A stretch of DNA of 64,000 nucleotides, taken from assembly GCA_001802125.1 (NCBI GenBank), contig MGZK01000135.1, positions 1-64,000 on the forward strand, given 5' to 3'. The DNA comes from Geobacteraceae bacterium GWC2_55_20. GTDB taxonomy: Bacteria > Desulfobacterota > Desulfuromonadia > Geobacterales > Pseudopelobacteraceae. Within the stretch, counting starts at the first letter, position 1. Every line of letters starts with the position of its first letter. The notes beneath the pieces are model-generated. The model saw only the letters and a program-made list of their open reading frames with translations. It searched no databases and was not told where the DNA came from. Both the position numbers and the translations under genes were made by a program. Below, piece by piece: positions 1 through 64,000 of the stretch.

Positions 1-671
1 GGACGGTCGGCGGCCAGGGATTTTTCCAGGTTGCCGATGGCCGTGAACTGGGCCGGCCAGAGCCCCTCAGAGTGCAAGGGCGGCATGCGGCGCAAGCGAC
101 TGCGATAGCAGTGCGGCGACCAGATCACGCCCGGCTCGGCTACAATTGAATCCGTAGGGGCGAAGCAAGGGTTATCTGCTTCGCCCGGTTTTTTATGCGA
201 TGGCGACATGGGCGAAGCTGGTGAGTCGTTTGCTTCGCCCCTACAGGCTTCATCCAGCCACCCGGCCAGGGTTTCGGGACGATGGAAGGAGAAAACTGAC
301 CGGGAACGGGGATCAGGATCAAGCCCGCTGGTAAAGCAGGTCTCAATGCCGGTTGACTGATATCGGAAGGGAAGCGGGCGGAACCAGGCCGGTAGCGACA
401 ACGACAACCCCTGGGTGTAGCGGGCGGACTGAATTTCGACGCCGGAGAGCGTCACCCCGGCCTTTTTGGCCTCGATCACCCCGGCTGCCTTGCCGTCAAC
501 GTACAACAGGTAATCGGCAAAGCCGAAACCGCGTTCCAGGGGAAACTCCCGGATAGCCACGCCCCGGCCGGCATGCAGGTTGACGCTCTTCACGTCCTGC
601 ACCAGCCAGCCTGCATCAAGCAGCATCCGGTCAATCTCTATGCGAGCTTCCTGTTCGGGCGTGGGGGACAT
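1..671 (-). CDS. hsdR: Type I restriction enzyme R subunit (HsdR), N-terminal part; runs off the left edge
   Basis: Manual reverse-strand translation from ATG at 671: MSPTPEQEARIEIDRMLLDAGWLVQDVKSVNLHAGRGVAIREFPLERGFGFADYLLYVDGKAAGVIEAKKAGVTLSGVE...STGIETCFTSGLDPDPRSRSVFSFHRPETLAGWL...LRRMPPLHSEGLWPAQFTAIGNLEKSLAADRP. Frame stays open to position 1. Absent from the ORF track because it has no stop in the window. Confidence 0.88.
   Translation of the reverse strand, partial: MSPTPEQEARIEIDRMLLDAGWLVQDVKSVNLHAGRGVAIREFPLERGFGFADYLLYVDGKAAGVIEAKKAGVTLSGVEIQSARYTQGLSLSLPAWFRPLPFRYQSTGIETCFTSGLDPDPRSRSVFSFHRPETLAGWLDEACRGEANDSPASPMSPSHKKPGEADNPCFAPTDSIVAEPGVIWSPHCYRSRLRRMPPLHSEGLWPAQFTAIGNLEKSLAADR
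154..244. repeat. Palindromic (MITE/REP-like) repeat inserted in hsdR
   Basis: 14-bp perfect terminal inverted repeats GTAGGGGCGAAGCA ... TGCTTCGCCCCTAC bound 91 nt; internal GGGCGAAGC motifs. Confidence 0.8.
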
Positions 672-989
672 CGGGGCACTCCTGAATCGACATCAATACA
701 CAAAAATAAAGTCATCCACCTTACCCCTACACCCCCTGCCTGTCAACGGATCACACCAACCACACGGTATCTGCAATACATTAATTCCGGCCTGACACGC
801 GACAGGAAAAAATCTCGGCTGAACGGGTAAGAATCAACGGCTCGGATGCAGGAACTTTCGTTAAATACAATCGAATTATTATGGCATAATCCTTGCGACA
901 TACTGTATATATCCAATCAGGTATTGCGCCAGGTCAATGCAGACGGCATTTCAAACGACAAGCCGAAAATTCATCACCACCATGATAAG

Positions 990-3638
990 ATGAAAAGCAA
1001 ACTCACTTCACGCCTGATGTCTATTCCGATCAAACACCTGGTGTCACTGATACTATTAGTGCTGCTGGTCCCGTCGATCACTCTCATTATCCATTCCGGC
1101 ATCCAGGAACGTAACAACGAGAAAAAACACATCAAAGCAAGACTGATGCAGCTGGCGGAGTTTACCGCCAACAATCAGAAAGAGGCGGCAATTGCGTCGG
1201 AGGACCTGGCTCACCTGTTATCTCACTTACCTGAAGTGTCAAACCGCGATATCCCGGCCATCCGGACTGCCCTTTCCGGCATAATGAAAACCAATCATCA
1301 GATTGAAAACATTTTTATCGCGGATTCATCCGGCAAGGTCATCGCCGCGACAACTTCACTCTCAACACCGGTTTCAATTGCAAACCACAGATGCTTTAAA
1401 AATGCCAGGAGCACAAAGAAACCGGCATCAGGTGAATATTATGCATCAATGCGGACCAGGAACTCCGCTATCTGTTTCGGCTTTCCGTTGCTGTCGAAAA
1501 AGGGCGAGTTTGACGGCCTCGTCCTGATCGAATATGGCGCCAACCTGTTCAAGATCACTCTGGATAAAGCCATTTACCCCCCTGACTGCAACATCAGTCT
1601 TTTTGACCACAACGGCACCAGGATCTACTCTCATTTATTCCCGCAACATGTCGGGCAGAGCATTCGTCCCGAGAATTTTAAGATGATGCGGATGGGCAAT
1701 GAAGACGGAGCGTTCTTCGAATCCCAAGACAGCAGTGGTAATGGCCGCCTGTTCTATTTTCGCAAACTGAGGCTGAAAAGCGAGCAGGAACCGTATCTCT
1801 ACATTCGGGTCGGCCTCCCGGCAGATGCGGTCCACGCTGATCTGAACAGAAGATTTCTCCTGGAGATCATGGCGCTCGCCTCGATAACCATACTGTCATT
1901 CGGATTTGCCTGGTTACTGAGCAAACACCTGATCATCAATCGCATCATGCGGCTGAATACAGCCGTGCAATCCCTGGCCGGGGACAACCTTGACATCAAC
2001 ATCCCGGACATTGAAGGGGCCGAACTGGGACAACTGGCGCAATCGTTCAACCGGATGATCGAACACCTGAGGAGCCGGGAGTCATTCCGCCTTATGTACG
2101 AAGAAGAGTTGAGATTCAACGAGAGCAAATTCAAATCGCTCTACAAACTCTCATTCATGGCTGACAATCCGGAATCGGCTATCGAATCTTTTGCCCTGGG
2201 GGAAGCGATCCGCCTGACCGGAAGCACGAGCGGGCATATCTGTGAGCTGAACCTAGATGAATCTGTGCTTGCCGTCCTGACATGTTCCGGAGAAGGCGCG
2301 TGTGAATGCCGCACTGCGGTGGAATACGGTGTTGCCGATGCCGGCCTGTGGGGAGAGTCTGTCAGGCAGAGAAAACCGGTCATCATCAATGGCCATGGAG
2401 ACTCCAATCCGCAATCGGGGGCACTTCCGCATGGTTTTGGAGAAATATCGCGGTATCTGAGCGTGCCTCTGATCGTTGACAACAAGGTTGTAATGCTGGT
2501 CGGAGTCGGAAATAAAGACATGGATTATTCAGAAAAAGATGTTCTCATGCTGACTCTGATCATGGATGGCATATGGAGAATCAAGGACAAAAAACGGACT
2601 GTTGAAGAACGCCTGGAAAACGAGCGTATCCTGGACACTCTCCTGAATGCGGTGCTTGAATCGATCGGCCTGGTAACAACTGATTACATGGTTGTCAAGG
2701 CAAACCGGATATTTGCGAAGAGACTAAACTGCACCCCGGACGAGATGTATGGAAAATGCATTTTTAATTTTTTCACCGCTGACGTCAGGGATAGCCGCAG
2801 AATCAGATATAGACGGGCGTTGGCAACGCGACAACCGGTAATGTTTGAAGACCGGCGCGGCAACATTACTTTCATCAACGCCATTAGTCCGGTGCTGGAC
2901 GCATCGGGAAACGTGATATATCTTGCCGTTTATGCGATGGATATCAGCCGCCTGAAAAACTATGAAAATGAGCTGATCGCGGCCAACGAAATACTCACGG
3001 CGCAGTATCAGAAGATCGAGGTTACCAGGGAGGAAGAGCGGCGCAACATCGCGCGGGAGCTGCATGATCAGATGGGACAGATTTTGACCGCTATGAATAT
3101 GGACCTGAGCTGGCTGATTCGGCAGATGAAGCCGGAGATGGTTCACAGGTTTAACAGTCATATAAACGGCATGCGGCTGAATCTGGCAAACCTGATCTCA
3201 ATGGTGCAAAACATCACCTCCCGGCTTACACCTCCCCTGCTTGAGAACCTGGGTCTCGCGGCAGCCATCGGTCATTATGTTCAGGATTTTCAACTGAAAA
3301 GCGGTATAGTATGCCACCTGATGCTCGATGAAGACGCGGGCAACCTGTTTGACAAGGAAGATTCGATTGCAATATTCCGGATTCTGCAGGAAGCGCTGAC
3401 CAATGTGGTTCGCCATGCCAATGCCTGTGAGGTAGCAATATCACTCTGCCTTACTCCGCAATCGGTTGTCCTTGAGGTTGCAGATAACGGCAATGGAATT
3501 ACGTCTCGGGAGATCCGCGCGCCGGATTCTTTCGGGATGCTGGGAATGCAGGAACGGGCAAAAAAATGCGGCGGTTCTCTAGCTATACATGGCGTTCCCG
3601 GTGACGGCACTGTTGTACGAGTGGTGATTCCCCGCTGA
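990..3638 (+). CDS. Sensor histidine kinase (extracellular sensor, HAMP, GAF, PAS, HisKA_3/NarX type)
   Basis: ORF 846-3638; internal start at 990 (MKSKLTSRLMSIPIKHLVSLILLVLLV). Contains EEERRNIARELHDQMGQILTAM (HisKA_3) and a C-terminal HATPase. Confidence 0.85.
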   Translation: MKSKLTSRLMSIPIKHLVSLILLVLLVPSITLIIHSGIQERNNEKKHIKARLMQLAEFTANNQKEAAIASEDLAHLLSHLPEVSNRDIPAIRTALSGIMKTNHQIENIFIADSSGKVIAATTSLSTPVSIANHRCFKNARSTKKPASGEYYASMRTRNSAICFGFPLLSKKGEFDGLVLIEYGANLFKITLDKAIYPPDCNISLFDHNGTRIYSHLFPQHVGQSIRPENFKMMRMGNEDGAFFESQDSSGNGRLFYFRKLRLKSEQEPYLYIRVGLPADAVHADLNRRFLLEIMALASITILSFGFAWLLSKHLIINRIMRLNTAVQSLAGDNLDINIPDIEGAELGQLAQSFNRMIEHLRSRESFRLMYEEELRFNESKFKSLYKLSFMADNPESAIESFALGEAIRLTGSTSGHICELNLDESVLAVLTCSGEGACECRTAVEYGVADAGLWGESVRQRKPVIINGHGDSNPQSGALPHGFGEISRYLSVPLIVDNKVVMLVGVGNKDMDYSEKDVLMLTLIMDGIWRIKDKKRTVEERLENERILDTLLNAVLESIGLVTTDYMVVKANRIFAKRLNCTPDEMYGKCIFNFFTADVRDSRRIRYRRALATRQPVMFEDRRGNITFINAISPVLDASGNVIYLAVYAMDISRLKNYENELIAANEILTAQYQKIEVTREEERRNIARELHDQMGQILTAMNMDLSWLIRQMKPEMVHRFNSHINGMRLNLANLISMVQNITSRLTPPLLENLGLAAAIGHYVQDFQLKSGIVCHLMLDEDAGNLFDKEDSIAIFRILQEALTNVVRHANACEVAISLCLTPQSVVLEVADNGNGITSREIRAPDSFGMLGMQERAKKCGGSLAIHGVPGDGTVVRVVIPR

Positions 3639-3651
3639 AATTGGAGGAGCA

Positions 3652-4290
3652 ATGATGAAAATTTTGCTGGTTGACGATCACACGATTGTGCGGCACGGTC
3701 TGGTCCGGATACTTTCCGAGATGGACTGCAAGTTTGAAATTGATCAGGCCAGCAATGGGCAGGAAGCGCTGGCCATGTTCAACAGCGTTGATTACGCTCT
3801 GGTTCTGCTGGACATCTCGATGCCAGGCCGAAACGGGCTGGAAATCCTCAAGTGTATCAAACGCGACAAGCCGACGGTGCCGGTATTGATGTTGAGCATG
3901 CATTCCGAAGGGCAGTACGCAGTAAGATCGTTACGTTTGGGCGCAGCAGGATATATTACCAAGGAAAGCGCGTCACACGAACTGCAGGGGGCGGTCAGCA
4001 AGGTTCTTTCAGGCGGCAAATACCTGGGGCCGTCAATGGCGGAACTGCTGGCGGAGACTCTATTTGAATCAAAAAAGAGTGTCGAACATCTGCACGAGTC
4101 ATTATCCGACCGGGAACAGCAACTGGTGGGCATGATGGCCACCGGCAAGACCATGACCGAAATCGCCAACGAATTATGCCTGAGCATAAAAACAATCAGC
4201 ACCTATCGCACCAGGATTCTGGAAAAACTCAATCTGAGAACCAGCGGCGAGATCATCGCCTACGCGATAAAAAACGACTTGAGCTATTAG
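3652..4290 (+). CDS. NarL/FixJ-family response regulator (REC + LuxR-type HTH)
   Basis: KILLVDDHTIVRHGL... REC domain; LSDREQQLVGMMATGKTMTEIANELCLSIKTISTYRTRILEKL HTH; directly downstream of the HisKA_3 kinase. Confidence 0.92.
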   Translation: MMKILLVDDHTIVRHGLVRILSEMDCKFEIDQASNGQEALAMFNSVDYALVLLDISMPGRNGLEILKCIKRDKPTVPVLMLSMHSEGQYAVRSLRLGAAGYITKESASHELQGAVSKVLSGGKYLGPSMAELLAETLFESKKSVEHLHESLSDREQQLVGMMATGKTMTEIANELCLSIKTISTYRTRILEKLNLRTSGEIIAYAIKNDLSY

Positions 4291-4345
4291 GCTCATATTA
4301 CATTGTTGTTAAAAGCGAACCAGGACATATTTACGGCAACTGTCT

Positions 4346-7144
4346 TTAAGCCCGGCCCACAATCCCGGCCACGGCCCGGCTCAGCTCACTTCGATTATAC
4401 GGCTTTTGTATAAAACCGCCGGCGCCCATTTCCAACAGCTCATTCTCGGTTCCTTCACAGCTGAATCCGGAACAGAACAGAACCTTCAAGCCAGGTGCCT
4501 GTTCACGCAATCGCAGGTAAGCCTCCTTGCCCCCCATCCTGGGCATGATCATGTCCAACATCACAAGCGAAATTTCGCCACGGTTCGCAGCATAAACCTC
4601 CAGCGCATGTTCCCCGTTTTCCGCAAGAAATACCGTATAACCCAGTTCTTCCAGCAACTCGCAACCGACCGACCGCAACATCTCTTCGTCGTCCACCAGC
4701 AATATGCCTCCGCTACCGCGAACAATCATTTCCTCGGGCGCCTGTTCGCTGGATTCGGCGGAAACCAGCGGGAGAAAGATCTTGAATACCGAGCCGAGAC
4801 CGGGCTGACTCTGGACGATGATCTCGCCACCATGATTTTTGACCGTTCCGTACACTGACGCCAGACCAAGGCCGGTCCCTTTACCGGCCTCCTTTGTGGT
4901 AAAAAACGGCTCGAAAATATGCTCCAAAAGATCTTCCGTCATACCGACCCCGGTGTCCGACACTGCCAGTTCCAGATATCGCCCCGGCTTGACCGAGAAA
5001 CCCATGGACCGGCAGGATATCTCATCGAGTGTTCTTTCTGTGCTCGAATATGTCAGTGTGCCGCCCCGCGGCATCGCATCGCGGGCATTTACCCCCAGAT
5101 TGAGCAACAGATTATGCAGTTGGGTCTGATCACACATGACAACCGGATTTCCGCTCGCCAGACTTGATGTGAGTTGAATATGCTTGTCAATAGTGCGCTC
5201 AAGCATGCCCATCACCGAGGAGATTGATTCATTGATTGCTACAGGAGCTAATACAGTCGGCCGCTTGCGGGAAATGGTCAACAGATCACGGGTCAAATCC
5301 GCTGAACGGGTCGCTGCCTCGATGATGTTGCCCACCATCTTGCTGTTCTTCTCGTCGTCCGCAAGCCGTCGCCTTAGTATCTCGGCCGAAGCCAGAATCC
5401 CGGTCAGCATATTATTGAAATCGTGGGCGATCCCCCCCGCCAGCTGGCCGACAACATCCATTTTTTGCAACTGGTGCAGCTGGCTCTGAAGCCGCTTCTG
5501 CTCCGTTATATTCATTACCGCGCTCAAAATCAGAGGCTTGCCGGCAATCTCCAACCTGGTCCCGGAATAGAGCACGCTGATTTCCGATCCATCCTTGCGG
5601 CGCATAACCGCTTCGAAGTTATGTACATAGCCGTTATTCCGAAACTGCTGAATAAAATTGTCATACTCATTTTCTTTTTGCCACAGTGTCAGATCGATGG
5701 TTGATTTACCGACCGTTTCATCCCGGCTGTAGCCGAACATGTCCGTGAATGCACGGTTGACTTCATAAAAGGTGCCACCGGGAATGGTTGTGAGCGTCAC
5801 CGCGATCGGGGAATTATCAAATACCGCCTTGAATTTTATCGAGCTTTCCTCGGTCAGTTCCAGCTGAACTTTCAAGCGGTCCTCGCTGGCCAGAAGCTGG
5901 TCGTGGGTCGTTTGATACTCTCCGATCTGCTGGCGTAGCATCTCTTCCGTTTGCTGCAGCACATCCTGGCTATGCATGAAATCTTCCACCTGAGCCCGCA
6001 GCATCTCCTCGGTCACCTGCAATTCTTCCTGGGATTTTTGATACTCGTCGATGCGTGTCTGAAGCTCACCGGTCAACCGTTTTTCCATGCGCAGCATTGT
6101 TCTGAAAAGCAAAACCAATACAAGCGTAACCAATACCGTTGCAATTAACATGGCGTTCCTGAGTGTCCTGGCATCTTCGTTCAACTCATCCAGCCACGAC
6201 CCGGCGCAGACAACCCAGTTCCACTCTTTCAGCGTGCGATAGGCAACCAGCTTCTCCCGTACCTCTGTTTCACCAAGTTCCTTGTTGATCCAGGGATAGC
6301 GGACGATTCCATTTTTCTTTTCCAGTATTTCCCTTATGAACTGGCGACCATCTGAGTCCCTGTAATCGATGATGTTGATGCCTTCCTTGACAGGGTGGAT
6401 CTTGAGCTTTCCGTAGTCACTTCCCTCCTTGGCATCCACCACAAAGATATAACCGCTTCTCCCGATTTCAGTGTTGCGGATCTTGTCCTTGAGTCCTTTC
6501 AAGTTGTCGGTAAAGTCCAGTCCGATGAAGAGCACTGCAATCACATTGCCCCTATCATCCCTGACCGGCTGGTAGGAGGTCATGTAGTCCTTGCCGAACA
6601 GTTCCGCCTTGCCGACATAACCGGCGCCCTTCAATAGTCCCTGATACGCCGGGTGATTTCTATCCAGCAGCGTGCCCAGGGCACGGCTGCCATCCTCTTT
6701 TTTCAAAGACGTGGACACCCGGATGAAATCGTTATCCGAACGGACAAATACAGTTCCGGCCGCCTTGGTGTCAGACGAAAAATGGTCGACGATTGAATTG
6801 TTCAGATTCAGTGTCACCGATCCGTTTCTGAGTAGAGGAGTTTTCCTGCCTTGAATGGTGACGCTTTCGGATGGATCGATGCTAAACTTTTCCGGAAAAT
6901 GGATTTTAAATACATTGGCTATCTTTACCGCGCTTTCCGATAATGCGGAGTGATAGGACGACATGGTGTTGACCAGCAACAGCGCCTGTTGCGACAACTC
7001 CTGTTCGGCATGCTTTTCCAGTCGCCGCGAGATGTACATAGTAAGTGTCACTGCGAAGACAGCCAGAACCCCGATTATCAGCAAAGTGTAAACCAGGGCT
7101 GTTTGTGAGCCTGCTGAACGCTCTGACGGGAATTGTTTCATCAA
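4346..7144 (-). CDS. Hybrid sensor histidine kinase (Cache-type sensor, PAS, HisKA, HATPase, REC)
   Basis: [23 protein letters not shown]-box; HATPase [19 protein letters not shown]-terminal [13 protein letters not shown]...[13 protein letters not shown] receiver. Confidence 0.9.
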
Positions 7145-7630
7145 AAACCTTCCTGAGATTTCAAATCGAGCTGAATTCGCTATGAATTTCCATCAAGTCC
7201 GAATGCCCTCTCGGCACATTTATTTTAAAGCGAGCAGGGCAAACAACAGCTTAATTATATTTTTCACACTTCAACTTCATCGAATTACTAAAGATTTTAT
7301 ATGTGATTTTCACAACGTCAACCGCAAATTTATTAACAATAATCAGGCTCGGAATTCCGGTTGCCATCCACTGGCCACGCCGCGCTGTTGAGGCCTGGCA
7401 CCATGCCGCCGCGAGTTAAAATGCTAGTTGGCTGTATTTATATGCATAAATTTCATCCAATCTATCAAGCCTGTACCATATGAATAATGGTCAAAAAAAA
7501 CACAATGCAGGATTTTTCTTACAGCATTACTCTGCCGTAAGATTACTTACTACAAATTAATAAGAGTTAGTCTTATTGGTTTGCTGAGTGTTTATGTATA
7601 CAAGTATAAAAAAGTAATGCGGGAGGTCAT

Positions 7631-9283
7631 ATGAAATTCAGCCTGTCTGACTTGAAAATGCGGACGAAACTGTTGCTGCTGGCGTCAATAGGTATCCTGG
7701 GACTGGTTGTGATCGGCACGCTGAGCACCCTCGATCTGAAACAAGCCAATCGGGATCTGGCCCAAATTAACAGCAGCATACAAACTGTTACTAATTTTGG
7801 TGAGATGAAGAGCCGCCTGCTGATGGCGCGACTTAACCTCGTCTATATGATGGCGCTCACGGACATGACCAGGATCAGCGAAAAATTTGATGACTACAAC
7901 AAGCAGATTTCCGAGATTCGCAACTTAATCAAGCAAGTTGAGCAGCAAGAACTGGATCAGGAGGAAAAGGACCTGCTGGCAACATTCAAGGCTGGTGTGG
8001 AAGCCTATGCGGTGCAGGGCTCCAAACTGGCCGAGATGCTTTTGGCCGCGCATAGGACGCAGGACCAGGCGGCGCTTTCCGCAGCTGTTTCCTTCGGATC
8101 CGAAAAGGTGGCGCCTCTGTATAACAAGCCAGCGGAATCTATTAATACCTTGAACGCATTTAACATCAAACACAGCCAGGAACATTTCAGAATAGCCGAC
8201 GAATCCTCAAAGAAGCAGATTTTCATCAATACGCTCATCATCCTGTGCGCGATCGCTCTGTCGATCATCGTCTGCATCGTGATCGCCAGGGGCATAACCC
8301 GCTCGCTGGCGAATGTCTTTGACACGATGTCCGCGATTGCCGGCGGCGACCTTACCGCCCGCTCCTCGATCACCTCCGCTGATGAAATGGGCATGCTCGG
8401 CAAGGAGATGAATCTGATGGGAGAAAAACTGTCCGGAATTATCAGGAAACTTTCCGACAACAGCCTCTCGGTTTCTTCAGCGGCGGTCCAGATGCACTCC
8501 ACCTCGGCCCAGATGGCCACCAGCACAGAGGAACTGGCGGCGCAAGCCAGCACCATCGCCACGGCCTGCGAAGAGATGTCGGCCACCTCCTCGGAGATAG
8601 CCCGCAATTGCCACAGCGCGGCTGATGACTCGGCCAAGGCCAACGATGCCGCCCGCATGGGCGCCCAGGTGGTCGAAGAGACCGTGAACGTGATGAGCCG
8701 GATCGCCGACCGGGTGCGTTCCACGGCCAAGACGGTGGAAACCCTCGGTTCCAGGTCGGACCAGATCGGCCAGATCATCGGCACGATCGAGGATATTGCC
8801 GATCAGACCAACCTGCTGGCCCTGAACGCTGCCATCGAAGCTGCCCGGGCCGGTGAGCAGGGACGCGGTTTTGCAGTTGTCGCGGATGAGGTCCGGGCGC
8901 TGGCCGAACGCACCACCCGCGCCACCCGTGAAATCGGCGAGATGATCAAGTCAATCCAGTCGGAAACCAGGAGCGCGGTATCGGCAATGGATGAAGGTGT
9001 GCGTCAGGTTGAACAGGGAACCCTGGAAGCCGGGAAATCGGGCGAAGCGCTGCGCCACATTCTGGAGCAGATCGCCAATGTCACCAACCAGGTCAATCAG
9101 ATTGCCGTAGCGGCGGAAGAACAGACCGCCACAACCACGGAGATCAACAATAATATCCAGCAGATCACCGAAGTAGCGCATATCAGCTCGGTGGCATCCC
9201 ATGAAGAGGCGTCGGCCGCCAACCAACTATCCAACCTGGCCGAGGATCTCAAGAGAATGGTCGAACTGTTCAAATACGCCTAG
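7631..9283 (+). CDS. Methyl-accepting chemotaxis protein (4HB-type sensor, HAMP, MCP signal domain)
   Basis: Signal hairpin [38 protein letters not shown]. Confidence 0.95.
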
Positions 9284-9311
9284 AAGGCTATGACACGCCG
9301 TCCGGACAAAA

Positions 9312-10676
9312 TCACCGCATGCATTGGAACACTCCGGCGCACCAGAGGCAGGCGCCGCAGGGCACACTCCTGATGTGGCAATCCTGTTCGAACTCCTCGG
9401 CCTGCACATAGTCGCAAGGCGCCAGGCCGCAACTGGCGCAGGAGGGATAATCATAGGCCAGCACGTCGCCGCGGAACGACCTGAATTGCGGGCTGTTCCA
9501 GATTTCCAGCAGATCCTGCCGCTGCAGATTGCCGAACACTCTGGGTTTGACGATCTGGTTCCAGCCGCTGGCATAACAGTCGTAACGATGCCACAGGAAA
9601 TAGCAGGGGGACACATCTCCGTTCCATGAAACAAACGCGCTCCCCTCCTCGACAAAGCTGCATTTGCGCTGTTCCCTGAGGGCGATCTCGGGCAGACGCA
9701 GATCCAGACCGGTTTTTTCGGCGATCTCTTTTGCCGCCGAAAAGATGGCGGCGGTTTCTTCCAGATGTTCATGTTCCAATGCCAGCAGTTTCTTCATGTC
9801 CAACATGATCCCCTGCCGCTCCGCCTCGGACTTCATCGCCTCGATCGTATCCACGACCGCCTGTTCGTCGGCTGTCCGCGAGTATTTCCAGCGCACTTCC
9901 GGATAGCGGTTGATATCGACCCCCGCCCCGGCGGCCTTTGCGCGCCATGCAGAGTAGAGCGCCAGCGCCTGATCGCTGACATTGCAGAAGATCGCCTCGC
10001 CGGCATGCTGCCTGTCGTATGGCAATACATGGGTGACAATGGCGAATCTCGCTCCCCGCCTGGCGGCCCATTCGAGTGTTGCCGGAAGTTCAGCGATATT
10101 GTTGCGCATTGCTACAAATTCGACACCGAGTTTCACATCAGGACGACCACATTGCTTCATGGCGGATTGCAGAGAGGACAAGGCCCGATCGACTGACTCC
10201 ACCTCCCCCCCTTCGCGAAGCTTTTTGAACTGTTCCGGCTCAATCGCGTCTATGGACAGGCAGACACGGTCCAGTCCGGAATCAACCAGGGAAATGGCGC
10301 GCAGATTAGTCATCAGCACACCATTGGACTGGAAACCGATCCAGCCGGCCGCCGGCATCAGCTTCCTGGCCCTCTGGATGTACGATTCCAGATACGGATT
10401 CATGAGCGGCTCGCCGATGCCATTCAGGATCAGCGCTCCAAGGCCGGGAAGAGCCGGTTCAAGGCGCGAGAACAGTTCCGGAGAGAAATCGCCCTCGCAG
10501 ACCTCGCTGCCACGGTTCTGCTTGACACACATCAGGCAGTTGAGGTTGCAGCGGGTGGTTGTCTCCACGAACAGCTTGGCGGGATGATCCGCCAAGGCAG
10601 CGCCACCTGCTTCCGTTCCATGGACGGTTTCAATCAAATCCGCCTGATTCACGTTAATTTTCACCGCTCGCCTCAA
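9312..10676 (-). CDS. Radical SAM/SPASM domain protein, putative metalloenzyme maturase type
   Basis: ETTTRCNLNCLMCVKQ (CxxxCxxC) radical SAM motif; Cys-rich C-terminus CSFVEEGSAFVSWNGDVSPCYFLWHRYDC...CASCGLAPCDY...CHIRSVPCGACLWCAGVFQC. Confidence 0.85.
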   Translation of the reverse strand: MRRAVKINVNQADLIETVHGTEAGGAALADHPAKLFVETTTRCNLNCLMCVKQNRGSEVCEGDFSPELFSRLEPALPGLGALILNGIGEPLMNPYLESYIQRARKLMPAAGWIGFQSNGVLMTNLRAISLVDSGLDRVCLSIDAIEPEQFKKLREGGEVESVDRALSSLQSAMKQCGRPDVKLGVEFVAMRNNIAELPATLEWAARRGARFAIVTHVLPYDRQHAGEAIFCNVSDQALALYSAWRAKAAGAGVDINRYPEVRWKYSRTADEQAVVDTIEAMKSEAERQGIMLDMKKLLALEHEHLEETAAIFSAAKEIAEKTGLDLRLPEIALREQRKCSFVEEGSAFVSWNGDVSPCYFLWHRYDCYASGWNQIVKPRVFGNLQRQDLLEIWNSPQFRSFRGDVLAYDYPSCASCGLAPCDYVQAEEFEQDCHIRSVPCGACLWCAGVFQCMR

Positions 10677-10697
10677 GTCATGACCACTGTTTCCGCT

Positions 10698-10910
10698 TCA
10701 ATGAATCGCCCCTGTTTTCAACATCCGCACGGCCATTCTCATCACATCCGAGTAACGCTTGATGTTCCAGCTATCCATGATCCGGTCAATCCGTTCCTTT
10801 TCATCGTCGGAGATGCGTACGGTAACAACCGTCAGTGTCTCCTGGCGTGGCATCCTGGCGCTGGCATTACTCTTCAACTTCCTCTTACAGTTCTTTTTCA
10901 CTGTTCGCAT
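10698..10910 (-). CDS. Ribbon-helix-helix protein
   Basis: Start at 10910: MRTVKKNCKRKLKSNASARMPRQETLTVVTVRISDDEKERIDRIMDSWNIKRYSDVMRMAVRMLK; 21 bp upstream of the radical SAM start. Confidence 0.65.
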   Translation of the reverse strand: MRTVKKNCKRKLKSNASARMPRQETLTVVTVRISDDEKERIDRIMDSWNIKRYSDVMRMAVRMLKTGAIH

Positions 10911-11129
10911 ATCATCATAACTCCATCGGCACGGCTTTGAGCAGATTTTAGCGCAGAACATGCGCCCCGCCATTTCATTGCAAAACACAGTTTCATTACA
11001 TCAGCAAAAGCCGCGCCATATTGCTAACAATCTTATTTTACGGGGAGATATTGAATATATTTGACGGGAATCAATGATTTGAGCGGGGCTTTTGAGGAGG
11101 AACTACACAACGGAGGCAGCAGGTGTGGA

Positions 11130-11159
11130 GATTGTCGGCACCAGGAAGTGCCGACAATC
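11130..11159. repeat. 12-bp perfect inverted repeat / hairpin
   Basis: GATTGTCGGCAC-CAGGAA-GTGCCGACAATC; lies 3' of the tupA-like gene on the minus strand. No U-tract, so not called a terminator. Confidence 0.75.
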
Positions 11160-11192
11160 GGTGGATTGGAGGTTAACTGGCTACTCTGCTTA

Positions 11193-12047
11193 TCAGAGCC
11201 CCAGTGATTCCGGTTTTTTACCGGCATCCGGGAAGAACAGCGGCGCGCCGAACTTGTCCACCCCGAAATGGCCGATCACATCCTGGGTCTTTTTGGACAC
11301 CATGAAATCGGCAAAAGCCTTGCCGCCCGGAATGTTGATTTTGGGCGACTTGGCCGGATTCAGCTCGATCACGTGGTAGATGTTGAGCAGTTTGCCATCG
11401 CCCTCCACCAGTATTTCCAACCCCAGGTTCTTCTTGAGGGCCAGGTAGGTGGCCCGGTCAGCCAGCACATAGCCCTTTTTCTCGGCAGCCACGTTCAGGG
11501 TCTGCCCCATCCCCAGGCCGGTCTGCTGATACCACTTCTGCCCTTCCGGATTGACGCCGGCCCCTTTCCAGAGCCCTTTTTCCTTGGCGTGGGTTCCGGA
11601 GTTGTCGCCGCGCGAGGCAAACAGCGAGTTTGTCTGGGCGATGCGCTTCATCGCATCGGCCGCCTTGGCACCCTTGATCTTGGCCGGATCCGAGGCGGGG
11701 CCCAGGATGATGAAGTCATTGTGCATCACCAGGCGCCGCGTTACGCCGAAACCATCGGCCATAAATTTCTTCTCTGCCTCGGGGGAGTGTACCAGCAGCA
11801 CGTCCGCCTCGCCCTTCTCCCCCATCTTCATGGCCTGACCGGAACCGACCGAAATGGTCTTAACCAGAAAACCGCTCTGCTTCTCGAATATGGGCACCAG
11901 CACGTCCAGCAGCCCCGAATCCTGGGTGCTGGTGGTGGTGGCCAGGATGACCGATTTTGGCGCGGCAAAGACCGGCAGCGCTACCAGCAACATCGCCAAA
12001 ACTGCAAACAACGGTACAACACGTGACATCAATCCGGACCTGTTCAT
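11193..12047 (-). CDS. tupA: Tungstate ABC transporter substrate-binding protein (TupA-like)
   Basis: Signal peptide then VILATTTSTQDSGLLDVLVPIFEKQSGFLVKTISVGSGQAMKMGEKGEADVLLVHSPEAEKKF, the typical TupA motif. Confidence 0.85.
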   Translation of the reverse strand: MNRSGLMSRVVPLFAVLAMLLVALPVFAAPKSVILATTTSTQDSGLLDVLVPIFEKQSGFLVKTISVGSGQAMKMGEKGEADVLLVHSPEAEKKFMADGFGVTRRLVMHNDFIILGPASDPAKIKGAKAADAMKRIAQTNSLFASRGDNSGTHAKEKGLWKGAGVNPEGQKWYQQTGLGMGQTLNVAAEKKGYVLADRATYLALKKNLGLEILVEGDGKLLNIYHVIELNPAKSPKINIPGGKAFADFMVSKKTQDVIGHFGVDKFGAPLFFPDAGKKPESLGL

Positions 12048-12078
12048 TTTCTATCTCCTTTCAATGGTGCTGCTGTGG

Positions 12079-12933
12079 TTATTTTGTTTTACGGGCATGC
12101 CATTCACGCGAATCCGGGAAAAAGAGCGGACCGCCGAAACGTTCCACACCAAATCCGGCAATGATTTTCTGCCCTTTGTCAGGCGCGGTTAGCCAGGCGA
12201 CAAAGGCGGCGGTATCCTGACTGTTGACAGCGGGAAATTTCTTCTGGCTGACCGGGATCAGCGAGATACGGTTCAGCAAGGCTTCGTCACCTTCGACCAA
12301 CACGCCGAGTTTGATTTCTTTCTGTATCGACAGATAGGTGGCACGGTCGATTATTGTATATGCCCCGGAATTGCTGGTGAAGCGAAGTGTCGGCACATTC
12401 CCCTCACTCCCTTTTTCATAGACCTTGTACCATGCTCCGACCGGATTCAAACCGGCTTTCTTCCACAGTTCCATCTCGGCCACGTGCGTACCGGACTTGT
12501 CGCCACGGCTGATGAAAGGCGCCGATTTTCCGGCAATCACCTTGAGCGCTGCCGTCGCCGATTTCATGCCGCGAATCCCGGCGGGGTCGCCGGCCGGCCC
12601 AACGATGACGAAATCGTTGTACATCAGCGGGATCCGCTCCGTACCGTAGCCGGCCGCCACGAATTTTTCCTCCAGCGAACGGGCATGCACCATTACCAGG
12701 TCAATACTACCCTTTTCCGAGATTTTCAGCGCTTTACCGGTGCCGGCCCCCACATGCCGCACATTGATGCCGGTTTCCTTTTCAAAACCATCTTCCAGCG
12801 CCGCCACGATTCCGGCATCGATCGGCCCGATCGTGCTGGCCATCAGGATAAAGCCCTTCTCCGCATGCGCCGCCGTCGCCCAGACCAGGCACAACAGCAT
12901 GACAATAACTCTGAAACTACTTGATCGTTTCAT
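12079..12933 (-). CDS. Divergent TupA-like substrate-binding protein (second paralogue)
   Basis: Start at 12933 (MKRSSSFRVIVMLLCLVWATAAHA). Same fold and length as TupA, but the ligand loop reads LMASTIGPIDAGIV in place of TTTSTQDSGLL. Confidence 0.75.
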   Translation of the reverse strand: MKRSSSFRVIVMLLCLVWATAAHAEKGFILMASTIGPIDAGIVAALEDGFEKETGINVRHVGAGTGKALKISEKGSIDLVMVHARSLEEKFVAAGYGTERIPLMYNDFVIVGPAGDPAGIRGMKSATAALKVIAGKSAPFISRGDKSGTHVAEMELWKKAGLNPVGAWYKVYEKGSEGNVPTLRFTSNSGAYTIIDRATYLSIQKEIKLGVLVEGDEALLNRISLIPVSQKKFPAVNSQDTAAFVAWLTAPDKGQKIIAGFGVERFGGPLFFPDSREWHARKTK

Positions 12934-13339
12934 CCGGACCTCCATTCTTGCATGTGATATCGGCATACTTCTCGGTTTTGGTTATGGTTGACATCTTCTT
13001 CAATCGGCTGATACCGAAGCGGCAGGCCTCGAAGGCATCCTCGCTGTTGGGAGAACTGGCCGCCACCAGCGAGATGATCTCGCCCACGTCCAGGCTGCCG
13101 GTTCTGCGGATCAGCAGCACATCCTCCAGGTTCCAGCCACGCTCTATTTCACCGGCAATATTCTCCAACTCCAGCATGGTATTTCCCTGGGCCCTGTATT
13201 CGATGGAGCTGGTGGACTTGTCCGAAGCGGCCTGTTTCTTGACCACCGCATAGTGGAACACCACCGAGCCGGAAAATGACGAGCAGATGGAATTATAGAC
13301 TGAGGCCGGATCTATGGGGATTTCAACCAGTTTGACCAT
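12917..13339 (-). CDS. MoaE-like protein (divergent molybdopterin synthase large-subunit family)
   Basis: Start at 13339 (MVKLVEIPIDPASVYN). Region IEYRAQGNTMLELENIAGEIERGWNLEDVLLIRRTGSLDVGEIISLVAASSPNSEDAFEACRFGISRLKK aligns by eye with MoaE. Confidence 0.7.
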   Translation of the reverse strand: MVKLVEIPIDPASVYNSICSSFSGSVVFHYAVVKKQAASDKSTSSIEYRAQGNTMLELENIAGEIERGWNLEDVLLIRRTGSLDVGEIISLVAASSPNSEDAFEACRFGISRLKKMSTITKTEKYADITCKNGGPDETIK

Positions 13340-13370
13340 TATACATATCCTTTCCTGAGTCGATAAAAAC

Positions 13371-13402
13371 AAAAAAGCCCCTTCTCTCAATGGAAAAGGG
13401 GC
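13371..13402 (-). terminator. Intrinsic terminator in the leader of the MoaE-like gene
   Basis: Minus strand GCCCCTTTTCCATTGAGAGAAGGGGCTTTTTTG: about 10-bp stem followed by a U-tract. Confidence 0.75.
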
Positions 13403-13409
13403 GCGTGCG

Positions 13410-13540
13410 AACCACCACGGTGGACCGTCAAGCACAGGTTCCCCTTTTCAAAGGAGGGCGGCGCTGTTTCCGGCGACACCCGCAGGTCGCGGGCCATGAG
13501 GATTTTTCCCTGGTAGGCTGCGCGACTCGGAGACTGGCAA
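13410..13540 (-). ncRNA. Probable Moco/Tuco (molybdenum/tungsten cofactor) riboswitch
   Basis: Minus-strand leader contains CUCCGAG...GCCUACCAGGGAAAAAUCCUCAUGGCCCGCGACC...GCCGGAAAC, matching conserved Moco RNA motif blocks as I remember them. A terminator follows, then the MoaE-like/TupA genes. Confidence 0.7.
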
Positions 13541-13592
13541 AATGTGGCGGCACTATAGCTGGAACGGCTTATTCTGGCAAGCAGTAAAACGG

Positions 13593-15575
13593 TCAGCTGA
13601 TTCCCTCCGCCATGACCTCGGCTATATCCCTGACCCGGATCACGTCGGCGGCCCCCAGATCCTTCAAGCCATCCTCCATCATGGTCATGCAGTATGGACA
13701 ACTGACGCAGAGCGTATCCGGCAGTTTACCGTTCATGGCCTCCTTGACCCGTTCCAGGTTTATGCGGGTACCGCTCTGTTCTTCCATCCACATCCTGCCG
13801 CCGCCGGCTCCGCAGCAGAAGCCGTTCTCGCGGTTGCGGCCGAACTCGCCCGGAGCCTTGCCCAATACCGACTTCAACACTGCTCTGGGCGCCTGATAGG
13901 TGTCGTTATGTCGTCCGAGGTAGCAGGAGTCGTGAAAGATCACATTGCCGAGCTTGGGCAGTCTGGCCGGCTTGAGCCGGCCGCTTTCCACCAGCTGCGC
14001 TATCAGCTGGGAATGGTGCAACACCTCGATCTCCAGCCCGTACTGCCGGTAATCGTTCTTGAGCGTGCTGAAGCAGTGCGGGCAGTGGGTAACTATTTTG
14101 GTGATGCCCTTCTCCTTGAACAGAGCCACATTCTCCCGGGCCATTTTATCAAATACGTATTCATTGCCGAGACGGCGCACACTGTCGCCGCAGCACTGTT
14201 CCTCCTTGCCCAGCATGCCCCAGGAGACCCCGGCCGCGTCCAGGATAGTCGCCAAGGCCACGCTGACGTGTTTGTTGCGACTGTCGAAAGCGCCGGCACA
14301 ACCGACGAAGAACAGGTACTCACTCTCTCCCGGCTTGAAGGCGCGATCGCCCAGCTGGCTGCTCCACTTGGTCCGCTCCGACGGGGCGATGCCCCAGGGG
14401 TTGCCGCGCTGCTCCATATTCTCGAACAGGTTCAGCAACTCCTCGGGGAATTGGGACTTCTCCTGCACCAGGTGGCGGCGCATCTTGACGATTTTGGGCA
14501 TCTGCTCGATCAGCACCGGGCAGACCGAGGTGCAGGCCCCACAGGTGGTACAGGACCAGAGCGCATCCTCACCGATGGTCCCTTCGGCCGGCACTCCGAT
14601 CAGCGACGTCAGACCGGTTTTGCCATCTTTAAGAGCCGGGCCGTTCTTAAGCAGGTTGACCTTGATATCGTGCACGATCCGGCGCGGATTGAGCGGTTTG
14701 CCGGTGTTGTGGGCCGGGCAGAGATCCTGGCAGCGTCCGCACTCGGTGCAGGTCAGCGAGTCGAACAGATCCTTCCAGCTGTACTGCTCGACACTGCTGA
14801 CGCCGTAACGCTCACCCTTTTCAAAGGTCTCCCTCGGCTGCACGTTGGGCTTTGCCAGGTTTTTGAAATAGCAGTTGGGGATCGCGGTCAGGATGTGCAT
14901 ATGCTTGCTGCGGGGCAGGAAATTCATGAACAGAAGCAATACCAGCGCGTGCAGCCACCAGGAGGCAACCGCCACCATTTCAAGTACGGCCGGGGGGAGT
15001 CCGTCGATAAGCGCGGCGATCGCCGATGAAACCGGCCGCCAGGTGCCGGACTGTCCCAGGGCGATATGGGCGCCGTTCAGCAGGAAAAAGGCCGCCATCA
15101 GGGTGGCGATCATTAACAGGATCAGCAGCGCCTCACCGCTGGCGGGACGGGTGTAATCGTTTCCCAGGTATTCGGGCGGAAACAGCAGGCGGCGGGCCAA
15201 CGCTACCAGCACCGAGACCAGGGCGGCCACCGAAACCAGATCGAAGAGCAGTTGCAGGGTATGGTACAGTGGCTGCGGCAGAAGCGCCAGATTCACTCCG
15301 GGCAGCAAGCCCTCCAGCAGAAACTCGCCATTGGCAACCAGCAGCAGCATGAAGGCCCAGAACAGCATGAAATGGTTGAATCCATACGGCCGCGCCAGAA
15401 CCCGCTTCTGGGCAAAGGCATAATTGAACATACCCAGCAAACGACCGAACGGATTGTCAAAGCGATTTTCGGGGACGCCGATGGCTACCAGCTGCAGCCG
15501 CTGATAGCAGCTGAACATGAAGGAGAGTACCGAAACAGCAAATATGGCCGTAAAAACAGCTTGATGTAGTGACAT
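13593..15575 (-). CDS. Membrane-bound Fe-S oxidoreductase with two CCG domains (Etf-associated, HdrD-like)
   Basis: N-terminal TM helices; TCTECGRCQDLCPAHNTGKPLNPR and CTTCGACTSVCPVLIEQMPKIVKMRRHLV; CCG motifs ...EQCCGDS... and ...GFCCGAGGGRMWMEE. Confidence 0.9.
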   Translation of the reverse strand: MSLHQAVFTAIFAVSVLSFMFSCYQRLQLVAIGVPENRFDNPFGRLLGMFNYAFAQKRVLARPYGFNHFMLFWAFMLLLVANGEFLLEGLLPGVNLALLPQPLYHTLQLLFDLVSVAALVSVLVALARRLLFPPEYLGNDYTRPASGEALLILLMIATLMAAFFLLNGAHIALGQSGTWRPVSSAIAALIDGLPPAVLEMVAVASWWLHALVLLLFMNFLPRSKHMHILTAIPNCYFKNLAKPNVQPRETFEKGERYGVSSVEQYSWKDLFDSLTCTECGRCQDLCPAHNTGKPLNPRRIVHDIKVNLLKNGPALKDGKTGLTSLIGVPAEGTIGEDALWSCTTCGACTSVCPVLIEQMPKIVKMRRHLVQEKSQFPEELLNLFENMEQRGNPWGIAPSERTKWSSQLGDRAFKPGESEYLFFVGCAGAFDSRNKHVSVALATILDAAGVSWGMLGKEEQCCGDSVRRLGNEYVFDKMARENVALFKEKGITKIVTHCPHCFSTLKNDYRQYGLEIEVLHHSQLIAQLVESGRLKPARLPKLGNVIFHDSCYLGRHNDTYQAPRAVLKSVLGKAPGEFGRNRENGFCCGAGGGRMWMEEQSGTRINLERVKEAMNGKLPDTLCVSCPYCMTMMEDGLKDLGAADVIRVRDIAEVMAEGIS

Positions 15576-15635
15576 GAAATGATACCTCGCTACCAGATTC
15601 TAAAATACTCAGCATCTTATAATTACATTGATTTT

Positions 15636-15658
15636 CTTTGCGTCTTTGCGCCTTTGCG
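15636..15658. repeat. Short 8-bp tandem intergenic repeat (CTTTGCGN)x3
   Basis: CTTTGCGTCTTTGCGCCTTTGCG between the Fe-S oxidoreductase and etfA. Confidence 0.8.
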
Positions 15659-15690
15659 AGAGTGTTTTTGTTTTGAACCTGTTGACTTGA

Positions 15691-17040
15691 TCAAGCCGCG
15701 GCTCTGCCCGCTTGGCAAGCGCCATTGCCGCGCTTGAGTTCCCGCACTCTGCCGATCAGCGCCGGCACCACCTGGAACAGGTCGCCCACCACACCGTAGG
15801 TGGCTACCTGGAAGATGGGCGCTTCCGGGTCGCGGTTGATGGCGATGATTGTGTCTGAATCCTGCATGCCGACCATGTGCTGGATCGCTCCGGAGATGCC
15901 GCAGGCGATATAGATTTTGGGACGCACGGTCTTACCGGTCTGGCCAACCTGTCGGCCATGGGAGATCCAGCCCGCGTCCACGGCGCTGCGCGATGCCCCG
16001 ACCACCCCGCCCAGTTCATCGGCCAACTCCTGCAACAGGGCGAAATTGTCCTTGTTCATCATCCCACGCCCGCCGGATACGATGATCTCGGCCGCGGCCA
16101 CATCGACCTGGTCCTTGCCGTCCCGGTCGTTGATCACCTCCAGCACTTTGACCAGTACGTTCTGCTCCAGAGGCGCGAACGCCTCACGGATGATTTCACC
16201 TGTTCTGCCGGGCTGCAGCTCGGGCATCTGCATCACGTGCGGACGCACGGTTGCCATCTGCGGACGGAACTTGTCGCACATGATGGTGGCCATGATGTTG
16301 CCGCCAAAGGCGGGACGGGTCTGCATCAGGTTGCGTTTGTCGTCAATGCCGAGGCCGGTGCAGTCGGCGGTCAGTCCGGTCTTGACCACGGTTGCCACGG
16401 CGCCAGCCAGGTCGCGCCCCTGAGCGGTGGCGCCCATCAGGATCACTTCCGGCCGGTATTTCTCGATCAGATAGCAGATGGCGTCGGAATAGGGCTGGGT
16501 ACGGTAGTTCCTGTACACCGCTGCATCCAGGACAATCGCCCGGTCGGCGCCATGCTCGAAGGCCTCGTGGCAGAGATGTTCAATTCCCTGCCCCAGGATG
16601 ACCGCACTCAGCTGTACCCCCAGGGTTTTGGCCAGTCCGGCACCTGTACCCAGAAGTTCCCAGGAGACCTTGGCGGTAACACCGTCGTACTGTTCGATAA
16701 CTACCCAGACACCACGATATCCGGCGAGCATCTTCCGGAGACGTTCGCTTTCTTCGTCAAGCTCCTCCACCAGCGGGCCGGCGGAGTTTTTGGCCAGTTC
16801 GGCCAGAATCGCCTGCTCCTCAGGAGTGAAATACATCTCCAGCGCAGCCGCCGGACAGATCTTGACGCACTTGAGGCAGCCGATGCACTTGGCGGTTTCG
16901 ATGACCGGCTCACCTGAATCGGTCATCTCGATGCAGTTGACCGGACAGGAACTCTGGCAGCGCGCTCCGCAGGCGATACACTTGCCTTCGATCAGGCTGG
17001 CCACGCCGCGGGGTTTTTTAGGTTTTTTTATGTCAGTCAT
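15691..17040 (-). CDS. etfA: Electron transfer flavoprotein alpha subunit with N-terminal 2x[4Fe-4S] ferredoxin domain
   Basis: Start at 17040 ([12 protein letters not shown]). [16 protein letters not shown] and [16 protein letters not shown], then ETF-alpha domains with [48 protein letters not shown]. Confidence 0.92.
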
Positions 17041-17122
17041 GTAAAACCCTTCCATGAATTATGAATTGTGAAGGATAAAATATGAAAAGATGGGACCAAC
17101 TCATAATTCATCCTTTGCGACT

Positions 17123-17935
17123 CTACACCGCCAGCAGGTCCTTGCCGAGCAGCCTGTCGATCAGCAGGTTGGCGGTCCCAATCGGATCGCCGATGCCATC
17201 GCCGATGATTTCTCCCTGGTCACGCTCCGGGGAAAAGATCTTACTGACCCAGGTCGGGGAACCTTTCAGACCGACGGTCTCAACGTCAAGTTCGAGGACC
17301 GAATTGTCCCAGACTTTGATTTCAGTATCCCGCGATTCAATCCGCATCGGCACGGTCGGATAGCGGGGGCGGTTGAGCTCCCTGACCACCGTGATCATCA
17401 CCGGCAGAGGCGCTTCGACGATCTCGTGGCGCCCTTCCAGCTTGCGGCGCACACGGATGGTCTTGTGCAAAAAATCGATCGACTCGATCCGGTCAACCAG
17501 GGTCAGCTGGCTGAAGCCCAGGCGGGAGGCGATACCTGGGCCGACCTGGGCGGTATCGCCGTCGATGGTCTGTTTGCCGCAGAAAACGATGCCGACCTGT
17601 TCCTGCCGGTCCAACCGCTCGATCGCGGCCGAGAGCACCTTGCTGGTGGCCAGGGTATCGGCGCCGCCAAAGCAGCGATCGGAAAGCAGGATGGCCTCGT
17701 CAACCCCGAGGGCGCAGGCTTTCCGCAAGGTGGCCACCGTATTGGGCGGACCCATCGAGAGCGCCACGGTGCGCAGATTGTAGCGATCCTTGAGCCTCAG
17801 GCTCTCCTCCAGGGCATGTGAGTCGTAGGGGTTTATGATAAACGGGATTCCATCACGAATCAGTGTATTGGTTACCGGGTCAATCTTTACCTGGGTGGTA
17901 TCCGGCACCTGTTTGATGCACGATATGACTAGCAT
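17123..17935 (-). CDS. etfB: Electron transfer flavoprotein beta subunit
   Basis: MLVISCIKQVPDTTQVKIDPVTNTLIRDGIPFIINPYDSHALEESLRLKD...GKQTIDGDTAQVGPGIASRLG. Confidence 0.92.
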   Translation of the reverse strand: MLVISCIKQVPDTTQVKIDPVTNTLIRDGIPFIINPYDSHALEESLRLKDRYNLRTVALSMGPPNTVATLRKACALGVDEAILLSDRCFGGADTLATSKVLSAAIERLDRQEQVGIVFCGKQTIDGDTAQVGPGIASRLGFSQLTLVDRIESIDFLHKTIRVRRKLEGRHEIVEAPLPVMITVVRELNRPRYPTVPMRIESRDTEIKVWDNSVLELDVETVGLKGSPTWVSKIFSPERDQGEIIGDGIGDPIGTANLLIDRLLGKDLLAV

Positions 17936-18069
17936 GAGAGCAACTCCGTAATTTGCTTTTTCAGTTTCTAATAAGCCGGGGGAAGTGATTACCCCCGGCC
18001 CATGAAAGGAGCACACATGGCAGTATGCGCTCGTCCGGCACCCATAATACCGGAGCCCTTATTCCCGAT

Positions 18070-18237
18070 TCATCCGGGATTGTTAACCAGCAGGCTGTAA
18101 AGCGTTATCGCCTCACGCATCAGCCTGGATATGCTCTTGCTGCTACGCAGAGTGAGTTGGTCCAGCAGCAGCTTTTCCTCGTCACTAAGCCTCATGGATA
18201 CGACATTGTATTTCGGACTTTGCTTGTATTTTCCCAT
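18070..18237 (-). CDS. Small (55 aa) ribbon-helix-helix protein, not in the ORF track
   Basis: Manual translation: MGKYKQSPKYNVVSMRLSDEEKLLLDQLTLRSSKSISRLMREAITLYSLLVNNPG*. RHH-type N-terminal strand and helices. Confidence 0.65.
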   Translation of the reverse strand: MGKYKQSPKYNVVSMRLSDEEKLLLDQLTLRSSKSISRLMREAITLYSLLVNNPG

Positions 18238-18272
18238 TTCACACGTTTCCGTTTGAATTTAGCACTTTGACT

Positions 18273-19141
<869 letters not shown>

Positions 19142-19145
<4 letters not shown>

Positions 19146-20317
19146 TGGTTGGCTCCTTTCACGGCCTGGACGATTTTCTGGGCCGCGTCGGCCATGCCGT
19201 CGGCGGCGACGATGTTCAAGCCACTTTCGGCCAGCATTTCCTTGCCACGGGCTACGTTGGTTCCCTCAAGACGAACGACCAGCGGGACCTGCAGAGAAAC
19301 CTGTTTGGCTGCTTCAATAACCCCGGTGGCAATGACATCACACTTCATGATGCCGCCGAAGATGTTGACCAGGATTCCTTTGACGTTAGAGTCGGAGAGG
19401 ATCAGTTTGAAGGCTTCGGTTACCCGCTCAGCGGTGGCCCCGCCCCCCACATCCAGGAAGTTGGCCGGGTCGCCGCCGTAATGCTTGACGATGTCCATGG
19501 TGGCCATGGCCAGGCCGGCGCCGTTGACCAGGCAGCCGATGTTGCCGCTCAGAGAGATATAGGAGAGGTCATGCTGGGAGGCTTCGACTTCGTTGGGGTC
19601 TTCTTCGTCGTAGTCGCGCATGTCGCTCAGCTTGGGATGGCGGAAGACGGCGTTGTCGTCGAAACCGAACTTGGCATCCAGCGCCAGCAGCTCCTCCTCG
19701 GCGGTGATCACCAGCGGGTTGATCTCCAGCATGGAGCAGTCACAGGCGATGAAGGTCTTGTAGAGGCCCTGCAGTACCGTGACGGCCTTGCCCGCCAGTT
19801 TGCCACCCAGACCGAGGCTGAAGGCGATCTTGCGGCACTGGAAGGCGGTCAATCCAACCAGAGGATCGATGGTTTCGGTGAAAATTTTATGGGGGGTTTT
19901 GGCGGCCACCTCTTCGATGTCCATGCCCCCCTCGGTGGAGGCCATGACCGCAACCTTGGATGTGCCCCGGTCAACCACCAGGCTGACGTACAGTTCATTG
20001 GCGATGCTGCAGCCGTTCTCCACCAGCACCCGGGTGACCAGCTTGCCGTCCGGGCCGGTCTGGTGCGTACGCAGGGTCATGCCCAGCATGTCGCGGGCAA
20101 TCATGCGCACTTCGTCGGAGGTGCGGGCCAGTTTGACTCCCCCCCCCTTGCCGCGTCCGCCGGCGTGAATCTGGGCCTTAACCACCCAGGGCCCCTCACC
20201 CAGCCGCTTGGCCCACTCACGGGCACTGGCGCCGTTGTAGCAGACGTGCCCGTCGGGAACCGGCACGCCGAACTCCCTCAAAATCGCTTTGGCTTGGTAT
20301 TCGTGTATGTTCATCAT
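19142..20317 (-). CDS. sucC: Succinyl-CoA ligase beta subunit
   Basis: [38 protein letters not shown]...[19 protein letters not shown]...[16 protein letters not shown]; overlaps the sucD start. MM at the N-terminus, so the start could be 20317 or 20314. Confidence 0.97.
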
Positions 20318-20348
20318 TTATCTCCAGATAACGATCTATATTTTATAT

Positions 20349-20362
20349 CCGGACATGTCCGG
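20349..20362. promoter_or_regulatory. Perfect 14-bp palindrome upstream of sucC (candidate operator)
   Basis: CCGGACATGTCCGG, about 32 bp upstream of the sucC ATG. Confidence 0.4.
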
Positions 20363-20562
20363 GAAATTTCATGTTCAAAAGCAGTGCGAACCCGGCCGGG
20401 TTCACTTGGGGCTAAGGTTCAAACAGCCCCAGGCAAATTTTTCCATTCAGCGAATTCCACCTCCCACCAAGGAAGGGGGAATGTAATTTAATTTATGCAT
20501 CTTAATTTACTGGATAATCCGATCGGAACCAATTTCGTCCGGTTATGTATTTGCTTTCAGCT

Positions 20563-20675
20563 TCCCCTCCCTTGACGGGAGGGGATTGAGGGGAGGGTGA
20601 AGCTGCAATGAAATACCGCAGTGGCAATTACCCCCACCCCCTAACCCCCTCCCGCAAAGGGAGGGGGGATATTTA
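20563..20675. repeat. Pair of oppositely oriented GC-rich palindromic intergenic repeats
   Basis: CTTCCCCTCCCTTGACGGGAGGGGATTGAGGGGAGGGTGAAG and CCCCCACCCCCTAACCCCCTCCCGCAAAGGGAGGGGGGAT are related inverted units. Confidence 0.75.
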
Positions 20676-20715
20676 AGGCCACGGCAAGAATCTAACCGGA
20701 AGAAGCTGGTTCGGA

Positions 20716-22062
20716 TCAGTTGTTGGCCGGATTCCTTCTTGCGAGGCGCTTTATGTTGAGCAGGTTCTTGTAGCCGACGTTCTCGGTGGTGATGTTGCCA
20801 CCGGTGGCGCCGCATCCCAGGGTCAGGGAAGGTACCAGGGTGTTGTAGAGAGCGCCGATGGTGCCATGCACCGAAGGCTGGTTCCAGACCACGCGGTTGG
20901 CATCCACTTTAAGCGCGAACTCGTGGGCGATATCTTCGTTTTCGGTAAAGACCACCGCCGAGTGACCGGCGCCGCCGTGGTCCAGTTGCGTAGCAGCGGC
21001 TTTGATGGCCGCATCCTTGCCATCGGCAACGTACCAGCCAAGAACCGGCGAGAGCTTCTCGCGGCTCATCCAGTCGTCCCCGCCGGTAGTGGTCAAGGGC
21101 ACGATCAGCAGTTTCCTGTCGGCCGGGATCTTGAAACCGGCCAGCTCGGAGATAACCTGCGGGCTCTTGCCGACGATCGACATGGATGGGACACCCTTCT
21201 CCTTGTCGAACATCACGGTTTCCAGCTTGGCTTTTTCAGCCTCGGTACAGAGGTAGGCGCCGCTTCTTTCGAAGAGTATCAGTGTCTTTTCGGCAATGCT
21301 GTGATCGTCGAAGATCACCGACTGGTCGGAAGAGCAGATGGTACCGTTATCGAAGGTCTTGGAAGCGATCACGTCTTCCACGGCCATGTGAAGATTGGCG
21401 CTCTTTTCAATGAAAACCGGTACGCCGCCCGGTCCAACACCCAGCGCCGGATGCCCGGAGCTGTAGGCGGCCTTGACCATCGCGCCGCCGCCGGTGGCGA
21501 CGACGATCGACACATCCGGATGCTTCATCAGCGCATCGGTGGCCTCGATAGAGGGCTGGGTAACCCACTGAATGCAATTTTGCGGAGCTCCGGCGGCAAC
21601 GGCAGCATCCAGCATGATCTTGGCGGCTGCGGCACTGCATTGCTGTGCCCTGGGATGGAAGGCCAGGATGATTACGTTGCGCCCCTTGAGAGCGATCAGC
21701 GCTTTGAACATGGTGGTGGAGGTCGGGTTGGTGGTCGGAGTGACGGCGGCGACGACACCGAACGGCTCGGCGATCGAGATGATACCGTCGGTTTCATCAA
21801 TTACTCCCACCGACTTGGCGTTTTTCATGTAGTCGTAGACCACCTGGGTGCCGAAGTGATTCTTGATGACCTTGTCTTCCACATTGCCGATGCCGGTTTC
21901 CTCAACTGCAAACTCTGCCAGATAGCGCTCATTGGCAACACCGGCCACGGTCATCGCTTCGCAGATCCTGTCAACCTGCTGCTGGGTGAAACCCTTAAAC
22001 TCTTCGAGCGCCTTGAGCGCCTTTGCTGCCATTACATCGATTTCCTGTGCCGCTGTTGTCAT
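20716..22062 (-). CDS. CoA-acylating aldehyde dehydrogenase (AdhE-N/EutE-like, stand-alone)
   Basis: EPFGVVAAVTPTTNPTSTTMFKALIALKGRNVIILAFHPRAQQCSAAAAKIMLDAAVAAGAP; catalytic Cys in FDNGTICSSDQSVIF; GCGATGGNITTENVGYKNLLNIKRLARR. Confidence 0.9.
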   Translation of the reverse strand: MTTAAQEIDVMAAKALKALEEFKGFTQQQVDRICEAMTVAGVANERYLAEFAVEETGIGNVEDKVIKNHFGTQVVYDYMKNAKSVGVIDETDGIISIAEPFGVVAAVTPTTNPTSTTMFKALIALKGRNVIILAFHPRAQQCSAAAAKIMLDAAVAAGAPQNCIQWVTQPSIEATDALMKHPDVSIVVATGGGAMVKAAYSSGHPALGVGPGGVPVFIEKSANLHMAVEDVIASKTFDNGTICSSDQSVIFDDHSIAEKTLILFERSGAYLCTEAEKAKLETVMFDKEKGVPSMSIVGKSPQVISELAGFKIPADRKLLIVPLTTTGGDDWMSREKLSPVLGWYVADGKDAAIKAAATQLDHGGAGHSAVVFTENEDIAHEFALKVDANRVVWNQPSVHGTIGALYNTLVPSLTLGCGATGGNITTENVGYKNLLNIKRLARRNPANN

Positions 22063-22137
22063 GTCTTAGCTCCTTTGTGTGTGATGGGGTGATTGATTAC
22101 CCGTTAAAAACGATTCAGTTTCTTTGTCCGTATATAG

Positions 22138-22153
22138 AGCAGTGTGCATGCCA
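22138..22153 (-). promoter_or_regulatory. Sigma54 promoter of the acylating aldehyde dehydrogenase
   Basis: Minus strand TGGCATGCACACTGCT (GG-N10-GC), 76 bp upstream of the ATG at 22062. Confidence 0.6.
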
Positions 22154-22304
22154 ACTGATAAAACATTTTTATAAACACGGCACACTGGAACTACGTAAAG
22201 TGATAATATGCATAATTTACGGTATGTTGAAAAAGGCGGTCATCCCGGACGCCATTCACCGATAACCCGGATACATCGCTGGTATGGCATACATGTGTGC
22301 CATT

Positions 22305-22347
22305 ACGAGACACATGCGGATCCGGACTGCTCCACAACGAGACACAT
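22305..22347. promoter_or_regulatory. Candidate activator binding sites (two direct repeats)
   Basis: ACGAGACACAT at 22305-22315 and 22337-22347 (32-bp spacing), between the divergent activator gene and the aldehyde dehydrogenase. Confidence 0.45.
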
Positions 22348-22359
22348 AACATTGTTTTG

Positions 22360-22376
22360 TGGCACAGAAATGGCAT
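22360..22376 (+). promoter_or_regulatory. Sigma54 promoter of the sigma54 activator gene
   Basis: TGGCACAGAAATGGCAT (GG-N10-GC), 77 bp upstream of the start at 22453. Confidence 0.55.
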
Positions 22377-22452
22377 GGATTATTTGATAAAGCGACTGGA
22401 CGCCTGAATTGTTGAAATAATCCACAGATTGCAGATTTCATGGAGAAAACTA

Positions 22453-24432
22453 ATGGGGAGTTTTACAGCAGAGAAGCTTGAAAGTGTCCGCAGGGCCCGC
22501 GAAGATTTCCTGACCCACGGGATAATTCCGGCCGGAGTCGTAACCGACACCATCATCCGTTCCTGGCAGCGCTCGGCCGAGCGCGGCATCGGCATCGAAC
22601 GCGGTGAAACCCGTTGCACCCCACGCTACGACCTGATGCAACGCCGGGAAAACAACGATGTTTTCCTGACCCGCTCCCAGCCGGTAATGGAAAGTCTCTA
22701 CCACGAGATCGCCGGTTCATCCAGCATGGTCCTGCTGGCGGACAGCGACGGTGTCATACTGCACTCTATCGGAGACCCGGATTTCGTGGAACAGGCCCAG
22801 AAGGTTTACCTGAAACCGGGCGGCATCTGGTCCGAAGGGGTTAACGGCACCAACGCGATCGGGACCGCGCTGGAAGAACAGATGACGGTGCAGGTTCACA
22901 GCAGCGAGCATTTCATAGACAAGAACCGCTTCCTTAGCTGTTGCGCCACTCCGATTTTCAATCCCAGGGGGGGCATACTGGGTGCATTGGACGTATCCGG
23001 CGATTACCGTGTCCACCAGCAGCACACCACCGCTCTGGTGCGCCTCTCGGCCCAGATGATAGAGAACCAGATGTTCGCCCCGGAATTTCCGGAGGACATC
23101 ATCGTCAACTTCCACGTGCGTCCGGAATTCATCGGCTCTCTCTATGAGGGTATCGCCGTATTTTCCCCCGACGGCAACCTGGTGGCCGCCAACCGTAGCG
23201 CCCTGCTGCAGCTGGGTCTGGATAGATTCCGGCTTGCGGGACAGACCTGCATGTCAACATTCAGGCTGACCGTGGCCAAGCTGCTGGAGAAATCCCGCTA
23301 TCTGCCTCAGCCGGTGTTGAAGCTGCCTCTGGCCTCCGGCGTTGAGGTATACGGGCGGGTCTGGGCCGGCACATCGGTTTCCCCGGTGACGTTCCTGCCT
23401 ATCAACTCCCGGAAACCGGATGAAAACAAACCTGCTGAATCCAGAAAAAAACCGGAGGGCATGCTGCTGGATGAGCTGGAACATGGCGATCCCAAGATGA
23501 GGGGAGTGATCACCAAGGCACTAAGGGTCGTGGACCACGACATTCCGATCATGATCGAGGGGGAATCCGGAACCGGAAAGGAGCTGCTGGCCCGGGCCCT
23601 GCACTTGGCCGGACCGCGCAGAAACGGCCCGTTCGTGCCGATCAACTGCGCCGCGATTCCGGAAGGGCTGATCGAATCGGAACTGTTCGGTTACCAGGAA
23701 GGCGCCTTTACCGGGGCGCGTCGCAAGGGACAGATCGGCAAGATCAGGGAAGCCGACAAGGGGACGCTGTTTCTGGACGAGATCGGGGAGATGCCGCTCC
23801 AGTTCCAGGCACGTCTGCTGCGAGTGCTGCAGGACCGGATGGTGACTCCGCTGGGGGGCAGCGGTGGCCACCGGGTTGATCTGGCGGTAATCTGCGCCAC
23901 CAACCGCAGGGTGCGGGACTCGGTGGCGGCCGGCAGTTTCCGGGAAGATCTGTACTATCGCCTGAACGGCCTGCTGCTGACCCTGCCAAGCCTGAGGGAA
24001 CGGGAGGACAGGTTACTTTTGGCCGGCAAGATCCTTGAGAGCCTCTGCGGCGTCGGAAGATGCATCACCATCCAACCCCACGTGCTGCGCATCTTTGAGC
24101 AGCATCCCTGGCCCGGCAACATCCGCCAGATGCATAATGTGCTCCGGACAGCCGTAGCCCTGCTGGGTGAACGCAATGAAATAACGGAAGATGACCTCTC
24201 CGGGGATTTCCTGGAACAGGCCGGCCCGCTTGCCGGGCCAGGCCAGACACTCCGTCCTGATAATGCCGGAAATGTGTTGATGGCCGAAATGGAGGCGCGC
24301 CTGATTTCATCGACGCTGGATATGACCGGCGGGAATATCGCGGAAGCAGCCAGGAAGATGGGGATCGGCAGGAATACGCTCTACAGGAAGCTGCGCAGCC
24401 TGGCCGAGGCTGATGGAAGGGGCCGTTACTGA
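22453..24432 (+). CDS. Sigma54-dependent transcriptional activator, AcoR type (GAF, AAA+, Fis HTH)
   Basis: Start at 22453 (MGSFTAEKLESVRRAREDFLTHG). GESGTGKELLARALH, GAFTGARRKGQIGKIREADKGTLFLDEIGEMPLQFQARLLRVLQ; C-terminal Fis-type HTH NIAEAARKMGIGRNTLYRKLRSL. Confidence 0.93.
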   Translation: MGSFTAEKLESVRRAREDFLTHGIIPAGVVTDTIIRSWQRSAERGIGIERGETRCTPRYDLMQRRENNDVFLTRSQPVMESLYHEIAGSSSMVLLADSDGVILHSIGDPDFVEQAQKVYLKPGGIWSEGVNGTNAIGTALEEQMTVQVHSSEHFIDKNRFLSCCATPIFNPRGGILGALDVSGDYRVHQQHTTALVRLSAQMIENQMFAPEFPEDIIVNFHVRPEFIGSLYEGIAVFSPDGNLVAANRSALLQLGLDRFRLAGQTCMSTFRLTVAKLLEKSRYLPQPVLKLPLASGVEVYGRVWAGTSVSPVTFLPINSRKPDENKPAESRKKPEGMLLDELEHGDPKMRGVITKALRVVDHDIPIMIEGESGTGKELLARALHLAGPRRNGPFVPINCAAIPEGLIESELFGYQEGAFTGARRKGQIGKIREADKGTLFLDEIGEMPLQFQARLLRVLQDRMVTPLGGSGGHRVDLAVICATNRRVRDSVAAGSFREDLYYRLNGLLLTLPSLREREDRLLLAGKILESLCGVGRCITIQPHVLRIFEQHPWPGNIRQMHNVLRTAVALLGERNEITEDDLSGDFLEQAGPLAGPGQTLRPDNAGNVLMAEMEARLISSTLDMTGGNIAEAARKMGIGRNTLYRKLRSLAEADGRGRY

Positions 24433-24448
24433 AGCGCTGGAGCAATAA

Positions 24449-26092
24449 CTATTGCCGGTCGAGCAGTTCGCGTACCTTTCGCAAAAGTTCAAGCGGCTGA
24501 ATCGGTTTCATGACCAGCTCCGCCCCCTCGTCAAGCACATCGCGGCTCTGTATCGTATCCAGTGTGTAACCGCTGGTGTAGAGGATCTTTACATCGGCAT
24601 CGATCCGCCTGATCTCCCGGTATGCTTCCTTGCCGTTCATCCTGGGCATGATTATATCCATCAGGATAAGTCTGATCGAATCCCGGTTGGCTCTGAATTT
24701 ATCTACCGCATCCAGTCCGTTCTCAGCGGAGATGACCGTGTAGCCGTAACCGGTCAGCACCTCCAGCACCAGATTGCGCACGCTGGCGTCATCTTCCGCC
24801 ACCAGGATCGATTCGCTGCCCCCTTCCGGAGGTTTTGTGGTCACGGATTCCCCGCCCGCGACGAATTCCCCGCTATTTACAGGGATATATATACGAAAGG
24901 TGGTGCCGATCCCCGGCTCACTGTAGACGTTTACAAATCCATGATGTTGCTTGACGATCCCGTAGACGATCGCCATGCCGAGCCCGGTCCCCCTGCCCAC
25001 CTCCTTGGTGGTGAAAAATGGTTCGAAGATCCTGATCCTGGTTTTTTCATCCATGCCGGTGCCGGTATCAGTGACCGAGATCAGTGCATATCGTCCCGGC
25101 TTGCCATAACCGTTGGCCTGAACAAACGATTCATCCACATCCATCACACCGGTCTCAAGCGTCAGCATCCCGCCTTTCGGCATCGCGTCGCGTGCATTGG
25201 TCGCCAGGTTGACCAAAACCTGCTCGATCTGGCCGCTGTCAACTACCACCTTCAGCTCTTCAGGGGCCAGTACCGACTTAAGCTGGATATCCTCGCCGAT
25301 GATCCGCTCAAGGAAATGCCGGACCTGCTTGACCACGTCATTCAGGTTGGCCGATTGGGGGTTCATTACCTGTTTGCGGCTGAAGGTCAGCAGGCTGCGG
25401 GTCAACTGGGCGGCCCTCTCCGAAGCTTTGATGATCTGCTCCAGCTTTTCCTTATGGGGAGAGTCCGGGCCCAGGTCCATTTTCAACATGTTGCCGTAAC
25501 CCATGATCACCATCAGGATATTGTTGAAATCATGAGCCACCCCTCCCGCCAGCTGCCCGATCGCCTCCATCTTCTGGGATTGCAGCAGTTGCTCCTCCAG
25601 GCGTTTGCGATCGGTGATGTCTTCCGCGATTCCCAGCAGGTAGCGGGCTTTCCCTTCGTTGTCAAAGAGTGGAATTTTCCGGACGCGCAGAATTCGGTCG
25701 TCACCGGACCTGGTTTTGATCGTCTCCTCGGGAATCTCCAGCAGATCGCCCCGCGCTAGCACCTCCCGGTCCTTGCCGGTGAAGAAGGCCGCCTGTACTT
25801 CGGGAAAGAGGTCGCGATCGTTTTTACCCAACAGCTCTTCCCGTGAGTAGCCCAGCAATTCCTCGCCGGCTTTGTTGAAGGCGACATAGCGAAGCTCGAC
25901 CGCATCTTTAACGAAGACCATGGCCGGGATGTTATCGACAATATTCTTTAGGAAGGCCTCGCTTTCGCGCAGGTCCTCCAGGCTCTGCTGCAATTCGGGA
26001 TAGTAGGTTTTGCGGAGGGAGTATTCGCCGAAGCCGGCCAGCTTCTTCTGCAGGACGACCAGCTGGTCGGAAGCATCAGAGCGATTCTTCAT
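24449..26092 (-). CDS. PAS hybrid sensor histidine kinase with C-terminal receiver
   Basis: PAS domain; QLAGGVAHDFNNILMVIMGYGNMLK; HATPase GTGLGMAIVYGIVKQHHG; ILVAEDDASVRNLVLEVL...LILMDIIMPRMNG. Confidence 0.9.
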   Translation of the reverse strand: MKNRSDASDQLVVLQKKLAGFGEYSLRKTYYPELQQSLEDLRESEAFLKNIVDNIPAMVFVKDAVELRYVAFNKAGEELLGYSREELLGKNDRDLFPEVQAAFFTGKDREVLARGDLLEIPEETIKTRSGDDRILRVRKIPLFDNEGKARYLLGIAEDITDRKRLEEQLLQSQKMEAIGQLAGGVAHDFNNILMVIMGYGNMLKMDLGPDSPHKEKLEQIIKASERAAQLTRSLLTFSRKQVMNPQSANLNDVVKQVRHFLERIIGEDIQLKSVLAPEELKVVVDSGQIEQVLVNLATNARDAMPKGGMLTLETGVMDVDESFVQANGYGKPGRYALISVTDTGTGMDEKTRIRIFEPFFTTKEVGRGTGLGMAIVYGIVKQHHGFVNVYSEPGIGTTFRIYIPVNSGEFVAGGESVTTKPPEGGSESILVAEDDASVRNLVLEVLTGYGYTVISAENGLDAVDKFRANRDSIRLILMDIIMPRMNGKEAYREIRRIDADVKILYTSGYTLDTIQSRDVLDEGAELVMKPIQPLELLRKVRELLDRQ

Positions 26093-27236
26093 ACACTACC
26101 TCGATGTCGCGCTTGGATGCCTTTCTGGGATTGGTCGCCATACAGGGATCTTTCAGAGCATGGCCGGTGAGGAATTTTACATCGTCACGCCCCACGCCCA
26201 GCTCTTTCAGCGTCCGGGCCACGCCGGCAGCCGTTTTCAGCTCCCTGATGTGGTTGAGCAGTGCCGATTTTTTCTGGACTGAGGTTTTCCCACGCAGATC
26301 CAACCCCATCGCTTCGGCAATGTGCTCAAAACGGTCCGGCGCGGTCGGCTGGTTGAACGCGATCACATGGTCGAGCAGGATCGCGTTGCACTCACCGTGG
26401 GCTATGTCCAGCGCCCCGCCCAGGCTATGGGCCATGGCGTGGTTTGCCCCCAGGATGGCATTGGAAAAGGCCAGTCCCGCCTGCAGGCTGCCCTGCATCA
26501 CGTTGCTGCGCAATTCCAGGTCGCCAAGGTTGGCGATGGAGGGGAGCAGATTGGCTGAAATCAGGCGGATGGCTTCAATGGCGTGCAGGTCGGTCATTGC
26601 CGAGCGGGCGGTCGAGACATAGGCCTCGATGGCGTGGGTCAGCGCATCCAGGCCGGTGCAGGCGGTCAGGTACGCATCCATCGTGGTCAGCGTGGCCGGA
26701 TCGATCAAGGCCAGATCGGGAACAACCGATTTGCTGATGATCGCGAATTTGACTTTCTCCAGCGGATTACTGATGATGACGAACTGTGAAACATCCGCCG
26801 AGGTGCCTCCGGTGGTCGGGACACAAATCAGGGGCGGCATCGGCAGCCGCACCATGTCCACGCCTTCGAACAGCAGAATATGCCGGTCGTTGGACGCGAC
26901 AATGCCGATACCCTTGGCGCAATCGATGGAACTGCCGCCTCCCACCGCCACCAGCGCATTGCATCTTTCGGCGTGGTAAAGCGCAACGCCGGCCATGATC
27001 TCGTCAACTTTCGGATTGGGTGAAACACTGGTGAACAGGGCAAACGGCAACCCAGCTTCCACCAGGCTGTCGGTCACGTCCCTGGTCCAGCCGGCCGCAA
27101 CCACGCCCGGATCGGAAACCACCAGGATCTTGCGCCCTCCCAGATTTTTGGCATATCGTCCGGCCAGACTCCGGGCGCCCACACCGAATATGAATTCAGG
27201 GGCAACAAACTTTCGTAGTTCAAAACCCTCTGACAT
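26076..27236 (-). CDS. Iron-containing alcohol dehydrogenase
   Basis: VAVGGGSSIDCAKGIGI, GTSADVSQFVIIS, GANHAMAHSLGGALDIAHGECNAILL: Fe-ADH signatures. Confidence 0.93.
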   Translation of the reverse strand: MSEGFELRKFVAPEFIFGVGARSLAGRYAKNLGGRKILVVSDPGVVAAGWTRDVTDSLVEAGLPFALFTSVSPNPKVDEIMAGVALYHAERCNALVAVGGGSSIDCAKGIGIVASNDRHILLFEGVDMVRLPMPPLICVPTTGGTSADVSQFVIISNPLEKVKFAIISKSVVPDLALIDPATLTTMDAYLTACTGLDALTHAIEAYVSTARSAMTDLHAIEAIRLISANLLPSIANLGDLELRSNVMQGSLQAGLAFSNAILGANHAMAHSLGGALDIAHGECNAILLDHVIAFNQPTAPDRFEHIAEAMGLDLRGKTSVQKKSALLNHIRELKTAAGVARTLKELGVGRDDVKFLTGHALKDPCMATNPRKASKRDIEVVYEESL

Positions 27237-27407
27237 GACCGCCTCCAGACACCAATACTTTTATAACGGCATTTTAACCCATACCGGAGCATCTCTCAAC
27301 CAAATTCAGGATCTTTTGCTAATTAAAAATATAATGGGAGGGATTTCTCCCACCCATTTTATTGCGATGCTTATTCATACCCATTGTCAAAGCAGCTGTG
27401 ATCTGTT

Positions 27408-28832
27408 CTACAACTTGAATTGCATGGATTTTATCTCCAGAAACTCCTCCAGACCGAACGATCCCAGCTCCCTTCCATAACCCGACTGTTTGAAGCCGCC
27501 GAACGGCGCCAGCAGGTTGAATGTGCCGCCATTAATATCCACCTGCCCCGCCTTCAGACGCCGAGCCAAGCTTTCCGCCTTCCGGGGATCGCCGGACCAT
27601 ACCGCCGCCGCCAAACCGTAGATGGTGCCGTTTGCGATTCCAACCGCTTCATCTTCATCCCGGTAGGCCATGATCGACAGGACCGGTCCGAAAATTTCTT
27701 CCCTGGCAATGGTCATCTCCGGGGTGACTCGGCCGAAGACCGTCGGACGGACGAAGAAACCGGTTGCCAGCCCATCCGGCGGTTCAGCGCCGCCCAGCAT
27801 CAGTTCGGCCCCCTCAGCGATTCCCCTGCGGATGTAATCACGTACCCGCTCCCGCTGAGCAGCTGAAACCAGCGGCCCGAGCCGTGTCTGCTCTTTCAGG
27901 GGGTCACCAGGCGCAAATGCGCTGGCAGCGGCTACAGCCAGTTCCGCCGCCTGTTGGTAGAGCCGCTCCGGCACCAGCAACCGGGTGTGCGCGGTACAGG
28001 TCTGGCCGGAATTGATGAAACAGGCCGCCACGGTTGCCTTGACCGCGGTCGGCAGATCGGCGTCGTCGAGAATTACAGCTGCGGACTTGCCGCCCAGCTC
28101 CAGGCTCACCCGTTTAACCGTTCCGGCCGCCAGCTCCGCCACCCTGCGCCCCGCGCGCAGCGAGCCGGTGAAGGAGATCAGGTCAACATCCGGATCTTGC
28201 GCCAGCTGTTCTCCCACCTCCGCGCCGGTGCCGGTCAGCAGGTTGAATACTCCGGCCGGAAGCCCGGACTCGTGGATGACCTCCGCCAGGATAAAGGCCG
28301 AGAGCGGCGCCACCTCGCTCGGCTTGAGCACCACGGTACAGCCGGCCGCCAGCGCCGGCGCCACCTTGGCAACAACCTGATGCAGCGGGTAGTTCCAGGG
28401 GGTGATACAGGCCGCCACCCCGGCCGGTTCGCGCAGCACCAGCGAGTTGCCGATCCGCTCTTCAAAAGCATATTCTCCGAGCAGTTTTACATAACTCTCC
28501 CAGACAGCGACCGGCAACCCGGCCTGAATTCGCCGCGAGAGCTTGAGCGGCATACCGACTTCGGCGGTAATGATGCCGGCGATCTCCTCTGCCCGCTCCG
28601 CGAGTCCCCGATGGATTCCGGCCAGGCATTCGATCCGCCCGGCAACCGGAGTGCAACCCCAGGCGTCCGCCGCTCTCCTGGCTGCGGCAACCGCCTGCCC
28701 CGCATCCTCTCGGGTAGCGGCCGGGATCCTGCCGATCAGCTCTTCCGTGGCCGGATTGGTTATTTCCAGAAATCCGCTTCCCGCAGGTGACACCCAGCTG
28801 CCATCGATATAGATTTTTTCTTTTACATGCAT
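27408..28832 (-). CDS. NAD(P)-dependent aldehyde dehydrogenase
   Basis: [76 protein letters not shown] catalytic Cys. Confidence 0.93.
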
Positions 28833-28927
28833 AACGGCCCCCTCGTTAATGATTGCCTTACAATTCAATCAGCATCCCGAATGATACCGCATATCTGTTT
28901 ACAGGCAACCTTATCTACCAGGCTACC

Positions 28928-28955
28928 CGCAAAAAAAGCCGTCCCGGATCGGGGC
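28928..28955 (-). terminator. Intrinsic terminator downstream of the small zinc-ribbon gene
   Basis: Minus strand AGCCGCCCCGATCCGGGACGGCTTTTTTTGCGG. Confidence 0.7.
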
Positions 28956-28995
28956 GGCTTGTGAGTTTCATGATAAAACGGACGTTTCTGCTTCT

Positions 28996-29169
28996 TTATG
29001 CGGCCAATTTTTCTTCTGTATTTACTTCCATGAAAGTTTCTCCATCGTTGTTAAGGCATTTAGGACATTCCAGCGCGGCAAAATTCGCGCTTACCGTAAT
29101 TGGCGTAAAATCTTGTGCCAGACTCTGGTAATAACAGATTCCACATTCAAACTTGTCTTTGGATTCCAT
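28996..29169 (-). CDS. Small (57 aa) zinc-ribbon/rubredoxin-like protein, not in the ORF track
   Basis: Manual translation: MESKDKFECGICYYQSLAQDFTPITVSANFAALECPKCLNNDGETFMEVNTEEKLAA*; CxxC...CxxC pair; AGGAG ribosome-binding site. Confidence 0.75.
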   Translation of the reverse strand: MESKDKFECGICYYQSLAQDFTPITVSANFAALECPKCLNNDGETFMEVNTEEKLAA

Positions 29170-29264
29170 AATTTTCTCCTTTGCATACTGTTGTGGTTGA
29201 TTTCAGTAAATGTGTCCGTTTCATTTCATCATTGAAAATGTGCTCAGCAATGTCACGGCCCATC

Positions 29265-29280
29265 AAACAAACGTTTGTTT
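29265..29280. promoter_or_regulatory. Candidate TetR operator (16-bp perfect palindrome)
   Basis: AAACAAACGTTTGTTT between tetR and the small zinc-ribbon gene; core CAAACGTTTG recurs upstream of tetR. Confidence 0.65.
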
Positions 29281-29311
29281 TTGCGCTATTCATAAAAAAA
29301 CGCCCGGAGCA

Positions 29312-29917
29312 TTACCTGAGGACCCCCCGTGTAAAGATATCCATGATATGCCGGATAAGCTGTTCATCACGCTCCGGAGAATGATCGACCAGTTCGGCCG
29401 TTGCCGGTTCCAGCAGAAAATAGAAATTGATCATCCCGGCCAGGGCCAGCACCGTATCGGTAGGATTCAGGTCATCCCTGAACTTCCTGCCGGAAAGTCC
29501 ATCTGCAAATGTCTCCAGAAGCATCTGCACGACCCTCTTGATCGCCGGTTTTATGATCGTCTCGAAGCAGGCGGTCGGATTGGTTAGTTCACTGGTGTAG
29601 AAGCGGAGCAGGTATGGATTGCTGCGATAGCGTGAAACCGTGGCGCGAACATACAGTTCGAATTTTTGGAGCGTGTCGATTTCCATCTGCTCGATCTCTT
29701 CCAGCTTTCCCAGAATGGCGAACTGTTCGGTCAGCACCGCGGCATACAGCCCTTCCTTGCCACCGAAATAGTACGAGATCATGGAAAGGTTGACCCCGGC
29801 CGCGCCGGCCAGCTCGCGAACGCTCACGCCGTTCAGTCCTTTTGCTGCAAACAGCGGTACCGCTGCTGCAATCAGATTTTTTCGGCAGTCGCTTTCAGCC
29901 ACAAAAATTTCCTCCAC
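29312..29917 (-). CDS. TetR/AcrR-family transcriptional regulator
   Basis: CRKNLIAAAVPLFAAKGLNGVSVRELAGAAGVNLSMISYYFGGKEGLYAAVL N-terminal HTH. Confidence 0.93.
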   Translation of the reverse strand: MEEIFVAESDCRKNLIAAAVPLFAAKGLNGVSVRELAGAAGVNLSMISYYFGGKEGLYAAVLTEQFAILGKLEEIEQMEIDTLQKFELYVRATVSRYRSNPYLLRFYTSELTNPTACFETIIKPAIKRVVQMLLETFADGLSGRKFRDDLNPTDTVLALAGMINFYFLLEPATAELVDHSPERDEQLIRHIMDIFTRGVLR

Positions 29918-29938
29918 AAACAGGACATCATCCTTCGT

Positions 29939-29950
29939 TCAAACGTTTGA
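29939..29950. promoter_or_regulatory. Candidate TetR autoregulatory operator
   Basis: TCAAACGTTTGA, 22 bp upstream of the tetR ATG. Confidence 0.65.
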
Positions 29951-30060
29951 TCAGTTTTAAATATACTCTTAAAAACATGAAATGCGAACCATTATTTCGG
30001 TTCGCATTTCATAATGAATATATCGCTGATTCAATAGACTAACAAAGCATGGACACCTCT

Positions 30061-30885
30061 CTAGATACCGTTCAATATTTCCAGGCGCTTGGAACGGTAT
30101 TCATCCTCGGTTATCAGCCCCTTCTCCTTGAGCTCTTTGAGAATGATTAGCCGCTCGGCCGGCTTGCGGACTTCTTCGCTTCGCTTTGCCGGCTGCACCG
30201 TCGCGGCTGGTCCAGTCGCCACTTTTTTTTCGGCGACCGGTGACGACACAACCGGTGCCTGCCAATCATCTCCGAAAGCCAGCCAGTCCCCGCGCACAAG
30301 TGGCGTATCCGTCAACAGCGTCCACTCCCCGCTGGCCTGCGTCTTCCTGCTGCCGGGTGTAAACGGCGAGAGGCGCCGGTCCTCGCGTTCATTGACATCC
30401 TTCTGGACCAGGCCGACAATCAGGTTGAGTTTTCCGGACTTGAAAAAGACCCGTCCGGTGGTAACCCTGGGGCTCTTGGCAAGACCATACAACGCATCAT
30501 GCAGCCCAAAAACCGCGAACACCACATCCTGGCCGGGAGCTGCCTGTTTAAGGGCTTTTTGCAGATGTGGCGCCAGAACCTGTATCGCTGGCGTGGTAAA
30601 AAGCGGACCGGGCTTTTCGCTATCCGCGAAACGGACTTTTATAGAGCCGAGTATCGAGGTGAGCCGGTCCGGCGAAATATCTACAGGGTGATCATTGGCG
30701 GCCACTAAACCGTTATCGCCAGACTCCTGGCGTTCCAGAGCCACGAACTGGTCACGGCTATGCCAGAGTTCACGCCGGTCCGCGGCGAACGCCAATCCGG
30801 AGTACAGGGTGACAAGTGTCAGCAGTACAAGCGCCCAAAGCCTTGTGATCGAACTGTCAAGCAGTCCCGAGCCAAACCGTTTCAT
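30061..30885 (-). CDS. Secreted or membrane-anchored protein with C-terminal SHOCT domain
   Basis: N-terminal hydrophobic segment; C-terminus ERLIILKELKEKGLITEDEYRSKRLEILNGI. Confidence 0.7.
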   Translation of the reverse strand: MKRFGSGLLDSSITRLWALVLLTLVTLYSGLAFAADRRELWHSRDQFVALERQESGDNGLVAANDHPVDISPDRLTSILGSIKVRFADSEKPGPLFTTPAIQVLAPHLQKALKQAAPGQDVVFAVFGLHDALYGLAKSPRVTTGRVFFKSGKLNLIVGLVQKDVNEREDRRLSPFTPGSRKTQASGEWTLLTDTPLVRGDWLAFGDDWQAPVVSSPVAEKKVATGPAATVQPAKRSEEVRKPAERLIILKELKEKGLITEDEYRSKRLEILNGI

Positions 30886-31069
30886 GATGCCTCCCATTCA
30901 ATTAGTAATATTGGCGTCGATTCAAGTTGCCATGAGGCTAAAATCATTTGCAAGTGGAATGCCATTATATAAAACAATGCTTAACAATCCACTGCTCGAC
31001 AGAATAATGCAACCTGACACGCAAACAATGACATTTTTGCCGCCGACGCTTTTACAAAAACCCGAGATG

Positions 31070-32713
31070 TCACTGTTCCAGGACGAACTGACCGATCTGG
31101 CTTTTAAGATTATCAATGGAATCAGTGATTTGCCTGGCGGCCCGGGAAGAGTCCATGACTCCTTGAGAAGTATCCTGTATGGCGGAGGTCACCGAATGTA
31201 TGATGCCGGTGATCTCCGATATGGTTGCGCATTGCTGTTCAGCCGCAACGGCAATCTGACTGATCTGTGAAGTCACTTCATTTATCTGCGCGGCGATTCC
31301 CTGCAAGGACTCACCGGATTTCTCGGCATCGCGGGTACCCTGTTCCACTTCACGAACGCCATCCTCAATGGTGCTCACAGCCTTCCTGGTCTCGACCTGT
31401 ATGACCGTTATCATGGCGCTGATCTCCCGGGTGGCGGTAGCGGTCCGGTCTGCCAGCAGCCGGACTTCATCGGCAACAACCGCGAATCCACGCCCCTGTT
31501 CACCAGCCCTGGCGGCCTCGATGGCCGCGTTCAGGGCCAGGAGGTTGGTCTGGTCCGCAATGTCGCTGATGGTATTAACGATCTGGCCGATCTGGTCGGA
31601 ACGATTTCCGAGACTCTCCACAGTTATGGCAACATCCCGCACCCGGCCGGCGATTCTGCCCATGCCGTTCACCGTCTGCTGCACGATCAACTGGCCGGTA
31701 GAAGCCAGCTGATTGGCAATCAGCGAACTTTCTGCGGCCAGTGAACAGCTTCTGGATATTTCGTGGGATGTACAGCTCATCTCTTCGCTGGCCATGGCTA
31801 CTATGTTGGTCTGTTCCGCTGTACTGGCGGTTCCGTCCGCCATACGCTGTGATTGCGAGTTGAGCTGTTCGGAAGATATAGAAATCGAAGCGGCTGACTG
31901 CTTGATATCCGTGACTATCGTACGCAGTTTCACAACCATTGAATTCATTGCCCTGGCCATGTTGCCGATCTCGTTGTTGCAAGAATCAGGGACATTTACG
32001 GTCAGGTCGCCGTTGGCCACGGCCGGAAAGTTGACGATAATGCTGCTCAGTGATTTTTGGATGCCCCTGGCAATTGAATATGACAGTAACAGCACCAGCA
32101 TAACAAACAGAATGATCCCGATGGTTATCCTGAGATACAGGCCTTGCACTTCCTTTTGTACATCATCAATGTACAGACCGCTGCCGATTACCCAACCCCA
32201 AGGCTCAAAGAGCATGACATACGATGTTTTCGGAACCGGGCTGGAACTGCCGGGTTTGGGCCACAGATATGAAACGGTTTTCCCGCTCTTCTCACTGGCG
32301 ACCCTGACGAATTCACGAAAGAGATAGAGACCGTTCGGATCCTTCTCATCGGAAAGATCCTTGCCGTCAAGCTCCGGCTTTGCGGGGTGCATGACCATGG
32401 CCGGTTTCAGATCATTTATCCAGAAATAGGCCTTGTCACCGAACCGGAGCGATCTGATGCTATCGATAGCCTGTTGCTTGGCCTGTTCCGGGGTCAACAC
32501 CCCCAGCCTCACCTTGTTCTCGTAAGATGCGGCGACACCATGAGCCACCTCAACAGCTGCCTTGATAGTGGCATTCTTGCCGGCCAATAGGGTCCGGCTC
32601 ATCATCGGCGCCCAATAGCCAACCACAATTGTCACCGATATCAGAATGCAAATACCTGCTATCGACATTATCTTTGCCAGTATGGACCAGTCCTTGTAAC
32701 GAATAGAACCCAT
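31070..32713 (-). CDS. Methyl-accepting chemotaxis protein with sCache-type sensor
   Basis: [39 protein letters not shown]...[13 protein letters not shown] (Cache); [38 protein letters not shown]. Confidence 0.93.
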
Positions 32714-32768
32714 CTTATAGTTTCCTTTGCGGCACGGCCAATATGCCTCTATTTGCCTCTATATGAAT

Positions 32769-33869
32769 CTACCTGAACACCAGCATGGTTGCCGTCTGGT
32801 TGACGTGGCCTATGAACTGCTCGCCATAGGTACTGAACCCGATCGTGGGGATGTCCTTGAACAGCTCGCCATAGGCTGTAGTAAGTCCTTTCTGCTCCAT
32901 TTCCAGTGTCCGCAGGATACAGTTGAAGTTGATGATGCCGGAGATGCTCCCGAGCCTGTCCTGGGCAGCGGAAATCGCCTGGCAGGTATCCTTGATGATG
33001 TCGGTGGATTCCAGAACGGTCAGTTCCATCCCCTCCATCACGCTGCAATAAAATACCATGCCGTCGCCCTTGATCTGCTGCGGGCTCCTGACAAACGGCT
33101 CTCCTTCAAACACCAGGCCGACGGGGTTATGCATGAAATGCGAAGATGCATCCGCAACCGTGGTATTCAGAGCCTCCGCATAGGCCTGTGATGCCGGCTT
33201 ATGATTAAACTCCAGAACTTCACGTGTGAATTCATTGGCCTTGGTAACCAGCAGCGTCTTGTCAGTGGGGGTAAAACTCTGGGTCTTGATGAAGTCAAAG
33301 GCATCGACGGGCTCGATCAGGGCAAGAACCGCAGCATTGCTGTAACTTTTGCCGTTGGCATAAACATGGGTAGCGGCAAACTTCAGATCGTCTCCTGCCG
33401 AACCACCGATGAAATTCACGTTGGTAAGATCACCCATGCGGTCGATGATCAACTCCTCCTTGCAGCTCAGACCATCAATCAGGATGATGCCGACATAGCG
33501 GTCCGGCTCCAGCTGCGCCATGGGCCGGCCAAAGTGTTGTTCAAAGGAGTCGAATGCAGCACTACTATCCTGATCAAGGTTCTCCATGGCTTGCACCTTG
33601 ACCGATCTTATCGCCTGACTGTTGAATGCCATGGCCACCAGCGCATTTTTGAACATGTGCCCCGATGTGATCTCCCCCGCTGTCGAGCACCCCAGAACCT
33701 CGGCTCCCGGAAACGCTTCATGCATCTGACTGCTGATGGCATCGGGCTCGTATGTGGATGATGCAAAGAATATGACCAGCCTGGTATCTTCGGATTTCAG
33801 CTGTGCGCGGATATCGGCAACCGCGTCCCGTGTGTTGTTTTTTTGTGAATAAGCAGTAGCAATCTTCAT
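32769..33869 (-). CDS. FIST domain sensory protein
   Basis: RLVIFFASSTYEPDAISSQMHEAFPGAEVLGCSTAGEIT (FIST-N); C-terminal NFNCILRTLEMEQKGLTTAYGELFKDIPTIGFSTYGEQFIGHVNQTATMLVF (FIST-C). Confidence 0.88.
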   Translation of the reverse strand: MKIATAYSQKNNTRDAVADIRAQLKSEDTRLVIFFASSTYEPDAISSQMHEAFPGAEVLGCSTAGEITSGHMFKNALVAMAFNSQAIRSVKVQAMENLDQDSSAAFDSFEQHFGRPMAQLEPDRYVGIILIDGLSCKEELIIDRMGDLTNVNFIGGSAGDDLKFAATHVYANGKSYSNAAVLALIEPVDAFDFIKTQSFTPTDKTLLVTKANEFTREVLEFNHKPASQAYAEALNTTVADASSHFMHNPVGLVFEGEPFVRSPQQIKGDGMVFYCSVMEGMELTVLESTDIIKDTCQAISAAQDRLGSISGIINFNCILRTLEMEQKGLTTAYGELFKDIPTIGFSTYGEQFIGHVNQTATMLVFR

Positions 33870-33915
33870 GCGTTCCTCCGCTAAATTGACGTCGATAAAA
33901 GTCCGCGAGCCCCGA

Positions 33916-34107
33916 TCAGGCCAGCTCTTTATTAATCGCTTCCAGTTTTGCTATTATTGCAGGGTCGTCGGGGGACTGTGCCGTGAATTTGCCAGGATCT
34001 ATCCCCTTGAGCATGAGCTTGGTCTTGACAACTCCGATCAGCATCGAGTTTCCCTTGGAGCGCTGAGCAATAATCGTATCTATCATCTGTTTGATTTTTC
34101 CCGCCAT
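33916..34107 (-). CDS. Small conserved-looking protein (63 aa) upstream of the FIST gene
   Basis: MAGKIKQMIDTIIAQRSKGNSMLIGVVKTKLMLKGIDPGKFTAQSPDDPAIIAKLEAINKELA. Confidence 0.6.
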   Translation of the reverse strand: MAGKIKQMIDTIIAQRSKGNSMLIGVVKTKLMLKGIDPGKFTAQSPDDPAIIAKLEAINKELA

Positions 34108-34175
34108 ATTGGTGCCTCCGTATATATTGGCTTGGAATTTTACTGAATGTCAGCAGTGCTGCCCGTGGTTTTCAG

Positions 34176-34206
34176 AAAAAAAAGGGGCACTGAAAGTGCC
34201 CCTTTT
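34176..34206 (-). terminator. Intrinsic terminator after the porin/DUF4242/AmiS operon
   Basis: Minus strand AAGGGGCACTTTCAGTGCCCCTTTTTTTTCTG. Confidence 0.8.
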
Positions 34207-34324
34207 CCAGTCTCGTCATGCGCTATTCTCATCGGTAGCTTTACCGCTACGGTTGCCGTTCCATCACTGGGTTGGCCATTAAATTGAAAAAGCGATTTCG
34301 AGCATTAAGCTGTCTTGCCAAAAC

Positions 34325-34855
34325 TTAAAAAGGAAGTTTGCCGTATCCCATCAAACCGAATGCGGGCGCCAGCAGACATGTGAAAGTTAAAACGATGAAC
34401 ATGGTTGCGGCAACCTTGGGATTGATCTTGCCGTAGGTCACGCCGGTTACGGTAAAACAGATCACAACAAACGTCAGGTTCATGAATGCCAGATAGGGAA
34501 CTACACTGATGATGGTCTTGCCATCCGGTTTAAGCCCACCGCCGGTGGCATAGAGAAATGCGTAAATAGCGCATACTATCCCCACCAGCAGCGCGCCGTT
34601 TCCAACGGTACGCAGATCGGTGACACCGGTCATGAGAGCGTGGCCGGTCTGCAGGTACAGCACGCCGAATACGAACAGCAACCCGGCGGTGAAGGGATCG
34701 GTAAAAACCGCGGCCTGGAGTGTCGCGCCGATCACTACCAGTATGCCGACAACAGAACTTACAAAACCGGTGCTTTTGGCCTCACCGTAACCCAGAAAAA
34801 ACATGCCTACCGGAATCCACATAATACTGATCAATACAAGCAGTGCTAACGTCAT
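34325..34855 (-). CDS. AmiS/UreI-family small-molecule channel
   Basis: Hydrophobic 176-aa protein MTLALLVLISIMWIPVGMFFLGYGEAKSTGFVSSVVG...DPFTAGLLFVFGVLYLQTGHALMTGVTDLRTVGNGALLVGIVCAIYA. Confidence 0.8.
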   Translation of the reverse strand: MTLALLVLISIMWIPVGMFFLGYGEAKSTGFVSSVVGILVVIGATLQAAVFTDPFTAGLLFVFGVLYLQTGHALMTGVTDLRTVGNGALLVGIVCAIYAFLYATGGGLKPDGKTIISVVPYLAFMNLTFVVICFTVTGVTYGKINPKVAATMFIVLTFTCLLAPAFGLMGYGKLPF

Positions 34856-34906
34856 TGTCTTCCTCCTGAATTAAATTACAGTCCCGCAAGGGGAGCAAAG
34901 GGATAC

Positions 34907-35179
34907 TTATTCGGCTGTGGTCGGATCAATCATGGTTCGCACTTCAGCAACACTGTTGGCCGGGAAACCGCCTTGCTTGGCATGCTCCAGCACCATCTCC
35001 TTATTGGGCGCGATATAGATGCAGTAGATCTTGTCGTCGGTCACAAAGCTCTGCACCCACTGTATCTGCGGGCCCAGTCCCGAAAGCACGCTGCATGACT
35101 TCTGTGAGATCGCCTGCAGCGTTTCGGCCGGCAAATGACCGGCGCCTGCAAGTTCACGTTCGATCACATATTTTGGCAT
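34907..35179 (-). CDS. DUF4242-family protein
   Basis: MPKYVIERELAGAGHLPAETLQAISQKSCSVLSGLGPQIQWVQSFVTDDKIYCIYIAPNKEMVLEHAKQGGFPANSVAEVRTMIDPTTAE. Confidence 0.75.
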   Translation of the reverse strand: MPKYVIERELAGAGHLPAETLQAISQKSCSVLSGLGPQIQWVQSFVTDDKIYCIYIAPNKEMVLEHAKQGGFPANSVAEVRTMIDPTTAE

Positions 35180-35210
35180 GACAATCTCCTTTGATGAATT
35201 ATGCCGGCGG

Positions 35211-36437
35211 TTACCAGTAGAACATGGTGCCGAGCGCAAATGCGTTGGAGTGCTGCTTGGCTCCGTCCATCCAGGTGTTCTGTGAGTAGATATACTCAGC
35301 CACGAACTGGGTGAACTTGTTAAGGTTGTAAGTGATTGTGGCGACAGCGGCTTCCTGGTTTTTCATGGCGATGAAGGTTGCCCCTTCCGTGTCGTTTTTC
35401 TCCTGGCGAGACTGGCCATAGTTGGCGCCTATCATGATCGAAGGGGTCAGCTTGTAAGTAGCCTGGAGCAGGTAGCCCCAGTGCAGGCGTGTTTTGCCGT
35501 TTTCATCAGCAGCGGAATTTGGAAGGACGTTACCGTCCTGAGCACTGAGCATTCCCAGACCTCTGCCGACATAGCCGGATCCCAGCAGGTTCAGGCCGCT
35601 GAAACCGACTCCCAAACCGTAGGCGGCGCCAATGGATTCGTCGTTGCTATTGCCGGTTGCACGGGGTGCGGTCTGATACAGACCTGAGAGCCAGGCCTGT
35701 GTCGTTGTGGCGCCGATTTTACCGGCATAGGAGACCTCGGCCTCGACACGGGGTGAGTTGGTCTTGCCGGTGTTGGCAGTGATCTTGTACGGTTCGGCAA
35801 CTTCCAGAGCAACCTTTACGCCGGCCATGTCAGGGGTGGTATAGCGGATCTGGGGACCGAATCCGGTGTAGAGATAACCGTATCCGATATGTCCCAGGTT
35901 CACGGTGTTGGCGCGCGAACCTACCACACCGGACGTCAGCAGGGTCATGTCGGTCAGGATGTTCTTGCCCTGGAACAGGTTGAGGGCACGGCCGGCCAAC
36001 AGTTCGCCGTAGGCGCCTTTGGCGGTGTAGAATATTTCACGGAAATCAATATTGCCGCCGGTGTTAAAACGTGTATCGTTTTGATTTTGAATACTTGGAT
36101 AGATACCGATCCGGACGGTAGAATCGACACCGTTGGTGGTCGGCGCCTTGACGTTGAAAGCTACAACCGAGGGCAACAGGCCTACGCCTATGCCGAAGCG
36201 CTGGTTATGCTCACTCGTGGAAGCGTTATCGAGGAGACTTGCAGCACGGGTGAAGCCGGCAGGAGTATTCGGAAGTGGTGTAGTGGAGTGGTAGTAGGAA
36301 AACACGTCCACGATGCCGTCCGTACTGAGCTGCCAGCCATTTTCGCCGCCGATTACAAACGCAGCATTACATGGACTGCTTGTTGCCACCGTAACCGCTG
36401 TTACTACTCCTAATGCAAGTAATGTCGCTTTTTTCAT
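35211..36437 (-). CDS. Outer membrane beta-barrel porin
   Basis: Signal peptide MKKATLLALGVVTAVTVATSSPCNA; alternating beta-strand pattern; C-terminal aromatic ...ALGTMFYW. Confidence 0.8.
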   Translation of the reverse strand: MKKATLLALGVVTAVTVATSSPCNAAFVIGGENGWQLSTDGIVDVFSYYHSTTPLPNTPAGFTRAASLLDNASTSEHNQRFGIGVGLLPSVVAFNVKAPTTNGVDSTVRIGIYPSIQNQNDTRFNTGGNIDFREIFYTAKGAYGELLAGRALNLFQGKNILTDMTLLTSGVVGSRANTVNLGHIGYGYLYTGFGPQIRYTTPDMAGVKVALEVAEPYKITANTGKTNSPRVEAEVSYAGKIGATTTQAWLSGLYQTAPRATGNSNDESIGAAYGLGVGFSGLNLLGSGYVGRGLGMLSAQDGNVLPNSAADENGKTRLHWGYLLQATYKLTPSIMIGANYGQSRQEKNDTEGATFIAMKNQEAAVATITYNLNKFTQFVAEYIYSQNTWMDGAKQHSNAFALGTMFYW

Positions 36438-36589
36438 AAGTTCTCTCCCTCTGATTCAATAAATTTGATATTTAAAGTCAAACTCTTTCCACTGCGGTAC
36501 ATCCAACCTCCAACAACCAGTGTTCCGAACCCATCTGTCCAGCCAATCCTGCCGCTCCTTTCCGTAGTTGGCATATTTATTTCGGACAT
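36434..36589 (-). CDS. Putative small leader protein (51 aa) translationally coupled to the porin
   Basis: MSEINMPTTERSGRIGWTDGFGTLVVGGWMYRSGKSLTLNIKFIESEGENL*; its TGA overlaps the porin ATG (ATGA); lies downstream of the sigma54 promoter at 36695-36710. Confidence 0.5.
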   Translation of the reverse strand: MSEINMPTTERSGRIGWTDGFGTLVVGGWMYRSGKSLTLNIKFIESEGENL

Positions 36590-36694
36590 GATGTCCGTGC
36601 GCGATACTTGATCCTTGATTTCAATCAGCCTGGTCCGGCAAAAAAACAATAATGCCAAAACCAACGGAATCCCCCACTCCGCTGACGAGCAGTC

Positions 36695-36710
36695 TGCAAC
36701 CGTGGTGCCA
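36695..36710 (-). promoter_or_regulatory. Perfect-consensus sigma54 promoter of the porin operon
   Basis: Minus strand TGGCACCACGGTTGCA matches TGGCAC-N5-TTGCA exactly. Confidence 0.8.
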
Positions 36711-36983
36711 AAAATAAAACATTGGTTTTTTTGTTTAATTTCAATAACATACAGCAACACAAATCCTTATTGATTCCACATGCAGATATGGCGCATAATT
36801 GGACATATGTTTTATATATCTGTAATTACATGGTATTTTGGTAATGAGGAAGAGTTCTACACCGTGGAGAATAGTCACATAACCGGCTGTGAGCAGAGGA
36901 ATGAGTACGTTTACAGCAATAACAAAAAAATATTTGCATAAAATCGAAAAAAAGATGAAAAATATAAAACCTGGTTTTGGATT

Positions 36984-36999
36984 AGGCACGGGCATTGCT
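36984..36999 (+). promoter_or_regulatory. Sigma54 promoter of the adh-HK-RR operon
   Basis: AGGCACGGGCATTGCT (GG-N10-GC), about 80 bp upstream of the ATG at 37080. Confidence 0.6.
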
Positions 37000-37079
37000 A
37001 GTAAATGTATACATTTTCCACGTCGAGCCCCCACATCAGCGTGGATTAAGAAAAGATGTTCAACCAGGAAAGGTATGTA

Positions 37080-38246
37080 ATGGAAAAACATCCGGACAAT
37101 ACATTGCATAATTACAAATTCGAGGTGCCTGAAATCATTTTCGGCAGGGGCATGCTGAGCCAGGTCGGCGCCTGCGCCCGCAGACTTGGAGGCAAGAAAG
37201 TCTTTCTGGTCAGCGACAAGGGACTTTTTCACGCCGGATGGGTCGATCAGGCGATGCGGAGCCTGCTTGATGCCGGCCTTGAATTTGTCTACTACGACGG
37301 CATCACCCCCAATCCCAAGGATCACGAGATCGAGGGGGGGGTCAGGGAGTATCATCGACACGGCACGGATGTGATTGTCGGCCTGGGCGGCGGCAGCTCG
37401 ATGGATGCCGCCAAGGCGATCGCCATTTTGGTATCAAACGGTGGAAGAATCAGCGATTACGAGGGGCCGGACCGAATCATCCGCCCACTGCCACCGCTGG
37501 TACTCTGCCCGACCACCTGCGGCACCGGTTCTGACGTCTCCCAGTTTGCAATCATCAGTGACACCGAACACCTCCGAAAAATCTGCATCATGAGCCGCTG
37601 CGTAGCTCCCGACATCAGCCTGACCGACCCCAATACGCTGGCCACCCTGCCGGACGAGTTTGTCGGCACAACCGCGACCGATGCCCTCAGCCACGCAATG
37701 GAAGCCTTCTTTTCGATCGCCTCCACCACCCTCACCGATGTCCACGCCATCAAGGCGCTGCGCCTTTTGTCCAGCAGCTTGTCAAACGCCGTTCACGAAC
37801 GCAAGCCGGATGACATGGAGAATCTGGCACGGGCCAGTCTGCATGCCGGCATGGCCTTTTCCAACTCGATGCTGGGCATAGTCCACGCACTGGCTCACCC
37901 GATCGGCGGCCTGTACGACGCAAACCATGGCAGCATCAACGCGATTCTGCTGCCCGAAGTAATCCGCTACGACATCCCGGTCGTAACCGAAAAACTCCAG
38001 GAACTGGCTTGGGGACTCGGGCACCGCGCCAACGGAGACATCAGCGCCGCCAACGAGAAGATCCAGGAAACACTGGATTCGCTGCTGGAAGCGAGCGGCG
38101 CCCCGCGCAGCCTGCGCAGCATCGGAGTCCTGCGCAAGGACCTTCCGGAACTGGCGCGCCAGGCGCTCAAGGACGTCTGCCTGGTGACCTCGCCACGTGA
38201 AGCCGACGAAGAAGACCTGCTGCGCATCCTGGAGAGGTCCTATTGA
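37080..38246 (+). CDS. Iron-containing alcohol dehydrogenase
   Basis: IVGLGGGSSMDAAKAIAI, CGTGSDVSQFAIIS, MLGIVHALAHPIGGLYDANHGSINAILLPEV. Confidence 0.93.
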   Translation: MEKHPDNTLHNYKFEVPEIIFGRGMLSQVGACARRLGGKKVFLVSDKGLFHAGWVDQAMRSLLDAGLEFVYYDGITPNPKDHEIEGGVREYHRHGTDVIVGLGGGSSMDAAKAIAILVSNGGRISDYEGPDRIIRPLPPLVLCPTTCGTGSDVSQFAIISDTEHLRKICIMSRCVAPDISLTDPNTLATLPDEFVGTTATDALSHAMEAFFSIASTTLTDVHAIKALRLLSSSLSNAVHERKPDDMENLARASLHAGMAFSNSMLGIVHALAHPIGGLYDANHGSINAILLPEVIRYDIPVVTEKLQELAWGLGHRANGDISAANEKIQETLDSLLEASGAPRSLRSIGVLRKDLPELARQALKDVCLVTSPREADEEDLLRILERSY

Positions 38247-39463
38247 TGAACAAGCTTGCCGTCCGGACAAAGATGGATGAATCATCGCTTGAACGACTGC
38301 TCGGGCTCGACAATTCCAAAATCGGCTTCTATGGCGAGGTCAAACAAAAAATCCAGGAACTGGAGGCCGCTAACCTGGGTTTGCGCAGCAAAGGCAACGA
38401 ACTGCAGGCCATGTTTGACTCCATCGGCGATGGAGTGGTCGTCTACGACCACCATGGCATTGTACAGCACCGCAACCATGTCTGCCCGAAGCTCTTCCCC
38501 CAGGAAACCTTGCCCGGATGTTCATGCCGTGAACTGTTTCACCCCGAGCAGGAATCAGCCCCGCTGCAATGCCCGGTGGAACGGGCTCTGACCGGCGAAC
38601 GGGTGGAGATCTCCTTTACGTCCCAACAATCAAAGGAGAAGATCCGTTACTTTGATGTAACGGCAACTCCGATAGAAGATGTTCACGGCGATATGAACCG
38701 CGCGCTGGTGTTCCTGCGGGATGTGACCGAAAAACGGCTTCAGGAACTTCATCTGATGCAGACCGAGAAGCTCTCCAGCATCGGAATCCTGGCGGCCGGC
38801 GTTGCCCACGAGATAAACAATCCGCTCTCATCGGTGGCCGGATATGCCGAGGCGTTGCTCAGGCGCATGAATGAGGATGAATCGCTGCTTGAAGACCCGC
38901 GCCTGGATGCTTTCCCCAAGTATCTCCAGGTAATAATCCGCGAATCTTACCGCTGCAAAGGCATCATCGACTGCCTGTTATCTTTCAGCCGCAAGTCGGA
39001 TGGCTCTGTCAGCAATGTAAACATCAACGACATACTCAAGGAGGTTCTGGAACTGGTTCGATACAAGTCCCGCTATGAGAAGATCGATATCCAGTTGAAT
39101 CTGCAGAACGATCTTCCCGATGTCGTCGGCGATCCATCCGGCTTGCGACAGGTCTGCATGAACCTGCTGATCAACGCGCATCAAGCAATAAATGGCGCCG
39201 GAGTAGTGGAAATTTCCACCAGCACCAACGAGCAGTCAATGGTACTCTTTCAGATCAGGGATACCGGCAGCGGCATCTCCAGGGAAGCCATCGACCAGAT
39301 CTGGGATCCGTTTTTTACGACCAAAGAGGTCGGACAGGGCCTTGGACTGGGATTGGCGGTCACATACAACATAGTGAAACGTCATGGCGGCGATATCACG
39401 GTGGAAAGTCAAAGGGGCAAAGGATCAAAATTCACGGTAAGGATGCCTGCATGTCAAAAATAG
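38246..39463 (+). CDS. PAS sensor histidine kinase
   Basis: PAS domain with HVCP/SCRELFHPE/QCPVE motif; AAGVAHEINNPLSSVAGYAEALL H-box; GLGLGLAVTYNIVKRHGG. Start overlaps the adh stop (TGATG). Confidence 0.92.
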   Translation: MNKLAVRTKMDESSLERLLGLDNSKIGFYGEVKQKIQELEAANLGLRSKGNELQAMFDSIGDGVVVYDHHGIVQHRNHVCPKLFPQETLPGCSCRELFHPEQESAPLQCPVERALTGERVEISFTSQQSKEKIRYFDVTATPIEDVHGDMNRALVFLRDVTEKRLQELHLMQTEKLSSIGILAAGVAHEINNPLSSVAGYAEALLRRMNEDESLLEDPRLDAFPKYLQVIIRESYRCKGIIDCLLSFSRKSDGSVSNVNINDILKEVLELVRYKSRYEKIDIQLNLQNDLPDVVGDPSGLRQVCMNLLINAHQAINGAGVVEISTSTNEQSMVLFQIRDTGSGISREAIDQIWDPFFTTKEVGQGLGLGLAVTYNIVKRHGGDITVESQRGKGSKFTVRMPACQK

Positions 39464-40836
39464 TCCGTAATGACACAAAAGTACTGATCGTCGAGGACGA
39501 CAAGTCCCTGCGCGAGTTGCTGCAGATGGAACTGACCCGTTCCGGATACAAGGTAACCGCCACGGCCAGCGGCGAAGAGGGACTGGACGCCTACTGCGAG
39601 GAGATCTTCAACGTGGTTCTTCAGGACATTCGCATGCCGGGCATGGATGGGGTTGAAGCCCTCAAACTGATGCGCGCGGAGTCAAATATCCCCGAAGTCA
39701 TCATGTTCACCGGCCACGGTACCATCGAAACCGCGGTGGAATGCATCAAACATGGCGCCTATGACTACCTTACCAAACCGGTAAAGCTGGATGAACTGGA
39801 GCTTTTGATTGACAAGGCCTGCGAAAAGAACCGTCTGCGGCTTGAAAACATCAACCTGAAGAAAGAGATGAAACGCTTTGAAAATCACCGTATCATCGGC
39901 AAGAGCCAGGCGATTCAGAAAGTCCTGGATACGGTTCAGCGCTGGGGAATGACCGACGAACATGTACTGATCACCGGTGAGAGCGGTACCGGCAAGGAGT
40001 TGATTGCCAGGGCCGTACATGATGCCAGCAACCGGGCCAGCAAACCGTTTGTAACCGTCAACTGCGGCAGATTCGACGCCAACACCGCCGAAAGCGAGCT
40101 GTTCGGGCATATGCAGGGAGCCTACACCGGAGCCAACAAGGGGCGCGCGGGACTTTTCGAACTGGCAGACACAGGAACACTGTTCATGGATGAGGTTTCG
40201 GAGATGCCGCTGGACGTGCAGGTAAAACTCCTGCGGATCCTGGAAACCAGCACTTTCCGCCGCATGGGAGGTAACCACGATATCCGCGTAAACGTCCGTT
40301 TCGTCTTTGCTTCAAACAAGATCCTGGCCGACTGCGTCAACCGCGGCGAATTCCGCGAAGACCTCTACCATCGCATAAACCTGCTGCCGATCCCGGTCCC
40401 CCCCTTGCGGCAGCGCACCGACGACATCCTTCCGCTGGCCTGGTTTTTTATCCGGCAATGTAATGAGAATGACTCTCGAAACTGGGAAATCACCGATGAG
40501 GCTATGGCTTCGCTCTGCGCCTACCAGTGGCCCGGCAATGTCAGGGAACTGCGCAACACCATTCGCAGAGCTTGCATCCTGGCCAATGAACCGATCATCA
40601 CCCCGGACCTGTTTCCATTTTCTCCCCCCAAGGCAAGCTATACACCGTCGACAAGCATATCCAATGCGGAAGTCACAACACCCTTTACACCCGCTCCGCT
40701 CTGGGCCGTTGAGCGCGAACACATCGAAAAAGTTCTCAAGCTGGTGGATCAGAACAAGAGTCGCGCCGCAAAACTGCTCGAAATTGACCGCAAGACTCTT
40801 TACACCAAGTTGGAACGATATGGCCTTGAAAGCTGA
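39451..40836 (+). CDS. NtrC-family sigma54 response regulator
   Basis: REC domain VLIVEDDKSLRELL...; GESGTGKELIARAVH; GAYTGANKGRAGLFELADTGTLFMDEVSEMPLDVQVKLLRIL; C-terminal Fis HTH NKSRAAKLLEIDRKTLYTKLERYGL. Confidence 0.95.
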   Translation: MSKIVRNDTKVLIVEDDKSLRELLQMELTRSGYKVTATASGEEGLDAYCEEIFNVVLQDIRMPGMDGVEALKLMRAESNIPEVIMFTGHGTIETAVECIKHGAYDYLTKPVKLDELELLIDKACEKNRLRLENINLKKEMKRFENHRIIGKSQAIQKVLDTVQRWGMTDEHVLITGESGTGKELIARAVHDASNRASKPFVTVNCGRFDANTAESELFGHMQGAYTGANKGRAGLFELADTGTLFMDEVSEMPLDVQVKLLRILETSTFRRMGGNHDIRVNVRFVFASNKILADCVNRGEFREDLYHRINLLPIPVPPLRQRTDDILPLAWFFIRQCNENDSRNWEITDEAMASLCAYQWPGNVRELRNTIRRACILANEPIITPDLFPFSPPKASYTPSTSISNAEVTTPFTPAPLWAVEREHIEKVLKLVDQNKSRAAKLLEIDRKTLYTKLERYGLES

Positions 40837-41193
40837 GGATACGATTATGCCGCCTGTTAACCACCGGAGCAGAACCGGCGGTTTCCGGCGGCGATGCATT
40901 GCACCGCTCACTCACATTTCCACCTGGAGCAACTGTTGCGTTTCGCCACACCGATCAAGACAGCCGGCCTTCCAAATCCCGCACCTCCCCTGATTACCTG
41001 CCCCTAAACCGGCCCGACACCCGATGGGCAGCGGCTTTACGGCTGTTCGTGTAATTTAGCCACACTGTGTATTTACTCCACATACATCGGCCATCTATCG
41101 ACGTAAACATCGATAACGTTCCAATACGCTTTCATTCAAGGATACTTTTTCATGTATGCACGCCAAAGCATGACCGACAATAACGTGTCGCCG

Positions 41194-41210
41194 TGGCATA
41201 GCTTATGCAA
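41194..41210 (+). promoter_or_regulatory. Sigma54 promoter upstream of a small ORF
   Basis: TGGCATAGCTTATGCAA (GG-N10-GC), 101 bp upstream of the ATG at 41295. Confidence 0.65.
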
Positions 41211-41294
41211 ATAATTATAAACCAAGTAGATTAAACCGGCCGAAGTTAGGGCCTGACAAGCATTCAAAGAATACGAAAGGAGAAGAAGCCGAAG

Positions 41295-41471
41295 ATGCCC
41301 TGGTACATGAACCCCATCAGAACTTGCAAGGTTTTGAACAGAATAGCCAATCGTCACAGACACGTCCCGCTTCGCGACCTCAACTCGGTGCTGGATCAGG
41401 CGACTGAAAAATTATGGAACAAACAGGAATGCTACTATTCAAAGAGTTCATCACGACCTGGAGCATCCTGA
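41295..41471 (+). CDS. Putative small protein (58 aa) of unknown function
   Basis: MPWYMNPIRTCKVLNRIANRHRHVPLRDLNSVLDQATEKLWNKQECYYSKSSSRPGAS*; preceded by AGGAGAAG and a sigma54 promoter; absent from the ORF track. Confidence 0.4.
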   Translation: MPWYMNPIRTCKVLNRIANRHRHVPLRDLNSVLDQATEKLWNKQECYYSKSSSRPGAS

Positions 41472-41806
41472 TCTGAACTAAACGTTAGTCTTCCGGATTG
41501 CCCCCCCTCCTGACCTGAGTTGCTTCCCACAACATTCACAATGCACCGTTCCATCATCACTTTTCAAGCCCCGGCTCAAGACAACCCCATCGACAACCAG
41601 CACAGCTCCATGAAGACTCTCACTTTCCCGCCAGGAAACCGCTGAGGCAAAATTCCCCACTGTGGATAAAATACCTACGCACAAATGTGCGTTTGTGGAC
41701 ACAATTATATAAAACTGTTTCTTTTGGCCCCGCCCATTACCCCGACAAAAAGACACCGCCGGCGCCTTCCCAGCATAACAGGCCGATATATAACGTTATT
41801 TTAAGT

Positions 41807-41822
41807 TGGCATTCAACTTGCT
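41807..41822 (+). promoter_or_regulatory. Sigma54 promoter of the adh-moxR-coxE cluster
   Basis: TGGCATTCAACTTGCT (GG-N10-GC; full TTGC at -12). Confidence 0.75.
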
Positions 41823-42029
41823 AAACAGTAAATCATAAAGCGGTTATGGGCCATGACACAGATTCGATCGGCCCCTTGGCAGTAGATAAAGAGATTTATA
41901 AGAACGAAGTTTTGAGGAGGTGGCATTCAAAAAAATCTAAAGTATGGCAAGTTGTAGCGACGGCAGTAATGTATAACTCATTTAATGGAGCAGCACCAAA
42001 AACAAACACCCAAAAAGGAGGAAGTACCC

Positions 42030-43235
42030 ATGTCTCACAACAAAGATGTCAAACGGACCCTTAAGAATGAAAGACTGGAATACCCGATCAAGATGATGCA
42101 CGCCTATCCTTCCGTAAATGTCGGTTGGGGCGCACATACAATGGTTGGCAACGATGCCAGGGCTCTGGGTATGACTAATGCCCTGATCGTAACCACCGGC
42201 CTTCGCGGAACCGGCATTGTAGAGACCATCCAGGGCGTACTGAAAGCTGCTGGTGTTGCTTCCGAAGTATTTGACAAAGTAACCCCCAACCCGAAAGACC
42301 ATGAAGTAATGGCTGGCGCAAAAGTGCTGGCAGCCGGCAAGTTCGACGGCATCATCAGCCTCGGCGGCGGCAGCTCCCATGACGCCTGCAAGGCCATCAA
42401 ACTGGTTCACAGCCATGACGGCCAGGATGTACGCAGCTTCGAAGGCGCTTTCAAGGCAACCAAGGCCAATACGATCCCCCAGCTCGCCATCAACACCACA
42501 TCGGGAACCGGCTCGGAAGTTTCCTGCTTCTCGATCATCAACCATACTGACAAGAAGTACAAAATGGCACTGTTCGATCCGAACTGCACACCCAGCAAAT
42601 CGGTCAATGACCCGCTGATCCATCAGTGCATGCCTGGCGACCTGGCCGGCTACACAGGAATGGACGCACTGGCACATGGCGTGGAAGCAATCGCCTCCCG
42701 CCTGGGTGTTGTCTCCGCTTACGGCCCCGGCCTGAGCGCAATCTCCCTGATCTTCGGCAACCTGCGTCAATCGGCAATGAACAGGAATAACGACAAAGCC
42801 GTTGAGGCAATGGTCTGGGCCGAAATGGCAGCCGCCTACAGCTTCAACAGCGCCGGCCTCGGCCTGATTCACAGTATGGCACACGCCCTGGGCGGCATGT
42901 ATGATGCACCCCACGGACTCTGCAACGCCATCGGCCTCGGTCCGGTCATGACATTCAACCTGCCTGCTTGCCCTGAGCGCTTCAAGATGATGGCACAAGC
43001 AGCCGGTATCGATACAAACGGCATGTCCGACATGAAAGCTGGTCAAGCATTTATTGACGCTTGTCTGGAACTGAAAGCCGATCTGGGCATCACCAAGACC
43101 TTCACCGATCTGGGTCTGCTTGAAAAAGACGTCGAAGGTCTGTCACGCTTCTCGGTAAACGATATCTGCACCGAAGGCAACCCGACCGATACCGGCCTGC
43201 AGGACATGATCGGCATCTTCAAGCAGTGCATGTAA
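42030..43235 (+). CDS. Iron-containing alcohol dehydrogenase, NDMA-dependent methanol dehydrogenase (MNO/MDO, nicotinoprotein)-like
   Basis: Start at 42030 with AAAGGAGGAAG RBS. TTGLRGTGIVE, NPKDHEVM, IISLGGGSSHDACKA, NTTSGTGSEVS, GLIHSMAHALGGMYDAPHGLCNAIGLGPV, EGNPTDT. Confidence 0.88.
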   Translation: MSHNKDVKRTLKNERLEYPIKMMHAYPSVNVGWGAHTMVGNDARALGMTNALIVTTGLRGTGIVETIQGVLKAAGVASEVFDKVTPNPKDHEVMAGAKVLAAGKFDGIISLGGGSSHDACKAIKLVHSHDGQDVRSFEGAFKATKANTIPQLAINTTSGTGSEVSCFSIINHTDKKYKMALFDPNCTPSKSVNDPLIHQCMPGDLAGYTGMDALAHGVEAIASRLGVVSAYGPGLSAISLIFGNLRQSAMNRNNDKAVEAMVWAEMAAAYSFNSAGLGLIHSMAHALGGMYDAPHGLCNAIGLGPVMTFNLPACPERFKMMAQAAGIDTNGMSDMKAGQAFIDACLELKADLGITKTFTDLGLLEKDVEGLSRFSVNDICTEGNPTDTGLQDMIGIFKQCM

Positions 43236-43269
43236 TTATATTTTTGATTCGTTGTGTGCCTATGTAATG

Positions 43270-43326
43270 TTATGCCGCTGGTCCCGAAGGGTAGATGCCC
43301 CTAACCGGGTCCAGCGGCTATTTTGT
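43270..43326 (+). terminator. Intrinsic terminator or attenuator between adh and moxR
   Basis: GCCGCTGGTCCCG ... CCGGGTCCAGCGGC (13-bp stem, one mismatch, with a small inner hairpin) followed by TATTTTGTTG. Confidence 0.7.
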
Positions 43327-43384
43327 TGAATTAATTGCATTTTACAAATAACAGTTCCATAAAATCCAACGATACGAGGCCGAC

Positions 43385-44287
43385 ATGATTACCGAACAAG
43401 GGGTTAAGGACTTTCTCAAGACAGGTGGCTACATTGCCGATGACGCCATCGCCACCGCAGTTTTCCTGGCCCTCCGCATGGAAAAGCCGATCCTGATCGA
43501 AGGCCCTCCCGGCGTGGGAAAAACCGGGCTGGCCAAGGCGCTTTCTTCGGCACTTGATTTTCCGCTGGTGCGTTTGCAGTGCTACGAAGGGATCGACGAG
43601 GGCAAGGCGCTCTATGACTGGGAATACGGCAAACAACTGCTCTATACCCAACTCCTGCGTACCCAGCTTGACAATTACCTCTCGGTCTCAGCCGACCTGC
43701 GAGAAGCTGTCGAACGGCTTTCCGCCGAGGAAAGCCTGTTTTTCTCCAGAAATTTCCTGGTGCAACGACCGATCCTGCGCAGCTTCCTCTCGGAAAAGCG
43801 TTCTCTGCTGCTGATCGACGAGATCGACCGTTCCGATGACGAATTCGAGGCACTGCTGCTGGAGTGCCTGAGCGACTTCCAGGTCTCGATCCCCGAACTG
43901 GGAGTGATCGAAGCCAAAAGAAAACCGCTGACTATCCTGACTAGCAACGGCACCCGGATGATCTCCGATGCGTTGCGCCGACGCTGCCTGTATCTGTACA
44001 TCGGCTATCCGGAGTTGGAACGGGAAGTGGCAATCGTCAGGATAAAGTTCCCTGAGATCTGTGACACGCTGGCGCGTCAGATGGTGGAATTCCTGCGCAA
44101 GGCCCGCGAACTGAACCTGCGTAAGCCCCCAAGTGTTTCTGAAACACTTGATTGGGCCCAGGTACTGTCAATCCTGAAAGCGTCCCAACTGACACCAGAG
44201 GTGGTCGCCAATACCGTAGGTGTGATCGCCAAGCACCAGACCGACCTGCAGAAGGTAAATGATCTGGCAGTGCAGGAATTGAGTTAA
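43385..44287 (+). CDS. MoxR-family AAA+ ATPase (CoxD-like)
   Basis: MEKPILIEGPPGVGKTGLAKALSSALDFPLVRLQCYEGIDEGKALYDWEYGKQLLY; Walker B LLLIDEIDRSDDEFEALLLECLSDFQVSIPELG. Confidence 0.92.
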   Translation: MITEQGVKDFLKTGGYIADDAIATAVFLALRMEKPILIEGPPGVGKTGLAKALSSALDFPLVRLQCYEGIDEGKALYDWEYGKQLLYTQLLRTQLDNYLSVSADLREAVERLSAEESLFFSRNFLVQRPILRSFLSEKRSLLLIDEIDRSDDEFEALLLECLSDFQVSIPELGVIEAKRKPLTILTSNGTRMISDALRRRCLYLYIGYPELEREVAIVRIKFPEICDTLARQMVEFLRKARELNLRKPPSVSETLDWAQVLSILKASQLTPEVVANTVGVIAKHQTDLQKVNDLAVQELS

Positions 44288-44289
44288 CC

Positions 44290-45696
44290 ATGGAACGGAT
44301 TATCGCGGGCTTCGTTTCAGCTCTTCGTGAAAGCGGTATCCGCGTTTCCCCCGGCGAAAGCCTGGATGCGGTCCAGGCCCTGGGGCTTTGTGGAATGACG
44401 GGGCGCAAGTCGTCCCGGCAACTACTGCGACTGACACTGGTGAAGAATGTCAATGACATTCCGGTATTCAACGAGGTTTTTAACCAATATTTCAGCCGCT
44501 ACAAGTTTTTCGACCCGGAAATGAATGTTCCCGAACTGATGGATGCCGCCATCGTCGATATGGAGGGGGAATTTAACTATCTAAACCAGCGCCAGGACGA
44601 CGACCACGACGAGCAGGGTCCCCTGCTCAAGCTTGACAGCGATATAAATCCGGAGGATCTGCAGGAGTTGAAAAGCCTGACCGAAATCGATCCCGACGAT
44701 TCGGACGGCAATGAAATTGTCGTACAGATGAAGGGTTATCGCGGCAAGGCAAAGGCGCCGCGGCCGACGCGTCGTTACACCCAGAACCCGCTCACGATCG
44801 AACTCAACAAAAACAACAACGCCCCGATGGGCATCACCTTTACCCATGAAGAACAGATCGCCATGCAGGATGTGGTTTCGCGCATGATGATGCGTCTGCG
44901 CAAAGACATGAAGCGGATGAAGAACAACCAGAATCGCGGCAAGCTGCACGTAATCAAAACCATCCAGAAGAATTACCGTCACGACATGGTCCCGTTCCAG
45001 GTGGCGCTACGCCGCAAACGCCGGGAGAAACCACGTCTGGTGGTACTATGCGATGTCAGTTTTTCAGTGAGTCATGCCTCCCGTTTCATGCTGCTGCTTT
45101 TGCACACGCTGCATAATCAAATGCTGGATGTACGCAGTTTCATCTTCAACCGCGAGGTGGCGGAAATCACCGAAATGCTGGCCAACATGCCGGTCAACGA
45201 TCTGATGGAAACCATCGACAAGGGCGACATCGTCGATCTGGATGCCAACAGCAGTTTCGGCCAGGTTTTCCTGGCCTTCAAGAAGAGATACCTGGAAAAC
45301 CTGCGCGGCAGACCGGCTTTCATCATCCTGGGAGACGCGCGCAACAACTACGACGAGGCCAATGACTGGGTTTTGGACGAAATCCGCGAGAAGGCACGCT
45401 ATATGCTGTGGCTGACACCGGAGGAACGCGACACCTGGAAGCGCGGAGACTGCCTGATGGAAGTATATGGCTCATATTGCGACAAGGTGGAGGTTGTGAA
45501 AACGGTCGAAGACCTCAGTCTGGTCGTCGAGGACTTGCTGCGCGACATCTATGCCGACCATGCCCATCCAATTGACAAGAAGCGTCTGCGGGAAGCCAAA
45601 GCGGCCGAAGTCTACGACTCCAGGGATTATTATACCCGTGGCTCGACCGGTGGCGGTGAAGCGGTTTTTGACCCATCAGGACGTAGCCACTGGTAA
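44290..45696 (+). CDS. CoxE-like von Willebrand factor A domain protein
   Basis: MIDAS-type LVVLCDVSFSVSHASRFMLLLLHTLHNQMLDVRSFIFNREVAEITEML; follows moxR directly. Confidence 0.88.
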   Translation: MERIIAGFVSALRESGIRVSPGESLDAVQALGLCGMTGRKSSRQLLRLTLVKNVNDIPVFNEVFNQYFSRYKFFDPEMNVPELMDAAIVDMEGEFNYLNQRQDDDHDEQGPLLKLDSDINPEDLQELKSLTEIDPDDSDGNEIVVQMKGYRGKAKAPRPTRRYTQNPLTIELNKNNNAPMGITFTHEEQIAMQDVVSRMMMRLRKDMKRMKNNQNRGKLHVIKTIQKNYRHDMVPFQVALRRKRREKPRLVVLCDVSFSVSHASRFMLLLLHTLHNQMLDVRSFIFNREVAEITEMLANMPVNDLMETIDKGDIVDLDANSSFGQVFLAFKKRYLENLRGRPAFIILGDARNNYDEANDWVLDEIREKARYMLWLTPEERDTWKRGDCLMEVYGSYCDKVEVVKTVEDLSLVVEDLLRDIYADHAHPIDKKRLREAKAAEVYDSRDYYTRGSTGGGEAVFDPSGRSHW

Positions 45697-45736
45697 TGAA
45701 CATAAAATTATCAATTCCAACACAGAAGGAGTACAA

Positions 45737-45973
45737 ATGAGTTGCGACAGTAAAAACCACCAGATGCATATGTGCGCCCTCAAAAGACAGGGGCTCGACG
45801 ATTGCATCGCCAGTCTTTCAGACAATCCCACAGTCGAATGCAAACAGTGCGGCGCCATGGCAAACAGCTCAAAAAACCTGTGTGCTGCCCATTTGGGAGA
45901 TACGGCCCCCAATGTTGAAGGCGGACACGGGACCATAGGCCTTGATGAAGTCGGCAAACCACACGCAGGGTAA
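45737..45973 (+). CDS. Small cysteine-rich protein (78 aa)
   Basis: Start at 45737 with AAGGAG RBS: MSCDSKNHQMHMCALKRQGLDDCIASLSDNPTVECKQCGAMANSSKNLCAAHLGDTAPNVEGGHGTIGLDEVGKPHAG (6 Cys, including CxxC). Confidence 0.75.
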   Translation: MSCDSKNHQMHMCALKRQGLDDCIASLSDNPTVECKQCGAMANSSKNLCAAHLGDTAPNVEGGHGTIGLDEVGKPHAG

Positions 45974-46015
45974 GGACAGAAGATACTCCATCGTACAAAA
46001 CGGGAGAGCGACATC

Positions 46016-46183
46016 ATGACAGAACCGAGCGGCGTCAATCAGATTGAAGATAAGCCTGCGACGCGGAAGGCCACCGAACCTGGCAAGGAACCTGATAAAA
46101 CGGACGAGACCAAGGAAGAAGAGAACACGCAGCAGATACCCGTCAAGCAGGTACCAATGGACGGCATCTGCGGTGGCTACTGA
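46016..46183 (+). CDS. Mycofactocin-precursor-like (MftA-like) putative RiPP precursor peptide (55 aa), not in the ORF track
   Basis: MTEPSGVNQIEDKPATRKATEPGKEPDKTDETKEEENTQQIPVKQVPMDGICGGY*; RBS GGGAGAG; C-terminus resembles MftA ...VEEVSIDGMCGVY*. Confidence 0.75.
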   Translation: MTEPSGVNQIEDKPATRKATEPGKEPDKTDETKEEENTQQIPVKQVPMDGICGGY

Positions 46184-46213
46184 GGAATCGGGTAAAACCG
46201 AAAGGGGGATTCC

Positions 46214-47323
46214 ATGAGCAGGATGCTGCTTTCGCCGGGTCGTTACGTTCAGGGTGCCGGCGCCATCAGGGAAATTGGTCTGCACGCGTCACGAATCGGA
46301 ACGTGTGCCCTGGTTATCGGAGGAAAGACCGCTCTGACACTGTGCGGTGAGGAAATACGGGCAAGTCTCGCACAAAAAGAGATCCCCTGTTACCAGGAAT
46401 GCTTTCAGGGGGTCTCATCTCAACTGGAGATCAGGCGGCTTACCGGAATTGCGGCTGCAAACAGGGCCGACATGATCATTGCTCTGGGTGGAGGTGCCTC
46501 AATTGACGCCGGCAAAGCGGTTTCACATGAGATGAAAGTGCCGGTCATTGTCATACCGACCGTTATCTCTACCGACGCCCCCTGTTCGGCTCTGTCAGTA
46601 ATTTACAGCGAAGCGGGAGTATTTGAACGTTACCTGTTTTTGAGAAAAAACCCGGATTGCGTTCTGGTTGATACGAATTTGGTGGCGCAATCGCCGGCCA
46701 GGTTCCTGGTAGCCGGCATGGGTGATGCTTTGGCCACATTCTGGGAATCCGACACCTGTTTCAGAAGCGGAAAACCAAATCCGCTTACAGGAGGAATTCT
46801 TCCCACATTGGCGACCAGGGCACTGGCACGTCTCTGCTATGAAACTTTGCTTGAATCGGGACTTCAGGCAAAGCTGGCCGTTGAAAGAAAAGTCGTTACA
46901 CCGGCCGTTGAAGCAATTGTGGAAGCTAATACGCTGTTGAGCGGCCTAAGCTCGGAAAATGGCGGCCACGCCGGAGCACATTCGATTCATAATGGATTGA
47001 CCGCGCTGGCATCCACTAAAAATAAACTCCATGGCGAAAAAGTTGCCTTTGGAGTCATTGCCCAACTCGTACTGGAAGGCCGTCCCAAAAGCGCCATCAA
47101 GGAAGTTCAGGATTTCTGCATCAGCGTTGGACTGCCGCTCTGCCTGCAAGACCTGGACATAATCGACCCAGCGCCGGGTGACATCAGACAAGTGGCGGAA
47201 GCAACTGTCGCCGACGGCGAAACCATCCATTCAACCTGGTTTCACGTTTCCGCAGATATGGTGGAAGCCGCGATCCTGACCGCTGATGCACTCGGAACAA
47301 TCTACAAAAAGGCTATCGGGTGA
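46214..47323 (+). CDS. GldA-like (glycerol dehydrogenase type) iron-containing dehydrogenase
   Basis: RYVQGAGAIREIGLHASRIGTCALVIGGKTAL; IALGGGASIDAGKAVSHEMKVPVIVIPTVISTDAPCSALSVIYSEAGVF; GGHAGAHSIHNGLTAL; HGEKVAFGVIAQLVLE. Confidence 0.92.
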   Translation: MSRMLLSPGRYVQGAGAIREIGLHASRIGTCALVIGGKTALTLCGEEIRASLAQKEIPCYQECFQGVSSQLEIRRLTGIAAANRADMIIALGGGASIDAGKAVSHEMKVPVIVIPTVISTDAPCSALSVIYSEAGVFERYLFLRKNPDCVLVDTNLVAQSPARFLVAGMGDALATFWESDTCFRSGKPNPLTGGILPTLATRALARLCYETLLESGLQAKLAVERKVVTPAVEAIVEANTLLSGLSSENGGHAGAHSIHNGLTALASTKNKLHGEKVAFGVIAQLVLEGRPKSAIKEVQDFCISVGLPLCLQDLDIIDPAPGDIRQVAEATVADGETIHSTWFHVSADMVEAAILTADALGTIYKKAIG

Positions 47324-49320
47324 AAAGTATTTCCGCTGACAAGCCACATATTCCCATCAAGGAAAACCCGGAGCCTCACAGCACAATAGTGAACACTACC
47401 AGGCTCCTGAGAAATGCCCGCATCCGGCAAAATGAGCTGGAACTTCAGATCGAAGAGTTGCGACTCGCCAACTCGGAGCTGGAGTCATCACGGAACAAAT
47501 ACGCTCTGCTTTACGACTTTGCCCCGGTTGGATACTTCACTTTCGATAGACGGGGGGGGATCCGGACAGTCAACCTGACCGGAGCAAACCTGCTGGGGAT
47601 CGAACGCCCATTGCTGATCAACAGTTATTTTGAAAACTTCGTGGCCGAAAAGGACCGCCAGCCTTTTGCCGAGTTTTTAAGTACAGTCTTTGCTAGCCAT
47701 GACAAAATGACCTGCCGGCTGAAGCTGTCAAGAAACGACAACCGGCCAATTTTCGTGCGCATCGAGGCGATGGCTGGTGAATCCGGTGACGAATGTTATG
47801 CGGCCCTGGTGGACATTACGCAACGCAAACTGGCTGACGTGGCCCTTCGTGAGAGTGAGTACAATCTGTCCAAGGCCCAATCGATGTCACATGTAGGTTC
47901 TTGGCGGTCGGACCTTTTAACCGGTGAATTGAGAGTATCGGACGAACTGCTTCGCATCATGCGACTGAACCGGGAAGAAGCGACACAGGAAACCTTCGCA
48001 AGCCTGATTCATCCGGAAGATATGGAGTCGGTCATGGCGCATCTTCGCCTGGGCGCTGAACTTGGCAACAGCTATGAAATCGAGCATCGCCTGTTGCTCA
48101 GGGACGGAACGACCAAATGGGTCTATACGATTGTGGAACCTTCCGTCAATATCGCCAGGCAGGTTGTCAGGCTATACGGCACGACCCAGGACATAAGCGA
48201 TCGAAAACGGTCCGAGGTCCGGCTGCGAAACAAGAAAAACGAGCTGCAAACCATATTCGATTCGGTCAACGATGGCGTCATCGTCTTTGACCACAACGGG
48301 CTGATACAGAATTTCAATCACATCTGCCCGCAATTCTTCCCGGAAAAGATACTTTCTGGGAGAAGTTGCCGGGATATTTTCCATCCGGAACTGGCGGAAT
48401 CGCCGGACAGCTGTCCGGTGGAACTGGCCCTGCGCGGCGAGCGGGTGGAAACCACGCTGGTATCGCCGCAGCATGGCAACAAGATCCGCTATATCGACGT
48501 TACGGCCAACCCGATACATGACGCGTTGGGAGAGAAGACCAGGGCACTGGTCTTTTTCAGGGACGTGACACTGAAGAGGCTGCAGGAGCTGCAACTGATT
48601 CAGACCGACAAGATGTCCAGCATCGGTGTGCTGGCCACCGGCGTGGCCCATGAGATCAATAATCCGCTGACCTCGGTGGCGGGCTATGCCGAAGCCCTGT
48701 TGCGACGTTTCAGCGACGAGCCGGCTCTGCGCGAGAACAGGCTGCTGGATGTTTTTCCTAAATACCTTGAGGTCATCGTACGCGAGTCATACCAGTGCAA
48801 GAGGATCATCGGCAGTCTGTTGAATTTTGGAAGAAAGTCCAACGGTATCGTCGGCAGGGCGGAAATAAACGGAATACTGCTGGAGATTCTGGAACTTCTG
48901 CAGCATCAATCGAACTACGGAAACATTGAGGTGGTGACGAAACTTCAGGAAAACATACCGCTTATCCCATGTGATCCTTCCGAACTTCGTCAGATCTGCA
49001 TGAACCTGCTGATAAACGCCTGCCATTCCATCAAGGAAAAAGGTCTGGTTGAGATTACAACTAAACACTCCATCGACGAGCAAGCAGTTTACATACAGGT
49101 TCGCGACACCGGTTGCGGCATCGCCCAGGATGTGATCGACCGGATATGGGACCCGTTTTTCACTACCAAGGAACCGGGAAAAGGCACCGGGCTGGGACTG
49201 GCGCTGACCTACAATATTGTAAAACGGCTGGGAGGCGAAATCAGCGTCAAAAGCAACGTCGGCGCAGGTTCGCAATTTACGGTGCGTTTACCCGTATGCC
49301 ACGGGCAGGAAAGTCAGTAA
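47320..49320 (+). CDS. Multi-PAS sensor histidine kinase (paralogue of the kinase at 38246)
   Basis: GTG start overlapping the dehydrogenase stop; ATGVAHEINNPLTSVAGYAEALLRRFSDE; HICP/SCRDIFHPE/SCPVE PAS motif; GTGLGLALTYNIVKRLGG. Confidence 0.92.
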   Translation: MKSISADKPHIPIKENPEPHSTIVNTTRLLRNARIRQNELELQIEELRLANSELESSRNKYALLYDFAPVGYFTFDRRGGIRTVNLTGANLLGIERPLLINSYFENFVAEKDRQPFAEFLSTVFASHDKMTCRLKLSRNDNRPIFVRIEAMAGESGDECYAALVDITQRKLADVALRESEYNLSKAQSMSHVGSWRSDLLTGELRVSDELLRIMRLNREEATQETFASLIHPEDMESVMAHLRLGAELGNSYEIEHRLLLRDGTTKWVYTIVEPSVNIARQVVRLYGTTQDISDRKRSEVRLRNKKNELQTIFDSVNDGVIVFDHNGLIQNFNHICPQFFPEKILSGRSCRDIFHPELAESPDSCPVELALRGERVETTLVSPQHGNKIRYIDVTANPIHDALGEKTRALVFFRDVTLKRLQELQLIQTDKMSSIGVLATGVAHEINNPLTSVAGYAEALLRRFSDEPALRENRLLDVFPKYLEVIVRESYQCKRIIGSLLNFGRKSNGIVGRAEINGILLEILELLQHQSNYGNIEVVTKLQENIPLIPCDPSELRQICMNLLINACHSIKEKGLVEITTKHSIDEQAVYIQVRDTGCGIAQDVIDRIWDPFFTTKEPGKGTGLGLALTYNIVKRLGGEISVKSNVGAGSQFTVRLPVCHGQESQ

Positions 49321-49368
49321 CGGTTCGGGCTTTTGACCATGGCTGGAGTGCCCATAAAGCCGGTGGGT

Positions 49369-49404
49369 GCAAAAAACAAGGGCGGCAAAAACAGATGCCG
49401 CCCT
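49369..49404 (-). terminator. Intrinsic terminator of the MshEN-dockerin gene
   Basis: Minus strand AGGGCGGCATCTGTTTTTGCCGCCCTTGTTTTTTG. Confidence 0.75.
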
Positions 49405-49436
49405 CAGAAGTCAGCTTACGATAACGCCGGTGATTC

Positions 49437-51116
49437 TCAAAGCCCGATAGTATTATTCATCACTTTATTTATGATAACAATGACATCCGAAACATCAATC
49501 TTCCCGTCAGGCTGCGACTTTCCGTTTACTATCGGCGCCACATCGCCATGAGCGAGCTGGCTTAATGTGGGGGAAACCTTGCCCACGGCGATCTGAAGCG
49601 ACAGCAGGGCATCCGAAATATCTACACCACCAATGCCATTCACATTTCCATCAGCAGCTATTGGCAGATTATTTACCAATACCGAGCAGGCGCTTGTAGT
49701 TGCCACATTGTTAGCGGCATCATATGACTTTGCGGTCAAGGTATGCGAACCGTTGGCCACGTTGGCCGTATCCCAGCTATAGCTGTAAGGCGCCACATTC
49801 CCGGCATACAGCAGCACCCCGTCATTATAGAACTCAACCTTGCTGACCCCGACATTGTCAGAGGAAGCGGCAGTGATTGTCACGGTACCGCTGACTTCCG
49901 CTCCGACGGTGGGAGCCGTCAATGACACGGTGGGGGCGGTAGTGTCCTTGACCACTGTAACACTGACAGTGCTGGATTGGCCGATGTTTCCAGCGGCATC
50001 ATATGCCTTGGCCATCAAGGTATAGGCTCCCGGCGCCAGAGGAGTCGTATCCCACGAATAGACATAAGGGACCGCCACGTTAGTCGCTACCAACTGGTTA
50101 TTGACGTAATACTCGACCTTGCTGACGCCAACGTTGTCGGAGGCATTGACATTTACGAAGACTGTTCCGTTCACATTGATCGTGTCAGATGGAGAGGATA
50201 TGGCAACCGTTGGCGGAAGCTGTTCGTCAACGGTGATGACATTGGAATAAGATCCTTCGATATTGGATGTATTGTATGCCGTTACCGCGAAATTATAGGA
50301 TTTGTCCGGATCAAGTCCTGTGATGGTTGCCGTGGTATGATTTTGAACATCAATCGTAGTCCCGTCGCTCAGCGCCGCGGAACCGGAGCTGTAATGCACC
50401 TTGTAACCTGCCAGGTCAGCTTCGGTGTTGGGATCCCACTGCAGAGCAACATCCAGCGCCTGGCCCGTTCCGCTCATGCCAAGCGAAAGAATGGCGGCGA
50501 GCGCGGCATTAATCAGCATCTTCTGCAGGTGCATGCCGTACTTTACTAGTCCGGGGCGAACGTAACCCTCTTCAACCAACACCTTTCCAAGCTTTTTATG
50601 AGAAACAGACTGTTTGCAGAGAGCATCATCAAGCTGCGCCCTGGAGATATGCCCTGTCGAGACGAGCAGTTCCCCAAGCCTTAAGGGGCCGTCGGAAGCA
50701 TGTTCCACGGAACACTGGTGCTTCTGAAAATCCAGCAGCGCGGCAAGTTGTTGTTCCGTAAGCAGGCCCAGGCGTTTAAATACTTCGCCCAGCCTGTCCC
50801 CGCTCCTCTTCTGTTCTTCTATGGCCTGATCGAGCTGTTTTCCGGAGATGTATCCCGAATGGACCAGCAGGGTACCGAGCAGTTGCCGCTCACCCGCTGC
50901 AATCTTTACAGCATCCTCGATGTGACAGAGATGTTCCTGTACTTGAAGCGGAAGCTTGACTTCCTTCTCGCTGAGAACACCCATCCTTACCAGTACCTGG
51001 CCCAACAGTTCCTTGGTGCGCTTCTGCTCTTCCAACGCACGGTCAAGGTCTTTATTTGACAGGAAGTGGCCATCCAACAAGATCTGTCCAATATGGCGTT
51101 TTATCAGCTGTACCAT
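49437..51116 (-). CDS. Protein with tandem MshEN-like domains, a TM segment, FN3, two Ig-like domains and a dockerin-like C-terminus
   Basis: Six [RL]xG-x2-L...L-x2-Q half-repeats (e.g. RLGEVFKRLGLLTEQQLAALLDFQ, RLGELLVSTGHISRAQLDDALCKQ); MLINAALAAILSLGMSGTGQA; FN3; SKVEYYVNNQLVA... and SKVEFYNDGVLLY... Ig-like; DGNVNGIGGVDISDALLSLQIAVGK...PDGKIDVSDVIVIINKVM. Confidence 0.8.
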   Translation of the reverse strand: MVQLIKRHIGQILLDGHFLSNKDLDRALEEQKRTKELLGQVLVRMGVLSEKEVKLPLQVQEHLCHIEDAVKIAAGERQLLGTLLVHSGYISGKQLDQAIEEQKRSGDRLGEVFKRLGLLTEQQLAALLDFQKHQCSVEHASDGPLRLGELLVSTGHISRAQLDDALCKQSVSHKKLGKVLVEEGYVRPGLVKYGMHLQKMLINAALAAILSLGMSGTGQALDVALQWDPNTEADLAGYKVHYSSGSAALSDGTTIDVQNHTTATITGLDPDKSYNFAVTAYNTSNIEGSYSNVITVDEQLPPTVAISSPSDTINVNGTVFVNVNASDNVGVSKVEYYVNNQLVATNVAVPYVYSWDTTPLAPGAYTLMAKAYDAAGNIGQSSTVSVTVVKDTTAPTVSLTAPTVGAEVSGTVTITAASSDNVGVSKVEFYNDGVLLYAGNVAPYSYSWDTANVANGSHTLTAKSYDAANNVATTSACSVLVNNLPIAADGNVNGIGGVDISDALLSLQIAVGKVSPTLSQLAHGDVAPIVNGKSQPDGKIDVSDVIVIINKVMNNTIGL

Positions 51117-51531
51117 AACGGGTGACTCCTATACCAATCAGGACATGTTTTCTGTCCCAAACTATACCATTAATACCCTGTTTTTCAAAAGAAATATCTA
51201 ATAAGCAAAATTTTCGTAAACAGATTTAATCATCGCAAACATAAATCTGCTGGCACGCAATATAACAACCGGAAGAATACAGATTCATAGGATACATTCT
51301 GATTATGCACGGTAAGATGTTTGATGTGTTCAGCATTATCAGACTGATTTTAGTAATTTATTTTATGCCTGTTAGCCAAACATTGACTACGCCTTCAACA
51401 TGATATATTACTTGCAGAGAGCGAAGGCTACTTGAATTTTTATTTAACAAACACAAACAAATATAAGTTTCAAACAGCAATTCCATGATGTTTACAGTGT
51501 TGATTTCAATCAAAATGGAGGTAACAAGAAA

Positions 51532-51975
51532 ATGGCAACATTATCAGAACTGACAGTACAGGTTTTAACCGCACGCCTGGCCAGAAAAGAGATGACTCTT
51601 GATGAACTACAAAAGGAGATGGTTGCGGTCAGCAACATGATCAAAGCTATCGATGACGGTACAATCCAGGAACCAGCGCAAGACCTTCCGATTGAAGAAG
51701 TAAAACCGGTTAAAATCAATTTCAAGAAAGTCTTCAAGGATGACGAAGTTATCTGCCTGATCTGCAACAAGAGCTTCACAACCCTTAAAAGGCATCTAAA
51801 CCAGGTACATCAGTTGTCAGACAAGGAATACAGGAAACAGTTTGGAATACCGTCAAATCAGCCGCTTGTGGCAAGATCCTATTCCGAAAAGAAAAAAGCA
51901 GACGCTGTCAAAAACAATCTGGGAGCAAAGATGCAGGCCGGCAGAAGAAAAAAGGTAGCTGCTGCTACAAAGTAG
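51532..51975 (+). CDS. MucR/Ros-family zinc-finger transcriptional regulator
   Basis: VICLICNKSFTTLKRHLNQVHQLSDKEYRKQFGIPSNQPLVARSYSEKKKADA; C-x2-C-x9-H-x4-H. Confidence 0.88.
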   Translation: MATLSELTVQVLTARLARKEMTLDELQKEMVAVSNMIKAIDDGTIQEPAQDLPIEEVKPVKINFKKVFKDDEVICLICNKSFTTLKRHLNQVHQLSDKEYRKQFGIPSNQPLVARSYSEKKKADAVKNNLGAKMQAGRRKKVAAATK

Positions 51976-52102
51976 CCCCTGCTGAAAGTACGGACGATCA
52001 CCAACCGCCGGGACAGCCTTTTCGGGAATAATCATTGCGCTCAATTTGCACTTGCATTCATGCCACGTTCTGCGATATTTTAAACAAGACAGGAGGTGTT
52101 TT

Positions 52103-52300
52103 ATGGATATAAGTTCAGTTGCAGGTTCCTCCCTGCTTTACAGGGCGGAACAGACCCAGCAGGCAGTTTCCACTTCCATGATGAAGCAGGCTGCAGAACA
52201 GCAGAACCAAGTGGCCAATCTGCTTGCCCAGAATGCCCAGCAGGCTCCGCAACCAGCTTCAAAGAGCGGCAACAGTTTCAGTTTTTCTACATACGCTTAG
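52103..52300 (+). CDS. YjfB-family putative motility protein (65 aa)
   Basis: MDISSVAGSSLLYRAEQTQQAVSTSMMKQAAEQQNQVANLLAQNAQQAPQPASKSGNSFSFSTYA; RBS AGGAGG. Confidence 0.65.
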   Translation: MDISSVAGSSLLYRAEQTQQAVSTSMMKQAAEQQNQVANLLAQNAQQAPQPASKSGNSFSFSTYA

Positions 52301-52323
52301 GGTTTAATTTTTCAACTTTCCGT

Positions 52324-52351
52324 AGGCCGGCCGGTTTGGCCGGCCTTTTTT
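52324..52351 (+). terminator. Intrinsic terminator
   Basis: AGGCCGGCC-GGTTT-GGCCGGCCTTTTTT. Confidence 0.85.
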
Positions 52352-53192
52352 ATGCATACTGCGCGGCGTGGTAAGAACTGCGGACATAGGGTCCGCTCTC
52401 CACGTGCAAAAAACCCGACTCCAAAGCGGTTCGCTGCAATTCTTCAAATCTTTCAGGAGTAATAAATTCCTGCACAGGGTAGTGAGCACGACTGGGAGCC
52501 AGGTACTGGCCGATACTGAGATAATCGCACCCAACACTCCTCAGATCCCTAAACACCTCCAGCAGATCCTGTACCACCTCTCCCATCCCCAACATGATAC
52601 CAGACTTGGTTTTTATCTCGGGAGCCAGTTCCTTGAAGTTTTTCAGCACTTCCAGAGACCGGCGGTAATCGGCTCCACTACGGATATGATAGAGGCACGG
52701 AACCGTTTCAACGTTGTGGGCAATAATGTCGGGGCGGCTCGACGCAACCAGCGCCAGACTGACAATATCCCCCTGCATGTCCGGGACCAGCAGTTCGATT
52801 CTGGTACCCGGCGACTCCTTGCGAATGGCGCTCACCGTGGAGGCATAGACAGCGGCACCTCCGTCAGACAGGTCATCACGGGTGGGGCTGGTGATAACAG
52901 CGTGAGACAGTTTCAAACGGCAGACGGCTTCGGCTACCCGCCCCGGTTCATCATGATCGACCGGCAATGGCACCTGTTTTTCAACATTACAGAAAGAACA
53001 GAGGCGGGTGCAGTTCCTGCCTAGGATCAGGAAGGTTGCTTGACCACAGCTGAAACATTCGGAAATATTGGGACAGAGCGCCTGTTGACAAACCGTGTTC
53101 AGGCGCAACTCACCCAAAAGCTTGCGCATTCCGGCCTGGTCGCCCGGATTGGCCCGTTTTCTCAGCCACTCGGGCTTTCTCTGAATCTTCAA
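52350..53192 (-). CDS. lipA: Lipoyl synthase
   Basis: CQQALCPNISECFSCGQATFLILGRNCTRLCSFCNVEK (two Fe-S cluster motifs). Confidence 0.95.
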   Translation of the reverse strand: MKIQRKPEWLRKRANPGDQAGMRKLLGELRLNTVCQQALCPNISECFSCGQATFLILGRNCTRLCSFCNVEKQVPLPVDHDEPGRVAEAVCRLKLSHAVITSPTRDDLSDGGAAVYASTVSAIRKESPGTRIELLVPDMQGDIVSLALVASSRPDIIAHNVETVPCLYHIRSGADYRRSLEVLKNFKELAPEIKTKSGIMLGMGEVVQDLLEVFRDLRSVGCDYLSIGQYLAPSRAHYPVQEFITPERFEELQRTALESGFLHVESGPYVRSSYHAAQYA

Positions 53193-54001
53193 TCACCCTC
53201 CCCGTTCAGGTTCCAGTTTTCGTTCAGGTATTTTTCATGGAGCAGCCGGCCGGCCAGACCAAGTTCGTACTCTTCAGGGTCGGCAACCTTCAGAACCGTG
53301 TCAAGATTGCCGCAGAAAGCATTTTTCAGGACAGTCTTCAAGTAATCCGTGTCCTGCAAGACCCCTTCTGCGGCCAGGCAGGTCACCCGTCCTGCAAGGT
53401 TTTCAGGACGGTGGCGCAAACATGCGATTCCTTCAGCCACCCGGCTCAGAATCGGAATCGAACCATGCTGGAAAATAATCCGTTTCAGCCTGCGCTGCGC
53501 ATTGCCGCCAATTTTACGGCCATTGACAAGTATATCGTAGGTCTCCTTGCCGGCAAAACAGAACGGAGTCCGTTCACCCAGCTTTTCGCCGGAGTTGTTT
53601 CCATCCACCGCATAGCTGGCATCAAGGCCGAGATCCCGGTAGAATCGCAGTAAAAAACCGGTCAGAACCCGGAATGAGTCCTTGATTGAATTTGTTTCAG
53701 GGATCTGTTCAGGTGAGCAGATGATACTGTAGGTCAACTCGTCGGCATGATAGATAACCCCACCGCCGGTGATGCGCCGTACGATAGTGGTTCCGTCTGC
53801 AAGGCAGCGCCCGGTATCAAGCACTTCGCGGGCTTTCTGGAAACGCCCCAAAGAAATCGCGGCCGGATGCCAGCCATACAATCGAAGAATCGGTTTTGAG
53901 TATTGATCGAACGCGCAGAGCAAGGCTTCGTCAAGAGCCATGTTTTCCGGGCCGCTTAACGTACCCGTATCTATCAGCCGCCAGTATTCAGTATCGTGCA
54001 T
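53189..54001 (-). CDS. Lipoate-protein ligase A / LipM-like family protein
   Basis: NMALDEALLCAFDQYSKPILRLYGWHPAAISLGRFQ...VVRRITGGGVIYHADELTYSIIC (as ...IVRRITGGGVIYHADELTYSIIC in the ORF). Confidence 0.88.
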   Translation of the reverse strand: MHDTEYWRLIDTGTLSGPENMALDEALLCAFDQYSKPILRLYGWHPAAISLGRFQKAREVLDTGRCLADGTTIVRRITGGGVIYHADELTYSIICSPEQIPETNSIKDSFRVLTGFLLRFYRDLGLDASYAVDGNNSGEKLGERTPFCFAGKETYDILVNGRKIGGNAQRRLKRIIFQHGSIPILSRVAEGIACLRHRPENLAGRVTCLAAEGVLQDTDYLKTVLKNAFCGNLDTVLKVADPEEYELGLAGRLLHEKYLNENWNLNGEGD

Positions 54002-54023
54002 ACCGGTTCCGGTTAACAGGAGG

Positions 54024-54212
54024 TCACCTCAAACGCTTTGAAACGCACATGACATCATAGGGCTTGCCCCTGAAATCCTTCAGGTAGGTGTAGTCCATTC
54101 CGGCAGCAGTACATTTGTCAACTTTTGCCCTTAACTCTTCATCGCTGACCTTGGAACAACCTGCCGTCAGCATGACAATGAATATCAAAAGTTGTAAGTA
54201 TCGCATTTTCAC
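54024..54212 (-). CDS. Small putative lipoprotein (62 aa)
   Basis: MKMRYLQLLIFIVMLTAGCSKVSDEELRAKVDKC...; lipobox LTAGC. Confidence 0.65.
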   Translation of the reverse strand: MKMRYLQLLIFIVMLTAGCSKVSDEELRAKVDKCTAAGMDYTYLKDFRGKPYDVMCVSKRLR

Positions 54213-54225
54213 CTCGCTAGCGACT

Positions 54226-54387
54226 TTATTCGGAGTTTTTCAGTTGATCTATAACAGATATGATTTCAGCTCTGTTCAGGATGCCTTTATTTTCCAGAAC
54301 AGTTATCAAGGCCAGCATTTCATAACTGTGTGAGACCACCAGGTCTTCTATTGAGAATACATTTTCTTTATCTGGCTGTTCCGGCAT
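54226..54387 (-). CDS. Small hypothetical protein (53 aa), not in the ORF track
   Basis: MPEQPDKENVFSIEDLVVSHSYEMLALITVLENKGILNRAEIISVIDQLKNSE*; lies between the lipoprotein and hemerythrin genes. Confidence 0.5.
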   Translation of the reverse strand: MPEQPDKENVFSIEDLVVSHSYEMLALITVLENKGILNRAEIISVIDQLKNSE

Positions 54388-54393
54388 AGATTG

Positions 54394-54795
54394 TCACCCC
54401 TGCGCAATTTTCGAATATTTACGGTCTTCTTCCAATACATGATGCAATAGCCAGTTCCCCAGGACAACGATCAGCTCTATGGTCACTTCAAGATCGTCGT
54501 CACGGTACTGGGAATAGAGGTTATTTATCCGTTCGGCAAAATCCTCGTGTTTCAGGATGTGATCATCCGTTCCTGAAAATCCCTGCTCCCGCATGTACTT
54601 TTCTTCTGCAATAAAATGATACCGCGTATATTGCTGCAACTCGTCAATGATCGGAAGAACATACTCGACTTCCTTGGAGTGCATTGTGTTCTCATAGAGT
54701 GAATTGAAAATTCCGAAAAGATTTTTGTGATGCTCGTCAAGCAGTTCAACGCCGACCGAATATTCCTTTTTCCATACAAACAGCGGCATAGGCAC
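54394..54795 (-). CDS. Bacteriohemerythrin
   Basis: LLDEHHKNLFGIFNSLY...HFIAEEKYMREQGFSGTDDHILKHEDF...LLHHVLEEDRKY: hemerythrin iron ligands. Confidence 0.92.
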   Translation of the reverse strand: MPMPLFVWKKEYSVGVELLDEHHKNLFGIFNSLYENTMHSKEVEYVLPIIDELQQYTRYHFIAEEKYMREQGFSGTDDHILKHEDFAERINNLYSQYRDDDLEVTIELIVVLGNWLLHHVLEEDRKYSKIAQG

Positions 54796-54901
54796 GCTCC
54801 AGTTGATGTCGGCACGAGATTTCCTGAAGCTGAACTAGCGAGTATCGCGACTGAATAATCCGTTATCCGGCTGCTTCCACGATGAGAATACGGAAATAGT
54901 T

Positions 54902-55414
54902 TTACTTTTTCATCACCACGACCAGACCGGCCTTGCGGGCTGATTCGACGAGATCGCTGTAACGCTTGTATTTCTCATTGTATTCTTTGCGCAAGGCTTC
55001 ATATTCGGCGATCAATGCGGGGAGACTACCGCGTTCAGTGTTGGACGGGTTCTTCACTGTCGCTTGGATCTGCTCCATACGCAACCCCAAACGTTTCAGC
55101 TCCGCCTCACGGACATCAAACTCCTTGCGCCACTCTTCCTGGGTTTTCCCATCATAGAGAGGCTTGTCCGCATCAGCGACAGTCGCGGGTTTAACAGCGG
55201 TTGCCTCGCTCTTCACGGGAACCGGCGCTTCGGCCGGAGTCTTGGCCGCGCCGTCATCTCCGCGCCGCCCAACATTTTTACGATACTTTTTGGGCACACT
55301 GTTATAGTCGTCGCTATAATTATAGGTCCCGTTTTCATCGATCCAGGAGTAGGTTTCAGCACCGGATTGAGTTGACAGCAGCATCAGGAGGGCCATGCAG
55401 ATTATAGTTTTCAT
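54902..55414 (-). CDS. DUF4124-type domain-containing periplasmic protein
   Basis: Signal peptide; ETYSWIDENGTYNYSDDYNSVPKKYR. Confidence 0.7.
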   Translation of the reverse strand: MKTIICMALLMLLSTQSGAETYSWIDENGTYNYSDDYNSVPKKYRKNVGRRGDDGAAKTPAEAPVPVKSEATAVKPATVADADKPLYDGKTQEEWRKEFDVREAELKRLGLRMEQIQATVKNPSNTERGSLPALIAEYEALRKEYNEKYKRYSDLVESARKAGLVVVMKK

Positions 55415-55429
55415 GAATCACCTCGTACG

Positions 55430-56533
55430 CTAGCCTGGAGGCCAGCTGAAATCGCGCCCGGCCAAAAGGTGGAAATGGATGTGAAACACCGACTGACCGG
55501 CGCCCGCACCGTTGTTCTGCACGATACGGAAACCGGACTCGGCATAACCGTTCTGGCGGGCAATCTCGCCGGCTTTCCTGAAGGCGTATCCCACAAGCGC
55601 ATCATCCTGCGCGGTCATGTCCAGGCAATTGACAAAATGTCGCTTAGGCAGCACCAGCAGGTGCAATGGCGCCTGCGGACTGACATCCTCAACCACGAGG
55701 AGCTGCTCGTCCTCGAACACCTTCTTTGAAGGGATTTCTCCCCGTATGATCTTGCAGAAAAAGCAGTTCTCCACAGCAGCCTCCCCTTCCATGCTTCTAG
55801 GAACATCAAGCAGAATCAAAAATTCGCGGTTGCCGTCAGCACCGGTGATGGGGGATTCGCATACCCCAGCCACCTTCAGACCCATTGCACGTGCAGTTTG
55901 GCTGACAGCATCGATTACCTTCCGGTGGGCAGCCGGATCGCGGACGATGCCCCCCTTGCCAACCTCCCCCTTGCCAACCTCGAACTGCGGCTTGATCAGC
56001 GCGATGATGCGGCCACCGGGCTTGATCAGCGCAACAGTTGCCGGCAAGACCTTGGACAGCGAAATAAAAGATGCGTCAATTACCGCCAGATCCGGCGTTG
56101 CTCCAAGCTGGCCGGGTGTGAGGTAACGGATATTGGTTTTTTCGATATTGACGACACGCGGGTCCTGTCTAAGCTTCCAGTCCAACTGGCCATGCCCAAC
56201 ATCGACGGCAAAAACCCTGGCGGTTCCCGCCTGCAGCAGGCAATCGGTGAAACCTCCGGTTGAAGCCCCCACATCTATCGCCACCAGACCGTTGACATCG
56301 ATTCCGAATTGGTCCAATGCCTCACGCAACTTGAGACCGCCGCGACTGACATAGGGCAGCACCTCGCCCTTGATGCGGATGTCGGCATCGAACGGCATCT
56401 GGTGCCCTGATTTGTCAACGGCGTGGTCGCCGACCACCACCTGACCGGCCATGATCAGAGCCTGGGCTTTTTCCCGTGAAGGAACCATCCCACGCTCGAC
56501 CATCAACTTGTCAAGGCGGATCTTTCCGGCCAT
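55430..56533 (-). CDS. TlyA-family rRNA methyltransferase fused to a C-terminal HIT-domain hydrolase
   Basis: N-terminal S4 [34 protein letters not shown] and IDVGASTGGFTDCLLQAGTARVFAVDVGHGQLDWKLRQDPRV (TlyA), then in frame CFFCKIIRGEIPSKKVFEDEQLLVVEDVSPQAPLHLLVLPKRHF...QSVFHIHFHLLAGR (HIT triad). Confidence 0.92.
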   Translation of the reverse strand: MAGKIRLDKLMVERGMVPSREKAQALIMAGQVVVGDHAVDKSGHQMPFDADIRIKGEVLPYVSRGGLKLREALDQFGIDVNGLVAIDVGASTGGFTDCLLQAGTARVFAVDVGHGQLDWKLRQDPRVVNIEKTNIRYLTPGQLGATPDLAVIDASFISLSKVLPATVALIKPGGRIIALIKPQFEVGKGEVGKGGIVRDPAAHRKVIDAVSQTARAMGLKVAGVCESPITGADGNREFLILLDVPRSMEGEAAVENCFFCKIIRGEIPSKKVFEDEQLLVVEDVSPQAPLHLLVLPKRHFVNCLDMTAQDDALVGYAFRKAGEIARQNGYAESGFRIVQNNGAGAGQSVFHIHFHLLAGRDFSWPPG

Positions 56534-57081
56534 CAGCCGACCAGTTGCGATTTGGTGAATATTGCCCTGAGCCAGTACCCTTCGGCTTCGATGTTCTCAC
56601 GGCCACCCTCTTCGCGGTCCACCAGGGTAACAATACCGAGAACCTTGAGGCCCTCCTCCTCCGCTCGGCGGACAGCCTTCATCGAAGAACCGCCGGTGGT
56701 AACCACATCCTCAACTATCACAACCCGGGTTCCGGCCGGCAGGTTCTTACGACCTTCCAGCCACTGGCCGGTGCCGTGTCCCTTGGGCTCCTTGCGGATT
56801 ATGAAGGCGTGCATGCTCTTGCCCTCCAGATGCGCCGCGATCGATGTCGCCGTGGCGATCGGATCGGCGCCCAGCGTAATCCCGCCAACCGCCTGAACAC
56901 CCTCCACATCCCTGATTGCCTCATAGAACAGCTTTCCCACCAGGAAGCCGCCTTCGGCGTGCAGAGTGGTCTGTTTGCCATCAAAATAGAAATCGCTTTC
57001 GCGACCCGAAGCCAGTTTTACCAGCCTTTTCTCGTAGGAAAGCTCCAGGATGATCTTCTTCAGTTGCTCGCGCTCACTCAT
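56533..57081 (-). CDS. pyrE: Orotate phosphoribosyltransferase
   Basis: Start at 57081 ([40 protein letters not shown]); PRPP motif [14 protein letters not shown]. Confidence 0.95.
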
Positions 57082-58534
57082 ATTTACTCTGCTCCTCCTC
57101 AAATAGTCCCATCTGCGGCATATCCGCAGGTTTGGGGAATGCAACCGGATAATCTCCGGCAAAACAGGCTTTGCAAAAGTTTGTATTGCCAACCCCGACC
57201 GACTTCAGCAGGCCATCCTCCGACAGATAACCAAGGGAATCGGCGGTGATGTAACGGCGAATCTCCTCGATGCTGTGCGACGAGGAAATCAGCTCCTTGC
57301 GATTGGGGGTGTCGATGCCGTAGTAACAGGGGTAACTGGTGGGCGGGGAGGAAATACGCATATGAACTTCCTTGGCCCCGGCCTGGCGCACCATCTTGAC
57401 GATCTTGCGCGAGGTCGTGCCGCGCACGATCGAATCGTCGATCACAACCACCCGTTTACCCTTCAGAATTTCCCGTACCGGGTTAAGCTTGATCTTGACG
57501 CCGAAATGGCGGATAGCCTGGGCCGGTTCAATAAAGGTGCGTCCGATATAATGGTTGCGGATCAGTCCCAGTTCAAAGGGTATGCCAGATTCTTCGGCAT
57601 ATCCCATCGCTGCCGGCACACCCGAGTCCGGCACCGCGATGACCACATCCGCCTCGACCTGATACTCGCGCGCCAGCTGCCGGCCCAGCTCTTTGCGGGC
57701 CATGTAGACATTCTTGCCGAAAATATATGAGTCAGGGCGGGCAAAGTAGACAAACTCGAAGATACAGGGAGTAGGCTCGACTTTTTTGAAAGGAAACAGC
57801 GATTCGATGCTGCCGTCCGCATTGCAGACAATCATCTCGCCCGGCTCGATCTCACGAACGAACTCTGCCTCGATCAGGTCCAGGGCACAGCTCTCGGAAG
57901 CCACCACCCAGCCGCTGCCGAGTTTGCCCAGGCAGAGCGGACGAAAACCGTTGGGATCACGCACCGCGATCATGCGGCTCTCGGTCAGGAACAAAAGGCA
58001 ATAGGCGCCCTTGATACGCTTGAGCGCATCCACGATACGATCAACCAGGGAGTTGGTTTTGGAAGCCGCCAACAGATGAATAATGATCTCCGTGTCCATC
58101 GTGGTCTGAAAAATCGAACCGTACGCCTCCAGTTCCGCCTTGAGCAACTGGGCATTTACCAGGTTGCCGTTGTGGGCCACAGCAATCGAACCGCGCGAGT
58201 AGTCGACCATGATCGGTTGGACATTCTTCTCGACAGAGGCGCCGGCGGTCGAATAACGTACATGTCCGATGGCCGACTTGCCGGGCAGTTTTTTGAACAC
58301 CTCCTGGTTGCCGAAGACATCGGCCACCAGCCCCATCCGCTTGTGAGCGTGCAGTGTGCTGCCGTCCGAGGAGACAATGCCGCAGCTCTCCTGCCCGCGA
58401 TGCTGCAGCGCATACAGGCCGAGATAGGTCAGGTTGGATGCCTCGGGGCGATTGTAGACGCCAAATACACCGCATTCTTCCTGTGGTCGGGATAGTTTCA
58501 TAGTTAAAGGCTCCGCTTCATTTTGACTAGACAA
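57074..58534 (-). CDS. purF: Amidophosphoribosyltransferase
   Basis: [39 protein letters not shown]...[37 protein letters not shown]. The start may be at 58501 (MKLSRPQEE). Confidence 0.96.
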
Positions 58535-59354
58535 GGTTTTTCCTCACGTATTCCGCCGCGTTTTTATACAGGATCAGGCCGTCACCCTCTTCCGGCAGCT
58601 GTTCCCGCGTCCAGCGGGGATGCTGTGTGTAATGGACAAAAGCCTCGGGATGCGGCATCAATCCCATCAAGCGCCCGCTGGGATCACAGATGCCGGCGAT
58701 CCCGTTCTGCGCACCGTTGGGGTTGGCCGGGAACTCCATCGTGGCGGCATCATATTCCGGGCCCGAATATTTGAATACCGCCAGATGTTCGTTCTCGATA
58801 CGTTCCAGGGTCGCATCCGAATCGCAGACGAATTTTCCCTCGCCGTGGCGCACCGGCAGATAGATCCCCCCGGAAATGCCTTTGGTAAAAACCGAAGGCG
58901 AAGCGGCCTCGACCTTGAGATAGCACCAGCGATCCTGAAAACGGCCGCAATCGTTATGGGTCAGCGTGACCGACTGATTCAGGTAGTTGCCGTCAAAAGC
59001 GGGCAGCATGCCCATCTTGACCATCAACTGGAATCCGTTACAGACCCCCAGGATCAACTTTCCGGCGCTGATGAAACGGGTAAACTGTTCCACCAGCTTT
59101 TCGCCGCTGCCGTCCACCGCGGCGTTTTTCAGGCGGTTGGCCTGGGCCTTGGCGCTTCCCAGATCGTCTCCGTCCAGAAAACCGCCGGTCAGGTTGAGAA
59201 AGTGAAAGTCGTCCAGACTCACCTCGCCGGAAAGGATCTCGGCGATATGGGCTATTACCGCCTCGTCGAAGCCCCCCATGCGACAGGCGTGGGCCGCCTC
59301 CATCTCGCAGTTGGTGCCGTTACCGGTTATAACGATTGCACGTGTCTGTGTCAT
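58527..59354 (-). CDS. purQ: Phosphoribosylformylglycinamidine synthase subunit PurQ
   Basis: [23 protein letters not shown]...[22 protein letters not shown]-terminal GLMPHPEAF. Confidence 0.92.
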
Positions 59355-59515
59355 GTAATCATGTTCTCCTTGATTTTCAAAAAAACCAGTTTACTAAATT
59401 GCTGTCGAACTGTCTTTCAGAATAATTTCAGTCTACTGCCACTTTGCGCAACAATTCAGGGCGAAAAGCGATCGAGAGTCACAGGGATTGCAGCACGACT
59501 GAGTCGGCGCACCAT

Positions 59516-61321
59516 CTAGGCGGTTCCGTGGCAATACGCTCTGATGGCATCCAGAAAGGCCGTTCCGTACTTGCGCAGCTTCTGTTCACCGACGCCGGTG
59601 ATCGAAAGCAGTTCCCGCATGTCGCCGGGACGGGTCTTGGACATCTCGACCAGCGTGGCGTCGGAAAAGACCACAAACGGCGGTACTCCGGCCGCATCGG
59701 CAATCTGTTTGCGCAGCGCCCGCAACTCCTCAAACAGCGGACGGTGGACACCCTCACCGGCTCCGCTCTTCCGTCGTGATTTTTCTTCGGTCCTGGCGAC
59801 GTCGCGGGGCAGGCCGAGAATTACCCGCGTTTCCCCCTTCAGCACCGGACGCGCGGCCGGGGAGAGTCCCAACGCGCCGTAACGGGTAAAATCCTGCACC
59901 AGATAACCCAGGTGGATCAGCTGGCGAAAAATATTTTCCCACTCCACAGCCGACAGATCGGCGCCAATGCCGTAGGTGGACAACTCGTTATGGCGCAAAT
60001 CGAGCACCCGCTGGACTTTCGCTCCGCGCAACACGTCAATGACATGCCGTGCGCCGAAACGCTCACCGACCCGGTAGACGCAGGAGAGCGCCTTTTTGGC
60101 CGACTCCGAGGCATCGAAACGCTGCGGTGGATCGTTGCAGATATCGCAGTTGTCGCACCCATGTTCACGCTGATCTCCGAAATAGGCCAGCAGCGCCCTG
60201 CGACGACAGGTGAGAGCTTCGGCATAGGCGACCATCGCATTCAGTTTCTGCAGTTCGATCCGCACCCGCTCGGCATTATCGCTGTTCTCGATCAACGAGC
60301 GGGCCGTCATCACATCGCCCATGCCGAACAGCATCAACGCTTCCGACGGCAGACCGTCGCGACCGGCCCGGCCGGTCTCCTGATAGTAACTCTCCACGCT
60401 CTTGGGCATGTCGTAATGCACCACAAAGCGCACGTTGGGTTTGTCGATCCCCATGCCGAAAGCCACGGTGGCCACCACGATGCGGATATCATCCTTGCGG
60501 AAGGCGTCCTGCACCCGTTTGCGTTCCTGGTCAGGCAGACCGGCATGGTAAGCCGCCGCCGAGAACCCGGCCGCGCGGAGGCGCTCGGCCACCAGATCAA
60601 CCCGTTTCCTGCTCAGCGCATATACAATACCGGCTTCATCCCGCCGTCCAGTCAGGAACGATGCCAGCTGGGCCAGGGGCTTGTGCTTGGGAATGACCGT
60701 ATAGGCGATATTGGGGCGGTCGAAACCGGCCACATGGACCTTTGCGTTTTCAAGGCCCAGCTGCTTCAATATATCCTTGCGTGTTTCCGGATCGGCGGTG
60801 GCGGTCATCGCCACCACCGGCACGTTCGGGAAAAGCTTCCGCAACCGCCCCAGTTGCGTATACTCGGGCCGGAAATCGTGCCCCCATTGCGAGATACAGT
60901 GGGCCTCGTCGATCGCGAACAACGCCAGCTTAAGCGTGGCCAGTCGCTCCAGGAAATCAGGCATCATCAGCCGTTCCGGGGCGACATACAACAGATCCAG
61001 TGTCCCGGCATCCATCTGCTGAAATACACGTCCGACCTCGGCCGGCGACAGGGACGAATTGAGACAGGTTGCCCTGACGCCGTTGGCAACAAGCGCATCG
61101 ACCTGGTCCTTCATCAACGCGATCAGCGGCGACACCACTATCGCCACCCCGTCCCGGTGCAACGCCGGTATCTGGTAGCAGAGCGATTTGCCGCCGCCGG
61201 TCGGCATCACCAGGAAAACATCCCTGCCGTCACAGACCTGCTCGATCACCTCCCGCTGAGGCGCCCGGAATTCGTGGAATCCGAATACGGTCTTGAGGGT
61301 ATGCTGGATGTTGTCAAGCAT
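59516..61321 (-). CDS. recQ: ATP-dependent DNA helicase RecQ
   Basis: Start at 61321 (MLDNIQHTLKTVFGFHEFRAPQ). VMPTGGGKSLCYQIPAL, DEAHCISQWGHDFRPEY, QETGRAGRDGLPSEAL; C-terminal HRDC-like region. Confidence 0.95.
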   Translation of the reverse strand: MLDNIQHTLKTVFGFHEFRAPQREVIEQVCDGRDVFLVMPTGGGKSLCYQIPALHRDGVAIVVSPLIALMKDQVDALVANGVRATCLNSSLSPAEVGRVFQQMDAGTLDLLYVAPERLMMPDFLERLATLKLALFAIDEAHCISQWGHDFRPEYTQLGRLRKLFPNVPVVAMTATADPETRKDILKQLGLENAKVHVAGFDRPNIAYTVIPKHKPLAQLASFLTGRRDEAGIVYALSRKRVDLVAERLRAAGFSAAAYHAGLPDQERKRVQDAFRKDDIRIVVATVAFGMGIDKPNVRFVVHYDMPKSVESYYQETGRAGRDGLPSEALMLFGMGDVMTARSLIENSDNAERVRIELQKLNAMVAYAEALTCRRRALLAYFGDQREHGCDNCDICNDPPQRFDASESAKKALSCVYRVGERFGARHVIDVLRGAKVQRVLDLRHNELSTYGIGADLSAVEWENIFRQLIHLGYLVQDFTRYGALGLSPAARPVLKGETRVILGLPRDVARTEEKSRRKSGAGEGVHRPLFEELRALRKQIADAAGVPPFVVFSDATLVEMSKTRPGDMRELLSITGVGEQKLRKYGTAFLDAIRAYCHGTA

Positions 61322-61373
61322 TATTAGTTTTTTATTCCTGAATGAAGGTAGCCGATAGTTTGGTCGAGTGCTT

Positions 61374-61721
61374 TCATATCTGGAAACCCTCTTTCTTTTG
61401 AACTGAAAAGTTGGCAACAATATACAGCAATACTTCTGCAAAGCTGGTTTCCGTTGATGGAGAAGGAGTGGATTCCGAACCAATATGTTTATGATGTGGA
61501 TGGGTTGGTATTTCTCCCCAATGCTCTGCGTTATCCCAGCGAATTTTCAACGTGCCATCAGATGTTGTCCAGTTGTATGCGTATTTGCGGGTATCGTCTG
61601 AAAAGCGGTATTCCTTGACATGGAGAATACTGCCATCGATGAAAACTACGCGTAACTTGATGCGATGTAATAAACCTTCATGCTCATATTGAAGCACCTG
61701 GTAGCTTTCAATAGGAGGCAT
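61374..61721 (-). CDS. TumE-type (DUF6516) toxin candidate
   Basis: MPPIESYQVLQYEHEGLLHRIKLRVVFIDGSILHVKEYRFSDDTRKYAYNWTTSDGTLKIRWDNAEHWGEIPTHPHHKHIG. Confidence 0.75.
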   Translation of the reverse strand: MPPIESYQVLQYEHEGLLHRIKLRVVFIDGSILHVKEYRFSDDTRKYAYNWTTSDGTLKIRWDNAEHWGEIPTHPHHKHIGSESTPSPSTETSFAEVLLYIVANFSVQKKEGFQI

Positions 61722-61737
61722 ATAGCGTTTAATAAGA

Positions 61738-62055
61738 CTAAGCACGCTGTAATTCCTGCAGCTTAAGGCGATATAGTTCAGCCGATTCTCTCGCAAAACG
61801 CCAGTCATTCAGGTCATCATCAAGCTCAAAATTTTCACTGCCAATCATTTTTGCTTGCGCTGATGTAACCTCAAATGATTTGTTATATTTTGATTCATAG
61901 AGTTTGGTTTCAGATTCGTAATGCGCAATTTTTGAAAGAATCATCATGCTTAGCTGATCTGTCACAAGCTCCTTGATTCCAGAAAAGCCAAATTCAGAAA
62001 GAACCGGCGTCGCCAATTGAATAAATTTTGGATCAAGTGTCATTGCTCTGTTCAT
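61738..62055 (-). CDS. Cognate antitoxin candidate (TumA-type)
   Basis: MTLDPKFIQLATPVLSEFGFSGIKELVTDQLSMMILSKIAHYESETKLYESKYNKSFEV...; immediately upstream of the TumE-like gene. Confidence 0.65.
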   Translation of the reverse strand: MNRAMTLDPKFIQLATPVLSEFGFSGIKELVTDQLSMMILSKIAHYESETKLYESKYNKSFEVTSAQAKMIGSENFELDDDLNDWRFARESAELYRLKLQELQRA

Positions 62056-62210
62056 AGATGTATCCTCCAGCCGTTATTCGGTAATAAGCGTGCTAATTTC
62101 TGTGCTCATAAAAGTACGGATAAGCGTTAATATGGTAAAGTGCGGATTGCTTTTATCATGGGCAGTGCATCAATAATTGGAAAGTGCCCCTCTTTCCCCT
62201 CATTTTTCCC

Positions 62211-62531
62211 TCACTCGTTTAACAATCTCAATCTGAAAAGCTTCTTCGCCAGATTGTAGATGTCATCTTTGGCTCCATCACGACGAATACCAACGGCAAC
62301 AATAACTACAACAATCTCGTTATCTCTGATCTGATAAATGATGCGGTAGCGTTGCCCAACTGCCCTTACACTTCGAAACCCTGCGAATTCACCCAGCAGT
62401 GCCTTGCCCTGTTTTTCCGGGTCTTCAGTCAGACGATCAATTACCGCTCCGATTTTCTCCCAAATGCGGCGGTCGGAAATATCCGACAAAAGTTTCAATG
62501 CTGTTGGTGTGAGCAGAATCTGCCACTTCAC
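62211..62531 (-). CDS. RelE/ParE-family toxin
   Basis: GTG start: (M)KWQILLTPTALKLLSDISDRRIWEKIGAVIDRLTEDPEKQGKALLGEFAGFRSVRAVGQRYRIIYQIRDNEIVVVIVAVGIRRDG. Confidence 0.88.
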   Translation of the reverse strand: MKWQILLTPTALKLLSDISDRRIWEKIGAVIDRLTEDPEKQGKALLGEFAGFRSVRAVGQRYRIIYQIRDNEIVVVIVAVGIRRDGAKDDIYNLAKKLFRLRLLNE

Positions 62532-62803
62532 AGGCCAAGCTCCTGCTTGGCATCCTGCCAGGAGCTGAGTTTGCCGGAATCCATCTCCTGGATGCTCTGA
62601 CGTAATTGAGCCATCAGTTCTGTATCCCCCATAACCTCCAGCGTCTCCGACACCGCTTCGTACAGTTCCCACGGCAACACAGCCAACACCGGCTTGCCAC
62701 GGCGAGTGATTTCCAGAACATCAAGCTGTCCGTTTTGAAGAAGGGTTTCCGGAAGAGACGTAAGCTGTTTTCGTGCTTCCATAATTGACAATATGTGCGG
62801 CAT
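62528..62803 (-). CDS. Phd/YefM-type antitoxin
   Basis: MPHILSIMEARKQLTSLPETLLQNGQLDVLEITRRGKPVLAVLPWELYEAVSETLEVM; stop overlaps the toxin start. Confidence 0.85.
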   Translation of the reverse strand: MPHILSIMEARKQLTSLPETLLQNGQLDVLEITRRGKPVLAVLPWELYEAVSETLEVMGDTELMAQLRQSIQEMDSGKLSSWQDAKQELGL

Positions 62804-62921
62804 GGCAACCTCCTTATCCGTACCTGTAAAGGTACTTTTAAGCGTTAACATAGTCAAGCGCGGATTGTTTTTCTCGGATTGGTTCCACCCGCTTATGTAG
62901 CTTGGCCAATAATTATTCAAC

Positions 62922-63230
62922 TCAAGGAAAAACAACCACCCCGGTTCGCTCTATCTCTTCACGAAAACTATCCGGAATCCGCGACCAATCCTGAATATCC
63001 ACCAGAATCGGCAGATTGCTTTCCGAAAACGCTTCCCGCACCGCGCCCAGATTACCAGCCGGCAAAAGCGGATTTTGCCTGTTACGCGCCACCAGGTCCA
63101 GGTCACTTCCCTGATGTGCTGTCCCGGTCACCCGGCTTCCGTAGGCGATCACCTCGGCATCCGGAAGATGTGTGGCAAGAATCCGGCGGATCATCTCCAG
63201 CCATTTCGGGCGAAGATCAAGCTTCTCCAC
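62922..63230 (-). CDS. MNT-type nucleotidyltransferase-fold protein
   Basis: AEVIAYGSRVTGTAHQGSDLDLVARN (GSRxxG...DxD); GTG start. Confidence 0.88.
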   Translation of the reverse strand: MEKLDLRPKWLEMIRRILATHLPDAEVIAYGSRVTGTAHQGSDLDLVARNRQNPLLPAGNLGAVREAFSESNLPILVDIQDWSRIPDSFREEIERTGVVVFP

Positions 63231-63303
63231 GCCCCAACCTCTCGCGCAGTACGGTTTCCAGAGTGCTGATACAACGGGTATAATGATCAGTGTTCAGGTT
63301 CAT
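63217..63303 (-). pseudogene. Internally deleted HEPN partner remnant
   Basis: MNLNTDHYTRCISTLETVLRERLGRGEA*: only 28 aa, looks like an N-terminal HEPN start joined to a C-terminal tail; overlaps the MNT start. Confidence 0.5.
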
Positions 63304-63364
63304 GTGCATTCCAGTCAAGTAACAGCGCCAGGCGTTTAGGACCTTGTAACTCCTATTTCTTCGC

Positions 63365-63445
63365 ATAACCCCTCCAAGCCTTCCCTTATTTAAGGGGAGG
63401 CGTAAAGGCTTCCCCCCTTAGGTAAGGGGGGATTGAGGGGGGTTA
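63365..63445. repeat. GC-rich palindromic intergenic repeat related to 20563-20675
   Basis: CCCCTCC..CTTCCCTTATTTAAGGGGAGG..GGCTTCCCCCCTTAGGTAAGGGGGGATTGAGGGGGG. Confidence 0.65.
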
Positions 63446-63479
63446 GATTTTGATGTTACAAGATGCTAGGCGATAAGCG

Positions 63480-64000
63480 CTACAGCTCCCGCAGAGTGCT
63501 CTGCCAGGCCTGCTTCAGCTCGGCCAGGTCGGCATTGATCACCGTATGCCCTTCGATCGCCTCGATCAGCAGCTCCTGGTTTTCCGTCACGACACCGATC
63601 CTGGCGCAGCACTCATCTCCCATGATCGCCTCGAAAGCCTCCGAGTGCTCGCGACGCACCGTAACCAGCAGGCGCGAAGCGGATTCCGCGAAGAGTAGCG
63701 CTTCATCATTCCAGCCATCTTCCAGCCCCTGCCAGGGAACGCGGGAAAGATCGAGCGAGATGCCGAATCCGCCGGCAAAGGCGCTTTCGGCAACAGCCAC
63801 CGCCAGCCCGCCGTCGGACAGGTCGTGGCAGGAAGCCACCAGTCCCTGCAGCACGGCCTGGTGGTAAGCCTGGTAACGGGCATAGGCCGAAACCGCATCC
63901 ACCCTGGGCACTTTATTGCCGACGAAACCCTTCAGCGCCAGGTACTCCGAGCCGCCCAGTTCGTTGGCGGTGCAGCCCAGCAGGTAGACAAAGTCACCCG
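63480..64000 (-). CDS. purL: Phosphoribosylformylglycinamidine synthase II, C-terminal part; runs off the right edge
   Basis: Frame open to 64000: ...GDFVYLLGCTANELGGSEYLALKGFVGNKVPRVDAVSAYARYQAYHQAVLQGLVASCHDLSDGGLAVAVAESAFAGGFGISLDLS. Confidence 0.92.
   Translation of the reverse strand, partial: GDFVYLLGCTANELGGSEYLALKGFVGNKVPRVDAVSAYARYQAYHQAVLQGLVASCHDLSDGGLAVAVAESAFAGGFGISLDLSRVPWQGLEDGWNDEALLFAESASRLLVTVRREHSEAFEAIMGDECCARIGVVTENQELLIEAIEGHTVINADLAELKQAWQSTLREL

Follow-up and report, generated by a model that had tools for sequence, protein, structure and literature searches.

An MftA-like C-terminal tail on a free peptide and on unrelated proteins of a mycofactocin-linked alcohol-oxidation operon in Desulfuromonadia

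The question raised by this locus is what is done by a short peptide that ends almost like MftA, the precursor of mycofactocin, and lies beside genes for alcohol oxidation. The window, the whole stretch of 64,000 nucleotides from Geobacteraceae bacterium GWC2_55_20 that was analysed, contains an open reading frame (ORF) whose 55-aa product ends in DGICGGY. An earlier note, made from the sequence alone, read this end as mycofactocin-like, with Gly in place of the core Val, and proposed an MftA-family precursor with a Gly-Tyr core. In mycofactocin biosynthesis, MftC, together with MftB, removes the carboxyl group from the Tyr that ends MftA (PMC5264612), and MftC then joins the Val and Tyr of this peptide, the mature redox group depending on that Val, on MftD and on release steps (PMC7491314).

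The ORF at 46016-46183 (plus strand) encodes an acidic peptide, MTEPSGVNQIEDKPATRKATEPGKEPDKTDETKEEENTQQIPVKQVPMDGICGGY, followed directly by the stop codon. A ribosome-binding site, GGGAGAG (46002-46008, plus strand), is located 7 nt before the ATG, and the upstream sequence is preserved in three orthologues. A protein search over 76 family genomes identified these orthologues in the same genus, with the same length and 76-85% identity, together with ten further genomes that match only the last 18-35 residues. The orthologues show no indel; pN is 0.08-0.20 in the leader and 0.00 in the last 15 residues, and pS is 0.1-0.2. In these last 15 residues synonymous changes are present and amino-acid changes are zero, while the leader drifts; the last 16 residues, QIPVKQVPMDGICGGY (46133-46183 with the stop codon, plus strand), are the same in four species. 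The peptide has no match to any Pfam or NCBIfam family in a profile search. A chance ORF is ruled out by the orthologues, the constraint on the tail and the C-terminus statistics given below, and the ORF is genuine. The note's description of an ORF with an RBS is borne out by the translation, the conserved GGGAGAG and the orthologues, all three of which keep unchanged the C-terminus that it had proposed to compare.

The genes around the ORF, all on the plus strand, are arranged in the order Fe-alcohol dehydrogenase, MadB-like, MadC-like, Cys/His-rich, tail peptide, glycerol-dehydrogenase-like and histidine kinase. The best NCBIfam match of the iron-containing alcohol dehydrogenase (41985-43235) is TIGR04266, NDMA-dependent methanol dehydrogenase, at 307 bits, under the cut-off of 625; its true start is likely at 42030 (MSHNKDV), as in orthologues. 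A sigma-54-like -24/-12 site 5' of this gene, TGGCATTCAACTTGC (41807-41821), is a candidate by consensus match only; promoter-like matches of the sigma-54 type number 10 in the window, against 3.8 expected. Profile searches identify a MadB-like AAA+ (MoxR-type) ATPase (43385-44287) and a MadC-like VWA (CoxE-type) protein (44290-45696), the latter upstream of the gene for a 78-aa Cys/His-rich protein (CYSR, 45737-45973). This protein has zero Pfam or NCBIfam matches and its homologues bear the tail in 13 other loci; an AlphaFold model of a tail-bearing Cys/His-rich protein has a mean pLDDT of 58, too poor for a fold search. The tail gene is followed by that of a glycerol-dehydrogenase-type Fe/Zn dehydrogenase (46214-47323), which adjoins it in many loci and is missing in some, and by a PAS sensor histidine kinase (47320-49320), identified by profile search and the last of the cassette. 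Upstream lies a set of an ErcA-like Fe-ADH, a histidine kinase and a sigma-54 response regulator (37056-40836), and this regulatory set recurs 5' of the madBC cassette in relatives.

The end of the peptide recurs on other proteins. A DNA motif search over the class Desulfuromonadia and the protein search found it in 23 of 277 genomes, and inspection of the region downstream of madC added ten genomes with variant tails, for a total of 33 genomes and 34 loci with the consensus [E/Q]Ixx[K/R/Q]x[V/I/L]PxDGxCG[G/A]Y-stop; the motif searches require the terminal Tyr, and the protein search of the 76 family genomes alone is free of that condition. Four kinds of carrier are encountered: the 78-aa Cys/His-rich protein (13 loci), thiol peroxidase (12), an M24-peptidase-like protein (4) and the free acidic peptide (5). 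NCBIfam assigns the peroxidase at 217 bits against a cut-off of 123, and in an alignment with a thiol peroxidase of solved structure the tail falls past the normal C-terminus; the M24-peptidase-like carrier is a weak match to M24 enzymes. Two of the 12 tail-bearing peroxidases are broken: in G079 (L204) the gene has collapsed, with most of the peroxidase lost and the tail frame still there with Arg for Cys, and in G209 (L161) the frame shifts. Each locus has a single tail, which ends exactly at the stop codon on every carrier, and where it is on a separate gene the adjacent Cys/His-rich protein is tail-less. Position -2 is Gly in most tails, Ala in some and Val in none; the variant ends found downstream of madC include CGAY, and the penultimate Ala occurs in G080, G143, G264 and G265. 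Cys-4 is replaced by Arg in two tails (G079 and G182), and D-7 is absent from a few tails of relatives. At least 12 changes of state among the four carrier kinds are indicated by the MadC tree, which has long branches and open forks. As the carrier ahead of the tail is interchangeable, selection keeps the tail itself. The earlier note was right about the ORF but missed the same tail on larger proteins of relatives.

The tail is located 3' of madC, at a distance of 344-2766 bp, in every locus in which both were seen. The Cys/His-rich gene is present in 32 of 33 tail loci as against 5 of 22 tail-less ones (Fisher p 6e-9, a guide only, because the loci are related by descent), and 22 of the 55 MadBC loci examined have no tail. 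In a scan of 84,980 species no counterpart of the tail and the Cys/His-rich gene was found outside Desulfuromonadia, and matches outside Desulfuromonadia-type genomes were judged from their context to be chance. A plasmid search found none, and the tail is unreported in the open-access literature searched.

The resemblance to MftA lies at the C-terminus. Set against the true MftA C-termini of these loci, the tail outscores practically all of 16,724 background C-termini even when only columns 1-10 of the 16 are counted, and over the full 16 residues its likeness to the CGVY-ending MftA encoded in the same genomes is far greater than chance would give. Common to both are I-15, G-6, C-4, G-3 and Y-1, with D-7 nearly always. 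The differences are consistent: Glu at -12 in MftA becomes Lys, Arg or Gln in the tail (mostly Lys), Ala at -9 becomes Pro in 17 of 18 tabulated, and Val at -2 becomes Gly in the tabulated set, or Gly or Ala once the variant tails are added. The end of the window peptide agrees with DGxCG-x-Y with a free terminal Tyr, and Val at -2 is absent from it. The note's suggestion of a mycofactocin-like C-terminus is therefore upheld by comparison with MftA. Neither of the NCBIfam MftA models, TIGR03969 (25 bits) and NF040489 (30 bits), accepts the peptide, so that the HMM search that the note had proposed went against it; the best tail peptide reaches 10 bits (E 0.85), as against 44 and 48 bits for the true MftA of a relative. 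In most tail genomes a true mftA, ending in DGICGVY, is a separate gene adjoining mftB-mftC, and the tail gene adjoins madBC and not mftB-mftC. By these tests the peptide lies outside the MftA family as NCBIfam defines it, and is best called an MftA-like tail. Of the MftA-family precursor with a Gly-Tyr core, the MftA-like end stands, but the family assignment is not supported, given the models and the separate true MftA; the Gly-Tyr core as stated also lacks support, as the penultimate residue may be Ala and complete folded proteins, thiol peroxidase among them, carry the same tail. What 46016-46183 encodes is a C-terminal tail in free-peptide form, which is descended from MftA or shares ancestry with it. 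The tail belongs to an operon for mycofactocin-linked oxidation of alcohols (Fe-alcohol dehydrogenase, madB, madC, Cys/His-rich protein and tail bearer), and we hold with high confidence that it is a real MftA-like module of that operon.

Genomes with the tail mostly contain mycofactocin genes. A near-full MftC is found in 20 of the 23 tail genomes from motif or protein search (Fisher p ~1e-15 against the 277 genomes), a co-occurrence partly confounded because MadBC itself tracks mycofactocin: MadC is found in 61 and MftC in 58 of the 277 genomes, largely the same ones, and many genomes with mycofactocin and MadBC carry no tail. Two more of the 23 have partial evidence, namely the window's genome (truncated mftC and MftF) and G002 (MftA). 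Over all 33 tail genomes, MftC is found in 27 and partial evidence in 2; mftC was not detected in the draft genomes G035 (66% complete), G143 (86%), G183 (92%) and G151 (97% complete, 8% contaminated). Most of the genomes compared are drafts, and these absences may be assembly gaps. In the window's genome, mftC is cut off by the end of contig C30, and OYE_2, ETF-like genes and MftF follow it. MftF and OYE_2 score over cut-off; mftA and mftB were not found in this genome, in which the contig is cut within mftC, and the near relative G036 has both MftB and MftC. The cut mftC, MftF and OYE_2 rule out that the window's genome is without mycofactocin. A search of the genome for Mft homologues, as the earlier note had suggested, thus recovered MftF and the truncated mftC and not MftB; an MftC homologue and orthologues with a conserved end, the lack of which it had held to speak against its reading, are both present. 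The 15 genomes tested have one MftB each, adjoining mftC, so no second MftB was found that could be a dedicated reader of the tail. MftE over cut-off is absent from 13 genomes tested (G000, which is the window's genome, G036, G011 and ten others) despite their mycofactocin genes, so that dependence on MftE is rejected and the cofactor may be freed by a different peptidase in this class.

The reading we rank first, tentatively, is that the tail is recognised by MftB/MftC and loses the carboxylate of its Tyr, with no cross-link to Val. The sequences show the tail at the free C-terminus of its carrier, where MftB/MftC would bind it; since the similarity covers the part of MftA that is discarded in maturation, its reader, MftB/MftC, would be the likeliest partner, to which the co-occurrence also points. 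From its known chemistry, MftC would then strip the carboxylate from the terminal Tyr. As Gly has no C-beta, the second MftC reaction should, by established chemistry, be impossible on a tail with Gly at -2, in agreement with the earlier note; with Ala there it would differ. The carrier would thus be left with an end that is modified but not cross-linked, possibly an enamide that hydrolysis could turn into an amide, and would act as partner of both the Cys/His-rich protein and the dehydrogenase that MadBC services. Homology, co-occurrence, the single MftB, the swapping of carriers and the constraint on the tail appear to favour decarboxylation. The consistent differences at -12, -9 and -2 could mean another reader, and the Arg-for-Cys tails, the tails with no detected mftC and the tail-less genomes with MadBC and mycofactocin seem to count against it. 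Somewhat less assured still is the wider proposal, that ordinary proteins, as well as a free peptide, are modified at their C-termini by the mycofactocin maturase, and that the tethered modified Tyr serves alcohol oxidation while its carrier is freely exchanged.

The homology and co-occurrence would serve equally well if the tail were a copy of MftA that stays unmodified and acts in docking or as a decoy, bringing the carrier to MftB/MftC or restraining the complex; the free peptide would then be an inhibitor, and Gly or Ala at -2 would prevent cross-linking and consumption of the tail. This is the strongest competitor, less probable than decarboxylation. In its favour, every tail has Gly or Ala where MftA has Val, a change that prevents or impairs the Val cross-link; the carriers are otherwise complete proteins, and there are degenerate CRGGY-type ends. 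It is not obvious, however, why a pure docking motif should require a terminal Tyr that never varies and whose carboxylate is free, and the charge change at -12 might weaken MftB binding.

The constant position of the tail, 0.3-2.8 kb 3' of madC in every locus showing both, would also suit a handle for the MadB/MadC AAA+/VWA motor, which would act on the bearer or employ it in servicing the alcohol dehydrogenase, the MftA likeness then being one of ancestry only. Remodelling of targets and insertion of metals are known activities of MoxR/VWA pairs, from work on NorQD and CoxDE. We consider this unlikely, as 22 of the 55 MadBC loci lack the tail, the dehydrogenase of the operon itself bears none, and a free, disordered 55-aa peptide is an odd target for remodelling.

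Modification by another radical SAM enzyme is very unlikely. The candidate is an MftC-like protein (105 bits to TIGR03962, cut-off 265) that is often encoded in the same string of genes, just ahead of the alcohol dehydrogenase; it is present in 24 of the 76 family genomes (e.g. L058:4214-5326) and tracks MadC, but it adjoins MoaA and MOSC genes, fitting work on a molybdenum or tungsten cofactor, occurs also in tail-less genomes, and is encoded in the window's genome on contig C134, away from the tail locus. Two further radical SAM loci of this genome were observed: a row of a PqqD-like protein, a radical SAM/SPASM protein and a second SPASM protein, GeoRSP-like (contig C132, L001), and, in the window at 9312-10676 (minus strand), a putative radical SAM/SPASM metalloenzyme maturase (TIGR04311, 630 bits, cut-off 400). 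The GeoRSP system, an MftC-like match unlinked to the tail, is not favoured as its maturase. Least likely of all is the original proposal of an MftA-family RiPP precursor releasing a new Gly-Tyr-derived redox cofactor: it fits the MftA homology and the C-terminal Gly-Tyr and is not required by the data, and against it are the same tail joined to intact enzymes, a core that may be Ala-Tyr, the dependence of the mycofactocin redox group on Val, MftD and release (PMC7491314), and the 13 genomes with no MftE over cut-off.

If decarboxylation or docking by MftB/MftC holds, the tail would be a second substrate or ligand of the mycofactocin machinery, placed on normal proteins and swapped between carriers, and the idea of a cofactor-precursor peptide would widen to that of a C-terminal protein tag. 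We know of one substrate of mycofactocin biosynthesis, MftA. Occurrence of the tail on unrelated proteins suggests that the mycofactocin peptide motif has a second use, so far undescribed, and the tails may serve as a natural Val-to-Gly/Ala test of the two-step reaction of MftC. They also offer a first handle on the use of mycofactocin by the Mad operon in anaerobic metal reducers in which no mftE was found.

Among known systems, MftA is similar in its C-terminal motif of about 16 residues behind a variable N-terminal part, and in genomes that mostly contain MftB/MftC; the tails differ in residing on larger proteins, away from mftB/mftC and below the NCBIfam cut-offs. RiPP precursors with large N-terminal parts are known in the nitrile-hydratase-like and Nif11-like leader peptides (PMC3023750), which likewise have a short modifiable end after a larger N-terminal part, whereas the carriers of the tail are unrelated, otherwise normal and interchangeable proteins, conservation residing in the MftA-like end itself. 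The Mad operon, of which MadA has been named in Rhodococcus jostii (PMC13210347), shares with this locus the Fe-alcohol dehydrogenase, the MadB-like AAA+ and the MadC-like VWA proteins, here found together in a mycofactocin genome, with MadC tracking MftC over the class. Measured by the NCBIfam reference models (NF047784 and NF047783 for Mad), all three proteins of the window score under the equivalog cut-offs, so the operon is related to, and not identical with, the type Mad members, to which this locus adds the tail and the Cys/His-rich gene.
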